From the NCBI RefSeq assembly GCF_019192965.1, contig NZ_JAHTKU010000026.1, positions 1-64,000 of the forward strand: 64,000 nucleotides of DNA, given 5' to 3'. Within the stretch, counting starts at the first letter, position 1. The number at the start of each line of letters is the position of its first letter. The DNA comes from Nocardioides daeguensis. GTDB lineage: Bacteria; Actinomycetota; Actinomycetes; Propionibacteriales; Nocardioidaceae. Both the position numbers and the translations under genes were made by a program. Below, one piece after another: positions 1 through 64,000 of the stretch. A model generated the notes under the pieces. The model saw nothing but the letters and a program-made list of their open reading frames with translations, ran no database searches and was not told the DNA's origin.

Positions 1-36
1 CGTTCGTCCTGAGCCAGGATCAAACTCTCCATAAGA
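1..36 (-). rRNA. rrs: 16S ribosomal RNA, 5' end only (partial)
   Basis: The reverse complement of bases 1-30 carries the universal 16S start, with GAGTTTGATCCTGGCTCAG followed by GACGAACG. The mature 5' end is placed near 36 by comparison with the distance from this motif to base 1 in E. coli 16S. The rest of the gene, and presumably 23S and 5S, lies before base 1 of the window. Transcription runs leftward from the promoters near 265-447. Confidence 0.95.
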
Positions 37-177
37 AAATTCAAACCCAGCAACACGACCTGCTGACAAACTTGTCATCAGAATCATCATTGCCGAAAAC
101 ACACATCCAACCATCAGACCATCAAAGGACGGCCCACATGATCGATGCACACAAACGTCACAACAATCTATGCATGA

Positions 178-197
178 CACACTGTTGAGTTCTCAAA
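178..197 (-). promoter_or_regulatory. conserved rRNA leader box
   Basis: On the minus strand this reads TTTGAGAACTCAACAGTGTG, a block I recognise from actinobacterial pre-16S leaders and rRNA spacers. It is thought to take part in rRNA processing or antitermination. It lies about 140 nt upstream of the mature 16S end and inside the transcribed leader. Function is from family knowledge; the sequence match is direct. Confidence 0.75.
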
Positions 198-264
198 CAT
201 CACACGCTTCGAAGTTTCCTGCGACCGTGGGCCGCAGTTCTTCTTCGAGCTGATGCAGTCCGAA

Positions 265-294
265 ACCTTAGGGTCTGACTCCGGTCTGTGCCAA
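265..294 (-). promoter_or_regulatory. rrn promoter P2 (proximal)
   Basis: Minus-strand -35 TTGGCA (289-294) and -10 TAAGGT (265-270) are separated by 18 nt, which places the start of transcription near 258 and gives a leader of about 220 nt before 16S. The match to a housekeeping-sigma promoter is good and its position is right for an rRNA operon. Confidence 0.6.
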
Positions 295-418
295 ATCCGT
301 GTGGACTTGCTTTTCTGACCGGCGTCCGAACCTGGGGTTCGAGACTTGGTGGTCGCGGGGCCGGAAGCCCTCCGGCTGACCGCCGTCTTGCTTCCCGCCG
401 CACCCGGCGACAATGAGA

Positions 419-447
419 ACATTACGCACTCCCCCGCAGAAGCACAA
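419..447 (-). promoter_or_regulatory. rrn promoter P1 (distal)
   Basis: A second minus-strand pair, -35 TTGTGC (442-447) and -10 TAATGT (419-424) with a 17-nt spacer, lies about 150 bp upstream of P2. Tandem promoters are usual for rRNA operons. Nothing else is visible between P1 and the tyrS terminator. Confidence 0.5.
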
Positions 448-509
448 ATCGAAACGACGTGACCCGGGCCACAGGGTGCCGGGAGGGGCTCCCCGGGCCC
501 TGAAAACAG

Positions 510-543
510 CTCGTGGGCGGCCCCCGGAGGGACCGCCCACGAG
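510..543 (-). terminator. intrinsic terminator of tyrS
   Basis: An 11-bp perfect stem (CTCGTGGGCGG at 510-520 with CCGCCCACGAG at 533-543) is followed on the minus strand by CTGTTTTC. It sits 18 bp after the tyrS stop, so it ends tyrS and separates it from the rRNA promoters. Confidence 0.85.
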
Positions 544-560
544 GGGGGATGTGGGCCGGC

Positions 561-1832
561 TCAGCGCACCCGCACGCCGGCGAACCGCTTCTTGCCGCGC
601 CGCAGCACCAGCCACGAGGAGGCGATCAGGTCAGCGGCCACGGGCACCTGCTCCGGGTCGTCGACCCGCACGTTGTTGAGGTAGGCCCCGCCCTCCGCGA
701 TGGTGCGCCGCGCCTCGCCCTTGGACTTCGCCAGCCCGGTCAGGGTCAGCAGCTCGACGACGTCGGGGATCCCGGCGCTGCCGTCGACGTCGACGGTGCC
801 GGCCTCACCGAGCGCGGCTTCGAGCGTCGTACCGGAGAGGAGGGTGACGTCGCCGCCGCCGAAGAGCGCCTCGGCCGCCGCCTTCGCATTCGCGGTCTCC
901 GTCTCCCCGTGGACCAAGGTGGTGACCTCGTCGGCCAGCACCTTCTGGGCCTCACGCAGGAACGGCTTCTCCGCGTGGCGTGCCTCGAGCGCCTCGATCT
1001 CCTCGCGCGGGAGGAAGGTGAAGACGCGCAGCAGCTCACCGACCTTCTCGTCCTCGACGTTGAGCCAGAACTGGTGGAAGGCGTACGGCGGCATCATCTC
1101 CGCGTCCAGCCAGAGCGCGCCGCCCTCGGTCTTGCCGTACTTGGTGCCGTCGGCCTTGGTGATGAGCGGTGTCGCGAAGGCATGCGCGGTGGCCCCCTCG
1201 GCTCGGCGGATCAGCTCCACCCCGCCGGTGAGGTTGCCCCACTGGTCGGAGCCACCGAACTGGAGGGTGACGCCACGCTCCCGGTGGAGGGTCAAGAAGT
1301 CCATCGACTGCAGCAGAACGTAGGAGAACTCGGTGTAGCTGATGCCGGACTCGAGCCGACGCCGCACGGTCTCGCGGGCGAGCATCCGGTTGACCGGGAA
1401 GTGCTTGCCGATGTCGCGCAGGAAGTCGATGACCGACAGGCCCTCGGTCCAGTCGTGGTTGTTGACCATGGTCGCCGCGTTCTCACCCTCGAAGGAGAGG
1501 AACGGCTCGATCTGGCTGCGCACGCGCGCGGTCCACTCCTGGACGGTGTCCAGGGAGTTGAGCGTGCGCTCCCCCGAGTCCCGCGGGTCGCCGATCATGC
1601 CGGTCGCACCACCGACGAGCGCGAACGGCGTGTGGCCGGCACGCTGGAGGCGCATCGCGGTGACGATCTGGACCAGGTTGCCCATGTGGAGGCTCGGCGC
1701 GGTCGGGTCGAAGCCCACATAGAACCGGACGCTCCCCTCGCTCAGCGCTGTGCGCAGCGCGTCGCGATCGGTGGACTCGGCCAGCAGGCCGCGCCACTCG
1801 AGGTCGTCCAGAAGCGTGGTGTCGACGGACAC
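561..1832 (-). CDS. tyrS: tyrosyl-tRNA synthetase
   Basis: Cytoplasmic class I aminoacyl-tRNA synthetase that charges tRNA-Tyr with tyrosine using ATP. The 423-residue protein matches the usual bacterial length of about 420. The HIGH signature appears as HMGN (residues 49-52), the tyrosine pocket as QFGGSDQWGN (191-200), and the KMSKS loop as KYGKT (231-235), the form usual in TyrRS. An S4-type RNA-binding domain closes the protein, from about residue 355. The GTG start at 1832 gives MSVDTT and has GAGAGGA just upstream. The reading frame stays open above this start, but that part is the shadow of the divergent kinase gene. A strong terminator follows. No T-box leader is visible in the 114 bp between tyrS and the divergent kinase gene. 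Confidence 0.97.
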   Translation of the reverse strand: MSVDTTLLDDLEWRGLLAESTDRDALRTALSEGSVRFYVGFDPTAPSLHMGNLVQIVTAMRLQRAGHTPFALVGGATGMIGDPRDSGERTLNSLDTVQEWTARVRSQIEPFLSFEGENAATMVNNHDWTEGLSVIDFLRDIGKHFPVNRMLARETVRRRLESGISYTEFSYVLLQSMDFLTLHRERGVTLQFGGSDQWGNLTGGVELIRRAEGATAHAFATPLITKADGTKYGKTEGGALWLDAEMMPPYAFHQFWLNVEDEKVGELLRVFTFLPREEIEALEARHAEKPFLREAQKVLADEVTTLVHGETETANAKAAAEALFGGGDVTLLSGTTLEAALGEAGTVDVDGSAGIPDVVELLTLTGLAKSKGEARRTIAEGGAYLNNVRVDDPEQVPVAADLIASSWLVLRRGKKRFAGVRVR

Positions 1833-1946
1833 GTCGGTCCTCTCTCTCGTCGTGAGCGGGGATGGTCCCCGGACCAAGGGTGCCCCATGGGTGAGCGGTC
1901 GGCCCACTGGGTTCGCCTCGGCGGACGCGGGTACGTTGCGAGGGCG

Positions 1947-3263
1947 ATGACCAACCAACGGGTAGCGGGGCGCTACACCCTCCAGCACGAGATCGGCCGC
2001 GGTGCGCACGGCGCCGTGTGGGCGGCGTACGACGAGGTGCTCGGCCGCACCGTCGCGCTCAAGCGGCTCGGGAGGGCGTCCGGTCCGGGCATCGACGCGG
2101 CGCGGGCCGAGCGCGAGGCCCGGCTCGCCGCGCAGCTCGGCCACCCGAACGTGGTGGCCGTCTACGACCTCGTGACCGACGACGGCGACACCTGGCTGGT
2201 GATGGAGAAGGTCGACGGCCAGGCGCTGTCGGCCGTCGTGCGGGACGCACCGCTCTCGCCCGACGACGCCGCGCGGCTGCTGGCGCCGGTGGCCGACGCG
2301 CTCGCGCACGCACACGGGCTCGGCATCGTGCACCGCGACGTCAAGCCCTCGAACATCCTCGCGGGACCCGAGGGCGCGAAGCTGACCGACTTCGGCATCG
2401 CCCGGGGCTCCGGCGACGCGACGCTGACCCGCACCGGCCTCGTGACCGGGTCCCCTGCCTACCTGGCTCCGGAGGTCGCGGTCGGCGGGCAGGCGACGCC
2501 GGCGAGCGACGTGTGGTCGCTGGGCGCCACGCTCGTGCACCTGCTGACCGGGCGGCCGCCGTACCACCGTGACGACCTGGACAACGCTCCTCTGGCGGTG
2601 GTCTACCGGATCGCGCACGAGGACCCGCCCGTCGTGGCGGGCGCGGGGTGGCTCGCACCGCTGCTCGCAACGACGATGGCCAAGGACCCGCAGGCCCGGC
2701 CCACGATGGCCGAGGTGCGCGACCAGCTGGCCCGGACCGCCCACGCTGCGGAGCACACGATGGCGCTGCCGGCCGTTCCGGCCATCCGGCGGACGAGCCG
2801 CGTCGCCGCGGCGGCCGTTGCGGCGCTGGTGCTCGCGCTGCTGGTCGTGGCCGTCCTGGCGCTCCGGCCCGACGGCGACCGCACACCCACGACCCGAGAC
2901 ACACCGAGCTCGTCGGGTGGGCCGACCGGGGCGACCGGACCCACCACGTCGCCCGCCACGCCGACGGCCGCCGAGCTGGAGGAGTTCGCACGCACGTATG
3001 TCGCGACGGCGAGCAGCGACCCGGACCGCGGGCTCGCGATGCTGACGCCGGCGTACCAGGCGAAGAGCCCGGACTACGCGTCGTTCTGGGGGAAGGTGAA
3101 GAACCCCGAGATCGTGGACCTGTCGGCCGATCCCGCCCGGATGAGCGTGACCTACCGCTACTCCTACGTCCTCCAGGGACAGGGACGTCGCCGGGAATGG
3201 GTAACCCTCTTCCTCGTCGACCAGGGCGGCAACCTGCTGATCGACAACGCCTCGGCTGGGTAG
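1947..3263 (+). CDS. transmembrane Ser/Thr protein kinase (PknB-like)
   Basis: Eukaryotic-type receptor kinase of 438 residues. The N-terminal catalytic domain has the glycine loop GRGAHGAV (17-24), the VALK lysine (K39), HRDVKPSN (129-136) and DFG (148-150), so it should be active. One membrane segment rich in Ala, Val and Leu lies near 287-308. It is followed by a Thr/Pro-rich linker and an outside domain of about 100 residues starting at PTAAELEEF (about 340). That outer domain is not PASTA; it looks like a small alpha+beta sensor and is shared with the next gene. The ATG at 1947 follows a possible -10 TACGTT (1932-1937) without an obvious ribosome site, so translation may be leaderless or nearly so. 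It is divergent from tyrS. Confidence 0.93.
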   Translation: MTNQRVAGRYTLQHEIGRGAHGAVWAAYDEVLGRTVALKRLGRASGPGIDAARAEREARLAAQLGHPNVVAVYDLVTDDGDTWLVMEKVDGQALSAVVRDAPLSPDDAARLLAPVADALAHAHGLGIVHRDVKPSNILAGPEGAKLTDFGIARGSGDATLTRTGLVTGSPAYLAPEVAVGGQATPASDVWSLGATLVHLLTGRPPYHRDDLDNAPLAVVYRIAHEDPPVVAGAGWLAPLLATTMAKDPQARPTMAEVRDQLARTAHAAEHTMALPAVPAIRRTSRVAAAAVAALVLALLVVAVLALRPDGDRTPTTRDTPSSSGGPTGATGPTTSPATPTAAELEEFARTYVATASSDPDRGLAMLTPAYQAKSPDYASFWGKVKNPEIVDLSADPARMSVTYRYSYVLQGQGRRREWVTLFLVDQGGNLLIDNASAG

Positions 3264-3273
3264 CGTGCCTGTC

Positions 3274-4182
3274 GTGACCGGGTACGGCGTGCTGTCAGCG
3301 GACGACGCGGCCCGGCTGCTCCTGCCGGTGGCCGAGTCCGTGGCCGCGGTCCACGCCCCCGCCGGCGGGCACGGCGCCATCTCGCCGGCCGCGATCGAGG
3401 TGGACGCCCACGGGCGGGCGCTCCTGCTCGACCGCGCCCGGGTCGCACCGGACCCCGCCTTCACCGCGCCCGGTGCGCCCGACGACGTCTGGTCGCTCGC
3501 GGCGGTGCTGCTGCACGCCACCACGGGCGAGCCGCCCGCACCGGGCGGCACGCCGGTCGTCCCGCGGACGACCGGCTGGCTCGCGCCCCTCATCGAGCTC
3601 GGGCTGCGCCCCGACGCCCGCGACCGACCCTCGGCGGCCGAGGTCGCCGACTACCTGCGGGCCCGGGTGGCGCCGGCGTCCGGGGGCCGCCGGTTCCCCA
3701 TCGCGGGACTCGTGGCGGCAGGCGCGGCGGTGGTCGCGGTGCTCGGGATCGTGGGAGCGGCGCTGCTGTTCACGGGCGGCGGCGAGGAGGACCCGCCGCC
3801 GCGGACCAAGGCGTCGGAGGCGACGAGTCGCGGGGAGGACGTGCCGACCGCCGCCGTTCCCTCGGCCGGGCCGACACCGCCGACGGCAGCCGAACTGGAG
3901 GACTTCGCCCGCGACTACGTCGCCACCGCCAGCGGCGACCCGGCGCTGGGGATCACCTGGCTGACCCGGGCCTACCAGCAGCGCAGCCCGCGGTACCGCC
4001 AGGTCTGGGCGTCGATCCGCGACCCCCGGATCCTGTCGGTCAGCGGCGACCCGACGGCGATGCAGGTCCGCTACACCTACCGCTACCGGCTGCCCGGCGG
4101 CGGCTCCCGCACCGAGGACATCACCCTCTTCCTCGTGCAGGACGGCAGCCGGCTGCTCATCGCCGACGCAGTCGCGCGGTAG
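3274..4182 (+). CDS. membrane pseudokinase, paralogue of the preceding kinase
   Basis: This 302-residue protein is a cut-down copy of its neighbour. The kinase N-lobe, including the glycine loop and lysine, is missing. The C-lobe begins at the equivalent of SPDDAARLL (here SADDAARLL). HRDVKPSN has become HGAISPAA (about 33-40) and DFG has become LDRA, so catalysis is not expected. The DVWSLAA, GEPP and RPSAAEV segments keep the C-lobe fold. One membrane helix lies near 143-165. The outside domain (from about 203, PTAAELEDF) closely resembles that of the kinase. The frame could start at GTG 3265, but I chose GTG 3274: TAGCGT (3261-3266), which includes the kinase stop codon, sits 7 nt before it and looks like a leaderless -10. 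It may act as a decoy or regulatory partner; that is inference. Confidence 0.75.
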   Translation: MTGYGVLSADDAARLLLPVAESVAAVHAPAGGHGAISPAAIEVDAHGRALLLDRARVAPDPAFTAPGAPDDVWSLAAVLLHATTGEPPAPGGTPVVPRTTGWLAPLIELGLRPDARDRPSAAEVADYLRARVAPASGGRRFPIAGLVAAGAAVVAVLGIVGAALLFTGGGEEDPPPRTKASEATSRGEDVPTAAVPSAGPTPPTAAELEDFARDYVATASGDPALGITWLTRAYQQRSPRYRQVWASIRDPRILSVSGDPTAMQVRYTYRYRLPGGGSRTEDITLFLVQDGSRLLIADAVAR

Positions 4183-4198
4183 CGGGTACTGCTGCCGC

Positions 4199-4927
4199 AT
4201 GGGCGCCATCCGGGTCGGCACGTCGGGGTGGTCCTACGCGTCGTGGCGCGGCGACTTCTACCCGAAGGGGCTGGTGCAGCGGCGTGAGCTCGCCTACCTG
4301 GCCGAGCGGCTCTCGACCGTCGAGGTGAACGGCTCGTTCTACTCCCTGCAGCGGCCCTCGACGTACCGCAGGTGGCGCGACGAGACCCCCGACGACTTCG
4401 TGCTGGCCGTCAAGGGCAGCCGATTCATCACCCACCTCAAGCGACTGCGCGACGTCGAGGACGGACTAGCCAGGTTCTTCGGCTCCGGCGTCCTCGAGCT
4501 GGGGGCGAAGCTCGGCCCCGTGCTGTGGCAGCTGCCGGCCTCCCTGTCGTACGACGCCGCGCTGATGGGCTCGTTCTACCGGCTCCTCCCCCGGGGAGTG
4601 CGGCACGTCGTCGAGTTCCGCCACCGCAGCTTCTGCGTGGACGAGGCGTTCGAGCAGATGCGTGAGCACGGGATCGGCTGCGTCGTCTCCGACTCCCCCG
4701 GCCGCTGGCCGATGGCCGAGGTGGTCACCAGCGACGTCGTGCACGTGCGGCTGCACGGGCACACCGAGCTGTACGCCAGCGGGTACGCGCCGCGCTCGCT
4801 CGACCGGTGGGCGAGCAAGTGCCGACGGTGGTCGGAGCAGGCGGACGTCTTCGTCTACTTCGACAACGACGCCCGGGGCCGCGCACCCCACGACGCCGTG
4901 GCGCTGCGCCAGCGGCTCGACGGGTGA
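4199..4927 (+). CDS. DUF72 family protein (YecE-like)
   Basis: A 242-residue protein of the DUF72 family, a TIM-barrel-like fold of unclear biochemical role. Typical blocks are VGTSGWSY and FYP near the start, VEVNGSFYSL, the FVLAVKGSRFITH strand, LGPVLWQLP, EFRHRSF, VHVRLHG and the closing VFVYFDNDA. The ATG at 4199 follows TACTGC by 6 nt, a weak version of the leaderless pattern seen across this window. It starts 16 bp after the pseudokinase, on the same strand, so cotranscription is possible. No specific substrate can be proposed. Confidence 0.9.
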   Translation: MGAIRVGTSGWSYASWRGDFYPKGLVQRRELAYLAERLSTVEVNGSFYSLQRPSTYRRWRDETPDDFVLAVKGSRFITHLKRLRDVEDGLARFFGSGVLELGAKLGPVLWQLPASLSYDAALMGSFYRLLPRGVRHVVEFRHRSFCVDEAFEQMREHGIGCVVSDSPGRWPMAEVVTSDVVHVRLHGHTELYASGYAPRSLDRWASKCRRWSEQADVFVYFDNDARGRAPHDAVALRQRLDG

Positions 4928-4939
4928 CATGCTCGACGC

Positions 4940-5692
4940 ATGGCTGAGAACCCCGCCCCGCTGGAGCCCCTCGACGAGACCTGGGAGCGGGCGCTGTGCG
5001 TCGTCGCGCACCCCGACGACATGGAGTTCGGAGCAGCGGCCGCGGTCGCGCGCTGGACCGGCCAGGGCAAGAGCGTCGTCTACTGCATGGTGACCAGCGG
5101 CGAAGCCGGCATCGACGGGCTCGACCCGGACGCGTGCCGCGCGGTGCGCGAGGCTGAGCAGGTCCGCTCCGCCGAGGTCGTCGGGGTCGACGTCGTCGAC
5201 TTCCTGCGCCAGCCCGACGGCGTCCTCGAGTACGGCGTCGCGCTGCGCAGCGTGATCGCCGCCGAGGTCCGCCGGCACCGCCCCGACATCGTGATCACCG
5301 GCAACTTCCGCGACACCTGGGGCGGGCGCAACCTCAACCAGGCCGACCACATCGCGGTCGGCCGGGCGGTCGTGGACGCCGTACGGGACGCCGGGAACCG
5401 GTGGGTCTTCGCCGACCAGCTCGGCGGCTCCGACGGGCTCGAGCCCTGGGGCGGCGTGCGCGAGGTCTGGGCCTTCGGCTCCCCCGAGGCGACACACGCC
5501 GTCGACACGACCGCCACCTTCGACGCCGGCGTCGAGTCGCTCGAGGCGCACGCGGCCTACATCGACGGGCTGGGCTGGGAGGACTGGGACCCGCGGGAGT
5601 TCCTCGAGGGGATGGCCCGGGCCGCCGGGTCGCGGCTGGGCGTGGCGCTCGCCGCGCCGTTCGAGGTGTTCCCCATGGGTTGGGGCGAGTAG
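4940..5692 (+). CDS. PIG-L family deacetylase
   Basis: A 250-residue zinc-dependent deacetylase of the LmbE/PIG-L family, which removes N-acetyl groups from sugar conjugates (MshB and mycothiol S-conjugate amidase belong here). The metal site is shown by AHPDDMEFG (near residues 20-28) and by NQADHIAVG, which supplies the later histidine. The length and the lack of MshB-specific blocks leave the substrate open. It follows the DUF72 gene by 12 bp and may share its transcript. The tRNA gene on the other strand begins 7 bp after its stop. Confidence 0.88.
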   Translation: MAENPAPLEPLDETWERALCVVAHPDDMEFGAAAAVARWTGQGKSVVYCMVTSGEAGIDGLDPDACRAVREAEQVRSAEVVGVDVVDFLRQPDGVLEYGVALRSVIAAEVRRHRPDIVITGNFRDTWGGRNLNQADHIAVGRAVVDAVRDAGNRWVFADQLGGSDGLEPWGGVREVWAFGSPEATHAVDTTATFDAGVESLEAHAAYIDGLGWEDWDPREFLEGMARAAGSRLGVALAAPFEVFPMGWGE

Positions 5693-5699
5693 CGCGGAG

Positions 5700-5773
5700 T
5701 AGGCCGGGTGGGGCTCGAACCCACGACCCAAGGATTATGAGTCCTCTGCTCTGACCGACTGAGCTACCGGCCC
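5700..5773 (-). tRNA. tRNA with CAU anticodon (elongator Met or Ile2)
   Basis: The minus strand folds into a full cloverleaf: acceptor GGGCCGG pairing with CCGGCCT (with a G-U at the first pair), T8A9, D arm, anticodon loop CTCATAA, T arm with TTCGAGC, discriminator A. CCA is not encoded. The anticodon CAU fits elongator tRNA-Met or the lysidine-modified tRNA-Ile2. The acceptor has C4-G69 and C5-G68, which in E. coli are TilS recognition pairs of tRNA-Ile2, so Ile2 is a real possibility. It is not initiator-like. Confidence 0.95.
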
Positions 5774-5780
5774 GCGCGGC

Positions 5781-6779
5781 TCACCCTAGTGCGGCGCGCC
5801 CGCCCAACGGCGGTGGGTCGAGCAGCGAGGCGAGGCGTACGGCGGGCGCGGAGCCGAACTCGACCCGTTCGTCGTGGGTCATCGTGGCGACGCAGCGGCG
5901 CCAGGACTCGACGCGCGCCAGGCGGCCGAGCTGGAGCGCGGCGGGGAGGGCGGCGCGCAGGTCGGCGAGCGGGGCGAGGTCGGACCACGTCTCGAGGGCG
6001 GCGTCGGCGATCCGCCACAGGAGCGGGTCGTCGGCGGGGAGGTCGAGGCTGCGGCGGGCCATGGCGAGGGGGACGTACAGGCTGGCGAGCGGGTCGCCCA
6101 CGACGGCGTCGCCGTAGTCGAAGGAGCGGAGCCCGCCGTCGGGGGCGAGCACGAGGTTCTCGGCGTGCAGGTCGTTGTGGAGCAGTGTCAGCGGCAGGCC
6201 GAGGTCCTCGACCTGGTCCGCCCACCGCTCGACGGCCGGGAGGAGGGCCTCGAGCAGGACGGCGACCTCGGGCGCCAGGCGACGAGGGTCGTCGGGGGCG
6301 AGGGCGGCGAGGCGGCCGACCGCGTTGGCGACGTACGTCGTGGCGTCGACGGGAGCGAGCACGGTGAGGTGGAGGGCGCGGGCCTCGGGCACGAGGCGGC
6401 GCTGGAGGTCCGCCGCGTCGACGGCGATCCGGGTCCACGTGGCCAGATCGGTCCGCCCACGCTCGCGGAGGGTGGGGCCGAGGTCGGCGGTGAGCAGCAG
6501 GTCGCGGTCGCCGTCGGCGGCGAGGACCGGGACGACGCGGTCCGGGGCGACCTGCGCCAGCCGGGCCATCAGCCGCGCCTCGTGGGCCTGGCCCGGACAG
6601 TTCTGCTTGGCGTACGACGACCGGCCGGCCGCCGTGACCCGCCACACTGCCGACCAGGGTCGGTGGGCGACCACCTCGAGCCGCTCGGGGACCCCCGCCG
6701 CTGCGGTCACGAACGCACCCAGATCGGCGCGGAACTCCTCCGTCGCCCACACCGCGCTCGTCCAGGTGCTCGTGCTCAC
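5781..6779 (-). CDS. APH-fold phosphotransferase family protein
   Basis: A 332-residue protein with the aminoglycoside phosphotransferase/choline kinase fold. The catalytic loop is HNDLHAENL (HxDxxxxN) and the metal-binding segment that follows is SFDYGDAVVGDP, with the N-terminal lobe carrying RVTAAGRSSYAKQ as the probable nucleotide-binding lysine strand. Such actinobacterial proteins phosphorylate small molecules of unknown identity; nothing here singles out antibiotics. The GTG start at 6779 is the upstream-most sensible start. It stands alone between the tRNA and the histidine kinase gene. Confidence 0.8.
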   Translation of the reverse strand: MSTSTWTSAVWATEEFRADLGAFVTAAAGVPERLEVVAHRPWSAVWRVTAAGRSSYAKQNCPGQAHEARLMARLAQVAPDRVVPVLAADGDRDLLLTADLGPTLRERGRTDLATWTRIAVDAADLQRRLVPEARALHLTVLAPVDATTYVANAVGRLAALAPDDPRRLAPEVAVLLEALLPAVERWADQVEDLGLPLTLLHNDLHAENLVLAPDGGLRSFDYGDAVVGDPLASLYVPLAMARRSLDLPADDPLLWRIADAALETWSDLAPLADLRAALPAALQLGRLARVESWRRCVATMTHDERVEFGSAPAVRLASLLDPPPLGGRAALG

Positions 6780-6854
6780 CCCTGCAGCGTCGCCCCGCGG
6801 GGGCCGGTCGCGCTACCGGTTTCCTCCGGGTCCCGTCGGCATACCCGGCCGAAC

Positions 6855-8264
6855 CTAGGCGTGGGCGATCTGGGGTGCGAGGTGCACGGTGATCCGGGTG
6901 TCGCCGGGCACGCTGTGCAGGGTGACGGATCCGCCGTGGGCGCTGACGATGGCCTGCACGAGGGCCAGGCCGAGGCCGATCCCGTCGGAGCGGTGCCGCG
7001 AGGCGTCACCGCGGGTGAACCGCTCGAAGGCGGTGTCGAACAGGTCGGGTGGGAAGCCGGGACCGTCGTCGTGGACGTCGAAGCCGTCGGCCCGGACGGT
7101 CACGGTGACGGTCGTCCCCGCAGGCGTGTACTTGCGGGCGTTGGCCAGCAGGTTGGTGACCACCTGGTGCAGGCGGTGCTCGTCGCCGATCGTCTCGACG
7201 GGCTCGCCGTCCGCGGGCAGCACGATCCGCCAGCGGTGGTCGGGGGCGACCACCCGGGCGTCGTCGACAGCCTCGAGCAGCAGCCGGGTCAGGTCGACGG
7301 GCTCGGCCGCGAGCGGGCGCCCGGCGTCGATCCGGGCGAGCAGGAGAAGGTCCTCGACCAGGGCCGTCATCCGGGCCGCCTCCTCCTCGACCTTGGCCAG
7401 CGCCAGGGCCGCCGTGTCGGGATCGCCCTGCCGCCGGGCGAGCTCGGTGTAGCCGGCGATCGTGGTCAACGGGGTGCGCAGCTCGTGCGACGCGTCGGCG
7501 ACGAACTGGCGGACCTGCTGCTCGCTGCGGTGGCGCGCGGACAGCGAGGACTCGACGTGCTCGAGGAGCTGGTTGAGGGCCAGGCCGACCTGCCCCGCCT
7601 CGGTGCGCGGGTCGGTCAACCGCGCCGGGACCCGCTCGGTGAGGCCGATGTCTCCTTCGGCCAGCGGCAGCGCGGCGACTGCGTGCGCCGTGGCGGCGAC
7701 CTCGGTGAGGGGACGCAGCTGGCGTCGTACGACGGCGGTGCCGGCCAGCGCCGCGGCGACGATGCCGAGCAGGGCCAGCACCACCTCGAGGCGGACGAGG
7801 GACGCGGTGGCCTCGTCGACGTCCTCGGTGGGCAGCCCGACCACCGTCGTGACGCCGTCGCGCTCCTCGTGGCTGCGCAGGACCCGGTAGCTGCCCAGGC
7901 CCGGGAGATCGACGGTGGCGGGGTCGCGGCCGACGTCGACAAGACGGCGGAGCACGGCGGGTCCGAGGCCCCGTGGCTGGGGCCCGTCGTCGGAGTAGGT
8001 CACGACGTATCCCTGCTGCGCGTCACCGGCGAACGCCGCCCGCAGGGTGCCCTCGCCACCGAAGGCGTCCGGGGGCGGCGCCCCGGCGGGCCCGCGGGTC
8101 AGGGAGGCGACGTCGCGGTCGAGCCGGTTGGTCAGCCAGGCGTGCATGCCGAGGGTGGTGACCGTCCCGACCAGGAGCGAGACCACCGCGACCAGCGTGA
8201 CCGCGGTGACGACGAGCCGCGCGGCGAGCGAGTGCGGCCACAGGCGACCCACCAGCCGGTCCAT
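6855..8264 (-). CDS. sensor histidine kinase
   Basis: Membrane sensor of 469 residues for the response regulator gene that precedes it. A first membrane helix lies near residues 14-40, an outside domain of about 100 residues follows, then a second helix and a HAMP-like segment (RRQLRPLTEVAATA). The phosphorylated histidine is in FVADASHELRTPL (about residue 256). The ATPase part shows NLLANARKYTP and DDGPGFP, then GIGLGLALV. The overall form is like TrcS/TcrY kinases. The ATG at 8264 shares one base with the regulator stop (TGATG), which shows translational coupling. GTG at 8267 is an alternative start. Confidence 0.93.
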   Translation of the reverse strand: MDRLVGRLWPHSLAARLVVTAVTLVAVVSLLVGTVTTLGMHAWLTNRLDRDVASLTRGPAGAPPPDAFGGEGTLRAAFAGDAQQGYVVTYSDDGPQPRGLGPAVLRRLVDVGRDPATVDLPGLGSYRVLRSHEERDGVTTVVGLPTEDVDEATASLVRLEVVLALLGIVAAALAGTAVVRRQLRPLTEVAATAHAVAALPLAEGDIGLTERVPARLTDPRTEAGQVGLALNQLLEHVESSLSARHRSEQQVRQFVADASHELRTPLTTIAGYTELARRQGDPDTAALALAKVEEEAARMTALVEDLLLLARIDAGRPLAAEPVDLTRLLLEAVDDARVVAPDHRWRIVLPADGEPVETIGDEHRLHQVVTNLLANARKYTPAGTTVTVTVRADGFDVHDDGPGFPPDLFDTAFERFTRGDASRHRSDGIGLGLALVQAIVSAHGGSVTLHSVPGDTRITVHLAPQIAHA

Positions 8265-8980
8265 CACCCGGCCGGCTTCAGCACGTAGCCCGCGCCCCGC
8301 ATGGTGTGGATCATCGGGTCACGGCCGGCGTCGATCTTCTTGCGCAGGTAGGAGATGTAGAGCTCGACGACATTGGCCTGGCCGCCGAAGTCGTAGTTCC
8401 AGACCCGGTCGAGGATCTGCGCCTTGCTGAGCACCCGGCGCGGGTTGCGCATCAGGTAGCGCAGCAGCTCGAACTCGGTCGCGGTCAGCGCGATCTCCTC
8501 GCCGCCCCGGGTGACCTCGCGGCTGTCCTCGTCGAGGACCAGGTCACCGACGACCAGCGTGGAGCGGCTCTGCTCGACGGCGGTGCCCGCTCGTCGTACC
8601 AGCGCCCGGAGGCGGGCGACCAGCTCCTCGAGGGAGAACGGCTTGGTCACGTAGTCGTCGCCGCCGGCGGTGAGGCCGGCGACGCGGTCCTCCACGGCGT
8701 CGCGGGCGGTCAGGAAGAGGACCGGTACGGACGGGGCGTCGGCCCGGATCCGGCGCAGCACCTCCATGCCATCGTAGTCGGGCAGCATCATGTCGAGGAC
8801 CACGACGTCCGGCCCGTGGCTGCGGACCGCGCTGACCGCCTCGCCACCGGTATGGGCGGTCTCGACGGCCCAACCCTCGTAGCGCAGCGCCATCGCGACC
8901 AGCTCGGCGATGTTGACCTCGTCGTCGACGACGAGGGCACGCAGCGGGGTGCCGTCGGGGCGGGTCGCGGTCTCGGTCAT
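8264..8980 (-). CDS. OmpR-family response regulator
   Basis: A 238-residue two-domain regulator. The receiver has the acidic pair VVDDE (D19/D20), the phosphorylation site D63 in VVLDMMLPDYDG, the threonine in LFLTARD and the lysine in YVTKPF. The winged-helix DNA-binding domain carries LTATEFELLRYL, RVLSKAQILDRVW and the end segment TMRGAGYVLKP. I chose ATG 8980 (MTETATRP); the frame extends upstream to 9058, but that part overlaps the repeat-rich promoter region. Its probable targets are the 11-bp spaced repeats at 9004-9076, suggesting autoregulation and control of the divergent small membrane protein. Confidence 0.94.
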   Translation of the reverse strand: MTETATRPDGTPLRALVVDDEVNIAELVAMALRYEGWAVETAHTGGEAVSAVRSHGPDVVVLDMMLPDYDGMEVLRRIRADAPSVPVLFLTARDAVEDRVAGLTAGGDDYVTKPFSLEELVARLRALVRRAGTAVEQSRSTLVVGDLVLDEDSREVTRGGEEIALTATEFELLRYLMRNPRRVLSKAQILDRVWNYDFGGQANVVELYISYLRKKIDAGRDPMIHTMRGAGYVLKPAG

Positions 8981-9003
8981 GGCACCAGACTGTGCCAGCA
9001 ACC

Positions 9004-9076
9004 TGTGCGGATCCTGTGGATCCGTTGTGCGGATCCTGCGGCTCTTCACGGGCTGCACACAGGCTCAGCACAGGCT
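9004..9076. promoter_or_regulatory. 11-bp-phased direct repeats, likely response-regulator operator
   Basis: TGTGCGGATCC occurs at 9004-9014 and again at 9026-9036, exactly 22 bp apart, with a related TGTGGATCCGT at 9015-9025 between them. A second set, CACAGGCT at 9058-9065 and 9069-9076, is 11 bp apart. OmpR-family regulators bind direct repeats with 11-bp phase, and this block lies between the regulator gene and the divergent small membrane protein. Confidence 0.6.
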
Positions 9077-9095
9077 GCGGGACGAGCGTGGAGCC

Positions 9096-9536
9096 ATGAG
9101 CCAGCCCGACGACCCGACCCCCGACACCCCCAGCTCCGCCGACCCCGGCGCCCAGCCGGCGGCCGAGACGCCGACCGCGCCACCGGCGCCACCCGCACCG
9201 CCCGTGCCCCCGGCCGCGGCGCCGGTGCTGAAGACCCGGTGGCGCGACCGCGCCTTCACCCTGCGCTCGATGGTCGCGGTCGGCCTGGCCGGCCTGGTCC
9301 TGGGTGCCGGCGCGGGGGTGGGCACCGCGCTGGTCGCGAGCCACGACGACAGCCCCGACTTCCGCCACCAGCGGATGGGCCCCGGCGGTCCGGGCGGCGG
9401 CTTCCCCCGCTGGGAGGGCCGCGACGGACAGGACGGGCCGCCGCCCGGCTGGGGGCAGATGCCGCCCGGGAGCGGTCCCCAGCAACAGCCGGAGGCCCCG
9501 CAGGACGGCGCCTCCGGCGGCACCTCGGGGAGCTGA
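9096..9536 (+). CDS. small proline- and glycine-rich single-pass membrane protein
   Basis: A 146-residue protein I do not recognise. The first 50 residues are rich in Pro and Ala, then KTRWRDRAFTLRS leads into one membrane helix (about residues 55-75, GLAGLVLGAGAGVGTALVA). The outside part is Gly, Pro, Gln and Asp rich with MGPGGPGGGF and PPPGWGQMPPG. The ATG at 9096 lies 20 bp after the last operator-like repeat. It diverges from the two-component genes and is probably their main target; it may be an envelope-stress accessory protein. No enzyme motif is visible. Confidence 0.6.
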   Translation: MSQPDDPTPDTPSSADPGAQPAAETPTAPPAPPAPPVPPAAAPVLKTRWRDRAFTLRSMVAVGLAGLVLGAGAGVGTALVASHDDSPDFRHQRMGPGGPGGGFPRWEGRDGQDGPPPGWGQMPPGSGPQQQPEAPQDGASGGTSGS

Positions 9537-9625
9537 GCCCCAACCGAACCGGGAGCCCCGCGATTCCGCTCCGCATGCGCTTGACAGCGTGAGCCGGTGG
9601 TCCGCAGTGCCCTGCCGAGGGGCCG

Positions 9626-10054
9626 TCAGTGGTGGCTCGAGTGGTCCCCGGGCGGGCTCTGGTCGCTCGGGACCGGCGACGGTGGGGCGTCGTCCACCCC
9701 GGAGATCGCGGGGCCGATCACGAAGGCCGACACGGCGAACAGGGCGGTGAACACGGCGACGGCGATCGCCGGCGCCCAGGGAGTGCCGAACCGCCGGTGC
9801 AGGCGCAGCAGCATCGGCATCGAGAGCAGCAGACCGACGGCGTAGAACAACAGGTTGCCCGATGTTCCCGTGATCAGCGCCGCGCCGGCCAGGAGGCCGA
9901 TGTGGTGCAGCACGTGGGGGGCGATGCCGAGCGCGACGCCGACGGCGGCTCCGACGCCGTCGCGGACCGTGCGGACACCGCTCCGGGGCCTCGGCTCGTC
10001 GGGGACCAGAGGCTGGTCGCCCAGCCGCCGTCCGTGGTGGGTGCGCAGGCTCAT
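9626..10054 (-). CDS. multi-pass membrane protein of unknown function
   Basis: A 142-residue protein with three to four hydrophobic segments (around residues 33-50, 52-80 and 92-115) after a charged N-terminus, ending in an acidic, proline-rich tail with SDQSPPGDHSSHH. Histidines lie inside the membrane region (PHVLHHIG) and at the C-terminus, which could hint at metal handling, but this is weak. It converges with the small membrane protein at 9096-9536. About 90 bp between them hold nothing notable. Confidence 0.6.
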   Translation of the reverse strand: MSLRTHHGRRLGDQPLVPDEPRPRSGVRTVRDGVGAAVGVALGIAPHVLHHIGLLAGAALITGTSGNLLFYAVGLLLSMPMLLRLHRRFGTPWAPAIAVAVFTALFAVSAFVIGPAISGVDDAPPSPVPSDQSPPGDHSSHH

Positions 10055-10207
10055 CTCGACCTCACGTCCGGTAGGAGAGGACGACCTAGAGCGACCTTGA
10101 CGAACCAGACCGGGGTCGTTGATTCAAATCTCTTCGGCCCTGCGGTCACAGTCGCAGTTGCGCGCTGCGGAGGTGGGGTCCAAGCGCCACGGCGCGCGGC
10201 GTAGTCA

Positions 10208-10226
10208 TAGCAGATACTGCTATAGT
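10208..10226 (+). promoter_or_regulatory. operator palindrome over a leaderless promoter
   Basis: A perfect inverted repeat, TAGCAG-ATA-CTGCTA (10208-10222), overlaps the start of the -10 element TATAGT (10221-10226). The GTG start of the HTH gene follows 6 nt later. This is the expected arrangement for autorepression by the HTH protein. It stands out in a locally AT-richer stretch. Confidence 0.6.
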
Positions 10227-10232
10227 TGCAAT

Positions 10233-10751
10233 GTGGCCAGCCGGAGCGAGGTTCTGCGAACGGTGATGCTCGAGACGGGCACCACCCAGTCCAGCCTGTC
10301 CCGGCTCAGCGGCGTGCGTCAGCCGAGCATCAGTGGCTTCCTGTCAGAGAAGGTCGAGATGAGCGACGACCAGCTCGACCGACTTCTGTGCTGCATGGGA
10401 TTCCGGCTCGAGGTCGTGCGACGCCCTGTGGTTCCCGAGCTGAACCGCTCAGAGCGCCGTTCCTGGAGGCTGCACCGGCAGCTCTCGATCATGCTGACTC
10501 GCGAGACCCTCGACGAGTGGCGCCCGACCCTCGACCTCAACCTTGACCGGCTCAGCGAGCGGGTGACCGGCCAACCGCATGAACGCAACCTGGAGCGCTG
10601 GCGGGAACTCGTCGAGCGAGGCGATCTCCTTGGGCTACACCGGTTGCTGACTGGGCTCGACCGCGACTCCATCGAGATGCGCGAGGTGTCCCCTATGTCA
10701 GGTCTGCTCACCCAGGAGCAGCGCCGCCAGGTCCTCGAGCAGGTCAGCTGA
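10233..10751 (+). CDS. HTH-domain protein, putative antitoxin/autorepressor
   Basis: A 172-residue protein with an N-terminal helix-turn-helix of the XRE type (LRTVMLETGTTQSSLSRLSGVRQPSISGFLSEKVEMSDDQLDRLL, summarised as TQSSLSRLSG and QPSISGFL). The rest is a helical, Arg- and Glu-rich domain with RQLSIMLTRETLDEW and LERWRELVERGDLLGLHRLLTG. The GTG at 10233 follows the -10 TATAGT by 6 nt and is likely leaderless; a longer frame upstream is less likely because it reads through the operator. Its stop overlaps the start of the nucleotidyltransferase gene by one base. The pair looks like a toxin-antitoxin or phage-defence unit. Confidence 0.75.
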   Translation: MASRSEVLRTVMLETGTTQSSLSRLSGVRQPSISGFLSEKVEMSDDQLDRLLCCMGFRLEVVRRPVVPELNRSERRSWRLHRQLSIMLTRETLDEWRPTLDLNLDRLSERVTGQPHERNLERWRELVERGDLLGLHRLLTGLDRDSIEMREVSPMSGLLTQEQRRQVLEQVS

Positions 10752-11314
10752 TGCGCCGCGACCAGCTCGAACACGCCATCCGAACGGCCTGTCAGATCAT
10801 CGAGCAGCCCGAGATCATCATCGTCGGATCGCAGGCCATCCTCGGCACCTACGACGAGTCACAGCTGCCGCCGGCGGCGACGATGTCGATAGAGGTTGAC
10901 GTCCTGCCCATCGCCGACGACAACGACGAGACGGCGCGGCTGGCTGACCTCATCGAGGGCGTCGCAGGCGAGTTCTCACCATTCGAGGAGCTCCACGGCT
11001 TCTGCATCGATGGCGTCGACCTCACCACGGCCGTCCTTCCCGACGGTTGGCGCGAGCGCTTGGTCAAGGTGCAGAACGCGAACACCGCCGCACCGTCCGG
11101 CACGCCGAGATTCACTGGATGGTGCCTCGCCAAGGAAGACCTCTGCGTCGCGAAGCTCTGCGCCTTCCGCGAGAAGGACCTCAACTTCGTCAGTGCGCTG
11201 CTCGACGCAGGGCTCGCAGACCCGACGATCATCGCGAACCGGCTCCCGACCGTGCCGCCCACCCACATCGCAGCGACACAGCGTGCACTCACCTGGATTG
11301 CATCTCGGCGCTGA
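10751..11314 (+). CDS. DUF6036-like nucleotidyltransferase, putative toxin
   Basis: A 187-residue protein with a nucleotidyltransferase pattern: IIIVGSQAILGTY carries the Gly-Ser signature and SIEVDVLPI supplies the acidic pair (about residues 44-49). Later segments include GWCLAKEDLCVAKLCAFREKDLNFV, broken here as LAKEDLCVAKL and REKDLNFV, which is typical of DUF6036/AbiEii-type proteins. The ATG at 10751 overlaps the stop of the HTH gene, so the two are translated together. In related pairs the transferase is the toxic partner. It lies next to tRNA-Asn, and its base composition is less GC-rich than its surroundings, suggesting acquisition. Confidence 0.75.
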   Translation: MRRDQLEHAIRTACQIIEQPEIIIVGSQAILGTYDESQLPPAATMSIEVDVLPIADDNDETARLADLIEGVAGEFSPFEELHGFCIDGVDLTTAVLPDGWRERLVKVQNANTAAPSGTPRFTGWCLAKEDLCVAKLCAFREKDLNFVSALLDAGLADPTIIANRLPTVPPTHIAATQRALTWIASRR

Positions 11315-11410
11315 TCAACGGATGTCCTTCGGAGTTTCTGGCCTGTTTCTAGGCACCGCAGCGCCTGCGCCCAAGTCATTGGGCGCACCGCAGTTGGTCG
11401 CACAGAACAC

Positions 11411-11530
11411 GTTTCCGCAGGTCAGGGGCCTTCGCGCACGCGGACGGCAGACTCGAAGTGAACAATCCGCGCGGTCACCCGGCTCGAAATGCAGAGAGCC
11501 TCTGATCCGCGTTTCCGCAGGCCAGAGGCC
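11411..11530. repeat. two 20-bp direct repeats exactly 100 bp apart
   Basis: GTTTCCGCAGGTCAGGGGCC at 11411-11430 recurs as GTTTCCGCAGGCCAGAGGCC at 11511-11530, with 2 differences. The second copy is 10 bp from the 3' end of tRNA-Asn. They might be remnants of an integration event next to the tRNA or a duplicated downstream region. The stretch 11315-11540 has no gene. Confidence 0.55.
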
Positions 11531-11539
11531 CTCTTCCGG

Positions 11540-11612
11540 CTCCCCCGATTGGACTCGAACCAATAACCCTGCGATTAACAGTCGCATGCTCTGCCAGTTG
11601 AGCTACGGGGGA
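11540..11612 (-). tRNA. tRNA-Asn (GUU)
   Basis: The minus strand gives a complete cloverleaf: acceptor TCCCCCG with CGGGGGA, T8A9, D arm, anticodon loop CTGTTAA (anticodon GUU), T loop TTCGAGT, discriminator G. CCA is not encoded. It is the only tRNA near the toxin-antitoxin-like pair. Confidence 0.97.
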
Positions 11613-11700
11613 AAGCTGCTCTCCACCCGCCGGGTGGAAGCGGGGAAACACTAGCAAGGACACGGCCGTCGTCCGAAATCCTGGTGTCCCCGCAACGGCG

Positions 11701-12195
11701 TCAGACGCCGACGTCGGCCCTCGCGGCCGCGAGGGCGTCCTGGACGACGGCGTCGACGCGGGGGTCGGCGGGGTCCAGGCCCTCGTCGTACTCGACGAAC
11801 CAGGCGAGCTCGCCGTGGCTGCCCGGGGCCCGACGGGCCAGGATCCGGACCTCGCGGCGCCCGGCGACCCGGACGTGGCGTTGCACGGCGATGCTGGCCG
11901 TGACCCGCTCGCGGACCAGCTGGAGCAGTCGCTCGGCGTCGTCGAGGCGCAGCAGGTGGAGCGGGCTGGGCGCACCGAAGTCGGCCACCTCGACCACGCG
12001 CAGGGTCGACTCCTCGACGTCCCAGTCGGCGCTGGCGACCCGCTCCCACGGAACCCGGGCAGGGAGGTAGAGGGCGTCGCGGGTGCCGCCGACGACCTGC
12101 GGACCCTCGCCGCCGCGGCGCGCCGTGGCGCTGGCGAGCAGCCGCTCCCCCGGCCCGACCGGGAAGGGCGGACGGCGGGACAGGAACGACCTCAT
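11701..12195 (-). CDS. hypothetical protein translationally coupled to dnaG
   Basis: A 164-residue soluble protein with no family I can name. It starts MRSFLSRRPPFPVGPGERLLA and reads like a small beta-rich domain: a strand with ALYLPARVPWERVASADWD and a segment LHLLRLDDAERLLQLVRERVTASI. This resembles the short PH-like or SH3-like proteins found after dnaG in related genomes. The ATG at 12195 overlaps the dnaG stop by four bases (ATGA), which decides the start and shows coupling. Nothing suggests a catalytic site. Confidence 0.7.
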   Translation of the reverse strand: MRSFLSRRPPFPVGPGERLLASATARRGGEGPQVVGGTRDALYLPARVPWERVASADWDVEESTLRVVEVADFGAPSPLHLLRLDDAERLLQLVRERVTASIAVQRHVRVAGRREVRILARRAPGSHGELAWFVEYDEGLDPADPRVDAVVQDALAAARADVGV

Positions 12196-14084
12196 GGGGC
12201 GCCGACGATCTTCTCGCGCAGGGTGCGCCGGTGCTGCTCGAGTGCCGCGAGCTCGCCGAACATCTTGTTGTAGTCGGCGGCGTGGTCGAGCGGGTTGGTG
12301 CGCTGCAGCCGGGAGCGGACCTCCTCGATGCGGCGCAGCACGGTCAGCTCCTGCAGGCGGTACACGTGGTGCGCGACGTACCCGGCGTCGACGTCGCGGT
12401 TGACCGGGATCGGCTCGACGGCGAGCGCGCTGATGAGCGACGACACCGCCGGGTCCGTGGCCGCGTCGCGCAGGCGCGACACCCAGCCCGGGTCGTCCTG
12501 ACCGGCGACCGTGCCGCCGGCGGCCGCGACCAGGTCCCACACGGCCCGGTACGTCGGGTGGGTGAAGTCGTTGCTGCCGATGTCGGCGGTGGTGCGCCCG
12601 ATCGCCATCGGCGACTGGAGCACCAGCTTGAGGGTCTCGCGCTCGATGCCGAAGCGCGGGTCCCGGAGGTCCGGTACGGCGGAGCGCGGGGCCGGCTCCG
12701 CAGCGGCCTCCCGCTGCGGCGGCCGCCCCCGGTCGGGGCGTCCGGCCGGGGCGGGGCCCTTGGCGGCGGCGCGTCGTACCTCGGCCCGGGCCTGGTCGGG
12801 GTCGACGCCGACCATGCCGGCCAGCTCGCGGGCGAAGGCGTCGACCTTCGACTTGTCGCGGACGCTGGCGACCAGCTGGGCACCGGCCCGCAGTGCGTCG
12901 ACCCGGCTGTCGGCGCGGTCGAGGTCGTAGCGACCGACGACGTTCTCGAGGACGAAGCGGTAGAGGGGCCGGCGGCTGGCGATCAGCTCGCGGACGGCGT
13001 CGTCGCCGCGCTGGATCCGCAGGTCGCAGGGGTCCATGCCCTCGGGCGCGACCGCGACGTAGGTCTGGGCGACGAAGCGCTGGTCGCCCTCGAAGGTGCG
13101 CAGGGCGGCCTTCTGGCCGGCCTCGTCGCCATCGAAGGTGAAGACCACCTCGCTGCGCAGCGCGGCGTGGTCGTCGAGGAAGCGGCGCAGCACCCGGGCG
13201 TGGTCGTCGCCGAAGGCGGTGCCGCAGGTGGCGACCGCGGTCTCCACGCCGGCGAGGTGGCAGGCCATCACGTCGGTGTAGCCCTCGACGATGACGGCCT
13301 GCGACCTGAGCGCGATCGGCTTGCGCGCCAGGTCGATGCCGTAGAGCACGTGGCTCTTCTTGTAGATCGCCGTCTCGGAGGTGTTGAGGTACTTGGCCTC
13401 GATCCGGTCGTCGTCGAAGAGCCGGCGCGCCCCGAACCCGATGGTCTCGCCGTTGGTCTCACGGATCGGCCAGAGCAGGCGGCCGCGGAACTTGTCGTAG
13501 TGGGAGCGGCCCATCGCCACCAGCCCCGCGGCGATCAGCTCCTCGGAGGTGAACTTCCGCCCGCTCAGGTGGCGCCACAGCGCCTCCCCGTCGCGCGGCG
13601 CGAACCCGACCCCGAACTTCAGGGCGGCCTGCTGGTCGAAGCCGCGCTCGGCCAGGAACTGCCGGGCGGCCAGGGCGTCGGGTGTGCCGAGCTGCTCGGC
13701 GTAGAACTCCTGGGCCACCGCGTGCGCCTCGACCAGGCGGCGGCGCTGCGGGCCGCGCGGCCGGTCGTCCTGGCCGGTGTCGTCGCGGCGCAGCTGGACG
13801 CCGTACTTGTCGGCCATCCGCTCGACGGCCTCGCCGAAGCTGAGCCCGTCGATCTTCATCAAGAAGGTGAAGACGTCGCCGCCCTCCTGGCAGCCGAAGC
13901 AGTGGAAGAACCCCCGGCTCGGGGTCACGTGGAACGACGGTGACTTCTCGTCGTGGAAGGGACACAGGCCCTTCATCGAGCCGCCGCCGGCGTTGCGGAG
14001 GGTGACGTACGACGACACGACCTCGTCGATCTTGACCCGCTCGCGGACCGCGGCGATGTCCTCGTCACGTATCCGGCCGGCCAT
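12192..14084 (-). CDS. dnaG: DNA primase
   Basis: Replication primase of 630 residues, making RNA primers for DnaB-driven replication. The N-terminal CHC2 zinc finger has C41, H44, C62 and C65 (CPFH and CFGC). The central catalytic core includes the TOPRIM motifs VEGYTDVMA and FTFDGDEAGQKA. The C-terminal part, with LKLVLQSP and the closing LQELTVLRRIEEVRSRL, is the helicase-binding region. The ATG at 14084 lies 6 nt after TAGGAT (14091-14096), so the gene may have a leaderless transcript. A small coupled gene follows. Confidence 0.97.
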   Translation of the reverse strand: MAGRIRDEDIAAVRERVKIDEVVSSYVTLRNAGGGSMKGLCPFHDEKSPSFHVTPSRGFFHCFGCQEGGDVFTFLMKIDGLSFGEAVERMADKYGVQLRRDDTGQDDRPRGPQRRRLVEAHAVAQEFYAEQLGTPDALAARQFLAERGFDQQAALKFGVGFAPRDGEALWRHLSGRKFTSEELIAAGLVAMGRSHYDKFRGRLLWPIRETNGETIGFGARRLFDDDRIEAKYLNTSETAIYKKSHVLYGIDLARKPIALRSQAVIVEGYTDVMACHLAGVETAVATCGTAFGDDHARVLRRFLDDHAALRSEVVFTFDGDEAGQKAALRTFEGDQRFVAQTYVAVAPEGMDPCDLRIQRGDDAVRELIASRRPLYRFVLENVVGRYDLDRADSRVDALRAGAQLVASVRDKSKVDAFARELAGMVGVDPDQARAEVRRAAAKGPAPAGRPDRGRPPQREAAAEPAPRSAVPDLRDPRFGIERETLKLVLQSPMAIGRTTADIGSNDFTHPTYRAVWDLVAAAGGTVAGQDDPGWVSRLRDAATDPAVSSLISALAVEPIPVNRDVDAGYVAHHVYRLQELTVLRRIEEVRSRLQRTNPLDHAADYNKMFGELAALEQHRRTLREKIVGAP

Positions 14085-14254
14085 GCCGCGATCCTACTGA
14101 GCCCCCCGCGGGCGGGCCGCAGCAGTGGACGCTCGCTGTGGACGACCACCGCCCGTGGTCGCCCGTGAGCGTGACCTTCGTCGCCTTCGCTCGTTGTCCG
14201 GCGGGGAGGACCACATGAAGGTCATGGGGATGAGCATTCGGGGAGGGACCGGCC

Positions 14255-15049
14255 ATGGAGCAGGCGCGCCGCCGCACCAGCTGGCCAGTGGCCCTCGTCG
14301 TGCTGCTCTTCGCGCTCTCGACCCTGGTGATGGTCCTCAAGGACAGCGGGGACGACGAGGGTCCGGACACGACGCCGGCCTCGTCGTTCGACCTCTCGAC
14401 GCTGCCCGTGAGCTCCACGCGGACCACGATCGAGGAGGCTCCGCAGGACCCCCGGCCCACCAAGGTGCCGAAGGGCACGGTCGTGCACCCGAAGCGGGTG
14501 GCCGCGCTGTACGACGAGCCCGACGGCACGCCGTTCGGCAAGGTGCGGCCGACCGAGTTCGGCGATGTGTGGCTGCCGGTGATCACCCGCAACCGCGACT
14601 GGGTGCAGGTGTTGCTCCCGTCGAAGCCGAACGGCTCGACGGGGTGGGTCCGGGGCTCCGAGCTGGCCGAGGCCCGCAGCCGCTTCCTCGTGAAGGTGCA
14701 CCTCGGCGAGCGCTCGCTCGAGCTGTTCGAGGACGACGCGCTGGTCGGGGCCTGGACCGTCGCGATCGGTGCCAGCGGTACGCCGACGCCGCTCGGCCGG
14801 ACCTTCGTGCTCGGCCAGATCATCGACGACCAGCAGCCGTTCTCGCCGGTCATCCTGCCGCTCGGCAGCCACAGCGAGACCCTCGACTCCTACGGCGGCG
14901 GCCCGGGCACGGTCGCCCTGCACGGCTGGACCGACCCGTCGGTCTTCGGCAAGGCGGTCAGCCACGGCTGCGTCCGGGTGCCCGATGACGCCCTCGACCT
15001 GCTCCGCACCGTGCCGATCGGCACACCGGTCATGGTCGACGAGGCCTGA
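14255..15049 (+). CDS. L,D-transpeptidase (YkuD family), membrane-anchored
   Basis: Peptidoglycan cross-linking enzyme of 264 residues. An N-terminal membrane helix (about 10-29) anchors it outside the cell. A linker is followed by an SH3-like segment (VAALYDEPDGTPFGKV to GWVRGSEL). The YkuD domain has the catalytic signature HGW then SHGCVRVPDDA, with the active cysteine near residue 236, so both the histidine and cysteine are present. A strong ribosome site (GGGAGGGA) precedes ATG 14255. Such enzymes form 3-3 cross-links and are common in Actinobacteria. It is not clearly in an operon with the next gene. Confidence 0.93.
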   Translation: MEQARRRTSWPVALVVLLFALSTLVMVLKDSGDDEGPDTTPASSFDLSTLPVSSTRTTIEEAPQDPRPTKVPKGTVVHPKRVAALYDEPDGTPFGKVRPTEFGDVWLPVITRNRDWVQVLLPSKPNGSTGWVRGSELAEARSRFLVKVHLGERSLELFEDDALVGAWTVAIGASGTPTPLGRTFVLGQIIDDQQPFSPVILPLGSHSETLDSYGGGPGTVALHGWTDPSVFGKAVSHGCVRVPDDALDLLRTVPIGTPVMVDEA

Positions 15050-15103
15050 CCCCCACGACCTGCTCCACCTCGGGGACAAGTGATGAAGATGAAGGGAACA
15101 CCG

Positions 15104-16054
15104 ATGAAGAACAAGCGGCACCTGGCTCCCGTGGCGGGCGCGCTCCTCCTCGTGGCGGGAGCGGCGACGTCCGCGGCCCTGCTCACGGGCGGCTCCGCGA
15201 CCGCGGCAGGCAATCCGTCGTCCGCCTTCGGTCTGGAGCTCTCGATCGCGGGCAACGGCGTCATCCCGCGCACCCCGGCCGTCACCTCGACCGACGGCTC
15301 GCTGAAGAGCGACTCCCTCATCGCACTCCCCACCAACCCTGTGGCCAGCGGCGGCATCGTGAACGCCTCGGCGCAGAACGGCGCTGCCAGCGCCAGCGTC
15401 GCCGACCTCGCGGTCGGCCAGGACCTGTTGAAGACGATCGACCCCCAGGGCACGCTGACCGGCCAGCTCAACACGGCCTGCACCCAGCTCGTCGGCCAGC
15501 TCGGACCGGTCCTCGACCCGGTCAACACCCAGGTGCTCGGCCCGCTGCTGACCCAGCTGCAGGGAGTTCTGGACCAGGTCGCCACCAGCACCAAGGACAC
15601 GCCGCTGAACCTCGGCGCCCTCGGCGCCCTCGACATCAGCAAGCTCACCAACGGCGAGCTCGGCGGCCTGTGCGACGTCCTCGCCGGCAAGTTGAAGCTC
15701 GTCGGCGCCGGCGCCGTCGAGGCGAAGTGCACCGGCGACGCGGGCACGACCACGATCGCCGACCTCCGGGCCCTGGGCCTGCCGGTCGACGTCGACACCA
15801 AGCTGGCCAACCAGGCCATCAAGATCCCCAGCATGGCCGGCGTCCCACCGATCATCGAGCTGGTCGTGAACCGGCAGACGGCGAACGCCGACGGGACCTT
15901 CACCGTCGACGCGCTCTACTTGAACGTGCTCGACCAGATCAAGCTGACCGTCGCCTCGGCCACCTGCGGCAACGTCACCACCGGCCGGTCGCTCACCCCG
16001 GGTGACGCCCCCGCCCCGAAGCCGGTCAAGGAGCACGTCCCGGTCACCGGCTGA
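15104..16054 (+). CDS. secreted protein, choice-of-anchor-P-like
   Basis: A 316-residue exported protein. A signal peptide runs from MKNKRHLAPVAG to about residue 38, with cleavage likely after SATAA. The mature part starts with SSAFGLELSIAG and PRTPAVTSTDG and alternates beta-rich segments and Leu/Gln-rich stretches, matching in outline the choice-of-anchor P type of secreted actinobacterial proteins. The end is KEHVPVTG without a hydrophobic tail, so it is not a sortase substrate. ATG 15104 is preferred over ATG 15083 because AGGGA lies at the right distance upstream. Function is unknown; an envelope role is likely. Confidence 0.7.
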   Translation: MKNKRHLAPVAGALLLVAGAATSAALLTGGSATAAGNPSSAFGLELSIAGNGVIPRTPAVTSTDGSLKSDSLIALPTNPVASGGIVNASAQNGAASASVADLAVGQDLLKTIDPQGTLTGQLNTACTQLVGQLGPVLDPVNTQVLGPLLTQLQGVLDQVATSTKDTPLNLGALGALDISKLTNGELGGLCDVLAGKLKLVGAGAVEAKCTGDAGTTTIADLRALGLPVDVDTKLANQAIKIPSMAGVPPIIELVVNRQTANADGTFTVDALYLNVLDQIKLTVASATCGNVTTGRSLTPGDAPAPKPVKEHVPVTG

Positions 16055-16068
16055 CCCGGCCCGAGCAA

Positions 16069-16110
16069 GCAGATCGGCCCGTCGCGCACCAGCGCGGCGG
16101 GCCGATCTGC
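16069..16110. terminator. bidirectional terminator hairpin
   Basis: A perfect 13-bp stem, GCAGATCGGCCCG (16069-16081) with CGGGCCGATCTGC (16098-16110), lies between two converging genes. There is no long T run on either side. Confidence 0.75.
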
Positions 16111-16132
16111 AACGTGGGGTCCGCGGGTCCGG

Positions 16133-17158
16133 TCAGTCCGCGACCAGGCCGAGGCGGAGGTACTCGGCGGCATACGTGCCGCTGAGCAGCAGCGAGGCGT
16201 AGCGGGCGACCTCGCCGGCCGCCTCGGAGGCGACGTGCTCGACCCGGACGTCCTGGGCGCGGGCCGCGTCCTCGAGTCGTCGGCGCTGGTCGCGGACGAC
16301 CGGGTCGTCGGCGCCGTCGTCGAGCACGACCAGGACCGGACGGCGGTCGCCGGTGCCGTCGGCGACCGGGTCGGCGAACACGTTGCGCGGCCGGGCCGCC
16401 TCCACGACGGGCAGGAGGTGCTCCGCGTCGCCGGCGAGCGCCGTGCGGCCGGAGGTACGCCGGATCGACTCCGCGATCCGGCGCGCGGCCCGGGCCGCGA
16501 GGACCGAGCCGCCCCAGACCAGCGGGGTGGCGTCGGCGAGCGAGATGGCCAGCATCTTCGCGGGGTTGATCGAGATGTCGCGGTGCGGCGAGCAGGCGAT
16601 GGCGACCGCATCGAGGGCCTCCGAGACGGCCTCGGGCTCCGCGCTCGGGCCGAGGTGGACCTGGTCGAGGAAGGAGAGCATCGCGACGGCGGTGGCGAGC
16701 TGGTCACCGGTGCTCGTGGGCAGCAGTGTTGTCCAGCGGCCGGTCGCGTGCTCGGCGACCATCGAGCCCGGCGGGGCGGCGACGACCAGCTGGCAGCCGC
16801 GGCGCACCGCCTCGGCGACGGCGAGCGCCGTGCCGGCGTCCCCACCCTCGGGGGCGAGCACGACGACCAGGTCGAGGCTGCCGGCCCAGCCGGGCAGGGC
16901 CGGGGACGGCCAGGCCACGAACGGGACCGGGCAGAACGGCTCGAGGACCGCCCGCAGCAGGCGGGAGTCCGGTCCGGCGGCGATCACCGCCCGGGGCCGG
17001 GTCTCGATGGAGCGGGCGACCGCCTCCGCGATCGCGTCGGCGCAGCCGTCGACCTCCCGGCGTACCCGGGAGCCGGCCTCCGCCAGCGTGCGCAACCGGA
17101 GGTCGGCGGCGGCGAGCGCCGCCTCGTCGTCCAGCCGGGACTCGTCGAACCAGATCAT
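16133..17158 (-). CDS. SIS-domain protein, PGI/PMI-like
   Basis: A 341-residue protein of the actinobacterial phosphoglucose/phosphomannose isomerase-like group. It has a weak N-terminal SIS fold with LVVVLAPEGGDAGTALAVAEAV and a C-terminal half with VWGGSVLAARAARRIAES and the closing YASLLLSGTYAAEYLRLGL, which is typical of bifunctional PGI/PMI C-termini. In relatives it sits beside Trm112 and manB, as here. It probably helps convert fructose-6-phosphate and mannose-6-phosphate, but activity is not proven for this subgroup. The start ATG 17158 gives MIWFDE. The gap to the Trm112-like gene is 23 bp, so one operon is likely. Confidence 0.8.
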   Translation of the reverse strand: MIWFDESRLDDEAALAAADLRLRTLAEAGSRVRREVDGCADAIAEAVARSIETRPRAVIAAGPDSRLLRAVLEPFCPVPFVAWPSPALPGWAGSLDLVVVLAPEGGDAGTALAVAEAVRRGCQLVVAAPPGSMVAEHATGRWTTLLPTSTGDQLATAVAMLSFLDQVHLGPSAEPEAVSEALDAVAIACSPHRDISINPAKMLAISLADATPLVWGGSVLAARAARRIAESIRRTSGRTALAGDAEHLLPVVEAARPRNVFADPVADGTGDRRPVLVVLDDGADDPVVRDQRRRLEDAARAQDVRVEHVASEAAGEVARYASLLLSGTYAAEYLRLGLVAD

Positions 17159-17181
17159 CGGACCGCCCCTTCGTCCAGCCC

Positions 17182-17376
17182 TCAGGCCGGCTTGCGTGCC
17201 TCGTCGACCAGCAGGACCGGGATCCCGTCGCGCACCGGGTAGGCGAGGCCGCAGCCCTGGCACACCAGCTCGACCGCCTCACCCGCGGGAGTGAGCGCGA
17301 GCTCGCCCTTGCAGGACGGACAGACGATGATCGCCAGCAGCTCCGGGGAGATCCCGCCCTGCTCGGCGGCGCTCAC
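17182..17376 (-). CDS. Trm112 family zinc-ribbon protein
   Basis: A 64-residue protein of the Trm112/UPF0434 family. Zinc-binding cysteines are in CPSCKG (about 19-22) and CQGCG (39-42), followed by the conserved YPVRDGIPVLL. In eukaryotes and archaea Trm112 activates methyltransferases; the bacterial role is less certain. The GTG at 17376 overlaps the manB stop by four bases (GTGA), so it is translationally coupled to manB. Confidence 0.92.
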   Translation of the reverse strand: MSAAEQGGISPELLAIIVCPSCKGELALTPAGEAVELVCQGCGLAYPVRDGIPVLLVDEARKPA

Positions 17377-18758
17377 TTGCTGCTCCGGATGGTCGCGAGG
17401 ACCTCGTCACGGACTCGGGCCATGGTGGACTCGTCCTTTCCTTCGACGTTGAGCCGCAGCAGCGGCTCGGTGTTCGAGGCGCGCACGTTGAACGCCCAGT
17501 CGGCGTGGTCGACGCTCAGCCCGTCGAGCTTGTCGACGGTGACGCCGTCCTGTCCGGCGTACGTCGCCTCGAGGGTGGCGAGCACCGCGCCCTGGTCGGC
17601 GACGGTGCTGTTGATCTCGCCGCTCAGCGGGTAGCGGGCGTAGTCGGCCAGCAACTGGGAGAGCGGGCGGTCCGACTCGGCCAACGCCGCCATCGCGTGC
17701 AAGGCGGCGAGCATGCCGGAGTCGGCCCGCCAGAAGTCGCGGAAGTAGAAGTGGCCACTGTGCTCGCCACCGAAGATCGCGTCGGTCTCGGCCATGGTGG
17801 CCTTGATGTAGGAGTGGCCGACGCGGGTGCGGACCGGGGTGCCGCCGAGCTCGGTGACGATCTCGGGCACCGCCCGCGAGGTGATCAGGTTGTGGATCAC
17901 CGTGGCGCCGGGCTCCTTGGCCAGCTCGCGCGCCGCGATCAGCGCGGTCAACGTGGACGGCGAGACCAGCTCTCCGCGCTCGTCGACGAGGAAGCAGCGG
18001 TCGGCGTCGCCGTCGAAGGCCAGGCCGATGTCGGCCCGCTCCGAGATGACCGCCTTCTGCAGGTCGACCAGGTTGTCGGGCTCGATCGGGTTCGCCTCGT
18101 GGTTGGGGAAGGTGCCGTCGAGCTCGAAGTAGAGCGGCACCATCTCGACCTGGTCGGCGAGGCGGCCGAAGACGGCCGGCGCGGTGTGCCCGGCCATGCC
18201 GTTGCCGGCATCGACGACCACCTTGATCCTGCGGCCCGTCACGGGGGCGAGCGCGAGCAGGTGGGCGGCGTACGCCTGGAGCACGTCGTGGGCGCCGATC
18301 GAGCCGGTCCGACGCGGGCCCCCGCTGGTCGAGCCGGTCGAGCCCCCGGCCGCGACCCGGTCGCGGATCTCGGCCAGGCCGCTCTCGACGCCCACCGGCT
18401 GGGCGAGCGCGCGGCACATCTTGATGCCGTTGTACTCGGCCGGGTTGTGGCTCGCGGTGAACATCGCGCCCGGCAGGTTCAGGTGGCCCGACGCGAAGTA
18501 GAGCTGGTCGGTCGAGGCCAGGCCGATCATGGTCACGTCGGCACCCGCCGAGGTCGCGCCGTCGGCGAACGCGCCCGCGAGGGACGGCGAGCTGGGCCGC
18601 ATGTCGTAGCCGATCACCAGCGCGTCGACGCCGAGCACCTCGACGTAGGCCGCACCGGTGGCGCGGGCCAGCTCCTCGTCGAGCTGTTCGCCGACGATGC
18701 CGCGCACGTCGTAGGCCTTGAAGACCTTGGCGAGGTTGTCAGGACTGGTCGTGGCCAT
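17373..18758 (-). CDS. manB: phosphomannomutase/phosphoglucomutase
   Basis: A 461-residue alpha-D-phosphohexomutase that interconverts mannose-6-phosphate and mannose-1-phosphate, feeding GDP-mannose made by the manC product encoded at 27858-28937. The active-site serine is in TASHNPAEYNG, the metal loop is DGDADRC, the sugar-binding loop is GGEHSGH and the phosphate-binding loop is VRASNTEPLLRL. All are intact. A Gly/Ser/Thr-rich insert near residues 136-151 (GGSTGSTSGGPRR) is encoded by a short repeat-like DNA stretch. ATG 18758 is 6 nt after TAGGGT (18765-18770) and is probably leaderless. Confidence 0.94.
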   Translation of the reverse strand: MATTSPDNLAKVFKAYDVRGIVGEQLDEELARATGAAYVEVLGVDALVIGYDMRPSSPSLAGAFADGATSAGADVTMIGLASTDQLYFASGHLNLPGAMFTASHNPAEYNGIKMCRALAQPVGVESGLAEIRDRVAAGGSTGSTSGGPRRTGSIGAHDVLQAYAAHLLALAPVTGRRIKVVVDAGNGMAGHTAPAVFGRLADQVEMVPLYFELDGTFPNHEANPIEPDNLVDLQKAVISERADIGLAFDGDADRCFLVDERGELVSPSTLTALIAARELAKEPGATVIHNLITSRAVPEIVTELGGTPVRTRVGHSYIKATMAETDAIFGGEHSGHFYFRDFWRADSGMLAALHAMAALAESDRPLSQLLADYARYPLSGEINSTVADQGAVLATLEATYAGQDGVTVDKLDGLSVDHADWAFNVRASNTEPLLRLNVEGKDESTMARVRDEVLATIRSSK

Positions 18759-18792
18759 GCCCAGACCCTAGGGCATGAACAGCACCGCGCAC

Positions 18793-19176
18793 TCAGTCGG
18801 TGGTGAGCATCCGCAGGTGCCCCTTGCGGGCCACCTCGCGCCCCGGCTCGCGCGGGGGCTCGACGGGCTCGCGGCGCACCGGGCGGGCCGCCTCGCGCAC
18901 GGCGTCGGCGAGGGCGAGCAGGTCGTCGTTGCTGGGACCGGGCTGCTGGGTGCCGAGCGAGAGCCGGACCACCTCCCAGCCGCGGGGGGCGGAGAGCCGC
19001 TCGCTGTGCACGTCGCACAGGTCGTAGGCGTGCGGCTCGGCGTAGGTGGCCAGCGGACCGAGCACGGCGGTCGAGTCGGCGTACACGTAGGTGAGCGTGG
19101 CCACGGCGCGCCGGCCGCAGGCCGTGCGCGAACAGGTACGCAGGCTCTGGGGTCCCGCGTTGGCCGTCACACTCAC
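18793..19176 (-). CDS. DUF3499 family protein
   Basis: A 127-residue actinobacterial protein of unknown function. Cysteines in the first half (CSRTACGRRA and YDLCDVHSERL) form a likely zinc site, followed by PRGWEVVRL. The C-terminal third is charged and Pro/Arg rich. It is commonly found between manB and a small zincin-like gene, as here. GTG 19176 lies 7 nt after TAGCGT (19184-19189), so it is probably leaderless. It is divergent from the zincin-like gene. Confidence 0.88.
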   Translation of the reverse strand: MSVTANAGPQSLRTCSRTACGRRAVATLTYVYADSTAVLGPLATYAEPHAYDLCDVHSERLSAPRGWEVVRLSLGTQQPGPSNDDLLALADAVREAARPVRREPVEPPREPGREVARKGHLRMLTTD

Positions 19177-19226
19177 GGCGCAGACGCTACCGCTCCGGTG
19201 GTCGGCACGTGGATAGGCTCGCTGGT

Positions 19227-19697
19227 GTGGAGTCCCCGATGCCGCAGCCCGAGCTGGTCCCCCGCCGGCGCCGCGACCGGCGCGGACGCGGCATGCGCGG
19301 TCCCGCGGTGCAGCCGTTGGCGGCGTCGGGACACCGGCCGCCGCTGCCGCGCAGCCGGCGCGAGGTGTTCGACAAGATCATGCTCGACGTGGTGACCGAC
19401 ATCGACGCGCGGTGGTCCGACCACCTCGGCCTGGTGGAGTACGCCGTCGAGGACGCCCCGCAGCTGCCCGACGACTGGGACTCCGGTCGCGTGCCGCTGT
19501 CGTCGCTGGTGCGGGGCTCGGGGACGACGCCGACCCGGCTGGTCGTCTTCCGCCGACCGCTGGAGCACCGGGCGGCCGACCGCGCCGACCTCGAGGCGAT
19601 CGTGCTGACGATCGTGGTCGAGCAGGTCGCCGAGCTGCTCGGGATCGAGCCGCACGACGTCGACCCGCGCTACCCCTCCGACCTCGACGACGACTGA
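19227..19697 (+). CDS. zincin-like metallopeptidase-family protein lacking HExxH
   Basis: A 156-residue relative of the minimal-zincin metallopeptidase family (formerly DUF1025). The fold blocks are present: FDKIMLDVVTDI, the central VEYAVEDAP, RLVVFRRPLE and the final helix. In active members that helix has HExxH; here it reads VVEQVAELLGIEP, so zinc binding is lost. The N-terminus is a basic extension of about 45 residues. GTG 19227 is chosen because TAGGCT (19214-19219) ends 7 nt before it, a leaderless arrangement; an in-frame GTG at 19209 and ATG 19239 are alternatives. The role is unknown. Confidence 0.78.
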   Translation: MESPMPQPELVPRRRRDRRGRGMRGPAVQPLAASGHRPPLPRSRREVFDKIMLDVVTDIDARWSDHLGLVEYAVEDAPQLPDDWDSGRVPLSSLVRGSGTTPTRLVVFRRPLEHRAADRADLEAIVLTIVVEQVAELLGIEPHDVDPRYPSDLDDD

Positions 19698-19719
19698 CCG
19701 GCCGCGGCCGGGGCCGCGA

Positions 19720-21138
19720 TCACTCCGGCGAGACCGCCGGGATCCGGGCGTGCGTCTCGGCCGGCCGCATCCGCAGCGTCGCGAGCCCGCGTTCGGCACC
19801 CCTCGCGGGCAGCGAGACCACGCCGGCGATGCGGGTGTTGCGCGGCTCGATCGAGACGAGCACCGCCTCCGGCGGCAGCGCGAGGGAGGCTGCCCGGTCG
19901 GGGGCGACCTCGACCTGGTCCTCGCGGAGCACCGCCCCGTCCGCGCCGTACGACGTCACGTGGACGACGCCGGTACGGATCGCGTGCCCGAGCAGCAGGG
20001 TCTTCTCCCCCGGCGGCACGACCGTGGCGGTGGGCTCGCGCACCTCGATCGCGGGCGCGAGCAGGACGAGGTCGCCGCGTGAGACCAGCTGGACCGACGC
20101 GACGAGCGGCTCGGCCGACTCGACGACGAGGCCCACCACACCGGCGCCGCCGTCGCCGGCGAGCAGGGCACCGAGGTCGACCTCCCGGAGGGCGTGCGGC
20201 GGGACCGACAGCTCGGGGGCGCCGGTCGGGGTGAAGGTCGCGTCGGCGGTGACGAGCCGGACCCGTGCCCGGACCTCGTCGTCACCCGGGTTGGCGACGG
20301 AGAGCGTCGCGGCCCGGGCACCGGCGGGCACACCGAGGATGAGGTTGTCGGTGTCGGGAGCGGCCTGGGTCGGCAGGAAGTCGGTGGTCACCCGGCCGCG
20401 GCCGAGCTGGTCGCGGGTGGTGCGCGCGGTCACGGTGACCCGGCCGCGGGTGACGTTCACGTGGGCGGCGGTCATCTCGCGTCGGGGCGCCGAGGCGGCG
20501 AGGTCGACGCGCTGGACGCCGTGGGCGGGCACCTGGATGCCGCGCAGTGCGGGCTCCTCGACCGGTCCGTCGGCGTCGTACAGCGCCACGTCGACGACCG
20601 CCTCGCCGTCGTCGGGGTTCACGAGCTCCAAGGTGGTGGCGTAGCGGGCGGTCGCGCCGAGGCCGACCAGCCACTCGTCGTAGGCCGGGGTGCGGCACTC
20701 AGGCACGGCGAGCGGGTCGTCGCGACCGGCGGTGATGCCGGGCGCCGCGGCGCCGCGGCCGTCGAGGACGACGGGACCGGCGCTGCCCGGGACCACGGCC
20801 GTGCTGCCGGCCTCGACGCTCACCGGGGCCCCGGCGACGGTCTCGGCCCCGTCCTGCGCCGCGGCGAGGACCGCCAGCTCGCCACCGGCGACACCGGGCG
20901 CACGTCCGACGCGGGCCGTGCTGGCCGGACGGGTGCCGCCCGGGCACACCACCGTGGCGGAGGTGAGCTCGGCGGTGGTCGGCGGCTGCGGACCGGCGAC
21001 CGGGGACTGCTCGTCGCCGATCGCGCCGATCGCCAGCGCCACGACCGCGGGCAGCACGATCGCCAGCGCGACGAGGACGTCGACCCGCCGACGGCGGACG
21101 ACCGCCGCGCGGCGGCCTGCGGGCTTGGACTCACTCAT
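19720..21138 (-). CDS. DUF5719 family membrane-anchored protein
   Basis: A 472-residue protein with one N-terminal membrane helix after RRRRVDVLV (about 20-41), leaving most of the chain outside. The outside part is built of beta-sandwich-like repeats with segments such as TTLELVNPDDGEAVVDVALYDADG, shortened here to TLELVNPDD and VDVALYDADG, and the related ATLSVANPGDDEVRARV block. These repeats are like those in DUF5719 proteins, which lie next to a large glycosyltransferase in many Actinobacteria. The ATG at 21138 overlaps the end of the glycosyltransferase gene by 8 bp, so the two are coexpressed. Confidence 0.85.
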   Translation of the reverse strand: MSESKPAGRRAAVVRRRRVDVLVALAIVLPAVVALAIGAIGDEQSPVAGPQPPTTAELTSATVVCPGGTRPASTARVGRAPGVAGGELAVLAAAQDGAETVAGAPVSVEAGSTAVVPGSAGPVVLDGRGAAAPGITAGRDDPLAVPECRTPAYDEWLVGLGATARYATTLELVNPDDGEAVVDVALYDADGPVEEPALRGIQVPAHGVQRVDLAASAPRREMTAAHVNVTRGRVTVTARTTRDQLGRGRVTTDFLPTQAAPDTDNLILGVPAGARAATLSVANPGDDEVRARVRLVTADATFTPTGAPELSVPPHALREVDLGALLAGDGGAGVVGLVVESAEPLVASVQLVSRGDLVLLAPAIEVREPTATVVPPGEKTLLLGHAIRTGVVHVTSYGADGAVLREDQVEVAPDRAASLALPPEAVLVSIEPRNTRIAGVVSLPARGAERGLATLRMRPAETHARIPAVSPE

Positions 21139-24016
21139 CGCGGTTCCTTCGCAGCGGCGGGAGACAGAGCACGACCAGCACCGGGATCGCGACGGCCTGG
21201 ACCAGCAGCAGGAGCCAGCGCAGCCACGCGTGGTGGGACGGGAGGGGGCCCGGCTCGGGGCTGACCTGCCAGGCGCGGGTGCCGCGCTCGGAGCTGGCCT
21301 GCACCAGACCGGCGGTCGCGTCGAGGCTGGCGGCCACCGAACCGTCGGCGGGCGCGGCCTGGACGATGTAGAGGATGCCGAGGTCGGCGAGCCGGGCCGC
21401 GGCGTCCGGGTCGGGCGAGGTCACCAGGGACCGGATCGTCGAGGTGACCTGCTCGTCCTCGGGGGTCAGCGCGGCGATCTCGTCCTCCCCGACGGTCGGG
21501 CCGTCCCCGCGGTGGACGTCGTAGCGCAGTCCGGCGTCCGTGCTGCCGCGCAGCACGAGCACGCCGTCCTGCTCGGCCCGCTCGGCACGCTGGGCCATGT
21601 AGACCGGGACGTCGGACGGCGCCGGGTCGTCGAGCTCCTCGGCGCCCCAGCCGGCGAACCACACGAGCCCCACGAGCGGGGCGACCAGCCCGGCGACACC
21701 GGACAGGGCGAGCGCGGCCTGCGCCGGCTTCGGCCGGTCACCGAGGTGGTGGAGCGACAGGCCGCCCAGCAGGATCGCCGTGATCCAGGCCCCCTGGAGC
21801 ACCAGCAGGACGGCGCCGAGGCCGGGCTGCTGCCCGACCGGGCCGGCGATGTCGATGGTCGTGACGGCCAGGGGTACGCCGACCACGGCCGTGACCGCGG
21901 CGACCAGCCAGCAGACCACGACCGGGATCCGCGTCGCGCGCGGCAGCAGGGCCAGCACCGCCAGCACGGGCAGCACCAGACCGACCGCGGCGGGTGCGCC
22001 GAGCCCGCCGAGGCGACCCGCCAGCAGGTCCCAGCCGGAGGTCGCGGCCGTCGGCCAGCGGCCGACGTCGAGCACGGTGCCGGCGAGCCCGCCCTCGAAC
22101 AGGGCGGGCAGCCACCACGGCAGCAGCACGAGGAGCGGGACGACGAGGGCGGCGACGGGAGGTCCCCAGACCGAGCGGTCCCCGACCTCGCTGGGCAGCA
22201 GCCGCACGGCGAGGCCGAGCAGGACCGCGACGAGGAGGGTGACCACCAGCCACGCCGGTGGCGCGACGGCGGTCAGCAGCGCGAGCGCGAGACCGGTGCG
22301 CCAGCCGGCGCGCCAGCGGTGGCCGGGGTCGGGGTCGGCGAAACCGAGGGCGGCATGCGCCAGCCAGGGCAGCACGGCCGCGGCGACGACGATCCCCCAG
22401 CGGCCGCCGCCCCAGGCGCCGGCGACCAGCGGCACCAGCGCCCAGGTGAGCGAGCCCCACAGGAGCAGCCAGCGCGGGGCGCCGTACGGCGTGACGAGGC
22501 GAGCGACGACACGCAGGAACCGCCACGCGCCCCACAGCCCGAGCGGCGCGGCGAACGCCATCAGCAGGGACATCAGCAGCGACGGGCCGAAGGGCAGGCC
22601 GAGCACCGCGAGCGGCAGGACGTACGGCGGCGCCGGGACGTCGCTGCCGAAGCCGATGGGGTGCCGACCCTCGAGGTGCAGCGCCCACCACTCGCCGACG
22701 TTGCCCGGCGCGGGCGACAGCGCGCCGCCGGCGATGCCGCCGACCACGTCGCGCACGCCGATGAGCAGCGCCAGCACGGTGACCGCGGTCGCGACGGCGA
22801 CCGGGTTGGTCAGGAAGCGGACGACGATGCCGGTGTCGGCGAAGTCCTCGTCCTCGTCGCGGTGGCGGGCCGGCGGCGGTCCGGCGGCCGCGTCGCGCTC
22901 GGCGGCCGCGATCCGGCGGCGTTCGGCGACGTCAGCAGCCTGGTTGGTCGCGGCGGCGACGAGGTCGGAGGCGAGGTCGAGGCCGTGCCGGTAGGGCAGC
23001 CACCACGGGGCGAGCAGGCGTCGTACCCGCGCCCGGTCGGTGCCGCCCGATGCCGCCGCGCGCCGCGCGCGGCGGGCGGCCCGGACCTGGCCGGGGTGAC
23101 GCAGCACGGAGACCAGCGCAGCGAGCTCGTCGAGCGCCTCCCCGACCGCCCGGACGCCGAGCAGCCCGAGGACGCGCAGCAGCGAGCCGAGGGTCAACCG
23201 CAGCAGCTGCAGCGGCAGGGTGGCACCTCGGCCGTTGGCGAGCAGCGTGAACAGGGCGGCGCGCCGCTCCTGGAAGTGGATGTGCCGTCCGGTGAGCGGC
23301 GTGCGGCGGATCCCCCGGTGGGCGGCCTCCGCGTGGAACACGACCGCGTCGGGGACGACCAGGGTGGTGCGGCCGGCCGCGGCGGCACGCCAGCCGAGGT
23401 CGATGTCGTTGCCGAAGATGGGCAGCGCGGCGTCGAAGCCGCCGAGGTCCTCGAGGACCTGGCGCCGCACGAGCATGCCGGCGGAGTTGACCGCGAGCAC
23501 CTCGCGGACCTGGTCGTGCTGACCCTGGTCGTACTCGCCACGCTCGAGGCCGGTCTCGCGCCGGCCGGTGCCGCTGATCGTGACGCCGAGCTCGAGGAGC
23601 CGGCGCAGCGAGGGCCACTCGCGCAGCTTGGGACCGAGGATGTCGGCGTCGGGACGCGCCGCGGCCGCCGCGAGCAGCGCGGCGAGGGCGTCCGGCGCGG
23701 GATTCGCGTCGTCGTGGAGCAGCCACACCCACTCCGGGCCGGGCCCCTCGGTGCCGGTCTCGGCCAGGACGAGGAGGCCCTCAGCGACAGCGTCGGGGAA
23801 CCCGGTGTCGCCGGCCAGCGAGCGCTGCTCGAGGGGCAGCCGGTCGGCCAGCGCGGCCCGGACCAGGTCGGCGCTGCCGTCCTTGCTGCCGGTGTCGACG
23901 GCCACGACGCGCGCGGGGGGCGTGGTCTGCGCGATCAGGCCGTCGAGGACCGCCGGCAGCCACGAGCTGCCGTCGTGGCTGACCAGGAGGACAGCCACCT
24001 CGGGTTGTTGCGACAC
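21131..24016 (-). CDS. large membrane glycosyltransferase family 2 protein
   Basis: A 961-residue enzyme. The first 290 residues form a GT2 domain: VAVLLVSHDGSSWL, the nucleotide-sugar region WVWLLHDDANP (acidic pair), and GFDAALPIFGNDIDLGWRA, broken here as FGNDIDLGWRA. The rest contains around a dozen hydrophobic helices separated by long outside loops, and ends with a helix and RRNRDE. Mycobacterial relatives of this layout act on cell-envelope polymers, but no substrate is proven. GTG 24016 is 8 nt after TAGGGT (24025-24030). DUF5719 follows it directly, so they may act together on the envelope. Confidence 0.9.
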   Translation of the reverse strand: MSQQPEVAVLLVSHDGSSWLPAVLDGLIAQTTPPARVVAVDTGSKDGSADLVRAALADRLPLEQRSLAGDTGFPDAVAEGLLVLAETGTEGPGPEWVWLLHDDANPAPDALAALLAAAAARPDADILGPKLREWPSLRRLLELGVTISGTGRRETGLERGEYDQGQHDQVREVLAVNSAGMLVRRQVLEDLGGFDAALPIFGNDIDLGWRAAAAGRTTLVVPDAVVFHAEAAHRGIRRTPLTGRHIHFQERRAALFTLLANGRGATLPLQLLRLTLGSLLRVLGLLGVRAVGEALDELAALVSVLRHPGQVRAARRARRAAASGGTDRARVRRLLAPWWLPYRHGLDLASDLVAAATNQAADVAERRRIAAAERDAAAGPPPARHRDEDEDFADTGIVVRFLTNPVAVATAVTVLALLIGVRDVVGGIAGGALSPAPGNVGEWWALHLEGRHPIGFGSDVPAPPYVLPLAVLGLPFGPSLLMSLLMAFAAPLGLWGAWRFLRVVARLVTPYGAPRWLLLWGSLTWALVPLVAGAWGGGRWGIVVAAAVLPWLAHAALGFADPDPGHRWRAGWRTGLALALLTAVAPPAWLVVTLLVAVLLGLAVRLLPSEVGDRSVWGPPVAALVVPLLVLLPWWLPALFEGGLAGTVLDVGRWPTAATSGWDLLAGRLGGLGAPAAVGLVLPVLAVLALLPRATRIPVVVCWLVAAVTAVVGVPLAVTTIDIAGPVGQQPGLGAVLLVLQGAWITAILLGGLSLHHLGDRPKPAQAALALSGVAGLVAPLVGLVWFAGWGAEELDDPAPSDVPVYMAQRAERAEQDGVLVLRGSTDAGLRYDVHRGDGPTVGEDEIAALTPEDEQVTSTIRSLVTSPDPDAAARLADLGILYIVQAAPADGSVAASLDATAGLVQASSERGTRAWQVSPEPGPLPSHHAWLRWLLLLVQAVAIPVLVVLCLPPLRRNRDE

Positions 24017-24097
24017 GAGGTCAGACCCTACGACCGTTGATGTGAAGGGGGCACATCGTTGGTCGGAACGGGGCGGTACCTCGCGCGTCTCCGACTG

Positions 24098-24150
24098 GGT
24101 TTCGACTCGCTACCGCGACCTCGCAGGCTCGGTCGCGCGCTTGCTCAACC
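24098..24150. repeat. 53-bp interspersed repeat (GGTTGAG...TCGAAACC type), copy A
   Basis: On the minus strand the element opens GGTTGAGCAAGCGCGC and ends GCGAGTCGAAACC, with an internal GCGACC/GGTCGC inverted repeat that would form a hairpin. A close relative lies at 56254-56307. It is the only thing seen between the glycosyltransferase and whiB genes. Confidence 0.7.
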
Positions 24151-24199
24151 TTCGCCTTGTGTCTGAGCCGTGCTCGTTCCTCGCACGTCTCAGACGGGC

Positions 24200-24454
24200 T
24201 CACACGGCGCGCTTCTTCAGCTTGCGACGCTCGCGCTCCGACATGCCGCCCCAGATGCCGAAGCGCTCGTCGTTGCCCAACGCCGCCTCGAGGCACTCGA
24301 CGCGCACCTCGCAGGTCTGGCAGACCTTCTTGGCCTCGCGCGTCGATCCTCCCTTCTCCGGGAAGAAAGCCTCGGGGTCGGTCTGCGCGCACAACGCACG
24401 CTCCTGCCACCCCAGCTCATCGGTTTCTGCCTCGACCAGGAACAGTTCCCTCAC
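24200..24454 (-). CDS. WhiB-family iron-sulfur transcription factor
   Basis: An 84-residue WhiB-like protein. The four cluster cysteines are C22, C45, C48 and C54, in the usual C...CxxC...C order, followed by the conserved GIWGG turn (66-70) and a basic tail ERRKLKKRAV that binds DNA. Position next to fbiA and likeness to WhiB2/WhmD suggest a role in cell division or septation, but the sub-type is inferred. The GTG at 24454 has AGGGG upstream. A possible promoter lies at 24508-24535. Confidence 0.95.
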   Translation of the reverse strand: MRELFLVEAETDELGWQERALCAQTDPEAFFPEKGGSTREAKKVCQTCEVRVECLEAALGNDERFGIWGGMSERERRKLKKRAV

Positions 24455-24507
24455 GACGTTCGCCCCTTACGACTTCGACCCGATGCCCCGAACGACATCA
24501 CTTGAAT

Positions 24508-24535
24508 TACATACGTGTCATACCCAAACAGTCAA
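24508..24535 (-). promoter_or_regulatory. candidate whiB promoter
   Basis: Minus-strand -35 TTGACT (24530-24535) and -10 TATGTA (24508-24513) with a 16-nt spacer lie in an unusually AT-rich intergenic region upstream of whiB. The predicted transcript would have a leader of about 45 nt. Confidence 0.45.
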
Positions 24536-24600
24536 GGCTGAGTCTGCTATAGGCAGCCCCGTGCACGCTGCCTTTTCCGGGCACGGCACAGTTGTCCCCC

Positions 24601-25659
24601 GTGGACTCGACACCTGACCTGGCAGCCAGTGGATCCATCGGCCGACCGCTGCGGAAGCTGACCGTCCTCTCGGGCGGCATGGGCGGAGCCCGGTTCCTGC
24701 AGGGCCTGCTCCACGGCATCGCCGCCGGAACCCTACCGGGTGTGGCCCCGGACGCCCACGTCACGGTGGTCGCCAACAACGCCGACGACTGGTGGATCCA
24801 CGGCCTCAAGGTCTGCCCGGACCTCGACACCGTGATGTACACCCTCGGCGACGGCATCGACCTCGAACGCGGCTGGGGCCGGCGGGCGGAGACGTGGAGC
24901 GCCAAGGAGGAGCTGGCGGCGTACGGCGTCGAGCCGACCTGGTTCGGGCTCGGCGACCGCGACATCGCCACCCACCTGGTGCGCACCCAGATGCTCGACG
25001 CCGGGTACCCGCTCTCCCAGGTCACCGCAGCGCTGTGCCAGCGCTGGCTCGCGCCGAGGTACGGCGACACCCTGACCCTGCTGCCGATGACCGACGACCG
25101 CGTCGAGACGCACGTCGCCGTCGCCGCCCCGGAGAGCGTCAGCGGGAAGCGGGTCGTCCACTTCCAGGAGTACTGGGTCCGGCTGCGGGCGGAGGTCCCC
25201 GCCGAGCAGGTCGTGTTCGTCGGCCTCGACCAGGCCACCCCCGCGCCCGGCGTGATCGACGCCATCACCGGAGCCGACCTCGTCGTGCTGCCGCCGTCGA
25301 ACCCGGTCGTGTCCGTCGGCACCATCCTCGGCGTCCCGGGCCTGCGAGACGCCGTACGGGCGACGGAGGCGAAGGTGGTCGGCCTGTCCCCCATCGTCGG
25401 CGACACCCACGTGCGCGGCATGGCCGAGCAGATGCTGACCTCGATCGGCGTCGAGGTGAGTGCCGCGGGCGTCGGCCTCAACTACGGCGCCCGCTCGGCG
25501 GGCGGGGTGCTCGACGGCTGGCTGGTCGACGAGCGCGACGCCGGCCAGGTCGGCCGGCTCGAGGCGGCGGGCATCCGCGCGGCCGCCGTACCGCTGATGA
25601 TGACCGACCACGACGCGACCGCCGCGATGGCCGCGGCCGCGATCGACCTGGTGCGCTGA
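24601..25659 (+). CDS. fbiA: 2-phospho-L-lactate transferase / F420 biosynthesis FbiA
   Basis: A 352-residue enzyme of coenzyme F420 synthesis (CofD/FbiA family), which joins the phospho-lactyl or enolpyruvyl group to the deazaflavin Fo. Typical motifs are LSGGMGGARFLQGL near the start, NNADDWWIHGLKVCPDLDTV, broken as NNADDWWIHG and CPDLDTVMYTL, then LPPSNPVVSVGTILGVPG and GLSPIVG. I use GTG 24601; TTG 24592 in the same frame is possible. It diverges from whiB. Its stop overlaps the fbiB start by one base. Confidence 0.95.
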   Translation: MDSTPDLAASGSIGRPLRKLTVLSGGMGGARFLQGLLHGIAAGTLPGVAPDAHVTVVANNADDWWIHGLKVCPDLDTVMYTLGDGIDLERGWGRRAETWSAKEELAAYGVEPTWFGLGDRDIATHLVRTQMLDAGYPLSQVTAALCQRWLAPRYGDTLTLLPMTDDRVETHVAVAAPESVSGKRVVHFQEYWVRLRAEVPAEQVVFVGLDQATPAPGVIDAITGADLVVLPPSNPVVSVGTILGVPGLRDAVRATEAKVVGLSPIVGDTHVRGMAEQMLTSIGVEVSAAGVGLNYGARSAGGVLDGWLVDERDAGQVGRLEAAGIRAAAVPLMMTDHDATAAMAAAAIDLVR

Positions 25660-26615
25660 TGACGCTGAGCGTGACCGCCCCCGACGGCGTGCCGGAGATC
25701 CGGCCCGGCGACGACCTCGCCACCGCACTGCTCGCCGCCCTCGGCCCCGACGACCTCGTCGACGGCGACGTCCTCGTCGTCACCAGCAAGGTGGTGAGCA
25801 AGGCCGAGGGCCGCGTCGAGTCCGGCGACCGCGACGCGTGGATCGACGCCGAGACCGAGCGCATCGTCGCGCTCCGCGGACCGACCCGGATCGTCCGCAA
25901 CCGCCTCGGCCTCACCATGGCCGCGGCCGGCGTCGACGCGTCCAACGTCGTCGCCGGATCCGTGGTCCTGCTGCCGCTCGACCCCGACGCCTCCGCGCGT
26001 CGCCTGCGGGCCGCGGTGGCCGAGCGACGCGGCGTCAACGTCGGCGTCGTCGTCACCGACACCGCCGGCCGCCCCTGGCGCGAGGGTCAGACCGACATCG
26101 CGATCGGCGCCGCAGGCGTGGCCGTCCTCGAGTCCTTCGCCGGGCGCGTCGACGCCCACGGCAACGAGCTCGCCGTCACCGCTCCCGCCGTCGCCGACGA
26201 GATCGCCTCCGCCGTCGAGCTCGCGCAGGGCAAGCTCGGCGCCCGCCCGTGCGCGGTCCTGCGCGGGCGCGGCGACCTGGTGCTCGCTCCCGGCGACGAC
26301 GGTCCCGGCGCCCGCGCCCTGATCCGGGCCGAGGGCGCCGACCTCTTCGGGTACGGCGCCCGGGAGGCCGTCGTCCAGGCCGTCGCCGGCCACCCGACCG
26401 CGCGCGCGCCGTTCGGCAGCCCCGTGGCGGCCGAGGAGCTCGTCGCCGCGCTCGCGCGCGCGGGGATCACGGCCCGCGCGAGCGCCCCGGCCGCCGTGAC
26501 CGCGCAGCGGGAGCGGCGCGCCGCAGCCGACATCGTCGCCTTCGCCCACGGCTGGGAGAGCACGGACACCGGCGATCTCGGCACCGACCTGCAGTTTCGA
26601 CCGGTGACTCCGTAG
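25659..26615 (+). CDS. fbiB: F420-0:gamma-glutamyl ligase, single-domain FbiB (CofE)
   Basis: A 318-residue GTP-dependent ligase that adds glutamates to F420-0. The CofE domain fills residues 1 to about 245: VLVVTSKVVSKAEGR, RNRLGLTMAAAGVDASN, VVVTDTAGRPWREGQTDIAIG, each a conserved active-site region (kept short here: VVSKAEGR, AAGVDASN, TDTAGRPWREGQ). In mycobacteria FbiB has an extra C-terminal nitroreductase-like domain that completes F420 by reduction; here only a 70-residue tail follows, with no such domain. ATG 25659 shares a base with the fbiA stop. F420 reduction must then be done by another protein. Confidence 0.93.
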   Translation: MTLSVTAPDGVPEIRPGDDLATALLAALGPDDLVDGDVLVVTSKVVSKAEGRVESGDRDAWIDAETERIVALRGPTRIVRNRLGLTMAAAGVDASNVVAGSVVLLPLDPDASARRLRAAVAERRGVNVGVVVTDTAGRPWREGQTDIAIGAAGVAVLESFAGRVDAHGNELAVTAPAVADEIASAVELAQGKLGARPCAVLRGRGDLVLAPGDDGPGARALIRAEGADLFGYGAREAVVQAVAGHPTARAPFGSPVAAEELVAALARAGITARASAPAAVTAQRERRAAADIVAFAHGWESTDTGDLGTDLQFRPVTP

Positions 26616-26685
26616 ACTCACCGCGTTCGCCGCACGGGGGTGCTCCCGCGCACGCCCCACACGACCAAGACGAGGTAGCCCGCAC

Positions 26686-27447
26686 GTGGTCAAGTCCAGC
26701 AAGTCCGAGAAGTCGGACCGCCGCCAGGTCATCGACGACATCCGGCGCAAGCAGAAGCGTGCCGACCAGCGCCAGGGCATGGCCATCGTCGGCGTCTGCG
26801 TCGTGGTCGCGCTGATCATCGTCGGAGCCGCGCTCTACCCGAAGGTCCGCGAGACGGTCAACGACCAGAAGTGGAAGGGCAAGAGCGTCGCCGAGATCGG
26901 CGCCAAGGCCAGCGTCTGCGGCGACATCACCGAGAAGGAGGCCACGGGCAACCAGGAGCACGTGCCCGAGGGCCAGCAGGTCACCTACACCGAGTCACCG
27001 GTCGCGTACGGCGCGCACTGGAACGTCGGAGGCGTCGCCCCGGCTCCGATCGGCGACCGGTTCTACACCGAGGACTCGCGCCCCGAGCTCGAGCAGCTCG
27101 TCCACAACCTCGAGCACGGCTACACGATCCTGTGGTACGACACGACCGCCGGCGACGACTCGGCCGAGGTCTCGGCCATGCGCGCGATCGCCAAGGTGAT
27201 GGACGCCAACGACACCAACCAGCGGCTGAAGTTCAAGGTCGCCCCGTGGACGAAGGCGGACGAGAAGGAGGTCGGCAAGTCCTTCCCGAAGGGCCAGCAC
27301 ATCGCCTTCACGCACTGGCGCGTCGACCGCGACACCCAGAAGCAGTACGGCTCGTGGCAGTACTGCTCCGAGGTGAGCGGCGCCGCGCTGGAGAAGTTCA
27401 TGGCCAAGTACCCGTTCACCGACGCCCCGGAGCCCTACGCGTACTGA
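26686..27447 (+). CDS. DUF3105 family membrane-anchored protein
   Basis: A 253-residue protein with a charged N-terminus (KSSKSEKSDRRQ), one membrane helix (about 31-52) and an outside DUF3105 domain. Conserved blocks include YTESPVAYGAHW, the histidine-rich HNLEHGYTILWYD, and HIAFTHWRV. The role is unknown. The GTG start at 26686 follows a pyrimidine-poor leader of 70 bp after fbiB. A non-coding tandem duplication begins directly at the stop codon. Confidence 0.88.
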   Translation: MVKSSKSEKSDRRQVIDDIRRKQKRADQRQGMAIVGVCVVVALIIVGAALYPKVRETVNDQKWKGKSVAEIGAKASVCGDITEKEATGNQEHVPEGQQVTYTESPVAYGAHWNVGGVAPAPIGDRFYTEDSRPELEQLVHNLEHGYTILWYDTTAGDDSAEVSAMRAIAKVMDANDTNQRLKFKVAPWTKADEKEVGKSFPKGQHIAFTHWRVDRDTQKQYGSWQYCSEVSGAALEKFMAKYPFTDAPEPYAY

Positions 27448-27849
27448 GTAGACGGCGCGAGCGCGTCGTCGCTTCGCTCCGCCACGCTGCCGCGCACGCG
27501 GTCGGGTTGCCAGAGGCACCGCCCACGTGGCGGCAAGACAGCCGGCTCGCGGGAAGACTCGGCTCCTCCGCTCCGGTCGCTCGTCCCTCGCTCTCTACGC
27601 TCCGTCGCCCACACTTCCCGCCGATGACCGGCCGCGATCCCCATGGCGTAGACGGCGCGAGCGCGTCGTCGCTTCGCTCCGCCACGCTGCCGCGCACGCG
27701 GTCGGGTTGCCCAGGGACACCGCCCACGTGGCGGCAAGACAGCCGGCTCGCGGGAAGACTCGGCTCCTCCGCTCCGGTCGCTCGTCCCTCGCTCTCTCCG
27801 CTCCGTCGCCCACACTTCCCGCCGACGACCGGCCGCGATGCCCATGGCG
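27448..27849. repeat. tandem duplication of a 200-bp non-coding unit
   Basis: The block starting GTAGACGGCGCGAGCGCG at 27448 recurs at 27648, exactly 200 bp later, with only a few differences (for example ttgccagaggcacc against ttgcccagggacacc). A third, 14-bp start of the unit (GGCGCGAGCGCGTC) overlaps the manC stop at about 27846-27859. The unit is GC-rich with short palindromes such as CGAGCGAAGCGA-type steps and has no coding signature. It fills the whole gap between the DUF3105 gene and manC. Confidence 0.85.
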
Positions 27850-27857
27850 CGAGCGCG

Positions 27858-28937
27858 TCACACCAGGTCGGTGCGGCCCTTCTGCTTGAGCGCGGCGACG
27901 ACGTTCTTGACCTCCTGCGCGCGGGCCCGGGTGGTGACGAGGAGCGCGTCGGGGGTGTCGACGACGACGATGTCGTCGAGGCCGATGACGGCGACCGTGC
28001 GGCCGGAGCCGGGGACGACGATGCCGCTGGCGTCGATCAGCTGGGTGAGGGCCGGGTCGCCGAGGACGCTGCAGGTGTCCGCGCCGCCCAGGAGGGTGGC
28101 GAGGGAGTCGAAGTCGCCGACGTCGTCCCAGCCGAAGCCGCCCGGGATGGTGGCGACCTTGCCGGCGGCCGCAGCCGGCTCGGCGACGGCGTGGTCGATC
28201 GCGATCTTCGGGAGGCTCTCCCAGAGCTCGCCGAGGCGGTCGGGCTCGGCGGCGATGGTGCGCAGGGTGGCGGCGAAGTCGGGGTCCTGCTCGGCGAGGA
28301 GGTCCAGCAGCACCGAGGGCCGCACGACGAACATGCCGGCGTTCCAGCGGTACTGGCCGGTCGCGAGGTACTCCTCGGCCACCGCGACCGAGGGCTTCTC
28401 CACGAACTCGACGACCCGGCGGGCAGCCGGGTGACCGGGGAGCTCCTCGCCCTCGCGGATGTAGCCGAACGCCGACGACGCGAAGGTCGGCTCGATGCCG
28501 ATGGTGACCAGCCAGCCGTCGCGGGCTGCGGCGACCGCGGCGGCGACGGAGGCGGCGAACCGCTCCGGCTCGGCGATCACGTGGTCGGCGGCGAAGGAGC
28601 CCATCACCTCGGCGCCCCGGCGCTCGAGGAGCGCGGCGGCGAGGCCGATGGCGGCCATCGAGTCGCGAGCGCTGGGCTCGGCGACGACGGCGTCCTCGGG
28701 CAGCATCGCGAGCTGGTCGCGGACTGCCGCCCGATGGGCCTCCCCCGTGACGACGAGGACCCGCTCCCCCGCCAGCGGGGCGAGCCGGTCGTGGGTCTGC
28801 TCGAGCAGCGACCGACCGGACCCGGTGAGGTCGTGGAGGAACTTCGGCGCACGCGAGCGCGACAGCGGCCACAGCCGCGTGCCGGCGCCGCCGGCGGGGA
28901 CCACGGCCCAGAAGCCGGGGATCTCGTCGAGGACCAT
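27858..28937 (-). CDS. manC: mannose-1-phosphate guanylyltransferase
   Basis: A 359-residue nucleotidyltransferase making GDP-mannose from GTP and mannose-1-phosphate. The signature PAGGAGTRLWPLSR lies near residues 13-26, with PKFLHDL, the metal-binding FAADHVI, the substrate loop FVEKPS and WNAGMFVVRP, and FGWDDVGDF toward the C-terminus. The start ATG 28937 follows TAGGGT (28944-28949) by 6 nt and is probably leaderless. It complements the manB gene in the window. It is divergent from the TIGR03089 gene; the two starts are 50 bp apart. Confidence 0.95.
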   Translation of the reverse strand: MVLDEIPGFWAVVPAGGAGTRLWPLSRSRAPKFLHDLTGSGRSLLEQTHDRLAPLAGERVLVVTGEAHRAAVRDQLAMLPEDAVVAEPSARDSMAAIGLAAALLERRGAEVMGSFAADHVIAEPERFAASVAAAVAAARDGWLVTIGIEPTFASSAFGYIREGEELPGHPAARRVVEFVEKPSVAVAEEYLATGQYRWNAGMFVVRPSVLLDLLAEQDPDFAATLRTIAAEPDRLGELWESLPKIAIDHAVAEPAAAAGKVATIPGGFGWDDVGDFDSLATLLGGADTCSVLGDPALTQLIDASGIVVPGSGRTVAVIGLDDIVVVDTPDALLVTTRARAQEVKNVVAALKQKGRTDLV

Positions 28938-28987
28938 GGCCGCACCCTATGACCCACCGCGACACCACCGAACCCTAGGCTCGGCCC

Positions 28988-29725
28988 GTGACGACGTTGA
29001 CCACGTTTCCCGCCGTCCTGGCCGCCCGCCTGCGCAACGACCCGGGCCAGCCGCTGGTGACCTTCTACGACCAGGCGAGCGGCGAACGGGTCGAGCTGTC
29101 CGTGACCACGTGGGCGAACTGGGTGGCGAAGGCGAGCTCGCTGCTCGTCGACGAGCTCGGCCTGGAACGTGGCGACCGGGTCGCGATCGACCTGCCGCCG
29201 CATTGGCTCGGGACCGTCTTCCTCGGCGCCGCCTGGAACTGCGGCCTGGTCGTCACGACGAGCACGGACACCGCCACCACGGATCTCGCTGCCGTCGTGT
29301 GCGGACCCGACAGCCTGGCCGACTGGGCCGACCGGAGCGGCGAGCTGGCCGTGCTGGCCTGCGCGCTGCTGCCGCTGGGCGTTCGGTTCCCGGAGCCGGT
29401 CCCGGCCGGTGTGGTCGACGTCGGCGTCGACATCTGGTCCCAGCCCGACGCGTTCTCGGCCTGGGACCCGCCGCAGGCCGACGACCCCGCCGTGGAGACC
29501 GGCGGGCGGCAGCTGAGCCAGGCCCAGCTGTGGAGCGAGGCGGCCGGCACCGGTCTGGTCGGCGACGGCCGCCTGCTCGCGGTCGCCGACCCCGTCACGG
29601 AGCCGGCGATCCTCTGCGAACCGCTCCTCGCGGGCGGTTCACTCATCCTGGTCGTCCGGGCCGAACCGGAGCGGCTCGAGGCGACCTACGTCGCCGAGCA
29701 CGCCACGGCCCGCTTCCCCGCCTGA
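28988..29725 (+). CDS. TIGR03089 family protein
   Basis: A 245-residue actinobacterial protein that resembles the N-terminal part of AMP-binding (acyl-CoA ligase-like) enzymes: TTWANWVAKASSLLVDELGLERGDRVAIDLP, shortened here to TTWANWVAKAS and GLERGDRVAIDLP, then WLGTVFLGAAWNCG. The ATP-binding loop and the C-terminal half are absent, so adenylation is unlikely. Function is unknown. GTG 28988 follows TAGGCT (28976-28981) by 6 nt, the clearest leaderless start in this region. Confidence 0.88.
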   Translation: MTTLTTFPAVLAARLRNDPGQPLVTFYDQASGERVELSVTTWANWVAKASSLLVDELGLERGDRVAIDLPPHWLGTVFLGAAWNCGLVVTTSTDTATTDLAAVVCGPDSLADWADRSGELAVLACALLPLGVRFPEPVPAGVVDVGVDIWSQPDAFSAWDPPQADDPAVETGGRQLSQAQLWSEAAGTGLVGDGRLLAVADPVTEPAILCEPLLAGGSLILVVRAEPERLEATYVAEHATARFPA

Positions 29726-29752
29726 ACGACCAGGACGGATCGGTTCGCGGGG

Positions 29753-31852
29753 CTAGCCCGCGAGGTCGTACTTCTTGCGCTTCTTGAGCAGGATCGGCGA
29801 GCCGAGCTTCTTGGCCTTGACCTTCTCCAGCGCGTAGACCGCTCCGGTGGCCTTGTCGCGCACCACCACGACCTTGCCGCCGCTGGCCATCGGCCCGAGA
29901 CCGATCACCCAGTCGTAGCCGGGAACGCCCGACTTCATGGCCTTCGCAGCGGCCCACCCGCCCGGCAGGATGCTGGTGTACAGCGACAGCGTCGTACCGT
30001 CACTGACGAGCGCGTCGGGCGCCCCGTCCTTGTTCCAGCGCCCCACCGGGACGAGTCGCTTGCCCGTGACCTGCCCCGCGGCGGGCACGGCTGCCTGGAA
30101 CCCGTTGACGCCGTTGCCCGGGTAGACCTGCATCTGCCCTCCCTTCGGCTGGCCCATCAGGTCCGGCAGCTTGTCGCCGGTCATGTCCCCGACAGCGGCG
30201 AGCAGCTTCACCCCCCCGAAGCTCCCCGGCAGCACCTGGGCAGGCTGGAACATGCCACCGCCGGCTCCGCGGAACAGCACGGGCGCCTTGTCGCTCTTGC
30301 GGATCACGATCAGGTCGTTGAGCCCGTCGCCGTCCCAGTCGCCGACGCGGAGGACCTGCTTGGCCCAGGGCGCGGAGACGTTGGTCTTGACGGTCGCCGC
30401 GATCGCCCACCGCCCGCCGACCCGGTCGAGGTCGTGGAGGACCAGGCGGCCCGTCGAGGCCTTGCGCACGACGATGTCCGGGTTGGCCGAGCCGATGTAG
30501 TTGCCGTTGAGCTGGCCCAGGAGTGCGCCCTGCTGGATCTGGGCGGCGAGCGACCGGATGGCCGGGATCTGTGCGTACAGGTACTTGCCCGGGCAGGCCG
30601 TCTTGCCGGCGTCGCGGTGTCCGTTGATCGCGGCGAACCTGCTCTTGCCGACCTGCTGGCTCATCGACGCGGCGTCGACGCCGGACAGGGAGAGCTTCCA
30701 GGCGAACAGGGCGCCGTACGCGTTGAGCATCTCCTGCGTCGGCTGCGCGGTCTCGTAGTTGCCGATCGCGGACATCGCGAAGGAGTAGTCGTTGTAGCCG
30801 AGCGTGTGGGCACCGACGACGGGCTTGTCCACGCCACCGGCGCGTCCCTCCCAGATCCGGCCGAACCGGTCGACGAGGAAGTTGTAGCCGATGTCGCTCC
30901 AGCCCCGGGTCTTGACGTGGTACTTCCAGATGCCGCGCAGGATCGCCGGCACGTCCTCGGGTCGGTAGTCGTTGGCGTTCACGGTGTGGTGCACGAAGCC
31001 GGCGCTGATGGTGCCGTACTTGGGCTTGTAGCTCGCGTCCTCCGGTGCGCCCCACTGCGCCCGCGAGTAGATCTGAGGCTGCGGTGCACCGGTCGTGGCC
31101 GCCTGCAACGCGATCGCGCCGTCGGCGCCCGGCCGCGCGCTCGTCTCGCCCGAGGTGGTGGCGGCAGCAGCGCCCGACGAGAGCGCGGGGCCCTCCTTCG
31201 CCGTGGCGGCCGGCGTACCGGGGTCGATGACGGCGACCTGGATGTCGGCCGGCGCGACGTCGGCCGTCTCGACCTTGACCTGGACCTGGTCGACGTCGCC
31301 GACCAGGACGGCCTCGGTACCGGGGCGCGAGCGCTGGGCCTCGGCGCTGTCGGGGTCCGGGCCGTGCTCGTCGTGGTACTCCGCCGTCGTCCAGCCGCTC
31401 CACGCATCGCCCGTGCGGGTGCGGACGTTGACGGTGATCCCGTCCTCGGGGACGTCGGTGCCGTGCGCCCACGTCACCCCGACGGTGCCGTAGCCCTCGA
31501 CGGGCAGCGCGTCGCTGGTGACCTTGTCGCCGCCGTCGGCCAGCTCCTTGACGCTGCCGTGCAGCGTGACCCGGCCGCTGACGGCAGCCGGCGACGGCGT
31601 CAGCGAGTACGACCTGACGGTGGGGTCGACGGTGGCTGTCGGCACCGTCAGCGGCGTGGTCGCGGCCTGCAGGCTGACGGTGCTCGGCGCGGACGTGGCG
31701 CCCGGCTCGGCCGGGCGGACCTCCATGGTCACCGTACGCGCGGCCGGGGTGAGGACGGCGACGACGACGGCGAGCGCCAGCGACTGCTGGCACAGGGTCA
31801 CGAACCGGCTGCGCCGGGTGTGCTCGGGGATCTCCGTGGGGTACGGCGACAT
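29753..31852 (-). CDS. secreted PGRP-type N-acetylmuramoyl-L-alanine amidase with VCBS-like repeats
   Basis: A 699-residue exported peptidoglycan hydrolase. A signal-like helix (about 20-37) follows a basic start. A linker rich in Ala, Thr and Ser and an all-beta region lead to the peptidoglycan-recognition domain (about 265-430): SRAQWGA, the zinc ligands FVHHTVN and NGHRDAGKTACPG, and YNFLVDRFGRIWEGR, shortened as DRFGRIWEGR. The last 250 residues hold FG-GAP/VCBS-like blocks such as RVGDWDGDGLNDLIVIRK, broken as GDWDGDGLNDL, and VGDMTGDKLPDL. The ATG 31852 has GGAG upstream. It probably trims peptidoglycan during growth. Confidence 0.93.
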   Translation of the reverse strand: MSPYPTEIPEHTRRSRFVTLCQQSLALAVVVAVLTPAARTVTMEVRPAEPGATSAPSTVSLQAATTPLTVPTATVDPTVRSYSLTPSPAAVSGRVTLHGSVKELADGGDKVTSDALPVEGYGTVGVTWAHGTDVPEDGITVNVRTRTGDAWSGWTTAEYHDEHGPDPDSAEAQRSRPGTEAVLVGDVDQVQVKVETADVAPADIQVAVIDPGTPAATAKEGPALSSGAAAATTSGETSARPGADGAIALQAATTGAPQPQIYSRAQWGAPEDASYKPKYGTISAGFVHHTVNANDYRPEDVPAILRGIWKYHVKTRGWSDIGYNFLVDRFGRIWEGRAGGVDKPVVGAHTLGYNDYSFAMSAIGNYETAQPTQEMLNAYGALFAWKLSLSGVDAASMSQQVGKSRFAAINGHRDAGKTACPGKYLYAQIPAIRSLAAQIQQGALLGQLNGNYIGSANPDIVVRKASTGRLVLHDLDRVGGRWAIAATVKTNVSAPWAKQVLRVGDWDGDGLNDLIVIRKSDKAPVLFRGAGGGMFQPAQVLPGSFGGVKLLAAVGDMTGDKLPDLMGQPKGGQMQVYPGNGVNGFQAAVPAAGQVTGKRLVPVGRWNKDGAPDALVSDGTTLSLYTSILPGGWAAAKAMKSGVPGYDWVIGLGPMASGGKVVVVRDKATGAVYALEKVKAKKLGSPILLKKRKKYDLAG

Positions 31853-31904
31853 AGCTCTAGCTCCAGACGTGTGTGCGGGGAAGGTGTCACACGAGTAGCA
31901 ACTT

Positions 31905-31922
31905 TCACATGCGTCACATGCG
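31905..31922 (-). promoter_or_regulatory. 9-bp tandem repeat in the amidase upstream region
   Basis: TCACATGCG occurs twice in a row (31905-31922); on the coding strand this is CGCATGTGA twice, with a further GTGTCACAC palindrome at 31885-31893. The region 31853-32066 is AT-richer than the surroundings and holds only regulatory-looking sequence. TGTGA half-sites could bind a CRP-like regulator, but the spacing is not classical. Confidence 0.35.
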
Positions 31923-32066
31923 CCTGGGAAGAGATCGTGAGTAACTACAATCGTGTAATTTCCACTCGACACGCCGAGCGCATGCAAATTTGTGCATCGG
32001 CCCGCAGGTGGGCTACCTGAGCCCGTTCCGGGCCCCTCCGGCGCGGCGTTGTGCGAGGCTGCGCGC

Positions 32067-32669
32067 ATGCCCGCCCCTGCCGCGCGCCGTTGCCCCTGGT
32101 GGGTCCCCGGCCTCGTCCTTGCCGCGACCGTCGCCCAGCTCGCGGTCGCCGCGTTCGTGCCCGGGATCGACCGGTTCGACGGCAAGGCGTTCGGGGCGCG
32201 CCTGGTCGCCTACCCCCTGCTGATGCTGCTCGTGCCGGCGCTGTGGTGGCTGCGCACGCGGCACACCGCCCCTGCGGGGCCGGTGCCGTGGGGCGCCTTC
32301 GCGCTCGTGATGGTGCCGTTCCTGATCGACGTGACCGGGAACAGCCTCGACCTCTACGACGCCGTGGCGTGGTGGGACGACCTCAACCACTTCGCCAACT
32401 GGGCGCTGCTGTGCGGGGGGCTCGGGCTGCTGCTGGCGCGGCGACTGTCCCCCACCTGGGTGCTGGTCGTCGCCGTCACCGGCCTGGGCGCGGTGCTCGC
32501 CATCGGCTGGGAGGTCGGCGAATGGCTGACCTTCATCCGCAACGGCACCGAGCTCGGCACGGCGTACGAGGACACGCTCGGTGACGAGGTCCTCGGCACC
32601 CTCGGCGCGCTCAGCGCCGCCGTCGTGCTCGCGCTCACCGCCCGGCGACGGCCCTCGCCCACGGCCTGA
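32067..32669 (+). CDS. small multi-pass membrane protein (DUF2238-like)
   Basis: A 200-residue protein with about six hydrophobic helices. Conserved-looking polar residues lie inside the membrane region: WWDDLNHFANWALL and GWEVGEWLTFIRNGTELGTAYEDTLGDEVLG, shortened here to WEVGEWLTF and AYEDTLGD. This WDDLxH...EDTxxD pattern is that of DUF2238/YjdF-type membrane proteins of unknown function. ATG 32067 follows GAGGCT by 6 nt. It converges with the exporter gene cluster. Confidence 0.7.
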   Translation: MPAPAARRCPWWVPGLVLAATVAQLAVAAFVPGIDRFDGKAFGARLVAYPLLMLLVPALWWLRTRHTAPAGPVPWGAFALVMVPFLIDVTGNSLDLYDAVAWWDDLNHFANWALLCGGLGLLLARRLSPTWVLVVAVTGLGAVLAIGWEVGEWLTFIRNGTELGTAYEDTLGDEVLGTLGALSAAVVLALTARRRPSPTA

Positions 32670-32681
32670 GCCGCGGCACGC

Positions 32682-33449
32682 TCAGATGTCGTTGGCGAGC
32701 GACTCGTCGTCGATGTCGTCTTCCTCGTCGTAGCGCAGGTAGTGGACGGCCTCGACCGGGTCGCCGTCGAAGCCGAGGCGCCCCTTCTCCAGGACCAGGA
32801 CGCGATCGCACATCTTGACGACCGACTCCGGCGAGTGGCTGACGTAGAACAGCGTGCGATCGCCGCTGTTGCGGATCTCGCGCATCTTCCTCATGCACTT
32901 GACCCGGAACGGCTTGTCGCCGACGGCGAGGACCTCGTCGGCCAGGAAGATGTCGGAGTCCACGTGGATCGCGATGGCGAAGCCGAGGCGGGCCTTCTGC
33001 CCCGACGAGTAGTGGCCGACCGGGCCGTCCAGGGTGGAGCCGAGGTCGGCGAACTCGACGATGTCGTCGAACTTGCGGCGGATCTCCGGCTCGGTCATGC
33101 CGAGGATCGCAGCATTGAGGAACAGGTTCTCGCGACCCGTGAGCTGGTTGTGGAAGCCGGCACCCGTGGCGATCAGGCCCGCGATCCGTCCCCGGGTGAG
33201 GATCGAACCCTCGTCGGGCCGCATCACGCCGTTGATCATCTTGAGCAGCGTGCTCTTGCCGGAGCCGTTGAGGCCCATCAGGCCGACCGACTCGCCACGC
33301 TCGACGGTGAACGAGACGTCGTCGACGGCCCGGAAGGTCTCGGCGGTCTGGCGCCCCTTGACCTTGGCGACCGCCACCTCCTTGAACGTGCGGTGGTAGC
33401 GCAGGGTGAAGTACTTGGTGGCGTTCTCCACCACGATCGAGGCGGCCAT
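32682..33449 (-). CDS. ABC transporter ATP-binding protein for surface polysaccharide export (Wzt-type)
   Basis: A 255-residue ATPase of the polysaccharide exporter group. Walker A GLNGSGKST (59-67), the signature YSSGQKARLGF and Walker B DIFLADEVLAVGD are intact. The protein has no C-terminal carbohydrate-binding domain, like the mycobacterial galactan exporter ATPase (Rv3781 type). It follows the permease by 1 bp, with glycosyltransferase genes upstream, so it should energise export of a lipid-linked polysaccharide. Confidence 0.93.
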   Translation of the reverse strand: MAASIVVENATKYFTLRYHRTFKEVAVAKVKGRQTAETFRAVDDVSFTVERGESVGLMGLNGSGKSTLLKMINGVMRPDEGSILTRGRIAGLIATGAGFHNQLTGRENLFLNAAILGMTEPEIRRKFDDIVEFADLGSTLDGPVGHYSSGQKARLGFAIAIHVDSDIFLADEVLAVGDKPFRVKCMRKMREIRNSGDRTLFYVSHSPESVVKMCDRVLVLEKGRLGFDGDPVEAVHYLRYDEEDDIDDESLANDI

Positions 33450-33450
33450 G

Positions 33451-34334
33451 TCAGAGACGCTCCGGAATCTTGTTCTCGAGCCTGCTGAAGACGAACTGGG
33501 CGACCCCCAGGACCAGGGCCGCGATGACCACGATCAGCGCGCCGTTGAGCAGCAGGTGCTCGGGCATAGCCGCGACGGCCTGATGGTCCGGGTCGTCGAC
33601 CGTGCCCACCCAGAAGGCCCGCTGGAAGAGCAGCACGGCGTCGGCCAGCGGGTTGTAGAGGTAGTACTTCGCGAAGTCGCCGAACCGCTGGTCGACCATC
33701 GCGTAGGAGTACATCATCGGGACGCCCCAGCGCACGAAGTTGTTGAAGACGCCCACGATGTTGCCGAAGTCGCTGAAGAAGACGTTGGCGGCGCTGAAGA
33801 ACAGGGCTCCCGCCAGGCCGAGGAGCCCGCAGATGAGCAGGCCGAGCAGGAACGCGACCAGGTCGACGGGCTCGGGCGTCCACCCGGAGAGCAGCGAGGC
33901 GACCATGAGGATCACGACCTGCGGGATGACGTGGTAGAGCGACACGAGCATCGTGGCGACGGGGAACATCTCTCGCGGCATGGCCATCTTCACGACCAGC
34001 GCCCGGTTGCGCACGATCGACCGGGTCCCGGCACCGAAGGTCTCGGTGAAGAAGTGCACCACCGTCAGGCCGGCGAACAGGTGGATCGCGAAGTTCGGGA
34101 TGTCGGCGTGCAGGTTGAAGATGAAGCCGACCACGAAGTAGTAGATGCAGAACTGGGTCAGCGGGTTGATGTAGGACCAGATCAGACCCAGGAACGAGCC
34201 CTGGTAGCGGGCGCTGATCTCCCGGCGCACCAGCAGCTTGAGCAGGTAGCGCCGGCGCAGGACGCCGATCAGGCCGTTGTCCGAGGAGGGCGGCTGCAGC
34301 GGCGGCAGGCCGGCCTCGTCGGGTGTGGTCGCGG

Positions 34335-34338
<4 letters not shown>
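33451..34338 (-). CDS. ABC transporter permease for surface polysaccharide export (Wzm-type)
   Basis: A 295-residue integral membrane protein with six predicted helices and the typical entrance RREISARYQGSFLGLIWSYINPL, shortened as RYQGSFLGLIWSYINPL. This matches ABC-2-type export permeases of O-antigen, teichoic acid and galactan. The ATG at 34338 overlaps the glfT2 stop by four bases (ATGA), so the exporter is translated with the galactan synthase. It pairs with the ATPase that follows. Confidence 0.93.
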
Positions 34339-38786
<4,448 letters not shown>

Positions 38787-39596
38787 GCAGGACCACGACC
38801 AGCGCGATCAGTGCCGGCTTGAGCCGCACGAGCGGGTTCTCGCCGTACCGGAAGTGCACGACGAACAGGTTGCGGTACATGTAGTACCCCTTCCAGCCCG
38901 CGAGGTCGTGCTGCTGGTCGAAGTCGAGCTGGCGCACCAGTACGGCGTCGCGGACGGCGCGGATCGGGAAGCCGGCCCGCCGGGCGCGGATGGCGAAGTC
39001 GACGTCGTCGTAGAAGATGAAGTACGACGCGTCGGGCAGCCCGATCCGGTCGATCACCTCGCGGCGGACGAGGAAGCCCTCGAACGCGACGTTCTCGACC
39101 TCGACGGTGGCCGGCATCGCCGCCCGGGTCGGGTACGTCGAGTCGATGCTGGCCGTCTTCGGGCGGATCGCCAGCGGGTTGCGCAGGTCGAAGCGCAGCG
39201 CCGCCTTCTCGACCAGCGCGCCCGCGCGGTCCTCGCGGACCGCGACCAGGCACGAGCCGTCGGCCTCGAGGAGACGGGTCAGGCAGTCGGGGGCCGGGAC
39301 GACGTCGTCGTCCATCAGCCACATGACGTCGTAGCCCTGGTCGTAGGCGGTCTGCAGGCCCAGCCGGAAGCCGCCCGCTCCGCCGAGGTTGTCGGTCGTG
39401 TGGATCGGCACCAGGCCCGGCAGCGTGCTGGCCGCGAGCACGTCGCGGGTGTGGTCGGCGCTGGCGTTGTTGACGACGAACACCGCGTCGGGAGCGCGGT
39501 CCAGCGCACCGAGACCGGCGAGCATCTGCTCGAGCAGGTCTGCGCGGTTGTAGGTGACGACGACGACGGCCACCTTCTCGGCGGCCCTCGGGGCGC

Positions 39597-40505
39597 TCAT
39601 CGCAGGTACCTCCGGTGACCGGTGAAGTCGCCGCGCAGGCCGGCGGCCGCGGCGCGGGCGCTCAGCGGGATCCGGGCCGGCTCCGGCCGGGTGAACAGGT
39701 AGAACCACACGGTCTTCAGCCAGAACAGCAGCACGTGCACCCAGCCGCGGTAGGTGCGCAGGTTGAGCGTGTTGTTGCGAGCCATGCAGTAGTGCTTGAG
39801 GTCGCTCGGGGTGTGGTTGTAGGTGGTGCGCCCGAACATCATCGGCGTGCCGAGGTCGTCGGTGGCCGGGTGGAGGAACTGGGCGTCGACGACCGTCGCG
39901 ATCCGGGCGCCGGCCCGCTGGGCGCGCCACAGGTACTCCACGTCGTCACCCCAGATGAAGAACTCCTCGCGGGGCAGCCCGATCCGCTCGACCAGCCCAC
40001 GGGTGACGAGCACGCCGTTGAACGGGATCACGACGTCGTCGATCAGGCCGTCCTGCGCGGCCGCCTCGACCGCGGCCATCTCGTGCACGACCCGGGTCCC
40101 GCCGGGCAGCCGGATCGGGAAGCAGAGCCGCGACGGGTCCTGCTCGGCCAGCACCGCCGGCCCGCAGAACTCCAGGCCGTCGCGCTCCTGGCGCTCCAGG
40201 AGGAGATCGAGGCAGTCGGGGGCCGGCAGACCGTCGTCGTCCATCAGCCACACCAGGTCGGCACCCTCGCGCACCGCCCGGGCGAGACCGTGGTGGAAGC
40301 CGCCCGCTCCCCCGGTGTTGGTCGTCAGCGTCTCGTGGTCGACCCGGGGGTCGTCGAGCCCGGCCAGCCACTCCCCCGTGCCGTCGGTCGAGGCGTTGTC
40401 GACGACGAGGATCCGCTCCAGGCCGGCGATCTCCTGCAGCCGCGGGACGAGTCGCTGCAGCATCGCCAACCTGTTGAAGGTCACCACGACGGCCTGCACA
40501 CGCAC
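39597..40505 (-). CDS. glycosyltransferase family 2 (GlfT1/rhamnosyltransferase-like)
   Basis: A 302-residue GT2 enzyme similar in size and layout to its neighbour, so the two are probably ancient paralogues or handle successive sugars. Motifs are RVQAVVVTFNRLAMLQRL, VVDNASTDGTG, NTGGAGGFHHG, WLMDDDGLPAPD and FFIWGDDVEYLWRAQRAG. The C-terminus carries membrane-associated hydrophobic stretches (VLLFWLKTVWFYLF). GTG 40505 gives MRVQA; the next gene starts within its stop codon. It likely adds the first galactofuranose or rhamnose units of the wall polymer. Confidence 0.88.
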   Translation of the reverse strand: MRVQAVVVTFNRLAMLQRLVPRLQEIAGLERILVVDNASTDGTGEWLAGLDDPRVDHETLTTNTGGAGGFHHGLARAVREGADLVWLMDDDGLPAPDCLDLLLERQERDGLEFCGPAVLAEQDPSRLCFPIRLPGGTRVVHEMAAVEAAAQDGLIDDVVIPFNGVLVTRGLVERIGLPREEFFIWGDDVEYLWRAQRAGARIATVVDAQFLHPATDDLGTPMMFGRTTYNHTPSDLKHYCMARNNTLNLRTYRGWVHVLLFWLKTVWFYLFTRPEPARIPLSARAAAAGLRGDFTGHRRYLR

Positions 40506-40550
40506 GGAGCAGACCCTACTGTCCAGGTCGCCCCGGTCAGGATTCGTCGC

Positions 40551-40943
40551 TCAGGACTCGTCGGTCAGCAGCGCGTCGGGGTCCAGGCGCGGCGGGATGG
40601 CCGCGAGAGCGGCCTGGACCAGCGCAGTGCGGGCCTTCACCTCGACCGCGCGACGCACCCGGCCACGACCGCCCTGCAGGAGACCTTCGACCACCTCCGC
40701 GACCTGGCGGTCGTCGTACGTCGGCCGGGTGCCGGGGGCGACGTCGACGTCGGGCAGGGCGACGAGGACCGGCAGCACCTGGTCGCCGAGGGCGTCGAGG
40801 ACCTTGAACCGCTGGTAGCGGTCCATCTGCTCCCAAAGCGTGTCGACGTCGACACCGCGCTTGCGGGAGCGGCGGTCCGCGGCCAGCACGACCTTGGCCG
40901 CCCCGGTGAGTGCTGCGGTCAGCTCGTGCTCGGTGAAGCGCAT
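40551..40943 (-). CDS. conserved hypothetical protein
   Basis: A 130-residue soluble protein without a known name. It begins MRFTEHELTAALTGAAK and contains LWEQMDRYQRFKVLDALGDQVLPVL, shortened as RYQRFKVLDALGDQ, and ends LDPDALLTDES. The composition is helical and charged. It stands between the glycosyltransferases and the IMPase-family gene. Upstream, GTG 40961 in the same frame is an alternative start; TAGG lies 4 nt before ATG 40943 but cannot decide between them. No motif tells its function. Confidence 0.6.
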   Translation of the reverse strand: MRFTEHELTAALTGAAKVVLAADRRSRKRGVDVDTLWEQMDRYQRFKVLDALGDQVLPVLVALPDVDVAPGTRPTYDDRQVAEVVEGLLQGGRGRVRRAVEVKARTALVQAALAAIPPRLDPDALLTDES

Positions 40944-40993
40944 GAGCCTACCCAACCTCACGAGGCCGTCCGCTGTCCCGTTACCGTGAGCGC

Positions 40994-41761
40994 GTGGACA
41001 CTGCCGCCGTGCTGACCCTCCTCCAGGACGTCGCCGCGGAGGTGATCAACCCCCGGTTCCAGGCCCTCGCCGACGAGCACGTCTCCGAGAAGAACCCCGG
41101 CGACCTCGTCACGATCGCCGACCACGAGTCCGAGGCGCTGATCACGGCAGCGCTGCAGGCGGCGTACCCGGACGCGCTCGTGCTCGGGGAGGAGGCGATG
41201 GCGGCCGATCCCTCACTGCTCGACCGGTTCGCGACCGCGGAGCACGCCTTCACCGTGGACCCGGTCGACGGCACCAAGAACTTCGTCAACGGCTCCCCCG
41301 ACCACGCCGTCATGGTCGCGGAGGTCCAGCACGGCGAGGTGACCCGCGGCTGGATCTGGCAGCCGCAGCTCGAGGCATCGTACGTCGCCGAGCTCGGCGG
41401 TGGCGCCTGGCGCAACGGCGAGCGGCTGAGCGTGACGGCCGCGCAGGGCGACGTACCGTTCCGGACCGCCCGGCGCTCCTGGGTCGGCCGGGAGCTCGGC
41501 GACCTGGGCACGCTCGAGCTCACCTGGGCCTGCTGCGGGGTCGACTACCCGCACCTGATCGCCGGTGACGCCCGCGCCCTCCTCTACAGCCGCAGCATGC
41601 CGTGGGACCATCTGCCCGGCGCGCTCATCCTCACCGAGGCCGGCGGCGTCATCGGCCAGCACGACGGCTCGCCGCTGCAGCCGCAGCTGCTGTCCGGCGG
41701 GCTCGTCGCCGCCCCCGACCGGGCGACGTACGACGCCGTGGTGGCCGCGCTGCCGCTCTGA
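40994..41761 (+). CDS. inositol monophosphatase-family enzyme, HisN-like
   Basis: A 255-residue metal-dependent phosphatase. Family motifs are VTIADHESEALI, GEEAM for the first metal pair, DPVDGTKNFVNG, and the final RSMPWDHLPGALILTEAGG. Actinobacterial members close to this one include histidinol-phosphate phosphatase HisN, but inositol-1-phosphatase or related activities cannot be excluded. GTG 40994 follows TACCGT (40982-40987) by 6 nt, leaderless. A repeat array begins 40 bp after its stop. Confidence 0.88.
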   Translation: MDTAAVLTLLQDVAAEVINPRFQALADEHVSEKNPGDLVTIADHESEALITAALQAAYPDALVLGEEAMAADPSLLDRFATAEHAFTVDPVDGTKNFVNGSPDHAVMVAEVQHGEVTRGWIWQPQLEASYVAELGGGAWRNGERLSVTAAQGDVPFRTARRSWVGRELGDLGTLELTWACCGVDYPHLIAGDARALLYSRSMPWDHLPGALILTEAGGVIGQHDGSPLQPQLLSGGLVAAPDRATYDAVVAALPL

Positions 41762-41801
41762 CCCGGAGGTCGAACAGCTCGCGTGCACGCCCGGCGACGG
41801 G

Positions 41802-42051
41802 TGAGGTGCGAGCGCCAGCGAGCCTCCGCCGGTGGTTGAGGTGCGAGGTCGCCCGTGGTCAGCAGGCCGCCGCCGGTGGTTGAGGTGCGAGCGCCAGCGA
41901 GCCGCCGCCGGTGGTTGAGGTGCGAGCGCCAGCGAGCCCCCGCCGGTGGTTGAGGTGCGAGCGCCAGCGAGCCCCCGCCGGTGGTTGAGGTGCGAGCGCC
42001 AGCGAGCCCCCGCCGGTGGTTGAGGTGCGAGCGCCAGCGAGCCTCGAAACC
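41802..42051. repeat. 35-bp tandem repeat array (GGTTGAGGTGCGAG type)
   Basis: Units beginning GGTTGAGGTGCGAG start at 41878, 41913, 41948, 41983 and 42018, a constant 35-bp step; degenerate units start near 41802 and 41834. The last unit ends GCCTCGAAACC, completing the imperfect palindrome GGTT...AACC of this family. There are no unique spacers, so this is not CRISPR. The same sequence appears inside the HNH gene at 43061-43174 and near the window end. Confidence 0.9.
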
Positions 42052-42167
42052 TCCGGCCGTGCTGCCGGAACTGTCCGGGAGGCTGCGGCCGCATAGCCGG
42101 TCGCGTTCCGAAAGGCAGCAACGAGAGGGTTGACGAGGGACCGGGTTCGGCGGTCGGGCTGCGGTCC
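42041..42167. repeat. interspersed repeat of about 127 bp, copy 1
   Basis: Begins GCCTCGAAACCTCCGGCCG, contains GCTGCCGGAAC, TAGCCGGTCG and TTCCGAAAGGCAGCAACGA, and ends near GGTCGGGCTGCGG. The same blocks in the same order are found at 63736-63863, with scattered changes, which shows it is a real repeated element attached to the 35-bp family. No coding signature. Together with the array it fills the gap 41762-42290. Confidence 0.75.
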
Positions 42168-42290
42168 CCGACGCCCCTGCGGTCACCGATCGTGACGTCG
42201 GTTCTCCACACCCCCGTGATCGGGTTTCGCCAGTCCACAAGCGGGCTTGCGGCCTCGGGTTGTGTCGGGGGTGGGTGGGAACATCCAGTC

Positions 42291-43694
42291 ATGGATCTCG
42301 GAACCCAGCACCGCTCGACAGCACTGCTGTCCGGGCTGCGCGCCGAGGTCGAAGGCCGGCAGGCCTCCCTCGTCCGCGAGTGGGCCGGGATCGTGGAATG
42401 GGCCGGCGACCACATCGTCACCGGACCCGAAGGCGCCGCCACCATCACCGAGGGCTACCTCGACACCGGCATCCCCATCGCCGGGGACGGAGCACCCCTG
42501 ATCTCCGAGTTCGCGGTCATGGAACTCGTCGCGGCCCTCGGCCGCACCCCCGACGGTGGCAAGGCTTACGTCGGACGGGTCGTCGAATGCGCCTGGCGCC
42601 TGCCCAACGTCTACGCCGCCGTGACCGCCGGGAGACTGGCGCCGTGGCGGGCCGAACGCATCGCCGACCTCACCCACGGCTTGTGTGCCGAAGCGGCCGG
42701 ATTCGTGGACCGGCAGCTGTTCAACGCCTCCGGCGTCGGGTGGGCCCAGCTCCAACGCCTCATCACCGAAGCGGTGCTGCGGTTCAACCCCGAGCAGGCC
42801 GAGACCGAACGGCGGAACGCATCGGATCAGCGGCGCTTCGACATCGGTGAGGTCGACGAGCACGGCCTGGTCCACCTCGACGGGCTGCTCGATGCCGCCG
42901 ACGGGTACGACCTCAACCTCGCGGTGGCACGGCGTGCCGAGGTCCTCGGGAAGCTGGGCGACGACTCGTCGCTGGACGTGCGGCGGTCCAAGGCCGCTGC
43001 CGAGCTCGCCCGCCAAGACCTCGCCCTCGACCTCATCCTCCCCGGCCCGGAGGGCCCGGAGGTTTCGAGGCTCGCTGGCGCTCGCACCTCAACCACCGGG
43101 ACCGGCGCTCGCGCCTCAACCACCGGGACCGGCGCTCGCACCTCAACCACCGGAGACAGCTCAACCACCGGGACCACGGTGCCGGGGCGCAAGGTGGTGT
43201 TGAACGTCCACCTCACCGACACCTCCATCACGGCAGCCGGGGAGAACCCGTTCGCGAACCCCGTGGGCCGATGGGAGGAAGGCCGCTGCCCGATCAGCAC
43301 CGCGCAGATCCGCGAGTGGCTACGCACCCGGGGCACCACCATCATCGTGCGCCCGGTCATCGACCTGGCCGAGCACGTCCCCGTCGACTCCTACGAGATC
43401 CCCGAGCGCCACAAGGTCCGCGTCGCCCTGCGCGACCACGGCTGCCGGTTCCCGCACTGCACCCGACCCGCACAACGCTGCGACATCGACCACCACCGCC
43501 CCTACGGCGAGGGTGGCGCGACCTGTCCCTGCAACGAAGTGGCGCTGTGTCGGCGCCACCACCGGGCGAAGACCCACTCCGCCTGGCGCTACGACATCGT
43601 CATGCCCGGGTCCTACGTATGGACCAGCCCCAACGGGTTCCGGTTCCGGGTCGACCACCGCGGCACCCACCCCGTCCACCCGCCCGACGAGTAG
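42291..43694 (+). CDS. DUF222 / HNH endonuclease signature protein with in-frame repeat insert
   Basis: A 467-residue protein of the DUF222-HNH group, abundant and often mobile in Actinobacteria. The N-terminal two thirds are the DUF222 helical domain. The HNH part has CRFPHCTRPAQRCDIDHHRPYGEGG, shortened as HCTRPAQRCDIDHHRPY, then CPCNEVALCRRHHRAKTH, with the zinc cysteines and catalytic histidines present. Residues of about 258-295 are a Thr/Ser/Gly/Arg stretch (TGTGARTST repeated) encoded by the interspersed repeat in reverse. Such repeats are inserted in frame without breaking the gene. ATG 42291 is used; earlier starts in the frame lie within the repeat element. Substrate and biological role are unknown. 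Confidence 0.88.
   Translation: MDLGTQHRSTALLSGLRAEVEGRQASLVREWAGIVEWAGDHIVTGPEGAATITEGYLDTGIPIAGDGAPLISEFAVMELVAALGRTPDGGKAYVGRVVECAWRLPNVYAAVTAGRLAPWRAERIADLTHGLCAEAAGFVDRQLFNASGVGWAQLQRLITEAVLRFNPEQAETERRNASDQRRFDIGEVDEHGLVHLDGLLDAADGYDLNLAVARRAEVLGKLGDDSSLDVRRSKAAAELARQDLALDLILPGPEGPEVSRLAGARTSTTGTGARASTTGTGARTSTTGDSSTTGTTVPGRKVVLNVHLTDTSITAAGENPFANPVGRWEEGRCPISTAQIREWLRTRGTTIIVRPVIDLAEHVPVDSYEIPERHKVRVALRDHGCRFPHCTRPAQRCDIDHHRPYGEGGATCPCNEVALCRRHHRAKTHSAWRYDIVMPGSYVWTSPNGFRFRVDHRGTHPVHPPDE
43061..43174 (-). repeat. in-frame copy of the GGTTGAG/TCGAAACC repeat inside the HNH gene
   Basis: GGTTTCGAGGCTCGCTGGCG begins at 43061 and CTCAACCACCGG ends the first unit; two 27-bp units (GACCGGCGCTCGC...CTCAACCACCGG) and a shorter one follow. 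Because 27 is a multiple of three, the frame is kept and each unit adds nine residues. Confidence 0.85.
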
Positions 43695-43768
43695 CCACCC
43701 CGCCCCGAACCCCGCAGAACCAACAGGCTGCGGGGACATCGGCACGTCCGGGTGTCGCGGACGTGGAG

Positions 43769-45235
43769 TCAGCAGGCCGCCGCGACGTCGTCGGTCTCGT
43801 TGGCCTGGTAGCCCTGGTTGCGCGAGCCGAGCGACCCGCCGGTGACGGTGCCGGGCTGCTGGGCGGGCTGCTCGGTGGCCTTGTCGCCGCCGCCCTGGTC
43901 GCCCTGGGGCTGCGCCGGCGCCTTGCCCTTCTTGGCGGCCTTGAGGTCACCCTCGGCGCGGTCGATGGCGTTGCGGATCATCTGGTGCACCAGGTCGATG
44001 TCGGGGTGGGCGGTGTCGATGCGCGGCGGGACGAGGGAGACCGAGGAGATCTTCTGGGTCCGGGCGCGCAGGGCGAGCTGGACGAAGTCGCTCAGCGCAC
44101 CGCCGGGGATGTTGGTCTGGATCATGGCGCTGGAGGCCTTGGCGATCTCCTGGAAGTTGGTCAGCGCCTGGGCCGGGCTGACCTGGGAGACCATCGCGGA
44201 GAACACGCACTTCTGGCGGGCCATGCGCGAGTAGTCGTCAGAGCCCTCGCGGGCCCGGGCGTACCAGAGGGCGTCATGGCCGTTGAGCTTGCGCTTGCCG
44301 GGCTCGATGTAGCCGGTGACGTCGTCGCCGAGACCGCCGACGGGGATCCGCTGGCGGACGTTGAGGGTGACCCCGCCGAAGGCGTTGACCAGGCGCTCGA
44401 AGCCGCGCATGTTGACCATCACCCAGTAGTTGATGTCCAGGTCGGTGATGCCCTCGATGGCGGACACGGTGGCGTCGAGGCCGGGGTGGGCGGAGTCCTG
44501 GAACAGCTGGGTGTGGTCGCCGACCCAGGTGCTGACGCCGTTGAGGTAGCAGCCGTCGCAGTTGAAGCCCTTGGGGAACTGCTCGGCCATCACGCTGCCC
44601 TTGCGGAACGGGAAGTTCTGCATGTTGCGCGGCAGGCCGATCATCACCGTGCGACCGGTGGTGGCGTCGACGGAGGCGATGGTCATCGAGTCGGTGCGCA
44701 GGCCCCAGCGGTCGTTGCCGGAGTCGCCGCCGATGAGCAGGATGTTGTAGCGGCCGTTGTGGGCGCTGCCCAGGTCGCCGTCGGCGAACATGGTCAGCCA
44801 CTCGCGCTGAGCGGCGGCCAGGTGGGCGCCGAAGAGCAGGGTGCCGGCGACCGAGAAGCAGAGGATGCCGTTGACGCCGACCACGGCGCGGCGGTGCGGG
44901 AGGCGCAGGCTGAGCGGCTGGCCGATCCGCCAGGCGTCCACGAAGAGCGCGGCCCAGCCGAGGGCGCCGACGATCAGGTAGAGCCGGACCACCAGCATCA
45001 CCGTGGGGCTGAACGCCAGGCCCAGCGCGAAGCCCTTGTCGAACCAGCTCCAGGCGCCGACCACCAGCAGGGTGCCGAGCGAGAACAGCCACACCCGCAG
45101 CGCGAGCCTGCCGATCGCCCGGTTGCCGGCGAGCAGCTGGGCCGAGCCCGGTACGACGAGCGTGAAGGCCATCAGGGTCAGGGCCCGGCGGAACCGCACC
45201 CGGGCGGCGCGTTCGTCGACGGGGATCTGAGGCAC
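43769..45235 (-). CDS. LytR-CpsA-Psr (LCP) family phosphotransferase
   Basis: A 488-residue LCP enzyme, which attaches wall polymers from a lipid carrier to peptidoglycan or other surface acceptors. It has an unusually long membrane part: about four hydrophobic helices in the first 130 residues. The outside LCP domain begins YNILLIGGDSGNDRWGLRTDSMTIASVD (kept short: LLIGGDSGNDRWG and TDSMTIASVD), then IGLPRNMQNFP with the conserved arginine, and YARAREGSDDYSRMARQK. The C-terminal tail is rich in Gln, Gly and Lys. GTG 45235 follows GATACT (45242-45247) by 6 nt. It is a good candidate to ligate the galactan made by glf and glfT2. Confidence 0.9.
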   Translation of the reverse strand: MPQIPVDERAARVRFRRALTLMAFTLVVPGSAQLLAGNRAIGRLALRVWLFSLGTLLVVGAWSWFDKGFALGLAFSPTVMLVVRLYLIVGALGWAALFVDAWRIGQPLSLRLPHRRAVVGVNGILCFSVAGTLLFGAHLAAAQREWLTMFADGDLGSAHNGRYNILLIGGDSGNDRWGLRTDSMTIASVDATTGRTVMIGLPRNMQNFPFRKGSVMAEQFPKGFNCDGCYLNGVSTWVGDHTQLFQDSAHPGLDATVSAIEGITDLDINYWVMVNMRGFERLVNAFGGVTLNVRQRIPVGGLGDDVTGYIEPGKRKLNGHDALWYARAREGSDDYSRMARQKCVFSAMVSQVSPAQALTNFQEIAKASSAMIQTNIPGGALSDFVQLALRARTQKISSVSLVPPRIDTAHPDIDLVHQMIRNAIDRAEGDLKAAKKGKAPAQPQGDQGGGDKATEQPAQQPGTVTGGSLGSRNQGYQANETDDVAAAC

Positions 45236-45309
45236 CCGCCCAGTATCACCAGTCCCACGCGTCACTCCGGCGGCGACGCGCCGCGACCGGTCAGGCCGCA
45301 GCGACCGGT

Positions 45310-46272
45310 TCAGGCCGCTGCGACCGAGCCGGCCAGCCGGGCGATCTCGTCGGCCGAGGCGTTCCCACCGGTGCAGACCACGGCGACGGTGCCCTCGCTC
45401 TCGGTCGCGACGGCGGCGGCCAGCGACGCGGCGCCCGCCCCCTCGGCCAGGGTGTGGGCGCAGGTGGCGAGCAGCCGCGCGGCGGCGTCGATGGCGTCGT
45501 CGTCGACCAGCACGAAGTCGTCGAGCCGGGCGCGCAGGATCTCCTGGGTCCGCGGGTAGCCGGTCGTCGTGGCCAGGCCGGCGGCCCGGGTCGTGGCGGG
45601 CGCGGCCTCGATCCGGCCGGTGCGCCACGAGTGCCAGCCGGCGGGAGCGGCTGCGGACTGCACGCCGATCACCCGGCAGCCGGGGGCGAGCGCGTCGCGG
45701 ACCAGGCACGCGCCGGCGGCGCCGGTGCCGCTGCCGATCGGGACGAACAGGGTCTCGACGTCGGGCGCCTGACCGAACAGCTCCAGGTAGGCCGTGGCGT
45801 GACCGAGGATGATCCGCGGGTCGGTCGGGCAGACGAACGAGGCGCCGGTCTCCGCGGCGCGGGCGCGGGCGTGCTCGGCGGCCTCACCGAGACTGGCTCC
45901 CACGAGGACGACCTCGGCGCCGAGCGCACGGACCGCGTCGCACTTGGCGGCGGGAGCGCCGGCGGGCATCACGATCGTCGCGCGCACGCCGGCCAGGCGG
46001 GCGCCGTACGCCACCGACTGCGCGTGGTTTCCGGTCGAGCAGGTGACCAGGCCGTGGGCGCGCTCCGCCTCGGTCAGCGTCGCGGACAGGTGCACGCCGC
46101 CGCGGACCTTGAAGGCGCCCGTCGGCTGCACGTTCTCGTGCTTGACCAGGACACGACGGCCCAGCGCCTGGTCGAGGAGCGGGTGCGCCTGCAGCGGGGT
46201 GGGCGGCAGGTGCGCGCCGACGACCTCGGCAGCGGCGAGGACGTCGGCGAAGGTCAGGTCGGCGCTCGACAT
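45310..46272 (-). CDS. serine/threonine dehydratase-like PLP enzyme
   Basis: A 320-residue fold-type II PLP enzyme. The lysine that binds PLP is in GAFKVRGGV, the substrate loop is STGNHAQS, and the phosphate-binding loop is GSGTGAAGA. The C-terminal AEGAGAASLAA and CTGGNAS are typical of threonine/serine dehydratases and their racemase relatives. No ACT regulatory domain is present, so it is likely catabolic. ATG 46272 is divergent from a LysR gene, the usual sign that this regulator controls it. Confidence 0.9.
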   Translation of the reverse strand: MSSADLTFADVLAAAEVVGAHLPPTPLQAHPLLDQALGRRVLVKHENVQPTGAFKVRGGVHLSATLTEAERAHGLVTCSTGNHAQSVAYGARLAGVRATIVMPAGAPAAKCDAVRALGAEVVLVGASLGEAAEHARARAAETGASFVCPTDPRIILGHATAYLELFGQAPDVETLFVPIGSGTGAAGACLVRDALAPGCRVIGVQSAAAPAGWHSWRTGRIEAAPATTRAAGLATTTGYPRTQEILRARLDDFVLVDDDAIDAAARLLATCAHTLAEGAGAASLAAAVATESEGTVAVVCTGGNASADEIARLAGSVAAA

Positions 46273-46360
46273 GCCTCCATCGTCGACGACCCACCACTCA
46301 TCGGTCCAATAGTTCCTTTCACTGCGTTCCATCGACCTCATCGAACGATAGGCTGCCGGC

Positions 46361-47245
46361 ATGATCGACCTGCGCCGCCTCGAGGCCCTGGTGGCGGTGC
46401 ACCGCACCGGCTCGGTGTCGGCGGCCGCCGCCCACCTCCACTACGGGCAGCCCACCATCTCCCACCACCTGCGCCGGCTCGAGGCCGAGACCGGCGCGGT
46501 GCTGCTCCAGCGGGTCGGTCGCGGCGTCCGGCTCACCCCGGAGGGCGAGCTGCTGGCGCGCCGCGGGGAGGAGATCCTCGGCCTGCTCGCCCGGGCCGAG
46601 GCCGAGCTCGCCGCGGCGACCAGTCTCCAGTCCGGGCGGGTCCGGCTCGCGGCGTTCCCGTCGGGCGCCGCGACCCTGGTCCCGGACGCCCTGGCCCTGC
46701 TCGCGACCCGGCACCCGGGCATCGAGCTCGACCTCGTCGAGGCCGAGCCGCCGGAGGCCTACGAGCTGCTCCGCGCGGGCCAGACCGACCTCGCGCTCAC
46801 CTTCGCCTACCCCGACCAGCCCGAGCCCGACCAGATCACCTCGGTCCCGGTCGTCGACGACCCGCTGTACCTCGTCACGCCGGCGTCCGCGGCACCGCCC
46901 GACGGCGACGTGGACCTCGGCGCCTACGCGACGACCGGCTGGATCACCGGCTGCGAGCGCTGCCGCCGCGAGCTGCTCCACCTGTGCGCGGACGCCGGCT
47001 TCACCCCGGCCATCGCGTTCGCGAGCGACGACTACGTCGCCGTCCAGTCCCTCGTCGTGAGCGGGCTCGGGGTGAGCGTGCTGCCGGGCCTGGCGTTGCG
47101 CGCCCACCAGCACCGCGACGTCGTACGACGGCCGCTGGCGGCGCACCGCCGGGTGCAGCTCTCGACGTACGGCGCTCCCCCGCGTCCCGCCGCGGTCGAC
47201 GCCGTCGCCGCGGCGCTCACCGAGGTCGCCACGCCCCGGGACTGA
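46361..47245 (+). CDS. LysR-family transcriptional regulator
   Basis: A 294-residue LTTR. The N-terminal helix-turn-helix is RLEALVAVHRTGSVSAAAAHLHYGQPTISHHLRRLE (kept short: GSVSAAAAHLHYGQPTISHH), followed by the two-lobed effector-binding domain from about residue 90. ATG 46361 follows TAGGCT (46349-46354) by 6 nt and is leaderless. In the 88 bp to the divergent dehydratase, two related boxes occur (CATCGGTCCAATAG near 46300 and CATCGAACGATAG near 46340) that may be binding sites. Confidence 0.92.
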   Translation: MIDLRRLEALVAVHRTGSVSAAAAHLHYGQPTISHHLRRLEAETGAVLLQRVGRGVRLTPEGELLARRGEEILGLLARAEAELAAATSLQSGRVRLAAFPSGAATLVPDALALLATRHPGIELDLVEAEPPEAYELLRAGQTDLALTFAYPDQPEPDQITSVPVVDDPLYLVTPASAAPPDGDVDLGAYATTGWITGCERCRRELLHLCADAGFTPAIAFASDDYVAVQSLVVSGLGVSVLPGLALRAHQHRDVVRRPLAAHRRVQLSTYGAPPRPAAVDAVAAALTEVATPRD

Positions 47246-47246
47246 T

Positions 47247-47290
47247 CAGCTCCGGGTCAGGTCCGGGTCAGGTCCGGGTCAGCTCCGGGC
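47247..47290. repeat. 11-bp tandem repeat, four units
   Basis: CAGCTCCGGGT, CAGGTCCGGGT twice, and a final CAGCTCCGGG run head to tail between the LysR stop and the end of the thioesterase gene. The stop codon of the thioesterase lies within the last unit, so slippage here could change its C-terminus. Confidence 0.8.
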
Positions 47291-47785
47291 GCGGATCGCG
47301 TCGATCTCCTGGCGCCGGGCGAGCCGGTGGGCGCGACGCACCTGCGCCTCGTGCATGCGCCGGCGGTCCTCGTCGGTCTCGGGCTCGAGCGCCGGGACGG
47401 GCCGCCCGTGGCCCGCGGCGTCGACCGCGACGAACACGAAGTAGGCCGAGCCGACGTGCAGCACCTTGCCCGCGGCGTCCCACGGCTCGGTCTCGATCCG
47501 GACCCCGATCTCCATCGAGGAGGTGCCGACCCAGTTGACCTGGCCGATGGTGCGGACGATGTCGCCGACCCGGACCGGCTCGAGGAACGCCATCTCGTCG
47601 AGCGCGGCGGTGACGGCCGGCCCCCCGCTGTGCCGCTGGGCGACGACCCCCGCGGTGGAGTCGGCCAGCTTGACCACCTCGCCGCCGTGGATGTTGCCCA
47701 GCAGGTTGGCCTGCGCCCGTGAGGTCAGCGTGGCCAGCTCGATGCGGGAGTACGACGGCGTGCGGGCCGCGACGATTTCGCTCAC
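47279..47785 (-). CDS. hotdog-fold acyl-CoA thioesterase
   Basis: A 168-residue thioesterase of the acyl-CoA hydrolase group. The signature NIHGGEVVKLADSTAGVVA, shortened as NIHGGEVVKLAD, holds the catalytic aspartate region (about residues 31-42), and VNWVGTSSMEIGVRI forms the second hotdog strand block. The C-terminal 35 residues are charged and Arg-rich. It hydrolyses medium to long acyl-CoAs in relatives. GTG 47785 follows TACCGT (47792-47797) by 6 nt; this -10 overlaps that of the divergent LCP gene by two bases. Confidence 0.9.
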   Translation of the reverse strand: MSEIVAARTPSYSRIELATLTSRAQANLLGNIHGGEVVKLADSTAGVVAQRHSGGPAVTAALDEMAFLEPVRVGDIVRTIGQVNWVGTSSMEIGVRIETEPWDAAGKVLHVGSAYFVFVAVDAAGHGRPVPALEPETDEDRRRMHEAQVRRAHRLARRQEIDAIRARS

Positions 47786-47791
47786 GGCCTG

Positions 47792-47801
47792 ACGGTAGCG
47801 T
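47792..47801. promoter_or_regulatory. overlapping divergent -10 boxes
   Basis: The minus -10 TACCGT (47792-47797, read in reverse) and the plus -10 TAGCGT (47796-47801) share the TA at 47796-47797. They serve two leaderless genes whose starts are only 23 bp apart, so the two promoters cannot be used at the same time. Confidence 0.55.
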
Positions 47802-47808
47802 CATGGGC

Positions 47809-49023
47809 ATGGCAGGGCGTGGCAACGACACCGGGGGCACCGGCGGCGAGGACTTCGACTGGGTCTACGGCCCCGGGGCGCAGGAGGGCCGACGGGGCTC
47901 CGCCGACCCCGAGCCCACCCGCCGGATCCCGGTCCAGCAGCGGCCCGGCGCCACCCCACCGCCGCCTCCGCCCCGACTGCCTCCCGCACAGCAGTACGGC
48001 GGCACGCCGCCGCCGTCCGGACGCCGTCCGGCTCCGTCCCCAGCTCCTGCCCCGGCTCCCCGGACGCGGGGCCGCAGCCGGTGGACGCGGCCGCGCACCT
48101 ACCTGCGGCTGGTGCTCCTGGTCCTCGTGCTGTGGCTGGTCTTCCTGGTCGCGGTGCCGCTGATCGCGTGGAACAAGGTCGAGAAGGTCGACTTCGAGCC
48201 GAGCGCCGAGCGGCCGGCCGAGCAACCCGGGACGACGTACCTCCTCGTCGGCAGCGACTCGCGCGCCGGTCTGTCGCCCGAGGAGCGCCGGAAGCTCCAC
48301 ACGGGCGATGCCGCGTCCGAGCTGACCGACACCATCCTGCTGCTGCACACCGGCGACGGCCCGACCACGTTGGTGTCCATCCCGCGCGACTCGCCGCTCG
48401 ACATCCCCGGGTTCGGCACCAGCAAGGTCAACTCGGCGTACGCCAAGGGCGGCACCCCCCTGCTCGTCCAGACCCTGGAGAAGGCGACCGGGCTGCGCGT
48501 CGACCAGTACGTCGAGATCGGCTTCGGCGGCCTCGTCGGCGTGGTCGACGCGGTCGGCGGGATCGAGATCTGCCCGAGGCAACGCATCCGCGACAAGGAC
48601 TCCGGGCTCAACGTGAAGAAGGGCTGCCAGGAGGTCGACGGCGCGACCGCGCTGGCCTACGCGCGGGCCCGCAAGTACAGCCCGATCTCCGACCTCGCGC
48701 GGGTCCAGCAGCAGCGTGAGGTGATCGCCGCGGTCGGCGAGGAGGTGTTGTCCCCCTGGTCGGTGCTCAACCCGGTCCGTTGGTGGGAGCTGAACGCCGC
48801 GGTCCCCGACTTCTTCCGGTTCGGCACGACGACCGGGCCGGTCGATGCCGGCAGGTGGGCGCTGGCGATGACCAAGGTGGAGAAGTCGTGCACCGTCCCG
48901 CTCGCCCGGGCCGACACCACGTGGGACACCGCGCGCGCGAAGCAGCTGTTCGGCAAGATCGCCGCTGACCGGACCGACGAGATCACCGCCGATCTCTGCA
49001 CGGCCACCGGCCTCGCCCGCTGA
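47809..49023 (+). CDS. LytR-CpsA-Psr (LCP) family phosphotransferase
   Basis: A 404-residue LCP enzyme of the common single-helix form. The first 95 residues are a cytoplasmic Pro/Arg-rich tail, followed by one membrane helix (about 102-123). The outside domain has TYLLVGSDSRAGLS, TDTILLLHT, VSIPRDSPLDIPG and the arginine/aspartate core, then YARARKYSPISDLARVQQQ, shortened as YARARKYSPISDLARVQ. It attaches polymers to peptidoglycan, like the first LCP gene. ATG 47809 follows TAGCGT (47796-47801) by 7 nt. Confidence 0.93.
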   Translation: MAGRGNDTGGTGGEDFDWVYGPGAQEGRRGSADPEPTRRIPVQQRPGATPPPPPPRLPPAQQYGGTPPPSGRRPAPSPAPAPAPRTRGRSRWTRPRTYLRLVLLVLVLWLVFLVAVPLIAWNKVEKVDFEPSAERPAEQPGTTYLLVGSDSRAGLSPEERRKLHTGDAASELTDTILLLHTGDGPTTLVSIPRDSPLDIPGFGTSKVNSAYAKGGTPLLVQTLEKATGLRVDQYVEIGFGGLVGVVDAVGGIEICPRQRIRDKDSGLNVKKGCQEVDGATALAYARARKYSPISDLARVQQQREVIAAVGEEVLSPWSVLNPVRWWELNAAVPDFFRFGTTTGPVDAGRWALAMTKVEKSCTVPLARADTTWDTARAKQLFGKIAADRTDEITADLCTATGLAR

Positions 49024-49042
49024 CCGCACCCCCGGAGGACCC

Positions 49043-49906
49043 GTGTACGAGACCCTGACCTGGCACGTCGACGACGACGGCATCGCCACGTTGACGCTGC
49101 ACCGCCCCGACGCGCTCAACGCGTTCGACCTCACCATGGCCCGCGAGCTGCTCGAGGTGTTCCTCACCGACGCCCGCGACGACGCCGTGCGCGCGGTCGT
49201 CGTGACCGGCTCGGGGCGCGCGTTCTGCGCGGGCATGGACCTCTCCGCCGAGGGCAACGTGTTCGGGCTCGACGAGTCGCTGTCCCCGACGCCCGAGGAG
49301 TTCCGGGCGGCGTACGACGAGCAACCGTTCGCCGACGGCATCCGCGACACCGGCGGCAAGATCACCCTGGCGATCCACGCGCTGCCGAAGCCGGTCATCG
49401 CCGCGATCAACGGCCCGGCGGTGGGCATCGGCGCCACCATGACCTTGGCCATGGACCTGCGCCTGGCCTCGACGAAGGCCCGGATCGGGTTCGTCTTCGG
49501 TCGGCTGGGGATCGTCCCCGAGGCGTGCTCGAGCTGGTTCCTGCCGCGCATCGTCGGCATCCAGCAGGCCCTCGAGTGGGTCTACTCGGCCGACGTCCTC
49601 ACCGCCGAGCAGGCCCTCGCCGGCCGGCTGGTGCGCAGTCTCCACGAGCCCGAGGATCTGCTGCCGGCGGCGTACGAGCTGGCGCGGTCGTTCGTCACGG
49701 ACCGCTCGCCGGTCGCGCTGGGCCTGGCCAAGCAGCTGCTGTACCGCAACAGCGCCGCCGCCGAGCCGCTCGAGGCCCACCTCACCGACTCGCTGGCCAT
49801 GTTCTGGACCTCGATCGGCGACGGCAAGGAGGGCGTCGCGGCGTTCCTCGAGAAGCGGGCGCCGCAGTTCACCGGCAAGGCCAGCGAGCTGCCCCGGATC
49901 GTGTGA
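49043..49906 (+). CDS. enoyl-CoA hydratase/isomerase family protein
   Basis: A 287-residue crotonase-fold enzyme. The oxyanion hole is in AFCAGMDLSAEG and INGPAVGIGATMTLAMDLRLAS, shortened as NGPAVGIGATM. A catalytic-type acidic residue follows in GIVPEACSSWFLPRIVG. The second catalytic glutamate of classical hydratases is less clear, so isomerase or related reactions are possible. GTG 49043 lies 19 bp after the LCP stop, close enough for cotranscription. Fatty-acid breakdown or related metabolism is likely. Confidence 0.9.
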   Translation: MYETLTWHVDDDGIATLTLHRPDALNAFDLTMARELLEVFLTDARDDAVRAVVVTGSGRAFCAGMDLSAEGNVFGLDESLSPTPEEFRAAYDEQPFADGIRDTGGKITLAIHALPKPVIAAINGPAVGIGATMTLAMDLRLASTKARIGFVFGRLGIVPEACSSWFLPRIVGIQQALEWVYSADVLTAEQALAGRLVRSLHEPEDLLPAAYELARSFVTDRSPVALGLAKQLLYRNSAAAEPLEAHLTDSLAMFWTSIGDGKEGVAAFLEKRAPQFTGKASELPRIV

Positions 49907-49928
49907 GCGTGGCCGGTGGGCCGGTGGC

Positions 49929-50072
49929 TCACATCGCCATGAACAGGATCTCCTCGCGGCTGTACTCCCGACCCGGGTGCTCGGCCGCGAGGTGCTCCTG
50001 CACCTTCTCGACGAGCTCGTCGTCGGTGTCGGCACGCAGGGTGGTGGCACAGGGGCAGCGCAACGAGGGCAT
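49929..50072 (-). CDS. small DUF1059-like protein
   Basis: A 47-residue protein too short for most gene finders. It reads MPSLRCPCATTLRADTDDE and so on, with LVEKVQEHLAAEHPGREYSREEILFMAM, shortened as ELVEKVQEHLAAEHPG. The pattern of two cysteines, an acidic TDDELVEKVQEH helix and a histidine matches the DUF1059 group. A strong ribosome site (GGAGG, 5 nt before ATG) supports it. It converges with the enoyl-CoA hydratase gene and diverges from the GH6 gene. Role unknown; it may be a small metal-binding protein. Confidence 0.75.
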   Translation of the reverse strand: MPSLRCPCATTLRADTDDELVEKVQEHLAAEHPGREYSREEILFMAM

Positions 50073-50164
50073 CGAGACCTCCGGGGAGCGGGAACAGGAG
50101 CGAGCTCCAGTCTAGGGCTGCGCCGAGTTCGAGACGAGCAGCCGTCCGGGTTAGCCTCGACGCG

Positions 50165-51451
50165 ATGCTGCTGAGCCCTGGAGTCCCCGTCCGCCGAGCC
50201 CTCGCGTCCCTCGTCGCCGTGCTGGCCACCGCCGCTCTTGCCGGGTGTGCCGACCAGGAGCCGTCGCCCGCGGAGCCCGCGGCGGCACCCACCTCCGCGC
50301 CGCCGACGACGGCCACTCCCGAGGCCGCCCCGCCACCGCTGCCGGTGCAGCAGCCGACCCCGACGCCGCAGGCCCCGAAGCAGCGGCGCTACGTCCGCGA
50401 CAAGGAGGTCTGGCAGCGCGCCCAGCCGGCACACCTGCAGAACCTCGACAACCCGCTCGCCGAGCGGCGCTGGGGCGTCTACCGGGGTGACCTCGAGCAG
50501 ACCTGGCGGGCCTACGAGTCGGCCGGCGGCGAGACGAGGCGGCAGCTCGGCAAGATCGCGCTGCGCCCGAAGTCCCTGTGGCTCGGCGACTGGAGCGGCT
50601 CGCCGGAGCGGATCGGCTCGGTCGTGCGCGAGTACGTCGAGAACGCGTCCGGCGGCGACCCGAAGGTCCTCGTCCAGCTCGCCGTCTTCCGGATGGACCC
50701 GTGGGAGCACGCCGTGTGCGGCGGCCGCGCGCCGTCCCGTGGCGCCCAGGACACCTACCGTCGCTGGATCAGCAACGCCGCCCGCGCCCTCGGCCGCCAG
50801 CACACCGCCGTGATCCTCCAGCCGGACCTGCCGTTCTGGTGGTGCTCGAACCGCGCCGTGACCAGCTCGTTGATCACCTATGCCGTGAAGGCCTTCTCCG
50901 CGCAGCCCCACACCAGCGTCTACCTCGACGCCGGCGCCGCCGACTGGAGCAGCACGCCCCAGACGGGCGCGCCCCGCGCCACCCAGGCCGCCGACCTGCT
51001 GCTCGCGAACGGCATCGCCCACGCGCGCGGCTTCGCCCTCAACGCCACCCACTACGTCGGCACCGAGGAGAGCGTCGCCTACGGCGCCGAGCTCGCCCGG
51101 ATCCTGCGCCAGCGCGGCGTCAAGGGCGTCCACTTCGTCGTCGACACCGCGCAGAACGGCAACGGGATGATGTGGCCGGAGGTCGAGGCACAGGGCAGCC
51201 GGGTCAACGACAACGCCCGGGTCTGCGGCTCCACCGCCGACCGCCGCGGTTGCGTCACCCTCGGCATCCCGCCGACCTCGCGCGTCGGCGACCCGCGTTG
51301 GGGCCTGTCTCCCGCGGTGACGCGGGAGGCGAAGAAGTACGTCGACGGCTTCATGTGGTTCGCCCGACCCTGGCTGTTCATGCAGGCCAACTGGCGGGGC
51401 CCGGACCGGGCCCTCGGCATGGCTCGCAGCACGCGGTGGTCGGCGCCGTAG
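50165..51451 (+). CDS. glycoside hydrolase family 6 lipoprotein
   Basis: A 428-residue exported enzyme. The lipobox LAGC (cysteine about residue 28) anchors it, followed by a Pro/Thr-rich linker of about 50 residues. The GH6 barrel begins GVYRGDLEQTWRAYESA and has ILQPDLPFWW, YLDAGAADWSS and VDTAQNGNGMMW, typical GH6 blocks. The usual catalytic acid motif (PDRDC) is replaced by MDPWEHAVCGG, as in a distinct actinobacterial subgroup, so substrate use may differ from classical cellulases. ATG 50165 follows TAGCCT (50152-50157) by 7 nt. Confidence 0.88.
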   Translation: MLLSPGVPVRRALASLVAVLATAALAGCADQEPSPAEPAAAPTSAPPTTATPEAAPPPLPVQQPTPTPQAPKQRRYVRDKEVWQRAQPAHLQNLDNPLAERRWGVYRGDLEQTWRAYESAGGETRRQLGKIALRPKSLWLGDWSGSPERIGSVVREYVENASGGDPKVLVQLAVFRMDPWEHAVCGGRAPSRGAQDTYRRWISNAARALGRQHTAVILQPDLPFWWCSNRAVTSSLITYAVKAFSAQPHTSVYLDAGAADWSSTPQTGAPRATQAADLLLANGIAHARGFALNATHYVGTEESVAYGAELARILRQRGVKGVHFVVDTAQNGNGMMWPEVEAQGSRVNDNARVCGSTADRRGCVTLGIPPTSRVGDPRWGLSPAVTREAKKYVDGFMWFARPWLFMQANWRGPDRALGMARSTRWSAP

Positions 51452-51480
51452 CTCCCGCTCGCCCGGGGCGCGGTCGCGGC

Positions 51481-51571
51481 GGCCCGGGAAAAGCAGCGCC
51501 GGGCGGCCCCCGCGGGGGCGGGCGGCGGGGGGGGGGGGGGGGGAGGCGGCCGCGGGGCGGCGGGGGGGGGC
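51481..51571. other. low-complexity poly-G / GC block, possible assembly error
   Basis: A run of 17 Gs (51527-51543) and another of 9 Gs (51562-51570) lie in a stretch made almost only of G and C. It falls in the tail region of the LPxTG gene and 30 bp after the GH6 stop. Such runs are rare even in GC-rich genomes and often mark false base calls or a bad join. Confidence 0.8.
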
Positions 51572-52105
51572 GCGGCCGACACCACCGGCGCCGACGGCGA
51601 CGAGACCGCCGCCGAGGAGCAGCCAGGCCATGTCGGGGCCACCGGTGTTGGGCAGCGCGCCGCCCGGCTCGCCACCGTCGGCCGCCCCGATCCGGAAGCG
51701 GGTGGAGTCGGACGACGGCAAGAACAGCGCCGTGTTGTCCGGCGAGAAGTCCTGCCGGGCGAGGTAGGCGCCCTTCGGCAGGCGCGGGCCGGTGACCCGG
51801 ATCGGCCGGTCGGTGAAGTGCACCGTCGTGGTGAACACCGGCTTGGACACGAGGGCACGCGCGCCGCGGGCGGCGGTGCCGCTCGAGGAGACCGTGACCG
51901 CGATGTCGCCGGCCGGCGGCGTCGGGTAGTCGGCGCTCGCGCTGACCTCCAGCACGATCGGCTTGCCCGGTTCGGCGGTGATGACCTGGATGTGGCTCAC
52001 GGTCGGGATCTTGGCCGTGTAGCCGTCTTCGGCACCCGCGGGCGCCGACGGCGCGAGCGCGAATGCGGCAGCGAGCATGCCGAGCGCAGCTAGCTTCTTG
52101 AGCAC
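51572..52105 (-). CDS. sortase substrate, LPNTG surface protein (3' end uncertain)
   Basis: An exported protein starting MLKKLAALGMLAAAFALAPSAPAGA (signal peptide; shortened as MLKKLAALGMLAAAFALAPS), about 178 residues up to the poly-G block. The outside part is a small beta-rich domain. Near residues 151-156 comes LPNTGG, followed by the hydrophobic segment MAWLLLGGGLVAVGAGGV, a sortase anchoring signal. A short basic tail and stop should follow, but the sequence runs without a stop through the G tracts into the GH6 antisense region, so the true end is unclear. GTG 52105 has a perfect AAGGAGG upstream. Sortase gene is next. Confidence 0.75.
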
Positions 52106-52214
52106 GTGTCCTCCTTGAACTTCCCCATGCAACGACCCGGCGCGTTCAAGGTGACGGGCAGTGCGTTGGCAGCAGACTAGTGCACACGTCACCAAACCGG
52201 CTCACCCGTCCGCC

Positions 52215-52994
52215 TCACCCCAGCGCGGAGTCGGTCGGCGTCGTCTCGACCAGGTGCCCGAAGAGCACCGAGCGGTTGTCGGTGTGGAAGATCTCCGAAC
52301 AGGTGAGCAGGGTGATCAGGTGGTCCCCCGCGTCGGCCGGGGGCTGGGTGCCGCCCTTCGGGTTGACCGGCTTCGGGTCGAGCACCCAGGTCTGGGTGAA
52401 CGGGATGACGAGGTCCTCCCCGCCGGTGTCGAGGACGTAGGTGTAGGTCGCGGCTCGGGTCTCGACGACGACCTGGTCGCCCGGCTCCAGCGACGGCAGC
52501 TCGGCGAAGGGCTCGCCGTGGGTCACCCGGTGCCCGGCGAGGACGTAGTTGCCGGCTGCGCCGGCGTCGGCGGTGTCGGCCATGTGGCCCACACCGGCGG
52601 CGAGCACCTCCGGGCTGGAGCCCTCGAGGACCGGGACGGCGTAGTCCTTGCCGAACTTCGAGATGTGCAGGATCGCGGTGGCGTTGCCGAACTCGGTGCG
52701 GACGACGTCCTGGCCCTCACCCCAGCCGGAGTGCAGCGCGCGGCGCACGTCGTCCTGACGCTGCGCGGACTGCCAGTTGGTGCCCCAGAACTGCCAGGCC
52801 ACCCAGCCCAGCACCGCCAGGCCGGCGAGGATCAGGCCGCAGCCGGCCCAGAACGAGATCCGGCGGCGGCTCGACCCGGGCTCCGTCGCCGCCGGGGCGT
52901 CGGCGGGACGCGAACGGCGCCGTCGCACGCGCACGCGCTGGGTCCCGGTCGGCCCTGTCGGCTCGGTGCCGTCGGGCAGGTCGGTCTGCGTCAT
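52215..52994 (-). CDS. sortase, class E-like
   Basis: A 259-residue membrane transpeptidase that attaches LPxTG-type proteins to the wall. An Arg-rich cytoplasmic start is followed by one helix (about 50-70). The catalytic residues are visible: histidine in NYVLAGHRVTHGEP (about residue 154), cysteine in TLLTCSEIFHTDNRS (about 231) and the arginine just after. The TLxTC form and length fit class E sortases of Actinobacteria. It lies between two genes for LPxTG proteins on the same strand, a compact sortase island. AGGAGG precedes ATG 52994. Confidence 0.92.
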   Translation of the reverse strand: MTQTDLPDGTEPTGPTGTQRVRVRRRRSRPADAPAATEPGSSRRRISFWAGCGLILAGLAVLGWVAWQFWGTNWQSAQRQDDVRRALHSGWGEGQDVVRTEFGNATAILHISKFGKDYAVPVLEGSSPEVLAAGVGHMADTADAGAAGNYVLAGHRVTHGEPFAELPSLEPGDQVVVETRAATYTYVLDTGGEDLVIPFTQTWVLDPKPVNPKGGTQPPADAGDHLITLLTCSEIFHTDNRSVLFGHLVETTPTDSALG

Positions 52995-53063
52995 GGGGCT
53001 CCCTCCTCGCGGGGCCCCGCCTCGGATGGCCCCACCTCATCCAACGCGGTGCGCACTCGGGTG

Positions 53064-53582
53064 TCACGTCCGGCGGCGGCCTCGCCCCACGAGCCCACCA
53101 CCGCCCGCCACCAGTCCGATCCCGGCGAGAAGGAGTCCCAGGTGCGGGCCACCGGTGTCGGGAAGCGCCCCACCGACCGCGTCGGCCCGCTCGACGCCGA
53201 GGTTGACCGTCACGGCGTCCCGGCATCCGGAGAACTTCGTCGGGTCGTCCGGGACGAAGCTGACCCGCACCCGGTGCTCACCGCGGCTCAGCCGGGGTCC
53301 GTGGACCTCCGCCGACGTGCCGTCGTAGCGCACCGTCGTGGAGAAGGTGCGGTCGACTCCGACGCTCACCGTCCCGGTCGGCTGCAGGTTCCCGGCAGCA
53401 GTCACCCGGACGCGCACCACGACCCTGTCGCCGACCAGCGCGATCGGCACGGCGACCCGGCACGACGCCGGCAGGGTGGGCGTGTAGGGATCTGCGGACG
53501 CGGGACTCCCCACCCCGATCAGGGCGAACAGGAACGCGAGGGGTGCCGCGACGGCACTCCCCAGGACCAGGTAACGACGCAT
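53064..53582 (-). CDS. sortase substrate, LPDTG surface protein
   Basis: A 172-residue exported protein. The signal peptide runs from MRRYLVLGSAVAAPLAF to about ASA-DPY. A beta-rich domain with one disulfide-like pair of cysteines (SCRVAVPIALVGD, GCRDAVTVNLG) resembles that of the other substrate. The anchoring signal is LPDTGG (about 139-144), a hydrophobic stretch and the basic tail GRGRRRT. This tail shows what the neighbouring LPNTG gene should end with. ATG 53582 is preferred to TTG 53585. A 10-bp palindrome lies upstream. Confidence 0.88.
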   Translation of the reverse strand: MRRYLVLGSAVAAPLAFLFALIGVGSPASADPYTPTLPASCRVAVPIALVGDRVVVRVRVTAAGNLQPTGTVSVGVDRTFSTTVRYDGTSAEVHGPRLSRGEHRVRVSFVPDDPTKFSGCRDAVTVNLGVERADAVGGALPDTGGPHLGLLLAGIGLVAGGGGLVGRGRRRT

Positions 53583-53622
53583 CAAGACGACCCCATCTCC
53601 CGAAAGATGAAAAAGGGAATGC

Positions 53623-53651
53623 TTCGCCCATCGCCCCGGTGGATGGGCGAA
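53623..53651 (-). promoter_or_regulatory. 10-bp inverted repeat upstream of the LPDTG gene
   Basis: TTCGCCCATC (53623-53632) and GATGGGCGAA (53642-53651) form a perfect stem with a 9-nt loop. A second, shorter hairpin (CATCT/AGATG) lies nearer the gene. It could be a leader structure or an operator. No known riboswitch is recognised. Confidence 0.4.
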
Positions 53652-53771
53652 CTCGAGGGTCCAACGTCGGCGCTGCCACCTTCGTTACGGGCGGACCCGG
53701 GTTTTCCACCTCGTCGCCGCCTGCCTCGTCGCCGCCGCCAGCGGCGCGGAGGGTGGCTGGTCCCGACAGCA

Positions 53772-53806
53772 GAGCGCCCCGCAGCCCAGAGGGCTGCGGG
53801 GCGCTC
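53772..53806. terminator. strong hairpin terminator
   Basis: A 16-bp perfect stem, GAGCGCCCCGCAGCCC (53772-53787) with GGGCTGCGGGGCGCTC (53791-53806), and a 3-nt loop lie 44 bp after the acyl-CoA dehydrogenase stop. No T tract follows on either side, so it may work with Rho or as a barrier. The rest of 53586-53849 shows no gene. Confidence 0.75.
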
Positions 53807-53849
53807 GCGCGAAGCCGGCGCCCAGGGAACATCCCCCGGGCCGCGCGGG

Positions 53850-55016
53850 TCACAGCTCGCTCTGCACCCCGGCGAGGAGCTGGCGGGCCATCACGATGCG
53901 CTGCACCTGGTTGGTGCCCTCGTAGATCTGGGTGATCTTGGCGTCGCGCATCATCCGCTCGACCGGGTAGTCGCGGGTGAAGCCGTAGCCACCGAGGACC
54001 TGCACCGCGTTGGTGGCGACCTCCATCGCGACGTCGGAGGCGAAGCACTTGGCCGCGGCGCCGAAGAAGGTCAGGTCACTGTCGCCGCGCTCGGACCGGC
54101 CGGCGGCGGCGTAGGTCAGCTGGCGGGCCGCCTCGACCTTCATGCCCATGTCGGCGAGCAGGAACTGCAGGCCCTGGAAGTCGGCGATCGCCTTGCCGAA
54201 CTGCTGCCGCTCCTTGGCGTAGCCGAGCGCGTAGTCCAGCGCTCCCTGGGCGACGCCGACGGCCTGGGCGGCGATGGTGATGCGGGTGTGGTCGAGGGTC
54301 TTCATGGCGTACTCGAAGCCCTTGCCCTCCTCGCCGATGATCCGGTCGCCGGGGATCCGGACGTTGTCGAAGTAGACCTCGCGGGTCGGCGAGCCCTTGA
54401 TGCCGAGCTTCTTCTCCGGCGCACCGAAGGACACGCCCTCGTCGGACTTCTCGACGACGAAGGCCGAGATGCCCTTGCTGCGCTTGTCCGGGTCGGTCAT
54501 CGCCAGCACGGTGTAGAACTCCGACTCCCCCGCGTTGGTGATCCAGCGCTTGGTGCCGTTGAGGACCCAGCCGTCGCCGTCGCGCACGGCGCGTGTCTTC
54601 TGGTTGGCGGCGTCGGAGCCGGCGTCGGGCTCCGAGAGGCAGTAGGAGAAGCCCTCGCCGGCCGCGAGCCGGCGTAGGTACTTCGCCTTGAGCTCCTCGG
54701 AGCCGCCGATCATGACGGGCAGCGAGCCGAGCTTGTTGACCGCGGGGATCAGCGAGGCCGCCACGTCGGCGCGGGCGACCTCCTCGATGACCAGCACGGT
54801 GGCCAGGGCGTCGGCCCCGGCGCCGCCGTACGCCTCCGGGACGTGGGGCGCGTGGAAGTCGGCCGCACGCAGCGCCTCGGCCGCCTCGCGCGGGTAGCGG
54901 GCCTGCTCGTCGACCTCGGCCGCGAACGGCGCGACCTTGGCGTCGCAGATCGCGCGCACGGCCTCGCGGATGGCCTGGTGCTCCTCGGACAGGGCGTACA
55001 TCGGGTAGTCGCTCAC
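53850..55016 (-). CDS. acyl-CoA dehydrogenase
   Basis: A 388-residue FAD enzyme. Typical blocks are LSEPDAGSDAA (flavin and substrate region), WITNAGESEFYTVLAMT, GIKGSPTREVYFDNVRIP, and the C-terminal catalytic base in IYEGTNQVQRIVMARQLL, shortened as IYEGTNQVQRIV. The family oxidises acyl-CoA to enoyl-CoA with an electron-transfer flavoprotein. GTG 55016 is divergent from a TetR gene, which very likely represses it. The terminator at 53772-53806 follows. Confidence 0.95.
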   Translation of the reverse strand: MSDYPMYALSEEHQAIREAVRAICDAKVAPFAAEVDEQARYPREAAEALRAADFHAPHVPEAYGGAGADALATVLVIEEVARADVAASLIPAVNKLGSLPVMIGGSEELKAKYLRRLAAGEGFSYCLSEPDAGSDAANQKTRAVRDGDGWVLNGTKRWITNAGESEFYTVLAMTDPDKRSKGISAFVVEKSDEGVSFGAPEKKLGIKGSPTREVYFDNVRIPGDRIIGEEGKGFEYAMKTLDHTRITIAAQAVGVAQGALDYALGYAKERQQFGKAIADFQGLQFLLADMGMKVEAARQLTYAAAGRSERGDSDLTFFGAAAKCFASDVAMEVATNAVQVLGGYGFTRDYPVERMMRDAKITQIYEGTNQVQRIVMARQLLAGVQSEL

Positions 55017-55029
55017 GACGGCTCTCCTG

Positions 55030-55063
55030 GTCTCGTTGGTACTCAGTATCGTACTGGCGAGAC
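55030..55063. promoter_or_regulatory. TetR operator, two-arm palindrome
   Basis: Two pairs of arms share one centre (55046.5): GTCTCG at 55030-55035 with CGAGAC at 55058-55063, and GTAC at 55039-55042 with GTAC at 55051-55054. The site lies between the divergent TetR and acyl-CoA dehydrogenase genes and ends 15 bp before the TetR -10 element. Confidence 0.7.
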
Positions 55064-55090
55064 TCCGTCCCGTCGAGTTAAGGTCGACCC

Positions 55091-55753
55091 GTGCCCACCG
55101 CTCGCGACCGCCTCGTCGCCGCCGCCTTCGAGCTCTTCGCCGGGCAGGGGTACGACGCCACGACCGTCGACGAGATCGCCGCCAAGGCAGGGACCGGCCG
55201 GAGCACCTTCTTCCGGCACTTCCCCACCAAGGACGACGTCGTGCTGCCCGACCACGAGGCGCTGCTGCACCGGGTGGACGAGCGGCTCGCGACCGCCTCG
55301 CCCGCGGGCCGCGAGGTCGCGCTGCGCGAAGCGGCCGGGGTGGTGCTGGCCCACTACCTCGCCGAGGGCGAGACCGCCCGGGCCCGCTACCGGCTCGCCA
55401 GCACGGTGCCGGCGATCCGGGACCGTGAGATCGCCAGCGTCCAGCGGTACGTCCGGTTGTTCGCCCAGCACGTCCACCGCTGGCTGGACACCGAGCCCGA
55501 CGGCCCGCTGCGCGCCGAGCTGGTGGCGTCCTCGGTCGTGATCGCCCACAACCACGTGCTGCGGCAGTGGCTACGCGGCGACGTCGACGACGCCGCGACG
55601 ACGCGGGCCCTGGTCGACCGGGCGCTGGACCACGCGCTCGCCGTGCTGCGCGGACCGGTCACCGACGGCGGGCCCACGATCGTGATCACCGGCAGCGACC
55701 GCGACGTCGAGCAGGTGGTGCGGGACGTCCGCGAGGCACTCGGCCGGTCCTGA
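55091..55753 (+). CDS. TetR-family transcriptional regulator
   Basis: A 220-residue repressor. The DNA-binding helix-turn-helix is AAFELFAGQGYDATTVDEIAAKAGTGRSTFFRHFPTKDDV, shortened as YDATTVDEIAAKAG and GRSTFFRHFPTKDD, at residues 8-50. The ligand domain (55-200) is helical. GTG 55091 follows TAAGGT (55079-55084) by 6 nt and is leaderless. It likely responds to an acyl-CoA or fatty acid and represses the divergent dehydrogenase. Confidence 0.94.
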   Translation: MPTARDRLVAAAFELFAGQGYDATTVDEIAAKAGTGRSTFFRHFPTKDDVVLPDHEALLHRVDERLATASPAGREVALREAAGVVLAHYLAEGETARARYRLASTVPAIRDREIASVQRYVRLFAQHVHRWLDTEPDGPLRAELVASSVVIAHNHVLRQWLRGDVDDAATTRALVDRALDHALAVLRGPVTDGGPTIVITGSDRDVEQVVRDVREALGRS

Positions 55754-55802
55754 CCCCGGCCACCCGCGGGAAGACCTGGGCCACCCCCCGGGTTGCACCC
55801 TC

Positions 55803-56225
55803 ATGACCACCCCCGCGCACCTCGACCCCACTGCCATCGACTGGATGCTCGAGGAGGCCACGACCTGGGCGGTCGTCGGCCTGTCCAGCAACCCCGACCG
55901 GACGTCGTACCGGATCGCCGAGCTGCTCCAAGCGCGCGGCAAGAAGATCGTGCCGATCCACCCGTCCGCACCGGTCGTGCTCGGCGAGCAGGGCTACGCG
56001 ACGCTGGCCGACGTACCGTTCCCCGTCGACGTGGTCGACGTGTTCCGTCGCTCCGAGGACGCCGGCCGGTTCGCCGACGAGGCGGTCGCCATCGGCGCCG
56101 GGGGCGTGTGGTTCCAGCTGGGCGTGGTCGACCAGGCCGCCTTCGAGCGGACCTGGGCGGCCGGTGTGCCGATGGTCATGGACACCTGCCCGGCCATCGA
56201 GTGGCGGAGGCGCAGCGGCGCGTGA
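55803..56225 (+). CDS. CoA-binding domain protein
   Basis: A 140-residue protein of the small CoA-binding (succinyl-CoA synthetase-like) family: WAVVGLSSNPDRTSYRIAELLQARGKKIVPIHP, shortened as VVGLSSNPDRTSY and GKKIVPIHPSA, then VDVFRRSEDAGRFADEAVAIGAGGVWFQLG, and the closing DTCPAIEW. It binds CoA but lacks any catalytic partner; its role is unclear. The start is ATG 55803. Confidence 0.9.
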   Translation: MTTPAHLDPTAIDWMLEEATTWAVVGLSSNPDRTSYRIAELLQARGKKIVPIHPSAPVVLGEQGYATLADVPFPVDVVDVFRRSEDAGRFADEAVAIGAGGVWFQLGVVDQAAFERTWAAGVPMVMDTCPAIEWRRRSGA

Positions 56226-56253
56226 GGAACGAACGCGACGCGTGGGCGCCGCA

Positions 56254-56307
56254 GGATTGAGCAAGCACGCGGCCGAGGAACGAGGTCGCGACTGCGCGTC
56301 GAAATCC
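56254..56307. repeat. 54-bp interspersed repeat (GGATTGAG...TCGAAATCC), copy B
   Basis: The element opens GGATTGAGCAAGCACGC and closes GCGCGTCGAAATCC, with an internal GCGGCC...GGTCGC hairpin. It is a close relative of copy A at 24098-24150 and lies directly before the purE stop codon (3' side of purE). Confidence 0.7.
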
Positions 56308-56309
56308 AG

Positions 56310-56798
56310 TCACTGATCCCGGACGACGGCGCCCTTCGCCTCGGCAGCCAGCTTCAGCTCGTCCTGGAAGCTGCTCATCTGCTTCTGCAGCACGGGATCC
56401 GTCGCCGCGAGGATGCGCACGGCGAGCAGGCCGGCGTTGCGCGCCCCGCCGATGGCGACCGTGGCCACCGGGACCCCTGCCGGCATCTGCACGATGGAGA
56501 GCAGCGAGTCCATGCCGTCGAGGTACTTCAGCGGCACCGGTACGCCGATCACCGGCAGGGGCGTGACCGCCGCCAGCATGCCGGGCAGGTGGGCCGCGCC
56601 GCCGGCGCCGGCGATGATCACCGACAGCCCGCGCCCGGCAGCCTCCTGGCCGTAGGCCAGCATCTCCGCCGGCATCCGGTGCGCGGAGACGACGTCGGCC
56701 TCGTAGGCGATGCCGAACTCGCGCAGCGCCTCGGCCGCGGCCTTCATCACCGGCCAGTCGGAGTCGGAGCCCATCACGATGCCCACGCGCGCCTTCAT
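56310..56798 (-). CDS. purE: 5-(carboxyamino)imidazole ribonucleotide mutase
   Basis: A 162-residue class I PurE of purine synthesis, moving the carboxyl group from N5-CAIR to CAIR. The signatures are GSDSDWP (10-16), SAHRMP with the active histidine, and [14 protein letters not shown] 56798 follows TAGGCT (56806-56811) by 7 nt. The gene follows purK with a 21-bp gap, the usual pairing of purK and purE. Confidence 0.97.
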
Positions 56799-56819
56799 GG
56801 GGCCGAGCCTAGGGGCTGG

Positions 56820-57998
56820 CTACTCGCTCTCGTCGCCGAGGTCGCCTCGGAACCACGCGGCCGCGTGCCGGCCGCGCTCGAGGCAGTCCTCGAGGTCGTC
56901 GCCGTAGACGTTGACGTGGCCCACCTTGCGGCCCGGACGCAGCTCCTTGCCGTAGAGGTGCACGCGCAGCCCCGGGTCGCGGGCGAGGACGTGTCGGTAG
57001 CCGTCGTACAGGCGACCGACGTCGGGATCGTCGCCGCCGAGGATGTTGACCATCACCGTCCAGCGGGCGCGCGGGGCGGGCGAGCCGAGCGGCAGGTCGA
57101 GGGCCGCGCGCAGGTGGTTCTCGAACTGGCTGGTGACCGCGCCGTCCTGGGTCCAGTGGCCCGTGTTGTGGGGGCGCATCGCGAGCTCGTTGACGAGGAC
57201 GTGGCTGTGCCCGTCGGCGTCGACGGTCTCGAACAGCTCGACGGCGAGGATGCCGGTGACGCCCAGCTCGCCGGCGATCCGGAGCGCGAGCTCCTGGGCG
57301 GCGGTCGCGGCAGCCGGCTCGAGGTCGGGCGCCGGGGCGATCACCTCCCGGCACACACCGTCCACCTGGAGGGTCGCGACGACGGGGTACGCCGCCGCCT
57401 GGCCACTGGGTGCGCGGGCGACGAGGGCGGAGAGCTCGCGCCGGAAGTCGACGAGCTCCTCGGCGAGCAGCCGGACCCCGGTCGCCTCGGCGGCGGCCAG
57501 GGGCTCGGCCGCGTCGGCGAGCGTCCGCACGACCCAGACCCCCTTGCCGTCGTACCCACCCCGGGAGACCTTGAGCACGCACGGGAGACCGAACGCCTCG
57601 ACGTCGGCCTCGGTCGCGACGACGGCCCAGCGCGGCTGCGGGGCGCCGAGACGGGTCATCGCCTCCCGCATCACGACCTTGTCCTGCGCGTGGACGAGTG
57701 CCTCGGGTCCCGGGTGGGCGGTCACACCGTCGGCGGCGAGCGCGCGCAGGTGCTCCGTCGGGACGTGCTCGTGGTCGAAGGTGACGACCGAGCAACCCTC
57801 GGTGACGGTGCGCAGCGTCGCCAGGTCGCGGTAGTCGCCGACCATCTGGTCGGGGATGACCTGGGCGGCCGAGACGCCCTCGGCCTCAGCGAGAAGACGG
57901 AGCGGTACGCCGAGGGCGACGGCCGGCTGGGCCATCATCCGGGCGAGCTGACCGCCACCGATGACGGCGATGCGGGGCGCGGGTTCGGTCGTCGGCAC
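56820..57998 (-). CDS. purK: 5-(carboxyamino)imidazole ribonucleotide synthase
   Basis: A 392-residue ATP-grasp enzyme that makes N5-CAIR from AIR and bicarbonate, feeding PurE. The start IAVIGGGQLARMMAQPAVALG has the nucleotide fold, then VLKVSRGGYDGKGVWVV, shortened as LKVSRGGYDGKG, for ATP binding, and ELAMRPHNTGHWTQDG, the substrate motif, intact. GTG 57998 follows TAGGGT (58005-58010) by 6 nt. Confidence 0.96.
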   Translation of the reverse strand: MPTTEPAPRIAVIGGGQLARMMAQPAVALGVPLRLLAEAEGVSAAQVIPDQMVGDYRDLATLRTVTEGCSVVTFDHEHVPTEHLRALAADGVTAHPGPEALVHAQDKVVMREAMTRLGAPQPRWAVVATEADVEAFGLPCVLKVSRGGYDGKGVWVVRTLADAAEPLAAAEATGVRLLAEELVDFRRELSALVARAPSGQAAAYPVVATLQVDGVCREVIAPAPDLEPAAATAAQELALRIAGELGVTGILAVELFETVDADGHSHVLVNELAMRPHNTGHWTQDGAVTSQFENHLRAALDLPLGSPAPRARWTVMVNILGGDDPDVGRLYDGYRHVLARDPGLRVHLYGKELRPGRKVGHVNVYGDDLEDCLERGRHAAAWFRGDLGDESE

Positions 57999-58025
57999 GG
58001 CCGAACCCTACGCAGTGCGAACGTG

Positions 58026-58352
58026 CTATGCCGAACTGGTGGCGTCGGCCGTCATCTCGACCTCGAAGCGCAGGCCCCGGCCCCGGATCGTGGTGATCAG
58101 CCGCGGCTGTCGGGTGTCGTCGCCGAGCTTGCGCCTCACCCACCCCAGGTGGACATCGATCGTCTTGGACGACGTCCAGAAGGTCACGCCCCACACGTCG
58201 CGCATCAGCTCCTCACGGCTGACCACCGACCCGGCGCGCGCGATCAGCGCATGCACCAGGTCGAACTCCTTGCGCGACAACAGGATCTCGCGGTCCCCAC
58301 GCCACGTTCGCCGGGTCGACGGGTCGACCCGGACGTCCTGCACCTCGATCAC
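58026..58352 (-). CDS. orphan winged-helix DNA-binding protein (OmpR-type effector domain only)
   Basis: A 108-residue protein made only of the OmpR-family winged-helix domain: LSRKEFDLVHALI, VVSREELMRDVWG, KTIDVHLGWVRRKLGDD and the closing TTIRGRGLRF. No receiver domain is present. GTG 58352 follows TACCTT (58359-58364) by 6 nt; a GTG 21 bp upstream (58373) would add seven residues. It lies 27 bp before purK and may regulate it or be cotranscribed. Activation without phosphorylation is expected. Confidence 0.85.
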   Translation of the reverse strand: MIEVQDVRVDPSTRRTWRGDREILLSRKEFDLVHALIARAGSVVSREELMRDVWGVTFWTSSKTIDVHLGWVRRKLGDDTRQPRLITTIRGRGLRFEVEMTADATSSA

Positions 58353-58423
58353 ATGGCCAAGGTAGGGACGCACCGGCCTCCCCCGACGGGAAACGCAGAG
58401 AATTTTGCATTGAGAGGTCGCGC

Positions 58424-58450
58424 CAAAAGGGCCGCTGACCAGCGGCTTTC
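58424..58450. terminator. small hairpin terminator
   Basis: GCCGCT and AGCGGC form a short stem flanked by AAAA before and TTT after, so it can end transcription in both directions. It separates the winged-helix gene from the cyclase operon. The stretch 58385-58420 is AT-rich (GAATTTTGCA). Confidence 0.55.
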
Positions 58451-58489
58451 GATGGGGACAGGGGAGATGGAGGGCGGGATCCCGCAGCC

Positions 58490-59434
58490 TCAGGCGCGCC
58501 TGACCGCGACCGGTTCCACCACGCCGAACCCCCGGACCGGACGGGCGGGGAGGGCCCGCGAGTCGACCTGCTCGGCCGGCAGCAGGTCGGCGGTGGCGTG
58601 GTCGACGATGATCCGGTTGCGCCGCGCCACCTGGGTCAGCCGAGCGGCCAGGTTGACCGGCGGGCCGAACACATCGCCCATCCGGAGCACGACGCCGCCG
58701 GTGGCCAGACCGACCCGGACGTCGGGCATCCGCGGGTCGCGCCCGATCACGTTGATGATCCCCTCGGCGGTGGTGAACGCGGCCATCGGGTCGTCGTTCA
58801 CGAACAGCACGGCATCGCCCATGCTCTTGATCAGCCGGCCCTGCTCGCGGGCGATCACGTCGCCGCACCGGGCCTCGAACACCTCGACCAGCTCACCGAT
58901 GCGTTCCCGGGAGACCTCGTTGGACAGCGCCGTGAAGCCGACGATGTCGGCGAACCCGACGCTGAGGTCGGTGGTGTGCGGATCGTCGTCGAGGGCGCGG
59001 ACCGCCTCCATCCGGGCGATGGCCGCGGCGAGGTGGCGGCGCCACGCGTAGAGGAGCAGGTCCTCGAACCGCTCCCCCAGCCGGGCCGTCACCCAGGCTC
59101 CGGGGTCCTCGGCGTTCTCCGGCGCGCCGTCGGCAACGTGCTGGACGAGCTCACCCACCTCCCAGTCGGCCAACCTGGCCATGGTGATGCCGATACCGCG
59201 GGTGACGTTGAGCGCGACCTCGGGCAGGACGGCCTCGTGGTCGGGTCCCTCCGCGAGGATCCGCATCGCCGCGACGTCCGCACTGGTGTAGGCGCGCTCG
59301 TCGCCGTGCTCGGCGAAGCCGAGGGTGCGGAACAGGCGGCGGGTCAGGTCGAGCGACAGGCCCGCCTGGTCGGCCACCTCGGCGGCCGTGAGCTCCGGCT
59401 CCTCCCCCGTCCGCTCCGGACCGGTGTCAGACAC
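58490..59434 (-). CDS. class III adenylate cyclase
   Basis: A 314-residue cyclase that makes cAMP. The N-terminal 140 residues are helical and resemble the regulatory domain of Rv1264-type cyclases. The catalytic domain has VGFADIVGFTALS (first metal aspartate), the lysine and second aspartate in RLIKSMGDAVLFVND, and VFGPPVNLAARLTQ with the adenine-selecting and catalytic asparagine/arginine. All needed residues are seen. It follows the PH-domain gene with 8 bp of overlap, so the two are coupled. Confidence 0.93.
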   Translation of the reverse strand: MSDTGPERTGEEPELTAAEVADQAGLSLDLTRRLFRTLGFAEHGDERAYTSADVAAMRILAEGPDHEAVLPEVALNVTRGIGITMARLADWEVGELVQHVADGAPENAEDPGAWVTARLGERFEDLLLYAWRRHLAAAIARMEAVRALDDDPHTTDLSVGFADIVGFTALSNEVSRERIGELVEVFEARCGDVIAREQGRLIKSMGDAVLFVNDDPMAAFTTAEGIINVIGRDPRMPDVRVGLATGGVVLRMGDVFGPPVNLAARLTQVARRNRIIVDHATADLLPAEQVDSRALPARPVRGFGVVEPVAVRRA

Positions 59435-59948
59435 CTTCGTCCCGGCGGGCGGCCGGTCCGCTGTGGAGCTCGTGGAGCAGCTCGTTGAGCTGGCGCTGGG
59501 CGGCCTCGACGTGCGGGATGTCGTTGAGTCGCACGGTGCCGAAGGTCGACGCGTCGGAGATCAGCAGGCTGCCGCAGCCGAACGGCCGGTCGAGCAGGTT
59601 GACCTCCATCGCGATGTCGCTGACCCGCGCCAGCGGGATGTCGTGGCCGCGGCGGGTGATGATGCCGTTGCGGGTGATCAGCCGGCGGTCGGTGAAGGCG
59701 TGCACGGTGGTCAGCCAGTCCAGGAAGGGGCGCAGCGAGAACCACACGATGCCGAGCACGACGAGCACCCACACGATGAGGGTGAGCACCCCCGGGAAGC
59801 CGGAGTCGTCGAGCAGGACCTGGGCGGCGACGCCGGCGGCCAGGAGCACCACGAGCGCGAGGATCGGCCCGAACAGCGCCTTGGGGTGCTGACGGGTGCT
59901 GATGATCAGGCGCTCACCGGGGTTGAGCAGCTTCTTCGAGATGGCCAC
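59427..59948 (-). CDS. bacterial PH-domain membrane protein (bPH2/YdbS-like)
   Basis: A 173-residue protein with an N-terminal basic start, two membrane helices (about 25-46 and 55-72) and a C-terminal bacterial PH domain beginning FTDRRLITRNGIITRRGHDIPLARVSDI, shortened as FTDRRLITRNGIITRRG. Such domains sit under the membrane with unknown ligands. Because it is translated with the adenylate cyclase, it may tether or regulate it at the membrane; inference only. The ATG is 59948. Confidence 0.88.
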   Translation of the reverse strand: MAISKKLLNPGERLIISTRQHPKALFGPILALVVLLAAGVAAQVLLDDSGFPGVLTLIVWVLVVLGIVWFSLRPFLDWLTTVHAFTDRRLITRNGIITRRGHDIPLARVSDIAMEVNLLDRPFGCGSLLISDASTFGTVRLNDIPHVEAAQRQLNELLHELHSGPAARRDEGV

Positions 59949-59984
59949 GGGTCAGATCATTCCACCAAGCGAGGTGTCTTCGGC

Positions 59985-60806
59985 TCAGGTCGGGCGAACG
60001 TGGATCACGTCACCCGCGCCGACCCGCTCCGCGCCGGACGCCGTGGTGACCACGAGCCGACCGTCGTCGTCGATGTCGGTGGCACGGCCGAGCAGCTGGC
60101 CGCCGCCCGGCAGCTCGACCCGGACGTCGCGCCCCAGGGTCGCGCAGTTGGACCGGTACGACGCCGCGAGGCGCGCCGTGCCCTGCTCGCCGCCGGCCTG
60201 CCAGACGTCGTACCCCTCCCGGACGGCGGCGACGACGGCGAGCAGCACGGACGTGCGATCGGGGGCGCCGGGAGCCGCCACGGCCAGGCTGGTGGCGGTC
60301 GGGACCGGGAGCTCGTCGGCGGTCATCGCGACGTTGATGCCGACCCCGACGATCGCGGCCGGACCGGTGGGGGTCTCCACCCGCTCGACCAGGATGCCCG
60401 CGACCTTGCGGTCCTCGTCGAGGAGGACGTCGTTGGGCCACTTCACGCTCGCCTCGTAGCCGAGGGCGGTGATCGCCTTCGCCACGTTGTGGCCGACCAG
60501 CAGCGGCAGCCACGGCCAGGACGCCGGCGGCACCGTCGGGCGCAGCACCAGCGAGAAGGTCACCGCGGTTCCCGGAGGCGTCTCCCAGGTGCGGTCGAGG
60601 CGGCCGCGGCCCGACGACTGGTGGTCGGCGACGACGACGAGTCCCTCGTGCGCACCGGCCCGGGCACGCTCCGCGGCGACCTCGTTGGTCGACGGGGCCT
60701 CGGCCAGCAGCTCGAAGGACAGGTCGGGGGTCAGCTCGGACACGCCGGCGAGACGGTCGCCGTCGAGCGGTCCACGGGTGGGGGTCGGGGTGGAACCGGA
60801 AGTCAC
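59985..60806 (-). CDS. birA: biotin--[acetyl-CoA-carboxylase] ligase
   Basis: A 273-residue biotin protein ligase that activates biotin with ATP and attaches it to biotin carboxyl carrier domains. The biotin/ATP loop is SSGRGRLDRTWETPPG (with the GRGR box), then WPNDVLL and KVAGILVE (substrate lysine region), and VGVGINVAM. The N-terminus is a short extension, not a DNA-binding HTH, so it is not a repressor. GTG 60806 is taken as start. It is followed by the PH-domain/cyclase pair. Confidence 0.94.
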   Translation of the reverse strand: MTSGSTPTPTRGPLDGDRLAGVSELTPDLSFELLAEAPSTNEVAAERARAGAHEGLVVVADHQSSGRGRLDRTWETPPGTAVTFSLVLRPTVPPASWPWLPLLVGHNVAKAITALGYEASVKWPNDVLLDEDRKVAGILVERVETPTGPAAIVGVGINVAMTADELPVPTATSLAVAAPGAPDRTSVLLAVVAAVREGYDVWQAGGEQGTARLAASYRSNCATLGRDVRVELPGGGQLLGRATDIDDDGRLVVTTASGAERVGAGDVIHVRPT

Positions 60807-60902
60807 GGGCTCTACCTTGGCGCAGCCCGGGCTTCGGGGAAACCCCGGGGGCTGTGGTGCTGCGGGTGCCTGCTGTCGGACCGGCCTCCTAGGGTTTCGG
60901 TC

Positions 60903-62573
60903 ATGACGCGACTCGTGGACGCCCGCACCGACCGGTTCGTCGAGGACCTCGCCGCCCTCGACCCGCTGACGGCGACCTACGCCGGCATCCCCGGCCACGA
61001 CGGCGAGCTGCCCGACCTCTCCCCCGACGGCTTCGCCGCGGGCGAGGAGCTGCACCGCCGGGCGCTCGCCGAGGTCGCCGCGCTCGAGGCCGCCGACGAC
61101 CGCGAGGAGGTCGCGAAGGCGGCCTTCCTCGAGCGGGTCGGGCTCACCGTCGAGCGCGCCGAGGCCGGGGTCGAGCGCAGCGAGTTCTCGGTGATCTCGA
61201 GCGCCATCCACGCGGTGCGCGAGGTCTTCGACCTGATGCCGACCGAGACCGTCGATCAGTGGGACGCGATCGGCTCCCGGCTGGCCGCCGTCCCGGCTGC
61301 GCTCGCGGGCTACCGCACCACGTTGCTCGAGGAGGCCGCCGCCGGACGGGTGTCCGCCAAGCGGCAGTACGCCGAGGTCGCCGGCCAGGTGCGGGGCTGG
61401 ACCGGTCAGGAGGGCGCCGCGGGCGACTACTTCGCGGGCGTCGTCGCCGAGGCGCCCGCCGGCAGGCGGGACGCGCTGGCGGCGGCTGCTGCGGCCGCCT
61501 CCTCGGCGTACGCGGAGTTCGGGCGCTTCGTCGAGACCGACCTGCTCCCCCGCGGCCGCGACGTCGACGGGGTCGGCCGCGACCACTACACGCTCGCGTC
61601 GCGGTACTTCCTCGGCGCCAGCGTCGACCTCGAGGAGACCTACCGATGGGGCTGGGAGGAGCTCAAGCGGATCGAGGACGACATGGCCCGCACGGCGATG
61701 CGGATCGTGCCGGGCGGCTCGGTCGCCGACGCGGTGGCCGCGCTCGACGCCGACCCGGAGCGCGACTGCGGCAGCCGCGAGGCCTTCCAGGCCTGGATGC
61801 AGGACAAGTCCGACACCATCCTGGCCGACTTCGACGGCGTCCACTTCGACATCGCCGAGCCGATCCGCACCCTGCAGTGCAAGGTCGCGCCCGTCAACGA
61901 CGGCGGCGCCTGGTACACACCGCCGTCCGAGGACTTCTCGCGCCCCGGCACCATGTGGTTCTCCTTCACCGACGACCACGAGCGCTTCTCGACCTGGCGC
62001 GAGACGACCACCGTCTTCCACGAGGGCGTGCCCGGCCACCACCTGCAGGTCGCGCAGGCCGTCCACCGCGCCGACCTGCTCAACCGCTGGCAGCGGCTGC
62101 TGTGCTGGGTCAGCGGACACGGCGAGGGCTGGGCGCTGTACGCCGAGCGGCTGATGGACGAGCTCGGCTACTTCGCCGACCCGGGCGACCGGCTCGGGTT
62201 TCTCGACATGCAGGGTTTCCGGGCCGCGCGTGTCGTCGTCGACATCGGCGTCCACCTCGGGCTGACCGTCCCGGCCGACAACCCCTTCGGTTGGCGACCC
62301 GGCGAGACCTGGGACGCCGACCTGGCCTACGAGTTCATGCGCGCCCACTCGCGGATGGACGACGGCTCCCTGCGCTTCGAGGTCAACCGCTACCTCGGCT
62401 GGCCGGGCCAGGCACCGTCGTACAAGGTCGGCGAGCGGATCTGGCTCGACGCCCGCGCCGCGGCGCAGGCCCGGCACGGCGCGGGCTTCGACCTCAAGGC
62501 CTTCCACACCGCGGCTCTCGACCTCGGCGGCCTCGGCCTCGACCCGCTGCGGGACGCACTCGCCCGGCTCTGA
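60903..62573 (+). CDS. DUF885 family metallopeptidase-like protein
   Basis: A 556-residue protein of DUF885, a large helical fold related to zincin peptidases. The zinc motif HEGVPGHH (about residues 374-381) and the downstream acidic motif GEGWALYAE are intact, so a dipeptidase or carboxypeptidase-like activity is likely. Predicted cytoplasmic; no signal peptide. ATG 60903 follows TAGGGT (60890-60895) by 7 nt and is leaderless. It is the largest gene in its neighbourhood. Confidence 0.92.
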   Translation: MTRLVDARTDRFVEDLAALDPLTATYAGIPGHDGELPDLSPDGFAAGEELHRRALAEVAALEAADDREEVAKAAFLERVGLTVERAEAGVERSEFSVISSAIHAVREVFDLMPTETVDQWDAIGSRLAAVPAALAGYRTTLLEEAAAGRVSAKRQYAEVAGQVRGWTGQEGAAGDYFAGVVAEAPAGRRDALAAAAAAASSAYAEFGRFVETDLLPRGRDVDGVGRDHYTLASRYFLGASVDLEETYRWGWEELKRIEDDMARTAMRIVPGGSVADAVAALDADPERDCGSREAFQAWMQDKSDTILADFDGVHFDIAEPIRTLQCKVAPVNDGGAWYTPPSEDFSRPGTMWFSFTDDHERFSTWRETTTVFHEGVPGHHLQVAQAVHRADLLNRWQRLLCWVSGHGEGWALYAERLMDELGYFADPGDRLGFLDMQGFRAARVVVDIGVHLGLTVPADNPFGWRPGETWDADLAYEFMRAHSRMDDGSLRFEVNRYLGWPGQAPSYKVGERIWLDARAAAQARHGAGFDLKAFHTAALDLGGLGLDPLRDALARL

Positions 62574-62583
62574 GGCCCGCGGC

Positions 62584-63630
62584 GTGATCAGGCTCGACCG
62601 GGAGCAGGCCCGCCGGATCGCCGTGCGGGCCCAGCTGCTCGACGCCCGGCGTCCCGGCTCGTTGGCCGAGGTCGTCGAGGAGCTGAGTCTGCTCCAGGTC
62701 GATCCGACCGCGGCCGTGGCGCCCAGCGTCGACCTGGTGCTGTGGTCCCGGCTCGGCGACGCCTACGAGCACTCCGACCTGACCTTCGCGCTGGAGACGG
62801 AGCGTTCGCTGGCCGAGCTGTCGTCGTACGTGCGGGCGATGGACGACATCGGCCTCCTGCTCGCCGTCGCGCCACACGAGCTGCACCCGACGATCCACGA
62901 CTGGCTGGCGGCCAACCAGCGGTTCCGCTCCGACGTGCTCGCTCTGCTCGAGGCCGAGGGACCTCGCACCGCCGCGGAGATCCCCGACACCTGCGCGGCG
63001 CCGTGGGCGTCGAGCGGTTGGAACAACGACAAGAACGTCAACCGCCTGCTCGAGGTGCTCACCTTGACGGGCGACGTCGCGATCACCGGACGCCGGGGCC
63101 GGCTGCGGGTCTACGACCTGCCGGAGCGGGTCTACCCGGGCGACCTCGACGTGCCGGCGTACGACGAGGCGCGGGCCGCCCTCGACCTGCGCGAGCAGGC
63201 CGCGCTGGGGATCGCGCGCACCGGTCCGGGCGAGCCGGCGAGGGTCGACGGGTGCGAGGGCGAGTGGCGGGTCGACCCCGATGCGCTGGCCGCGGCCGAC
63301 TCACCCTTTGCGGGACGGTGCGCGTTCCTCTCCCCTTTCGACCGGCTGGTCCACGACCGCGCCCGGACGCTGGACCTGTTCGACTTCGAGTACGTCCTCG
63401 AGATGTACAAGCCCGCCGCCTCCCGCCGGTGGGGCTACTTCGCCCTTCCCGTCCTCCACGGCGACCGGCTGGTCGGCAAGCTCGACGCGAAGGCCGACCG
63501 CAGGGCCGGTGTGCTGCGGGCGCACGCCCTCCACGAGGACCTCCCGTGGGAGCCGGAGGTCGGTGACGCCGTCGACGCCGAGCTGGTCGGGTTGGCCGAC
63601 TGGTTGGGACTGGAGCTGGTCCGGGGCTGA
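62584..63630 (+). CDS. winged-helix HTH_42 / YcaQ-AlkZ-like protein
   Basis: A 348-residue protein of the YcaQ/AlkZ (HTH_42) group of DNA glycosylases, which open interstrand crosslinks or remove bulky lesions. The catalytic motif QxQ or QxD is present as LLQVDPTAAV (Q38 to D40). The later LSPFDRLVHDR segment is conserved in the group. Winged-helix pieces fill the middle. GTG 62584 lies 10 bp after the DUF885 stop, so the two genes may be cotranscribed. Lesion specificity cannot be told. Confidence 0.8.
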   Translation: MIRLDREQARRIAVRAQLLDARRPGSLAEVVEELSLLQVDPTAAVAPSVDLVLWSRLGDAYEHSDLTFALETERSLAELSSYVRAMDDIGLLLAVAPHELHPTIHDWLAANQRFRSDVLALLEAEGPRTAAEIPDTCAAPWASSGWNNDKNVNRLLEVLTLTGDVAITGRRGRLRVYDLPERVYPGDLDVPAYDEARAALDLREQAALGIARTGPGEPARVDGCEGEWRVDPDALAAADSPFAGRCAFLSPFDRLVHDRARTLDLFDFEYVLEMYKPAASRRWGYFALPVLHGDRLVGKLDAKADRRAGVLRAHALHEDLPWEPEVGDAVDAELVGLADWLGLELVRG

Positions 63631-63655
63631 TCGCTCACCGCAGGTGCCGGGCCGC

Positions 63656-64000
63656 CCTGCCGGTGGTTGAGGTGCGAGGCCGCCCCGCGGCAGAGCCCTG
63701 CCGGTGGTTGAGGTGCGAGGCCGCCCCGCGGCCGAGCCTCGAAACCATCGGTCGCGCTGCCGGAACCTGCCCGGGATGCTGCGGTCGCGTAGCCGGTCGG
63801 GTTCCGAAAGGCAGCAACGAAGGAGGGCCGTAGGAGTCGGGTTCAGCGGTCGGGCTACGGCCCGCTGATGCGGCCGGTGGTTGAGGTGCGAGCGCCAGCG
63901 AGCCTCGAAACCTCCGGCCGTGCTGCCGGAACTGCCCGGGCACAGTTCGCGCCGGATGCCCGGAGTTTCGAGGCTCCTCGCTGGCGCTCGTCGCGCCTCA
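63656..64000. repeat. second cluster of the GGTTGAG/TCGAAACC repeat family
   Basis: This gene-free end of the window holds GGTTGAGGTGCGAG units (63665, 63707 and near 63877), a second copy of the 127-bp element (63736-63863), a partial third copy (63902-63940) and an inverted copy ending GCGCCTCA at the last base. The element continues outside the window. No gene is seen between 63631 and 64000. Confidence 0.85.

Follow-up and report, generated by a model that had tools for sequence, protein, structure and literature searches.

The question raised by this locus is whether a gene for a cell-wall-anchor protein in Nocardioides daeguensis ends in a genetic switch or in a sequencing error. The window (the whole stretch of DNA that was analysed, 64,000 nucleotides or 64 kb, from a draft assembly) holds a minus-strand gene whose readable part (51578..52105) has a GTG start, an LPNTGG motif and a hydrophobic stretch, and then meets long runs of G where a basic tail and a stop codon are expected. 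The initial annotation left two explanations side by side: that the consensus is wrong here, or that a homopolymer switch varies the anchor. We hold with very high confidence that the poly-G block is an artefact of sequencing and assembly at a gene-end hairpin and not a genetic switch. In what follows we describe the gene and its neighbours, the same locus in related bacteria, the distribution of similar blocks across the assembly and the genus, and the way in which such blocks could arise.

The LPNTG gene and its unreadable end

The LPNTGG motif begins at 51655 and is followed by a hydrophobic stretch that ends at a valine at 51578 (LPNTGGPDMAWLLLGGGLVAVGAGGV). The GTG start at 52105 and the signal-peptide-like N-terminus were judged by eye, without a predictor. 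The truncated piece scores 16.9 bits against PF00746, under the cut-off of 20, and an NCBIfam search with the same piece returned no match. Upstream on the same strand is a class E sortase gene (52215..52994; NF033747, 171.2 bits, cut-off 160), and beyond it a sister gene (53064..53585, minus strand) encodes an LPDTG protein (TIGR01167, 20.4 bits, cut-off 15.9; PF00746, 17.1 bits, under the cut-off). Across 51578-53585 the class E sortase gene has an LPXTG-type gene on either side, LPNTG and LPDTG, and in reality the locus is an ordinary one of this kind. The sister protein ends normally: LPDTGG is followed by a hydrophobic stretch, then by GRGRRRT, and then by a stop codon. The earlier suggestion that this intact tail can serve as a guide to the expected end is a sound comparison, though the sister's motif is LPDTG and not LPNTG.

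On the other side lies a convergent gene of glycosyl hydrolase family 6 (GH6; 50165..51451, plus strand; PF01341, 79.7 bits, cut-off 27), which has its stop codon. The spacer between the two convergent genes (51452..51517) has a right end that resembles the left hairpin arm of two relatives, L062 and L063, and its position suggests that the spacer with its hairpin is probably a terminator. Between spacer and readable gene lies the corrupted, G-overcalled block (51518..51577), whose edges are approximate and were set from alignment with three syntenic relatives. On the plus strand it contains a tract of 17 Gs (G17, 51527-51543) and a tract of 9 Gs (G9, 51562-51570). Run counts and the reading frame confirmed the original observation that the LPNTG protein loses its basic tail and stop at a block with 17 and 9 Gs. 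By comparison with relatives, the block would cover approximately the right part of the hairpin together with the last codons and the stop of the LPNTG gene. Where the LPNTG frame runs into the block, the tail and stop that would be expected are missing, and the frame remains open until 48983, antisense to the GH6 gene. A spurious open frame of 1070 residues on the minus strand (48983-52195) is this same frame reading through the corrupted block.

A first-order Markov background built on the remainder of the window predicts, for 64 kb, about 7e-5 G runs of at least 17 and about 1 of at least 9, so that G9 alone is unremarkable; it also predicts runs of 7 to 8 in greater number than were observed. 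Besides G17 and G9, a single C7 is the sole G or C run of at least 7 in the 64 kb. The block as assembled has a folding z of 2.19, and 196 of 200 shuffles fold equally well or better. A terminator scan of the window, which requires a T run, gave no match at the block, and the complementary arm shared by the block's own flanks is only 5. Because the assembled block folds worse than its shuffles, the argument for a hairpin depends on the relatives.

The same locus in relatives

Among the relatives, L062 comes from Nocardioides albidus, L063 and L065 from Pimelobacter simplex, and L064 from Nocardioides carbamazepini. The gene order sister-sortase-LPNTG was found in all six relative loci compared (L020, L021, and L062-L065). 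The convergent GH6 gene is present in three of the six, and two of the remaining three extend just 1.5 kb beyond the match. GH6 identity to L062, L063, and L064/L019 is 82-84%. The C-terminus of the LPNTG protein in L062, L063, and L064 is YGRRR plus five further residues, after which a stop codon follows; the basic tail and stop that are unreadable in the window are thus present in all three, as they are in the sister. With LPNTG as the reference point, the stop codon of the relatives would map to about 51542-51544, at the G17 tract. The spacers to the GH6 stop are 85, 67, and 86 nt in L062, L063, and L064, respectively. Stretches of 66, 91, and 131 nt that hold all or most of the spacer, the latter two extending into the gene end, fold into hairpins with z values of -3.0, -5.8, and -5.1 in the three syntenic relatives.

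One reading of the difference between the window and its relatives is that a real, lineage-specific G-rich replacement has ruined the tail and the hairpin, leaving a decayed gene end. The readable LPNTG protein is fairly diverged (best 71-75% identity to the relatives), so the tail could differ too. However, 204 nt lie between the GH6 stop and LPNTG in the window, compared with 199, 181, and 200 nt in the relatives (values after subtracting 12 nt of GH6), which speaks against any large insertion: the length is alike and the letters are different. The flanks are also in good agreement, as the window carries the base on which the relatives agree at 233 of 250 columns to the left of the block and at 218 of 238 to the right. 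Within the block the three relatives agree at 35 columns, small numbers in a loose alignment, and the window differs at nine of them, eight times to G; outside the block, the share of differences that are to G is 9 of 17 to the left and 5 of 20 to the right. With the same kind of block occurring at 27 further places in the assembly, we consider a genuine replacement at this one gene end very improbable.

Blocks of G and C runs in the assembly and the genus

The draft assembly (4.66 Mb, 41 contigs) contains 59 G or C runs of at least 9, a count that could miss runs lying exactly at a contig edge. When runs of at least 7 were clustered around all 59 places, 28 blocks were obtained: 17 internal, 6 at contig starts and 5 at contig ends, the latter two classes being defined as within 150 nt. 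Two of the internal blocks are single runs and 15 have several. Among these 15, a G run comes first and a C run last in 12, the reverse order is found in none, two begin and end with G, and one begins and ends with C; the window's block, which consists of G runs only, is one of the three that lack the G-to-C order. At contig edges the run that adjoins normal sequence is C at all six contig-start blocks and G at all five contig-end blocks. The mixed order that is often seen within blocks counts against an artefact of read direction: across the genome, overlapping matches counted per strand gave 134 for G8-N(0-30)-C8 and 47 for the reversed order. Both the G-to-C order and the contig-end pattern would follow if the 3' ends of reads decayed into G. 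A biological tract would have no reason to track contig ends or read direction.

Some of the blocks break genes that are conserved in relatives. One gene is split between two contigs, its parts running into blocks at the end of C31 (L076) and at the start of C32 (L077), with 206 and 233 residues readable up to the block. In alignments to 21 relative loci, the two parts match a single locus and one strand every time, and the gap between them is exactly six residues in all 21. This split gene appears to encode a lytic transglycosylase, and its one Pfam hit is PF13406 at 19.1 bits, under the cut-off of 24.3. Additionally, an NAD_binding_2 gene on C14 contains an in-frame block that sits between its GxGxMG motif and ADVVV; the readable part of this gene matches PF03446 from profile position 53 (59.3 bits, cut-off 21). 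At the corresponding site, runs are no longer than 4 in the six of 11 relative loci that match the search pattern, the other five being uninformative.

Another sortase gene (L074; PF04203, 93.6 bits) is adjoined or overlapped by a G24/G12/C19 block (1449-1508 of L074, C26:64148-64207), which has overwritten its upstream or N-terminal region. A C10 beside a palindrome (C13:35151) and a lone G11 (C2:217351) may be real tracts.

These observations bear on the proposal that a real, phase-variable poly-G tract toggles the C-terminal anchor tail through slipped-strand mispairing. In its favour, the consensus does show a long G tract where a surface protein gene ends, and poly-G phase variation is known from other bacteria in the parts of the literature that were consulted. 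Against it, a tract at the same site is missing from the relatives, as no G or C run longer than 6 is found in any of the seven orthologous loci examined (with L019 and L064 probably the same record); the tract occupies the place of the stop codon and the hairpin, with the assembled frame open until 48983; and similar tracts form 27 further blocks, of which 11 lie at contig ends and some within conserved genes. The switch that the initial annotation had put forward accordingly finds no support, and we give it scarcely any credence. If G17 and G9 were real and variable in length, some cells would have an LPNTG protein that lacks its stop-transfer tail or is read through antisense to GH6, a case that would amount to an anchor-switching homopolymer in the genus and that we judge extremely unlikely. 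Both rival readings, the phase-variable tract and the genuine replacement, were rejected on the strength of the genome-wide blocks and the relatives.

Long runs are also found in other assemblies of the genus. Among 98 sampled genomes, this assembly included, 39 have at least one G or C run of at least 12, and nine, again with this one, have at least 16 (counted by eye). Ten single-contig genomes among G001-G036, for which contig numbers are rounded values, have 0-3 runs of at least 12 each and six in total, versus 33 here. The draft genomes vary: many lack such runs altogether, and G008, G014, G019, and G029 have 36, 27, 19, and 34, respectively. G014, the genome of L019, is the closest match at the locus, and from the counts alone kinship could account for its many runs; G033 and G034, which are the next closest and have no run of at least 12, speak against this, as does the clean locus of G014 itself. 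At contig starts (within 200 nt) in G008, G014, and G102, the final run is C in 13 of 13 cases, judged by eye among the matches listed. Eight assemblies (G008, G014, G019, G029, G100, G102, G105, and G115) have 16-69 long G or C runs each, and these are perhaps the same artefact. With nine of 98 genomes rich in such runs, the problem probably extends beyond this assembly.

Probable origin of the false Gs and comparison with known systems

The artefact could arise as follows. Between the convergent LPNTG and GH6 genes there would be a strong hairpin, which is probably a terminator; short reads would lose signal on reaching it, and the dark cycles would be called G; the assembler would then have retained the false Gs in the consensus in place of the real bases. 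The genome-wide read-direction pattern, the conserved genes broken by blocks, and the normal tails and hairpins of the relatives are observations, and together they lend strong support to the first of the two original explanations, that the consensus is wrong. We infer that the chromosome most likely carries an ordinary basic tail, a stop codon and a hairpin at the block, this strain's own tail being read from its relatives. The Gs most likely stem from dark cycles in two-colour chemistry. The hairpin is most likely the trigger at this block, as the folding of the relatives' sequences suggests. For the blocks as a class, complementary arms around the 17 internal blocks average 5.76, versus 4.54 in shuffled pairs (5 of 2000 shuffles were as high), with arms of at least 7 at only four of the 17. 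Hairpins likely trigger some of the blocks, though not necessarily all.

It is thought that two-colour chemistry is unable to separate the absence of signal from G and that poly-G tails result, and false G tails are described as far less prominent in high-quality data, according to passages of one report (PMC6637168). Poly-G read tails are common enough for dedicated trimming tools to have been made, as stated in part of another (PMC12527978). Coverage drops have been described at GGC-type motifs, and secondary structure was not found to be causal in that case (PMC4872057). A limited search yielded no titles or abstract openings on poly-G blocks retained in bacterial assemblies, and no absence is claimed from it.

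The window's block is almost certainly an ordinary data error and not a real feature. Poly-G and poly-C blocks in high-GC drafts can mimic phase-variable tracts, and they can also disrupt genes and give rise to spurious open frames of great length. An easy screen for false poly-G tracts in draft genomes is the test of direction applied above, which looks for G past the left flank and C ahead of the right flank.

The locus can be compared with three known systems. The protein resembles LPXTG sortase substrates in its LPNTG motif, its hydrophobic stretch and the adjoining class E sortase, and it differs from them in that its tail and stop are unreadable in the assembly. With homopolymeric-tract phase variation of the Neisseria and Campylobacter type it has in common a G tract at a surface protein gene, but the tract of the window is missing from the seven orthologous loci and has 27 like blocks in the same assembly. 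The closest likeness is to two-colour poly-G overcalling of the NextSeq/NovaSeq type, in which false Gs appear on loss of signal: G is found past the left flank and C ahead of the right flank in most blocks, including all 11 at contig ends. As described in parts of the reports cited above (PMC12527978, PMC6637168), such overcalling takes the form of trimmable read tails, whereas here the false Gs would have persisted into the assembly itself.
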